Shown here one piece after another: positions 1 through 14,262 of a DNA stretch of 14,262 nt (its first letter is position 1; every line of letters starts with the position of its first letter). Origin of the DNA: Amoebophrya sp. AT5.2 (Eukaryota > Sar > Dinophyceae > Syndiniales > Amoebophryaceae); contig RXOD01005408.1 of the NCBI GenBank assembly GCA_005223375.1, positions 1 through 14,262 of the forward strand, written 5' to 3'. The position numbers were made by a program, and so were the translations under genes. Below the pieces are notes generated by a model. That model was given only the letters and a program-made list of their open reading frames with translations, ran no database searches and had not been told where the DNA came from.

Positions 1-1201
1 GGAGGAAGAGGGATGCAGCGGTAACGGAAAGCTGCTGACTACATTGGCGATAGGGCCCGAAAGCGATTCGCTATGTCGGCTATACGGTGCAAGAGTGCCA
101 AACCCGCCGACTGCGAAAGGACGGCTTTTCTCCAACTCGTGCCCTCTTTTTAGGATCACCAAAAGGGAACCCGAAGAGCCCCCCTAAGATTTCACTGACT
201 CACCACTTAGCAACTTACCATCTGGTCTCGCCATATTGCGAGAAGTCGTCCGCTTGAAACGCAAAAGCGCAGTCCTGGGCAGTGCCCTTCACGACGCCCT
301 GTTGGGCATAGCCAAAGCCGCCGAGCAGCCACCGGCCGTGCTCCGTCACAAAAATGTGCGCCGGCGCGATGCCGAGATGCGCCGTTTTCGCGTCCTGGTG
401 GAGAAACCGCAGCGCTTCGGCGACGTCGAGGAGCCCGCACTTCATCTCCAAAGAAGTGAGCTCGCCACCGGCCTGATCGTTCATTCAACATGTCATCAAG
501 AACAAGTATCCTTTTCATCGGATGCAAGACAGAGACACCGAAAATAATCCATAGTACTGCAAAATCACCGGAATAAATTCCGAGGTCTAAAAATTCATAC
601 ATTGTACCCGCTCCAGCAGCGTTGCGAGATTGGCCTTGACGGGCTTAGTCGCAAAAGCCAAAGTCGCTTTCTCCTCGACCAGAGGCTCCATAACGTGCAG
701 AATGTTCGGGTGCCGTAGTCGTTGCAGCATTTGTGCGTCGCGGCGGAGGTTCTCGACGACCTGGTGTCCGGGGCAGAAACAAACACAAACATCGATGGCA
801 CGACTGGCGGATAGAAAGATTGCTAAAATGAAAATAAGTGATGGCCGTAGCTCGAGCTAGAACTCGAGACAGCTAAACCCTAAAGAAAGTCCACCTGCAA
901 ATGCAGTAGCACAATCTCCTAGTTTTCGGCAACAGCAAGCTTTCGATCGATTAGCTCCAGCAGCAGTAGTCTTCCTCCTCGCTCTCGCAGCGGAAAAATT
1001 ATAGAATCCATGTTCCAAATTTTCGTTTACCGCATCCTTCTGCCTATTTTTGTCCAGGAGTTTCTTTTCGAAGAGAAAGACGGTAAGCGGATCGGTTGGC
1101 CGGTCATTGTGCGCGGCCGGGTAGCACGTCCAGCGGACCTCCAAACCCTCGCAACAGGGCTGCTTGTCGACCTTGTAAGCAGTGAGAACCTTATTGCCCA
1201 T
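1..1201 (-). CDS. SCYL2-like pseudokinase, N-terminal part (3' end outside the window)
   Basis: SCY1-like family pseudokinases work in clathrin-dependent vesicle traffic. Four exons are visible: 1201-1031, 760-608, 472-219 and probably 31-1; they join in frame (phases 0, 0, 2). The family pattern is clear: an N-terminal segment ending VFLFEKKLLDK (residues 41-51), a helix with LQRLRHPNILHVMEPLVEE (70-88), the TLAFATKPVKANLATLL segment (90-106), and GLLDVAEALRFLH (121-133). Catalytic motifs are degenerate as in the family: the HRD loop is replaced by HLGIAPAHI (140-148), DFG by GFGYA (160-164), and no glycine-rich loop is seen. Exon 4 begins FPLPLHPS, resembling the LPLQP stretch that follows in plant homologues. 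The ATG at 1201 is chosen because an in-frame TAA lies just upstream (about 1239-1241). Family assignment is strong; SCYL2 rather than SCYL1/3 is likely but not certain. Confidence 0.85.
32..218 (-). other. GT-AG intron 3 of the SCYL2-like gene (187 bp)
   Basis: The donor is ATG|GTAAGT with the G at 218, the best donor match in the window. The acceptor GTCAGCAG|C ends at 32. Without splicing the frame hits TAA at 217-215. The join gives a codon TGC followed by FPLPLHPS. The donor is firm; the acceptor is chosen from weak downstream homology over about ten residues. Confidence 0.65.
473..607 (-). other. GT-AG intron 2 of the SCYL2-like gene (135 bp)
   Basis: The donor is GAGCGG|GTACAA and the acceptor GATCAG|GCC. 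It is phase 0 and joins ...LATLLER to AGGELTSLEMKCGLL, in line with the family sequence. No inverted or direct repeats are seen at the ends, so this is a conventional spliceosomal intron. Confidence 0.75.
761..1030 (-). other. GT-AG intron 1 of the SCYL2-like gene (270 bp)
   Basis: The donor is GATGCG|GTAAAC. The acceptor GACACCAG|GTC is preceded by a T-rich tract. It is phase 0 and joins LLDKNRQKDA to VVENLRRDAQMLQRL, matching SCYL family continuity. No terminal inverted repeat is seen. Confidence 0.8.
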
Positions 1202-1933
1202 CCTCGCGGGTCCGGAGGACGGCTGGCGCCTTCGTCCGTGGCCTTACTTCTTCCTCGATACGCCGATAGCAAGGGCCAGATTACTTCAACGCCGCGAGTG
1301 CCGAGCGGGCGGGCGACCGCATTGCAGGCTCAGGTAGCAGTTAGAACCGTTCTAGTGGCGCATCCTCCATTATTTTCGCTGCTTTTTATTGCAATACAAT
1401 CTTTTTTGCCAAATGCTGGGGCGAATGTTGAGCAGTCCGATTGAAGCTGTCCTTTGTCCTTTTTCATGCTTCACGGTCTATTTCTACTGCTCTGGCGCCA
1501 CCGTCTATTTCATGCTTCACCGTCCATTCTTGCGTGTATACCATTCCTGTACCTCTGAGCGTCGGAGCTTCACGCGACTGTTGTTCCGTTTCAGGTTCAG
1601 CTCCAGCACTAGTTACTCTGCTTCAGCACGACCAATGCATAGGAAGCCAACAGAATCCTTTGGGGACCTTCGCATTGGACGCCCGGCGTCACATGGTCCT
1701 CCACATGGACGCTTTATCAAAACAGTAAAGAACTGCACGAACAACGAAGCTGCAAATCCTGAAGATATTCGATGACGCAGCAACCTGCCGTTGATTTTAG
1801 AGCAGTTTTCCTTGTATCAACAGTGAACTGATCATCGCGAGCAAGCATAAATAGAGCTGAGATCCATCGAAAATTAATAGTTCTTGGTAATATGGGTGTT
1901 CTTCTCGGCAATCGAGTATAATGGGCTCACTGC
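1202..1933. other. intergenic: 3' flank of M1 and 5' flank of the SCYL2-like gene
   Basis: No convincing exon is seen on either strand; plus-strand open frames here (for example 1389-1775) have no recognisable domain. It contains a short imperfect direct repeat (1462-1485 and 1508-1530). It must hold the end of the M1 transcript and the start of the SCYL2-like one, but no promoter or poly(A) signal can be named with confidence. Confidence 0.5.
1462..1530. repeat. imperfect direct repeat, about 23 bp, two copies
   Basis: Copies at 1462-1485 and 1508-1530 both begin TTTCATGCTTCAC and continue with near-identical bases (a few differences), 46 bp apart. A partial third copy (cgtctatttc, about 1501-1510) lies between them. 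It sits in the gap upstream of the SCYL2-like start. Function unknown; it may be a local duplication. Confidence 0.6.
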
Positions 1934-3754
1934 TCAGCCAAAGAAACCGCCAAACACCCCGGCGCTGTTGTCCCGCCCGCCGCCGAAGGTCGGGCCGCGT
2001 GGTCCTGCCGGTGACGGTTTCCGGCTTGGTGTTCCGCCGCCGGCAGAACCGGCCCTCGGCCCCCGCCCCCCGCCCGCCTCGTTGCCCTTCCCGGCGCCCT
2101 TTTTCGCTTGCTCGCGTTGCTCTCGCGCCAGCCGCTGCTGTCGCCAGCGTTGCTGCCGCAATCGCTGTTCCTCGGCGTTTCCTTTAGAGGGATGCAAAAA
2201 CCCATTTTCGGCGGCATTTCCGGCCGCTATTGCTCGTCCTCGTTTGGACTTGTCGCGAAAAATATATGAGATGAGACCACAAAATGAAAAATACGAGACA
2301 ACACAGAAAAACGCGCCGCCTCATTCTTGGCGCCTCCTGTCCGTCGCTATGCGCTAGCTCCTTCCCTAGTTCCCCAGCGAGAAAAATGGCACCAACATCA
2401 AATACGAAATAATATACAGGATGACCACCAAATTCAAGACAAGACAGACCACACAAGACCAGCAACTATACAAGACTCCCACTCCCTCCGTTATGTCCAG
2501 GAAAATGGGCTGTTCCCCTCCTTAATTCCCCGTCCCGAGGCTCGCCCGCCCCACTGGTCCGCTCCCTCTCCGCCCCCGCAGCACGCCCCGCAGCACCCCT
2601 TCTCCCCGGCGTGCAAAGCGCTCTCCGTCCCGCTCCCCTTGCAGCAGCAGCACCAGAAAACGCAGAAAACCGCGACCAGCAGCGCCAGCGCAACCAGCAC
2701 CAGCACGGCGTACACCCACAACTGGAGCTTCGCCGTCTTCACGCACGTCAGCGCCCGGACGTGCCTCTCCTCTTTCTCCTCATCGTTCTTAGTGTTCAGT
2801 GACTTCGAGTCGACGGCTATCTTCAGCGAGTTCTTGTTCTCGAAGAAGAACACGCACTCGAACTCGTCCCGGGCCCCGGAAGTCGTGAGTGAATGATAGC
2901 TGTACATGGTGAAGGCGAAGCAGCTCAGCCCCTTGTGTGCCGACGGGGAGTAGCTGCATATCTCCTGGCACCTATCGATCGCCATCTGGGGCTTGTTGTT
3001 GGAGCGTGTTCCCGCTGGAAAGTCCTCGTCCGTGAAGGGCATCCTGCTTGCGCGGATCTCTGTTTTCGGTGCGGTGCGATGGCTGGCGCGATGGAGCGAT
3101 GGCAAAAATCTTTACTTCCAAATAAGCCACACTACAACTATAAGCGGGAACCGATCAAGATGGGTAACACTAACATCAAGATTAAAATGTACGCATAGTG
3201 GCATCCTCGGCTTCTGGCTTCATGAGTGCGGCTTTCTCGTTGTATTTCTTCTTCACATTGCTCGGGTTTACAAACATGTTCTTGGTTTCGAGGTCGCCGC
3301 CCGTGTCCTTGGGCCACGCCTTGTACTCACCGCCGCAGCCCACTCCGATGTCATGCTCTGAGGCCGTTTTCGTCAAAAACGCCATGCCCTTTTGCACCAG
3401 GGAGGGGAACGAAAGTAGAGAGGACTCCCGGACCTTTGCATCCAGGGGAGCCAGCACGGGGACAAACCGATCACGTGCTACCGCCTCGTCTGTGCTTCTG
3501 GTTGCGCTTGCGGTTGCAACGGGCTGATGTGGTTCATGTGCACGCGCGCCGCCTTCGCCTTCCCGATCGCGCACCTCCACCTTGCTGTTGGCCGCAACAA
3601 CTGCAGCCGCCGGGTCCCCATGATGGCGGCCACGAGGCATCGCTCCTCGGGGAGGAGAGGGTCGCTGCTCCACATGGATGGTGAACCCTTCGGTTTTTGG
3701 GACCCCACCACCTGCAAAAAGGAGAGAAAGTAAAAAAGAGTCGCGAGGCGACAT
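1934..3754 (-). CDS. M1: putative single-pass membrane protein with Cys-rich PAN/Apple-like ectodomain
   Basis: Proposed exons: 3754-3193, 3059 to about 2512, and about 2176-1934; total about 450 aa. The start ATG at 3754 has an in-frame TAG two codons upstream and gives MSPRDSFLLSLLFAGG, a short signal-peptide-like stretch. The ectodomain has CGGEY, then AIDRCQEIC...LSCFAFTMY...FECVFFF and a last Cys (LTC) just before the membrane; this Cys spacing and the aromatic C-x-F pattern resemble PAN/Apple modules. The TM is near residues 300-325 (LWVYAVLVLVALALLVAVF) and is followed at once by FWCCCCKG. The tail is Cys/Gly-rich, then basic Arg/Gln-rich and Gly-rich. It is likely a surface receptor or adhesin; ligand unknown. 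Two uncertainties: an upstream exon could exist, because TTTTTGCAG in the signal region also looks like an acceptor; and the last intron junction leaves two possible C-termini, ending at 1934 or 1927. Confidence 0.62.
2177..2511 (-). mobile_element. probable inverted-repeat (introner-like) intron in M1; boundaries unresolved
   Basis: Exon 2 of M1 stops at TAA six codons past 2512, and there is no GT donor before it. A perfect 9-base inverted repeat (GAAAATGGG at 2501-2509, CCCATTTTC at 2201-2209) brackets the gap and weaker matches continue inward. Two joins are possible. Pairing GGGAAC with GGAAAC gives ...KEGN|AEEQRLRQQR (stop at 1934). The exact 8-base direct repeat GGAACAGC (2509-2516 and 2164-2171) gives ...KEGNS|DCGSNAG (stop at 1927). 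Both are in frame. The first gives the more protein-like tail (Arg/Gln helix, then Gly-rich); the second has the better direct repeat. Confidence 0.5.
3060..3192 (-). other. GT-AG intron 1 of M1 (133 bp)
   Basis: The donor is CTATGC|GTACAT and the acceptor GAAAACAG|AG. It is phase 1; the join makes CAG (Gln) and keeps the frame into ...IRASRMPFTDEDF and the Cys-rich ectodomain. Unspliced, the frame ends at TAA three codons on. No terminal inverted repeat is seen. An 8-base match (AGGATGCC) near both ends was considered and set aside because that join shifts the frame. Confidence 0.65.
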
Positions 3755-4731
3755 CTTCTAAATGGAATGGGCAATATCGAAACTATATCGAAATTGGGGA
3801 TTGATGAATTACAGGGTTGATGTTCTTACTTGCGTAAGATGGAAGTGTTAAAACATGTGTGTGTGTGTGTGTGTGTCCGTCAGTGGCACGCGTTTCTAAT
3901 TCGGGGTGGCACAAGGTGGTTCATTTTCGAGAAATTAAGGGGAACGAACTATGTGGTCCTGGAGAAATGAGTGGAGGAATTCGGGTACTCAAGTGGTGAT
4001 CTTGCGTGGGTACCGCAACACGAAGACGGAACGCAACCGAATACGTCGCAGGACGAAAGAAAAAAGAAAACTTCTCAAACGGACAGTCAGTTCAGCACCG
4101 AGACGGAAAAGTAAAAGATAAGGAACGCCATGCAATTTACACTAGAGCAATCATGGGTACTACAGTTACAGACCGCGTGCTTGTTCATCTCACGACCACG
4201 ACCATATTTCATTTAACGAAAAAGCCTACGGGTGACGACGACGAAGTAGTACGACCAAGGCAACCGAATGGTAAGGGAGAAAATTTGGTTTGCCTTCCTG
4301 ACGCAATCGATTCGGCGCATCGGCGTCGCGCTCTTCCGCTTTTGCGTCGGGCTTGGGCTCGACGTCGGGACGAGTCCACGAGTTATTATATCATGCGGGT
4401 AAATTCGAAATCAATGACAGTTCCGATATGTTGTATCTGTGTTTCATGGCCCTAGGCCTAGCACAAATGAAAACTCAGGCCATTCCTTGACCTTTTCCTT
4501 GGAGCCAAACGAGTTGCTTGCAAATGGTCGTGAGAGAACGAAAAGCGCTCTTGCCCAGCTCCAGTGTTGCTTTCCGCTGCTGTCGTCACTTTTGTAATAA
4601 TATCCGTCCTCCGTGTGTAATCTACAAGTCTTTGCCCTCCCCCAGTTCCTTACCACCCGCATTCGCATCCTTCGCGGACCCTCCGGACACAATGGGTGAC
4701 CGATGCGGGGCACTGACACAGACGTTGATCG
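3755..4731. other. intergenic: 3' flank of M2 and 5' flank of M1
   Basis: No exon is convincing. A minus-strand frame at 4444-4719 and a plus-strand frame at 4006-4455 have no domain, signal peptide or composition bias. The gap holds a (TG)n microsatellite at 3856-3876. If M1 has an extra 5' exon it would lie here, but I could not place one. Confidence 0.5.
3856..3876. repeat. (TG)n microsatellite, about 10 units
   Basis: An uninterrupted run of alternating T and G over 21 bases, about 100 bp upstream of the M1 start. It is typical of slippage-prone intergenic eukaryotic DNA and could be length-polymorphic. Confidence 0.95.
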
Positions 4732-6981
4732 TTAGACGAGAACTTTGCTGGTAGATTTTTTCTTCAGGCCTCCTCGGGGAGTTACGGGCGGTGTGGCAGG
4801 CGGTGAAACCGCCTCTGACGCCCCCGCTTTATTCGCCGCAGTGGGTGACTTCGACGGCTTCTTCGTAGCGCCCTTCATCTTGCCGACGTCTGTCGCTCCA
4901 CTTGCGGGCGGTGTCACGGGCGGTGAAACCGGTTCGTCCGCAGACGCCCCCACTTTATTCGCCGCAGTCGGTGACTTCGAAGGCTTCTTCGTAGCGGCTT
5001 TCTTCTTACCTGCATCTGTCCCTCCACTTGCGAGCGGGGAGTCCGACGGTAAAACCGCCTCAGGCGCAGAGGCCCTCGCTTTCGTCGCAGTGGCTGACAC
5101 AATCTTCTTCGTAGCCTTCTTCTTGCTTGCGGTTGCGTCCGTCCCCCCGCGGGGAGTTGCGGGACCGGGAGAGTCGGACGCTAAAGCCGCCTCAGAGCCA
5201 ACTTCCTTCTTGGCACTTGCAGTCGCACTTCCGCTTTTCGGTGACTGAGAAGACGTTTTCTTGCTAGGCTTCTTCTTGCCGCTGTGAAGTGCCGCTCCGC
5301 GGGGAGTCGAGGCCGGGGACTCGGACGGAAGAGCCGCCTCGGAGCCAGACAAGGACGCCCCGCGCGCGGCCGCCGCTTCCCGAGAAACCTCCGCCGAACT
5401 GGTCCCGAGAAACGAGCGGCGGCCAGCAGTCGATGTCGATTCGACATTGCCAGCCAAGTGAGTTGAGGACATCCTCGCACTGCTACTTTTGTCTGTGGCA
5501 CCACTAGGATTTGATTTAGAAGAAGCTTCTCCACCCGCAGCTGCACTTCCACTTCTACTTGCTCCGGTCTGTCGCGCCGCGCTGTTCCTGTCGCCGAAGG
5601 TTGCCTGGCTCGACAGCTGTTTCTCGGAAAAGCGGGGAGACTGTTCCGCGGACCGCGGGGAAGACCGCGGGGACTGTTGGGACGACTTGGGGTGGCTTGC
5701 GGGAAATTCCCAGGAGTAGGGGTCTTTGATCTCCCCCTGCACGACAACGACTTCCCCCTGCGACTCGACGATCATATCTTCCCGATCGGACACGCCCTCG
5801 TCCCCTGAGTAGTGATCGTCGTCGGGTCCTCCGTAGATGTCGTTTTCTCTCCGAGCTCGAGGACCACCTCCACACGCCAGACACACCACCACCACAGACA
5901 GCGCCGCCAGGACCACCACCGCACACACACAGATGATCACAATGAGCACCACGTGGTTCCCGTACACCCGCCGGCACGTGATCGTGTCCTCCGCGTCGCC
6001 CAGTGGGAACGGCCACTTCTCGTAGCCCACGAAGAACGACAGACACCAAGATTCCTGCTCCGAGAAGGATGCAGACCCCTCAGAAGTCATTGCGCTTATA
6101 CCCTTCTGCTTCCGTTGGACCGAGAACCCCCCGCAGAGATAATGGGAGTTGGCGAACATCTCCTCCTGGCTTTGGCAGGTCGCCTTACAGGTCTGTGCCT
6201 GACGGGACCCGTTCAGGTCCTCCGCGATTCGCACCTTGGTGGCGGGGATTTTGTACTGGAACCCTTCCTGGTTCAGCGTGTACAGGAAAAGCTGCTCGGA
6301 GTCGAACTCGAGGCTGCCGTCGTCTACTTCCTGCTCCCGCGGAAGATCCAGATCCCCTGGCTCATTCCCCCGAAAATGGTCGCCGAAGTGGTCGAACAAC
6401 CGGTGGGGGTCGAAGCCACGGGGCGGGTGAAGAAGGGGGGGAGGTTGGACCTCGTGAAACTCCGTGCTGTCCATCACCAGATTTTTGGAACCGATGCTCC
6501 CCACCGCCTCGAAATCCCCAGTGCCTTCGGGGTCGCAGTGCTGGTGGCTTCTCGAGGGCCCGTCTGATCTCTGCCGCGATGCTCCAGCCATCGTCTGACC
6601 CTCCTGCACCTCACTCTCCCCCGCGCGCTGACTCTTTTGCAGCAAGACCGATGTCGTCGCTCTAATATGATCTGTGCCAGACTCTGAGTTTGACGACGTC
6701 GCGGTCGTCTCAGGCAGCATGATGCTGTGGCTCACGTCGACGCCCGAAAGCACGGAGGCTGATGCGAGCACGGATTCTCGCCGTCCTCTGCGGGACGGTA
6801 CGGGCAATGACTCCTCTGCCGCGAAGACCGTTTTTCCGGAAACCTCAAAGTCCCCCGCCGCGGAGATCGCGGGAGGTGGCGGCACATCGCCATCTTCTGC
6901 GACGGGAACTGGAACGCCCGATGCGTAACAATTTCCGCACCCGGAAACTGAGAGACTGAAGAGGACTCGGTAATTGTGCAT
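4732..6981 (-). CDS. M2: putative single-pass membrane protein with Cys ectodomain and Lys/Ser/Pro repeat tail
   Basis: Single exon, about 749 aa from the ATG at 6981. The open frame extends further 5' to 7038 but only with a TTG. The N-terminus (MHNYRVLFSLSVSGCGNCYA) is a weak signal peptide, so an upstream exon is possible. The ectodomain is Ser/Pro-rich and acidic, then has a Cys cluster at about residues 264-340: TCKATC, YLCGGF, SWCLSFFVGY, and a last Cys (TITCRR) just before the TM. This C-x3-C...C-x2-F...C-x-[SF]-F layout matches M1 and recalls PAN/Apple modules. The TM is at about 344-368 (VVLIVIICVCAVVVLAALSV), followed by CLACGGGPRARR, a positive-inside stop-transfer. The cytoplasmic side is acidic (DDDHYSGDEG), then Ser-rich, then a Lys/Ser-Pro repeat region. 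It is likely a surface protein with a phosphorylatable tail. Being adjacent and co-oriented, M1 and M2 look like diverged tandem paralogues. Confidence 0.72.
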   Translation of the reverse strand: MHNYRVLFSLSVSGCGNCYASGVPVPVAEDGDVPPPPAISAAGDFEVSGKTVFAAEESLPVPSRRGRRESVLASASVLSGVDVSHSIMLPETTATSSNSESGTDHIRATTSVLLQKSQRAGESEVQEGQTMAGASRQRSDGPSRSHQHCDPEGTGDFEAVGSIGSKNLVMDSTEFHEVQPPPLLHPPRGFDPHRLFDHFGDHFRGNEPGDLDLPREQEVDDGSLEFDSEQLFLYTLNQEGFQYKIPATKVRIAEDLNGSRQAQTCKATCQSQEEMFANSHYLCGGFSVQRKQKGISAMTSEGSASFSEQESWCLSFFVGYEKWPFPLGDAEDTITCRRVYGNHVVLIVIICVCAVVVLAALSVVVVCLACGGGPRARRENDIYGGPDDDHYSGDEGVSDREDMIVESQGEVVVVQGEIKDPYSWEFPASHPKSSQQSPRSSPRSAEQSPRFSEKQLSSQATFGDRNSAARQTGASRSGSAAAGGEASSKSNPSGATDKSSSARMSSTHLAGNVESTSTAGRRSFLGTSSAEVSREAAAARGASLSGSEAALPSESPASTPRGAALHSGKKKPSKKTSSQSPKSGSATASAKKEVGSEAALASDSPGPATPRGGTDATASKKKATKKIVSATATKARASAPEAVLPSDSPLASGGTDAGKKKAATKKPSKSPTAANKVGASADEPVSPPVTPPASGATDVGKMKGATKKPSKSPTAANKAGASEAVSPPATPPVTPRGGLKKKSTSKVLV
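4795..5165 (-). repeat. coding tandem repeat in the M2 tail, about 42 codons per unit
   Basis: Matching points recur at 4832, 4958 and 5081 (the ttcg[ct]cgca core), periods 126 and 123 bp, so the repeat keeps frame. Units encode KKPSKSPTAANK, then an Ala/Glu stretch, then SPPxTPP. The two distal units (nearest the stop) are nearly identical in DNA, the third is more diverged, and older traces (SGKKKPSKK, SESPASTPR) extend to about 5340. The Lys-rich plus S/T-P composition resembles histone H1-like or heavily phosphorylated tails. Confidence 0.85.
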
Positions 6982-7737
6982 CCTATCAATTCCGAGGAGG
7001 ACCAATCGATGAAACACGACGAGAGATTCCGCCGTCAATGAAAGGCAGTGAGTATGTACTGGGTTCTACAGCAATATCAGAAGAGACTGGTACTACAGTA
7101 ATATCGGTTTTGCACCTGTATGATACGGGGGCCGAAAGGTCGGGTGGGAGAGATAAAAGTGCGTCTACTTTGCTGGGGCGTGTGCTCTTCTCGCCGCGCT
7201 GGAAAATTATACAGCTATGGGGCGCTTGCATGAAGTAGCGATGGAGCCTTCGAATCAAAATACTGCTCGGGATGCCGAGGAACGACGACGAAAATAAACG
7301 AACCATGCACGGTCGGAAACGACACCGATCAGACGGAAACGGGGTGTAACACGGATTTTTCAGGATAAGACCACGTCTTTCAGGAAGCAATCACGACCGC
7401 ACGATACAACGACACAAAGTTAGGCACCACGCGCGAGTCTGTGAGACGACTTACGAATACGAAAGGAATAGGCAAACCGATGGCGATGCTAGTACTATAA
7501 CGACGCATTTGATCTTAGGTGTCGACTCGATCGTCGGACAGCGGAGCAGGAAAAAGTTTGACTCCTGAGCACTTTCTTGCTTATCTCGGCACAGCGTAGT
7601 TTTTCTGCGGCATCTTCTTGATGCAAATTCTAGCTTCCAGTCGACCTCGATTGTCGCATATGAATGATCGAACTCACAATCAAATCGATCATCGAATCGA
7701 GCTAGCTGAAAATGAAAATAAAAATATAAGGAAGCCG
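6982..7737. other. intergenic: 3' flank of the Ser-rich gene and 5' flank of M2
   Basis: No exon can be supported. A minus-strand frame at 6986-7390 lacks recognisable features, although an upstream signal-peptide exon for M2 could hide here. There is a 19-base imperfect direct repeat at 7062-7080 and 7089-7107 (GGT[TA]CTACAG[CT]AATATC core) just upstream of the M2 start. Confidence 0.5.
7062..7107. repeat. imperfect 19-base direct repeat upstream of M2
   Basis: Two copies 27 bp apart share GGTnCTACAGnAATATC. They lie 80-130 bp upstream of the proposed M2 ATG, where a promoter element could sit. Only the repetition is seen; any regulatory role is inference. Confidence 0.5.
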
Positions 7738-9323
7738 CTACTTGTTTTTGTGCTCCAGGCGTATCGCCGCTCGCAGCCTTTCCTCCTGCACGCGAGACCG
7801 GACTTCGTCCCTGAGTTGTGTGCGCATGTCCCGCTTGTCACCCACATCTTCCACGCGCAAGTCGTCCAGCTCTGGATCGCCCTGCGGCGCGCCCCCAGCA
7901 CTGGGAATCACCCCCGGCATCTCGAAGATGCTGTCTTTCGTTAGTTTTGGCATGTTATGGAGGTCGTAGGACCAGCGATGGTAAGTCAGAGGCAACACTG
8001 ATGGTAAGTGAAAACCTATGGGGAGCCTCTTCGGGGAGGTGTCATTTGGCTATGAATCCTGAGAAGAGGTTCACAGTGGGCGTAGCGAGGCGGCTTCCCG
8101 CCGGATGATCCGCAGCAGGCCTTGTACCTCTGCAGCCTATACCTACAGCTGACAATACTAGATCGCCACTCCGGGCCCCCTCTTACTTTTAGTTCTATTC
8201 CGCTTTCAGGCCCTAGGTACTACAACCACGGCTTTTCGCTACGAGGACTACCACTTTCCTATACCTCCCAATACAATTGCTTAGCCTCTTCAGTCCCTTT
8301 CGAATGACTACGACAATGGGGCATCTCTTTTATCCCATACCCCATCGCGCCGGGTATGAATTTTCAGAGCGCCTTCAAAATCCGCACTCGCCATCGCTAA
8401 GGGCATTCGCCATCGCCAACGCACTACTAGTGGCTACTTGGCGCTAGTTTCGAGCGCGAGCCATCATCTTCTCACTAGCACTATTAGATTTAAGACCAGT
8501 TCGTTGGGCGCTTTATCGATCGCATCGCTGGTCTCGCATCCTACATGTTCAGCGACACTTCCACGTCCGCCAGCGTGACCACTCTCGGAAGTTCTCCGCG
8601 CGCGTTTCTGGCCGCCATCTCTTCCCGGAACTTCTCCGCGAGCGTCAGGAAGTTGCTTGCGGACGAGGAGGAGGACGATGACGACGTCTGGCCATTGGCC
8701 GATTTGGGATTTGGATTTGCCGCGCCTTGCGCCTGCTGCTCTCCGCCGGTGGCCGGAGGAGGTGGAGCTTCAGCCGCAGCTCTCTTGCCGAATACCGGAA
8801 CGGCGAACCGCGGCGCGGTCTTCTGACTCTCCTTGGCGGACAATTTGCGCATCTTTTTGGCCTCCTCCTCGGAGATTAATGAGTCCGGGTCGTGCCCCGC
8901 CAGCCTGGACCGCTTCGGAAGCCTCCCCAGCGGGCAGAGTGCCTTCTCCTTGTCCCATTTCTGCCTCTGCTCCTCGAGCATCCGCGCCGCGAATTTGGAG
9001 CTGCTGCTCGAGGAGGGCGCGCCGGCCCCTGGTGTGGCTGTGGACGAGGAGCCGCTACTTCCATCTGCATTCGAATTGGCTGCATCTGTTCCTTTTGTAG
9101 GACCACCAGAAGCGTCCGCCCGCGAACTGGATGAGCCCGCTCCGGCGTCGGAAGCCGCGTTCGCGTTCGAACCGAGCCATTCGAGCTGCTGTTCCTTGCT
9201 GAATTTGTTCCACTCGTCCCGACACGTCTGCTCCGGTTCCGGATCTGCTGCTTCCTTCAATTGCGGGAGCCGAATGCCAAAAAACTTCGTCTTCGCGGCC
9301 AGAAGCCGCTTGATCATGTTCAT
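7738..9323 (-). CDS. unrecognised Ser-rich, charged protein (two exons, 330 aa)
   Basis: Exons are 9323-8544 and 7950-7738, joined across an AACATG direct repeat to give ...VEVSLNM|PKLTKDSIF in frame. The ATG at 9323 has an in-frame TAG three codons upstream. No family is recognised. The N-terminus (MNMIKRLLAAKTKFFGIR) is basic and amphipathic with no acidic residue, so a mitochondrial presequence is possible. Then come CRDEWNKFSKEQQLEWLG, Ser/Gly/Ala-rich low complexity (about 55-110), a charged helical part (KFAARMLEEQRQKWDKEK), a Pro/Ala and poly-Ser stretch, a conserved-looking NFLTLAEKFREEM, and a charged C-terminal helix (DKRDMRTQLRDEVRSRVQ). No TM or zinc-binding pattern is seen. Low-complexity linkers between short charged motifs suggest a scaffold or RNA/protein-binding factor, but that is a guess. 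Confidence 0.72.
7951..8543 (-). mobile_element. inverted-repeat (introner-like) intron in the Ser-rich gene, 593 bp
   Basis: Direct repeat AACATG flanks it (CATGTT on the plus strand at 8544-8549 and 7951-7956). Inside lie terminal inverted repeats with an 11-base perfect core, GACCAGCGATG (7970-7980) and CATCGCTGGTC (8523-8533), set 10 and 13 bases in from the direct repeats, with further partial matches outward (TAGGATGCGA against ATGGAGGTCGTAG). Excision leaving one AACATG restores the frame; unspliced, a TAG follows the repeat at once. No cut point within the repeat gives GT-AG ends. Confidence 0.85.
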
Positions 9324-9991
9324 TTGTTTCTACCTATGTGTAGCAGTTCGCGCTTGCGTCTGTTGTCTGAGTGTATGATGCCACTGTTCGAGTACTTGGA
9401 GTTGGAGTTGCACTACAAACATTACACACGAAAAAGTGGCGAGAAGAATTTCAATTGCTACAGATGGAAATGAAATAAGAAAGGTAAAGACACGAAGAAG
9501 TTCCGGTAAATCTACGAGTACAGCTACGGCTACACGACTACCACTACTGAATTCTAGGCGGGTTTGTCTTCTTCACTGATAGCCACGAACGTCGACACTC
9601 CCCTGGAGCCACACTCACGAGACCGGGATCTGCTGGCGCACGTTTTTGTCGTAAAAAAAATCAAAGTGCCGTCCACGCAGCCGGGAACAGCCTTCTGCTC
9701 GCAGCGCGCTCGTCCTCAACATTTCATTTTTTGCGATAACTCTATCGCTTCCATCGCTTAGGCTTAGAATACTCATTCCCAATTTCCTGAAGGACTCAGC
9801 TCTTCTTTTACTTTTCGAAGAGTCATCTCTATCTTTTGAGAAAGATTCTCAGTATTTTTGTGCGATAGCACGCCACTCAGTTTGTCAACCTGTCGCCGGT
9901 TTGATCGGTGGCAGCGCAAAAATCCTCCTAGGGTGTGATTTATGTGAAATAAAAGACCATTGCTGCAGCCCAGGTAAGCAAAGTATCGTCT
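9324..9991. other. intergenic: 3' flank of the DHHC gene and 5' flank of the Ser-rich gene
   Basis: No gene is supported. It includes a run rich in CTAC/GTAC triplets (about 9512-9550) and a small hairpin-capable stretch near 9799-9824 (CTCTTC paired with GAAGAG across a T-rich loop). No poly(A) signal or promoter can be assigned securely. Confidence 0.5.
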
Positions 9992-12856
9992 CTACACCTG
10001 TTGCCAGAACGGGTCGTCCCGCAGCGCAGCGTCCCCATTACCGCCTTCCACCCGGTCATCTTCACCCTCCACTGCTCGATTTCCGTCCAGCAAGCTCCTG
10101 CCTCGCTTCGCGAACAGAATCGTTTTGCGCATGCGCTCCTGCAACGTGACGCGGTCAGGACGGAGGAACTCCCGAGTCGTCTTGCCCTGCAGCACCAGCA
10201 GGCAGTGGCAGAAGCAAAACCCGACCACCAGCAGTGCCAGAATCACCGTCGGCGCGCCGACGAGGATCGCAAGAATGACGACCGCAGTTTTTGAGAGCTT
10301 CTCATGTGCACTCTTGTCGGGGGCTGCTGCTGTGCGTATGGGTACGGGTACGCCTTTGCCTGCGACGCCACCACTAAGACCGACTCCCACCACCCATGCT
10401 TCCTGACTCTCGCCAGTTGCTCCTCCCTGACTTCCGGCCACGTCCTGCGCCGCAGCTCCTGCACCCACCACTCCCCCAAACATAGCATTGCCAGCAGCAA
10501 CACCACCCCCCGCCCACACAAACATGCCCAGTACCACACATACGCCCAGGCAGCTCAGGCTCGCCAGAAACAGCCAGAAAAAAGTATAGTTCCGCAAGCC
10601 GATGCAGGTGCCGACGAAGGGGCAGTGATGGTCTAGCCTCCGGACGCACTGGCCGCTATGGAGATTTTTTCTACTTCAATTCGCGGACTGAGAAACTCAA
10701 AGTATCACGCAGCAGATCGGCATACTCTGCTTGCATTGGGAGCCATGCAACCCGTAGGCACCGGGAAGGCGTCCAAGGACCGGACGAGACCTTTCCCGGA
10801 CAATCTCAGACTCTGACTCCCACTCGACCAGGCAGCTCCCGAGCGAACCCATCCCCGACTACAATCTGTCACTGTCTGCCTCTGCAACTGCACCCCGAGA
10901 GGCCTCCTGCGATGAAGGATCTTGTTCCCTCCCCCGGCTATAGAATGATTTGAATCAAGATTAAGATAAAGTCAACAGTGAACGTGAAGTAGTGAATGTA
11001 TAAATCGGCATAGCCGCAATCCCCGCAGTGGTACGCGCCGGGCGGACGAATGATCTCGCACACGCGGCAGATCCGGAATCCCACATCGGCCTGCTTCGCG
11101 CGTAGCTCCAGCACGGGGGGACAGATGATCCTCTCCCAGATCTTATCCTCCTCCTCCTCCTCGTTCTCGACTGGTGTTGCGCGCAGTGAAGATGTCGTAG
11201 CTATGTTTCCTCGGTATGCAGAGGCAGCTATTGTCCCTGCCCGTCCCGGTTTTTTATGGAGAGAGATGACGCAAGAGACCCCGAGCAGAATCCTTCCCGC
11301 GCACTACGCTGTGCTGTCCCAAAGTGAATGCGCTGCGGACCCTAGGTGGAAAAAAACGCGAAATACTTATGTCCCGAGTTCCTTGAAATTCAGCGTGCGG
11401 GGACCTCGGCAGCACTAGAAAGCATCGGTCCCTCTTTTCGGAATGGGTTCTAAATGGTCGAAAAACCTGCGTCGGGAGCTGGGTATCGGTGACTCCGATC
11501 GCAAGGCCATAGACTTCATCACGCGACTTCTTCATCCTTTTTGCGGGAACATCGGGACAAGCTTCTCGGTTGCATACTCGGCTATAGGTCTGTGTTATTC
11601 GCAGTCGCTGCACCACGCGGTTTTCGTCCCTTTCTCCCTCTGGCAGCTGACAGGCCTGTGCTCCCTCTCTGTCTATCGTCCGCTCACTGGAGGATGCAGC
11701 CGTAGTCGTGCTGCTGATGGACATGCCGCGGTCCCGTCCTCCTCCCTCTGATGACTGATTGGTATTGCTATTGCTTTTGTTTTTGCTGCCGTTCCTGTTC
11801 TCGGTGACTACTTCGGCCGGCGGACGGCCTTCCGGAACGAACCATCGCACCACTGTCGGCAGCGGCGATGTTGTAACTGGTTGTTGAAGTCCCTCGTCGT
11901 GAAATCCAAGTTCCGCCAGCACCTCCTGCTCCAGCCCGGCGCACCTCTCCAGTACGCGCCTGGGCGGTAGAATGCCCGGATCCGTGCAGGCGGTGAGGGC
12001 GAGGAGCACAAAGGTCGTCACCAGCAGAACCGCAACGCACAGTTAGAGCCGCTCAAAAAAAACTCAATTTGGTCTGAGTTAAGGACCGGCTTCCGCTGGT
12101 CAGACTCAGAGGCAGCCTTAATATCACTTGTCGATGTCCGCCGATACCCCTTCGAAGGAGCCAGAGCCTTCGACCCTACAGAAAGTAGAGAACCCCAAGA
12201 CGGCGACCAAGGGCGACACTTCCAGAGCACGCCATCGGTCTACAGATCGACGGGTCGCAGTCTGCAGCACATCTCAATGGTGGCTCCGTCACGAACCCCC
12301 CTAGGAAACCCCTTCGAAGGGGTGCTACGTGTCCCATATCCGTCACAACCCGTTGTCCTTTTAAGTTTTTTTTTTTGAAGGCCTAACACAAAGGGAGGAA
12401 CCAGAGACCGTCGGAGGAGCGCCACAAGTCCGGGCCGCACACGGAGAGGAATGCTACCGACGAGAGGAAGATCCATCCAGAAGCGCAGACCTTGTACGGG
12501 AGGTCCTCTTCTGGCCCGGTGATGCAGGCGCCGTTACAGAAAAACCGCGAGCGGGGCCCCAGTGTGTGCCATACGTCTTTCAGCCGGAGAGTTGATGTGG
12601 GACGACGAGGAGAGGGCGACGATGATGATGAAGATGACGATGGGGGTGATGATCGGGGTATGCGTTGTGTTCTCGGGTCGTGCGGCATATCGGAGGGATC
12701 GCCTTCCTGGCCTGCTTGGAGCTTTGCTTCGTACTCGCTCTTGCCATCCGGAGGCGGGCCGACTTGTACTCCTAAGTTCGAGATCGAGGTCGAGCCGGAG
12801 CCGGAGCCGCAGACATCTAGCAGCGGCCGTTCATGTCCGTGTGCCGCACCCGACAT
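9992..12856 (-). CDS. DHHC-type protein S-acyltransferase (palmitoyltransferase), four exons, 578 aa
   Basis: Transfers fatty acyl groups, usually palmitate, to protein cysteines at membranes. Exons: 12856-12387, 12037-11600, 11181-11013, 10651-9992 (1737 nt, in frame). Domains in order: [15 protein letters not shown] (before TM1, typical of the family); TM1 about 121-140; TM2 about 149-173; the TDPG motif at 175-178; the Cys-rich domain RICRVC (339-344), [11 protein letters not shown] (348-358), [12 protein letters not shown] (360-371), C375, RNY (379-381); TM3 about 381-407; TM4 about 480-512; TTRE (517-520), the family TTxE motif. All zinc ligands and the catalytic DHHC Cys (369) are present. 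The TDPG-to-zinc-finger linker, about 160 residues of Ser/Asn/Glu low complexity, is unusually long, as is the luminal TM3-TM4 loop. The ATG at 12856 is the first in-frame ATG after an upstream TAG. All three introns are of the inverted-repeat class. Confidence 0.93.
10652..11012 (-). mobile_element. inverted-repeat (introner-like) intron 3 of the DHHC gene, 361 bp
   Basis: Direct repeat GCGGC flanks it (GCCGC on plus at 11013-11017 and 10652-10656). The inverted repeats abut it: 5' GCTATGCCGATTT...CTACTTCA against the complement of the 3' end, GCTATGGAGATTT...CTACTTCA. The join gives [16 protein letters not shown], restoring the exact C-x2-C-x4-DHHC spacing. A GC-AG alternative (TAT|GCC...CAG|TGC) would give Tyr for Gln at the junction with the same spacing, but its donor context is poor. 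Confidence 0.85.
11182..11599 (-). mobile_element. inverted-repeat (introner-like) intron 2 of the DHHC gene, 418 bp
   Basis: Direct repeat ACTGCG flanks it (CGCAGT on plus at 11600-11605 and 11182-11187). The inverted repeats start 12-13 bases inside on both sides: 5' CTATAGCCGAGTATGCA then AGCTTGTCCC, against the complement of the 3' end, CTATGTTTCCTCGGTATGCA then AGCTATTGTCCC. The join gives [15 protein letters not shown], in frame with the exon carrying the first zinc ligands. The intron stays open in the upstream frame for about 115 codons (to 11254), so a naive ORF call would run into it. No GT-AG pair fits the repeat. Confidence 0.85.
12072..12112. repeat. hairpin-capable inverted repeat near the 3' end of DHHC intron 1
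   Basis: TCTGAGT pairs with ACTCAGA, with an inner GACC/GGTC pairing and a loop of about 10 bases. It lies just inside the A-rich 3' terminal repeat of the intron. Confidence 0.6.
12309..12322. repeat. 14-base perfect palindrome inside DHHC intron 1
   Basis: CCCCTTCGAAGGGG is self-complementary; its first 12 bases (CCCCTTCGAAGG) recur at 12147-12158 in the same intron. It could form a strong hairpin in the transcript. Confidence 0.85.
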
Positions 12857-14195
12857 CGCCACCGAGGAAGGATGGATACGAGCAAGTACAAACTTCTTGC
12901 CGAAGATCTTGTTTTTTCGCTATATGTTCGCGGAACGCCGAACGCGTCCTGGAAATAGCATTGCTGAGAGACGAAGTACAAAAGTGAGTTGTCACACACA
13001 CAAACCGACAGTGCGATATGGGTGCTACAGCGCGTCATCGATTAGCAGGCACGCAACAGCGTAGCACCTCATGTTGGCAGGCACGCCACACCTGTATGCG
13101 TATGTTGTCACAAGGGCTTCTACATAAATCTCATCCTGTCGACAGCAGAGTCACGATTCATGTATGTAGATACTGTCATCGCTTTTCCTTTACCCGCCAA
13201 ACTGGTTTTCTATAGGATTGGTGTGCTGGGTCAGACGGTTGCGACTCTTCCCTCCGAGTCCGAAATCAAATGCTAAAAAACGTCGCGGAATCAATGCGGT
13301 TCTGAAACAGGCCGACAGCCGCCCATCCTTTCCAGTTTTCGTCGCTTCTTCGTGGGCCTGCAAAAGTCGCAATCTTTTTGGCAAACATCACGGAATGCTC
13401 ATAAGAGCAGAGACAAAAATTCGCTCAGCATCGCTATTTCTTGCCATCAGTGGATCCTTTGGTTCCTCGTCCTTCTACTTCCGGTGATCTGTTTAGTTTA
13501 GATTGAGCTGTGTTCGTTGGAGTAGATGAAGAAAGTAGGCACATTTAGCTTTAATAGTCACTAGGTATGGAATTTTTGAGTCATTCCGGTTGTTACCGCC
13601 CCTGCCTCGTTGATTTTAGGGTCCGTTTTTGTAGGGATACCATCCCCCCTCCGAGCAGGATTCAATTGTTTATTTGTAGTGCAAAAGAAATTAGGTGAAT
13701 ACATAGTCAGAGCTTCTTTGTTGTACAATAGTCTATGGTGTAAAATCAGAATGGGAAATCCATGTCGTCCTAGGAAGAAGCCTTGGGGTCTAGACGACGA
13801 GGAGGTCTCGCGTGGAGTTTTTTCTTCACCCCGAAGGCTAGAACCGCTAGCAAGCACAAACGCTAACAATTCTGAGTGTCATGGTCGAATAGTACGCATC
13901 CGAATGTCGAAGAGTTGTCTGTTGAGGACGTTCTTATTTCATGAACCCGCTGCTCGCGACTGGATCTGGATCTGGAAAAGCCAGAGGCTCGACGTAGTGC
14001 CGGCCATTTTGCGGGGAGACTCAGGCCAAGGCTCGACAAACTGTTCTGTGTACATCGTTGTCGTGCTGGTGGTTTCACCACGCCTCGCTCGATGGATTTG
14101 CTTGATGAACCACTCTGCTAAGGAGGTCGAGGTAGTAGTAGTACTACGACTACCTAGCTGCTACTAAGTTACGATCATAGCTAGACCGTAACGGC
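12857..14195. other. intergenic, divergent strand-switch region
   Basis: It separates the minus-strand DHHC gene from the putative plus-strand gene at 14196. No domain-bearing exon is seen. A 185-codon plus-strand open frame (13610-14167) lacks an ATG start and shows no family; its first ATG is at 13751. It includes a 10-base direct repeat (GCAGGCACGC at 13045 and 13077) and a near-perfect palindrome at 14131-14154. It presumably holds both promoters. Confidence 0.45.
14131..14154. repeat. 24-base palindrome with one mismatched pair
   Basis: The stretch begins GGTAGT, centres on GTAGTACTAC and ends ACTACC; only one base pair breaks the symmetry. It sits about 40 bp upstream of the putative plus-strand start, where a transcription-factor site or transcript hairpin could act. 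Function is inferred. Confidence 0.7.
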
Positions 14196-14262
14196 ATGGC
14201 TGCAGCCAAACCCAATGCCAAAGCTCCACGAATCAATCCTCCCCTGCCGCTGCGGCAGCGGC
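14196..14262 (+). CDS. possible start of a plus-strand gene (22 codons visible, runs off the edge)
   Basis: The ATG at 14196 begins MAAAKPNAKAPRINPPLPL and the frame is open to the window end. Ala/Lys/Pro composition and a GC-rich third position at the end resemble coding DNA in the neighbouring genes, but 67 bases cannot identify a product. The alternative is a chance frame in a 5' flank. Confidence 0.4.
   Translation, partial: MAAAKPNAKAPRINPPLPLRQR

Follow-up and report, generated by a model that had tools for sequence, protein, structure and literature searches.

Probable introner elements from three multicopy families, flanked by 5-bp duplications, interrupt a DHHC palmitoyltransferase gene of Amoebophrya sp. 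AT5.2

Introduction

The closest described counterparts of the locus studied here are the introners of Amoebophrya strains A25 and A120, for which the available text of Farhat et al. (2021, PMC7789003) reports RNA-seq-supported, non-GT-AG introns with inverted repeats of 8-20 nt and with direct repeats that measure 3-5 nt and vary in position. The same text describes the introner families as strain-specific, argues against a general transposase, and gives end motifs consisting of TTA and two purines in A25, and of TAT, seven bases and at least three As in A120. According to the accessible portions of the respective papers, introns are mostly GT-AG in the genomes of Amoebophrya AT5 (PMC7789003) and of Amoebophrya ex K. 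veneficum (PMC12005148).

Related phenomena are found in other eukaryotes. The introners of Symbiodinium microadriaticum and others share with ours the signatures of DNA transposons and an origin in which insertion makes the intron, and those of S. microadriaticum have a target-site duplication (TSD) of 4 bp (Gozashti et al., 2022, PMC9860276, text in part). They bring splice sites along or obtain such sites from the duplication or the place of insertion, whereas GT-AG is possible at the random rate only in the present case. The nonconventional introns of euglenids (PMC4770533) and the noncanonical introns of diplonemids (PMC12621601) are similar in their variable borders and pairable ends, and the euglenid introns also in their frequent direct repeats and proposed MITE-like origin; however, these hosts are unrelated, and the available parts of the two papers report no fixed 5-bp duplication. 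A genome-scale departure from GT-AG is likewise described for tunicates, where it concerns 95% of introns and has been linked, in the text at our disposal, to U2AF and modified U1 and U6 (PMC13326754).

In the window analysed here, a stretch of 14,262 nt from Amoebophrya sp. AT5.2, a DHHC palmitoyltransferase gene is split by three insertions of about 350 nt. An earlier note on this DNA, made from the sequence alone, had likened their architecture to that of introner-like introns in Amoebophrya genomes, and the introns in the published account of A25 and A120 are indeed of this kind (Farhat et al., 2021, PMC7789003, seen in part). The likeness extends to non-GT-AG borders, terminal inverted repeats, short direct repeats at the joints, organization into families and location inside genes. 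The start of the A25 motif, which further includes a conserved final G, fits the start of our family 1, and the A120 motif fits the family 2 end TATGCAGAGGAAA, whereas family 3 has the TAT start but not the As of that motif. Unlike the A25 and A120 introners, with their 3-5 nt repeats at varying positions, the elements of all three families here have a 5-bp duplication at a fixed place, and unlike the strain-specific families of A25 and A120, both end types occur within one gene (motifs and repeats as given in the accessible text of PMC7789003).

Results

Gene structure and signal within the window

The DHHC gene lies on the minus strand, with its ATG at 12856 and its stop at 9992 (Table 1). 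The earlier note had claimed an intron-bearing DHHC gene, and both gene and domain are confirmed by the corrected joined protein, which matches Pfam PF01529 with an E of 9.7e-23 (residues 356-416, profile positions 6-66 of 133) and contains the DHHC motif; exon 4 matches the same family by itself. Its 1737-nt frame was also reproduced, as removal of the introns in their original placement leaves 1743 nt open from 12862, equal to 1737 nt from the ATG. The corrected coding sequence has 1788 nt, and is 15 residues longer than with the original intron 2. Two further long frames on the same strand (4732-7038 and 8541-9323; 768 and 260 aa) have no Pfam match at E 0.001, and a short minus-strand frame at 216-484 (RFLHQDAKTAHLGIAPAHIFV...) resembles a piece of a pseudokinase, with a Pfam Pkinase match (E 0.023) below the cut-off.

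Table 1. Features of the DHHC gene (positions in the window)
Feature	Position	Strand	Remarks
Exon 1	12387..12856	minus	open frame from ATG 12856; equals public protein P0001 from residue 1 to joint 1
Intron 1 duplication, upstream copy TTGTG	12387..12391	minus	matches CTGTG at 4/5
Intron 1 element, TTA-type family 1, 344 nt	12043..12386	minus	TTAGGCC...GGCTCTAA; multicopy core and end
Intron 1 duplication, downstream copy CTGTG	12038..12042	minus	
Exon 2	11577..12037	minus	joined straight to exon 1 in P0001
Intron 2 duplication, upstream copy CCGAG	11577..11581	minus	
Intron 2 element (corrected), TAT-type family 2, 362 nt	11215..11576	minus	TATGCAACC...CTCTGCATA; multicopy core and end
Intron 2 duplication, downstream copy CCGAG	11210..11214	minus	
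Exon 3, first zinc ligands	11013..11209	minus	
Intron 3 duplication, upstream copy GCGGC	11013..11017	minus	
Intron 3 element, TAT-type family 3, 356 nt	10657..11012	minus	TATGCCGATTT...AAATCTCCATA; multicopy end
Intron 3 duplication, downstream copy GCGGC	10652..10656	minus	
Exon 4, to stop	9992..10651	minus	PF01529, E 7.1e-16

The original position of intron 1 (12038-12386) was retained, but its proposed repeat TGTG gave way to a 5-nt duplication with one mismatch, and intron 3 stands as described, at 10652-11012 with the direct repeat GCGGC; its element starts with TATGCC and ends with TCCATA. Pairing of the terminal inverted repeats is imperfect and gapped in the window copies, where the first unbroken match between the two ends is 4 bases long in introns 1 and 3 and 6 bases long in intron 2; in complete copies of the families the repeats extend over about 20 nt.

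Taken by itself, the window gives a moderate introner signal. Seven candidates emerged when it was scanned blindly for matching ends next to exact 5-bp repeats; among them, intron 3 scores 8 and intron 2 scores 7, and three others reach 8-9. Six mononucleotide-shuffled windows yielded 0, 1, 1, 2, 2 and 2 candidates, with top scores also as high as 8, and it is the families in the genome that lift the signal beyond chance. One candidate scoring 9, above introns 3 and 2, is a stretch of 404 nt at 12439-12842 with an exact GCCGC repeat and ACACGGA ends; it is probably a chance match, since its removal deletes most of exon 1, which is kept in P0001. An ungapped terminal-repeat scan of the window missed all three introns, and Rfam found nothing in it at gathering scores.

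Element families and target-site duplications

The ends of introns 1, 2 and 3 belong to three different multicopy families. In the genome (50,716,278 bases in 2759 contigs, with the window as C1612), searches at up to three mismatches gave 57 matches for the one of two TTA-type ends of family 1 that was used as pattern, 118 for the TATGCA end of family 2 and 67 for the end of family 3, compared with 3, 0 and 1 for the reversed-pattern controls. The cores of introns 1 (12171-12323) and 2 (11368-11515) have DNA relatives at 34 and 24 other places, respectively. The relatives of intron 1 share this core of about 150 nt at 70-86% identity, a closer likeness than over the remainder of the window copy, in which a palindrome, CCCCTTCGAAGGGG, lies near the core. 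The whole of intron 3, used as a DNA query against the genome, retrieved itself only. The 67 matches of its end rule out a singleton, so that intron 3 combines an interior without detectable relative with an end that has many.

For families 1 and 2, we collected 40 complete copies from loci L001-L099 (at most 30 loci per search), defined by both ends with at most five mismatches at a distance of 80-900 bp. Five of 45 pairings were left out, four because of a right end with five mismatches (the second pairings at L043, L045 and L047 and the sole pairing at L053) and one, at L077, because of such a left end. An exact 5-bp repeat abuts both ends in 27 of the 40 copies, and at least four of five bases agree in 34, whereas shuffled pairings average 0.77 exact repeats per 40; in no case among the 27 does the repeat reach 6 bp. 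Family 3, represented by all 13 facing pairs among its 67 end matches, has the exact repeat in 8, against a shuffled mean of 0.57. The exact repeat is missing in 13/40 and 5/13 copies, respectively. Like MITEs, which are non-autonomous DNA transposons, the three families combine family-specific terminal inverted repeats with a target duplication of fixed length. Of all 53 complete copies, 35 have the exact 5-bp duplication, a count to which the window's own three elements do not contribute. The duplicated sequence varies between insertion sites. The earlier note had proposed a genome search for further terminal-repeat copies with short flanking duplications, and this is what that search returned.

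No facing like ends more than 508 bp apart were seen among the 100 of 118 family 2 matches listed and the 67 family 3 matches. Many of these listed ends are located close to a contig start, no more than a few hundred bases away (for example at positions 1-20 of C965, C1237, C1300 and C886). Contigs thus seem to be interrupted at the repeats, and the copy numbers are probably lower bounds. At two loci (L100 on contig C1528 and L101 on C1540), family 3 ends match well but no duplication is present (2/5 bases); these are possibly ends of two different elements, or the result of rearrangement.

Placement of intron 2

Intron 2 had originally been placed at 11182-11599 with ACTGCG as its repeat; according to our analysis the element is 11215-11576 and the duplication CCGAG. 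Its terminal repeat TATGCA...TGCATA is common to the high-copy family 2, and the perfect 5-nt CCGAG adjoins both ends. Relatives of the intron 2 core in which both ends are present carry the end TATGCAGAGGAAATTTGTCC or a variant of it, mostly adjoining a 5-bp repeat; the window copy has this end in degenerate form. In the original version, the TATGCA element would be nested within an older intron bounded by ACTGCG, and the reading frame, which is kept under both versions, would allow for this. However, in the complete copies of family 2 the repeat sits directly at the TATGCA end, exactly in 14 of 20 and with at least four of five bases in 18 of 20, just as CCGAG does in the window copy. A 6-bp repeat within 35 nt outside the duplications also surrounds 9 of 40 other copies, which makes ACTGCG unremarkable. 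We therefore consider the original placement very unlikely.

Insertion into coding sequence

To assess reading frames around the insertions, codon usage was modelled from eight DHHC loci in this genome, together with the window gene's exons 1 and 4; in leave-one-out trials the model assigned the correct frame and strand to 59 of 76 pieces of 150 nt. For 36 of the 40 copies, it preferred the joint at which the element and one repeat copy are removed as the frame-keeping one (binomial P about 1e-13 versus one third), compared with 821 of 2000 random intervals in the same loci, and four copies failed. The frame is also kept in 11 of the 13 copies with an imperfect repeat, which are presumably older. 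All 40 elements introduce a stop in the longest open frame over the joint. Frame continuity by itself is expected for any insertion into coding sequence; it is the intact frames despite an imperfect repeat, together with P0001, that favor removal from the mRNA. A six-frame open-reading test with a threshold of 150 nt was discarded as not discriminating (28/34 at the true joint versus 23-28/34 at shifts of 1-6 bases), since chance alone often produces long open frames here.

Four joined genes that could be recognized by eye among the longest joined frames were compared with Pfam. The best stretch crosses the joint in all of them, namely a kinase, a P-type ATPase, an AAA ATPase and an MBOAT protein; for the P-type ATPase the E of 6.5e-11 refers to the whole protein, no individual stretch passing alone. 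The kinase joint, LLAGVAY|LHAHTVIHRDLK, the one joint compared with named relatives, is gapless against the proteins from Amoebophrya sp. A25 and A120, which are the best named relatives of this kinase (72% and 74% identity in the alignment with a 173-residue piece). Neither strain is among the named matches of the DHHC protein.

Probable removal from the message

Over residues 1-310, across exons 1 and 2, the joined protein is matched without any difference by a public JGI protein of 417 aa (P0001) from a contig of 2690 bp. Intron 1 is absent from P0001 exactly at the predicted joint LPLC|VAVLL, and beyond residue 310 P0001 follows the translation of intron 2 through to a stop. Judged from its sequence, P0001 is most simply read as a transcript from which intron 1 has been spliced out and in which intron 2 remains, although its contig could be DNA of a strain without intron 1. 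Since both duplication copies encode Leu, P0001 agrees equally with either of them being kept.

Public protein searches found no protein with intron 2 or intron 3 removed. A search with exons 3 and 4 retrieved a 95% identical fragment, which begins downstream of joint 3 and is thus mute on it. Homologues with an uninterrupted reading were aligned as well. At joint 3, which lies within the zinc-binding motif, all three of them (P0011, P0012 and P0013) are gapless. Joint 1 is backed to within one residue by both homologues that cover it; next to this joint, P0012 and P0013 have one residue fewer than the joined protein.

Splice sites, folding and snRNAs

Because of the duplication, each intron can be read in six possible registers. 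None of them yields GT-AG in introns 1, 2 or 3, as the earlier note had held, and all three introns lack the GT and AG ends of the U2 type of spliceosomal introns. Among exact-repeat copies with a supported coding strand, GT-AG is possible in 1 of 25, the expectation for random duplications being 3.9% (L014 and L078, two of the 27, are left out, as their strand is unsupported by the frame test); counting both strands, 5 of 27 permit it. Within the limits of this small sample (n=25), there appears to be no selection for GT-AG at insertion sites, or among the survivors.

The minimum-energy fold pairs both ends in each of the three introns, with overall folding no better than that of dinucleotide shuffles (z of -1.03, 0.88 and 0.71). 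Searches of the genome for U1 snRNA found none at E up to 10, a threshold that let through matches below the cut-off in 9 of the 14 control genomes of bacteria and archaea; U2 and U5 snRNAs were not found either (controls without positives), and U6 was found twice. An absence of U1 would fit the published failure to find it, but as U2 and U5 were also not found, it is no evidence.

Discussion

We are confident that the three insertions are introner elements of the Amoebophrya type, that is, transposon-born, TSD-flanked and removed as introns without GT-AG. Introners of this kind would be short inverted-repeat transposons without a recognizable gene, resembling MITEs. We posit that such an element would enter coding sequence via a 5-bp staggered cut, that the 5-bp target would become duplicated upon insertion, and that the transcript would lose the element and one duplication copy as an intron, which would restore the pre-insertion sequence. 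At the level of sequence, support is given for the element ends, the 5-bp duplications, the insertion into coding sequence, the multicopy families and the absence of intron 1 from P0001. That this absence reflects RNA splicing, that a transposase not seen here moves the introners, and that the paired ends or another feature direct their removal instead of GT and AG, we infer. The transposon origin with TSDs had been proposed in the earlier note, and it gains from the genome-wide copies, the 5-bp duplications, which differ between sites, and P0001; only ACTGCG as the TSD of intron 2 had to be given up.

The architecture described above is that of MITEs in general, and the elements might be ordinary insertions that remain unspliced and inactivate the gene, as the truncation of the P0001 product inside intron 2 could suggest. 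However, intron 1 is precisely missing from P0001, the DHHC motifs and the frame are intact across three insertions, and coding frames are continuous for 36 of the 40 copies tested, among them 11 of the 13 whose repeat is imperfect, so that we regard an inactivated gene as very improbable. Canonical GT-AG introns that merely have unrelated repeats near their ends are conceivable insofar as about a third of the introns in A25 and A120 are GT-AG (PMC11453091, accessible text). This explanation we hold to be extremely unlikely, as no register of the three introns and only 1 of 25 genome copies offers GT-AG, and joint 1 in P0001 is the repeat-precise one.

The insertions could also be lost from the DNA during some part of the life cycle, in a manner like the excision of internal eliminated sequences, or be missing from some alleles, with P0001 derived from such DNA. 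Precise excision of the element and one repeat would yield the same sequence, and the P0001 contig may be DNA or RNA. Yet P0001 lacks intron 1 while it contains intron 2, and the introns of A25 and A120 are reported, in the available text, as RNA-seq supported (PMC7789003). We accordingly give this possibility little credence, and retain the reading of the insertions as introners removed from RNA.

The introner kind itself is already known from the two Amoebophrya strains A25 and A120. What appears to be new is the uniform 5-bp duplication, for which we found no report in Amoebophrya in open-licence full text, and the occurrence of A25-type and A120-type ends within one gene. The insertion signature is cleaner here than in the described A25 and A120 introners. 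One might tentatively imagine that a single transposase class with a 5-bp staggered cut moves the TTA-end and TAT-end families alike, and that splicing recognizes the ends or the duplication and not GT-AG, although we would rather doubt than expect this. If it were true, any insertion site would be tolerated and the pre-insertion message restored.

The insertion sites represent a natural experiment, in which splicing that depends on GT-AG should enrich the duplications for GT-AG; on the coding strand no such enrichment is seen (1/25). The uniform 5-bp duplication across three families bears on the published argument against a general transposase in Amoebophrya, and transposon-born introns that need no GT or AG would test how the splicing machinery locates intron ends.
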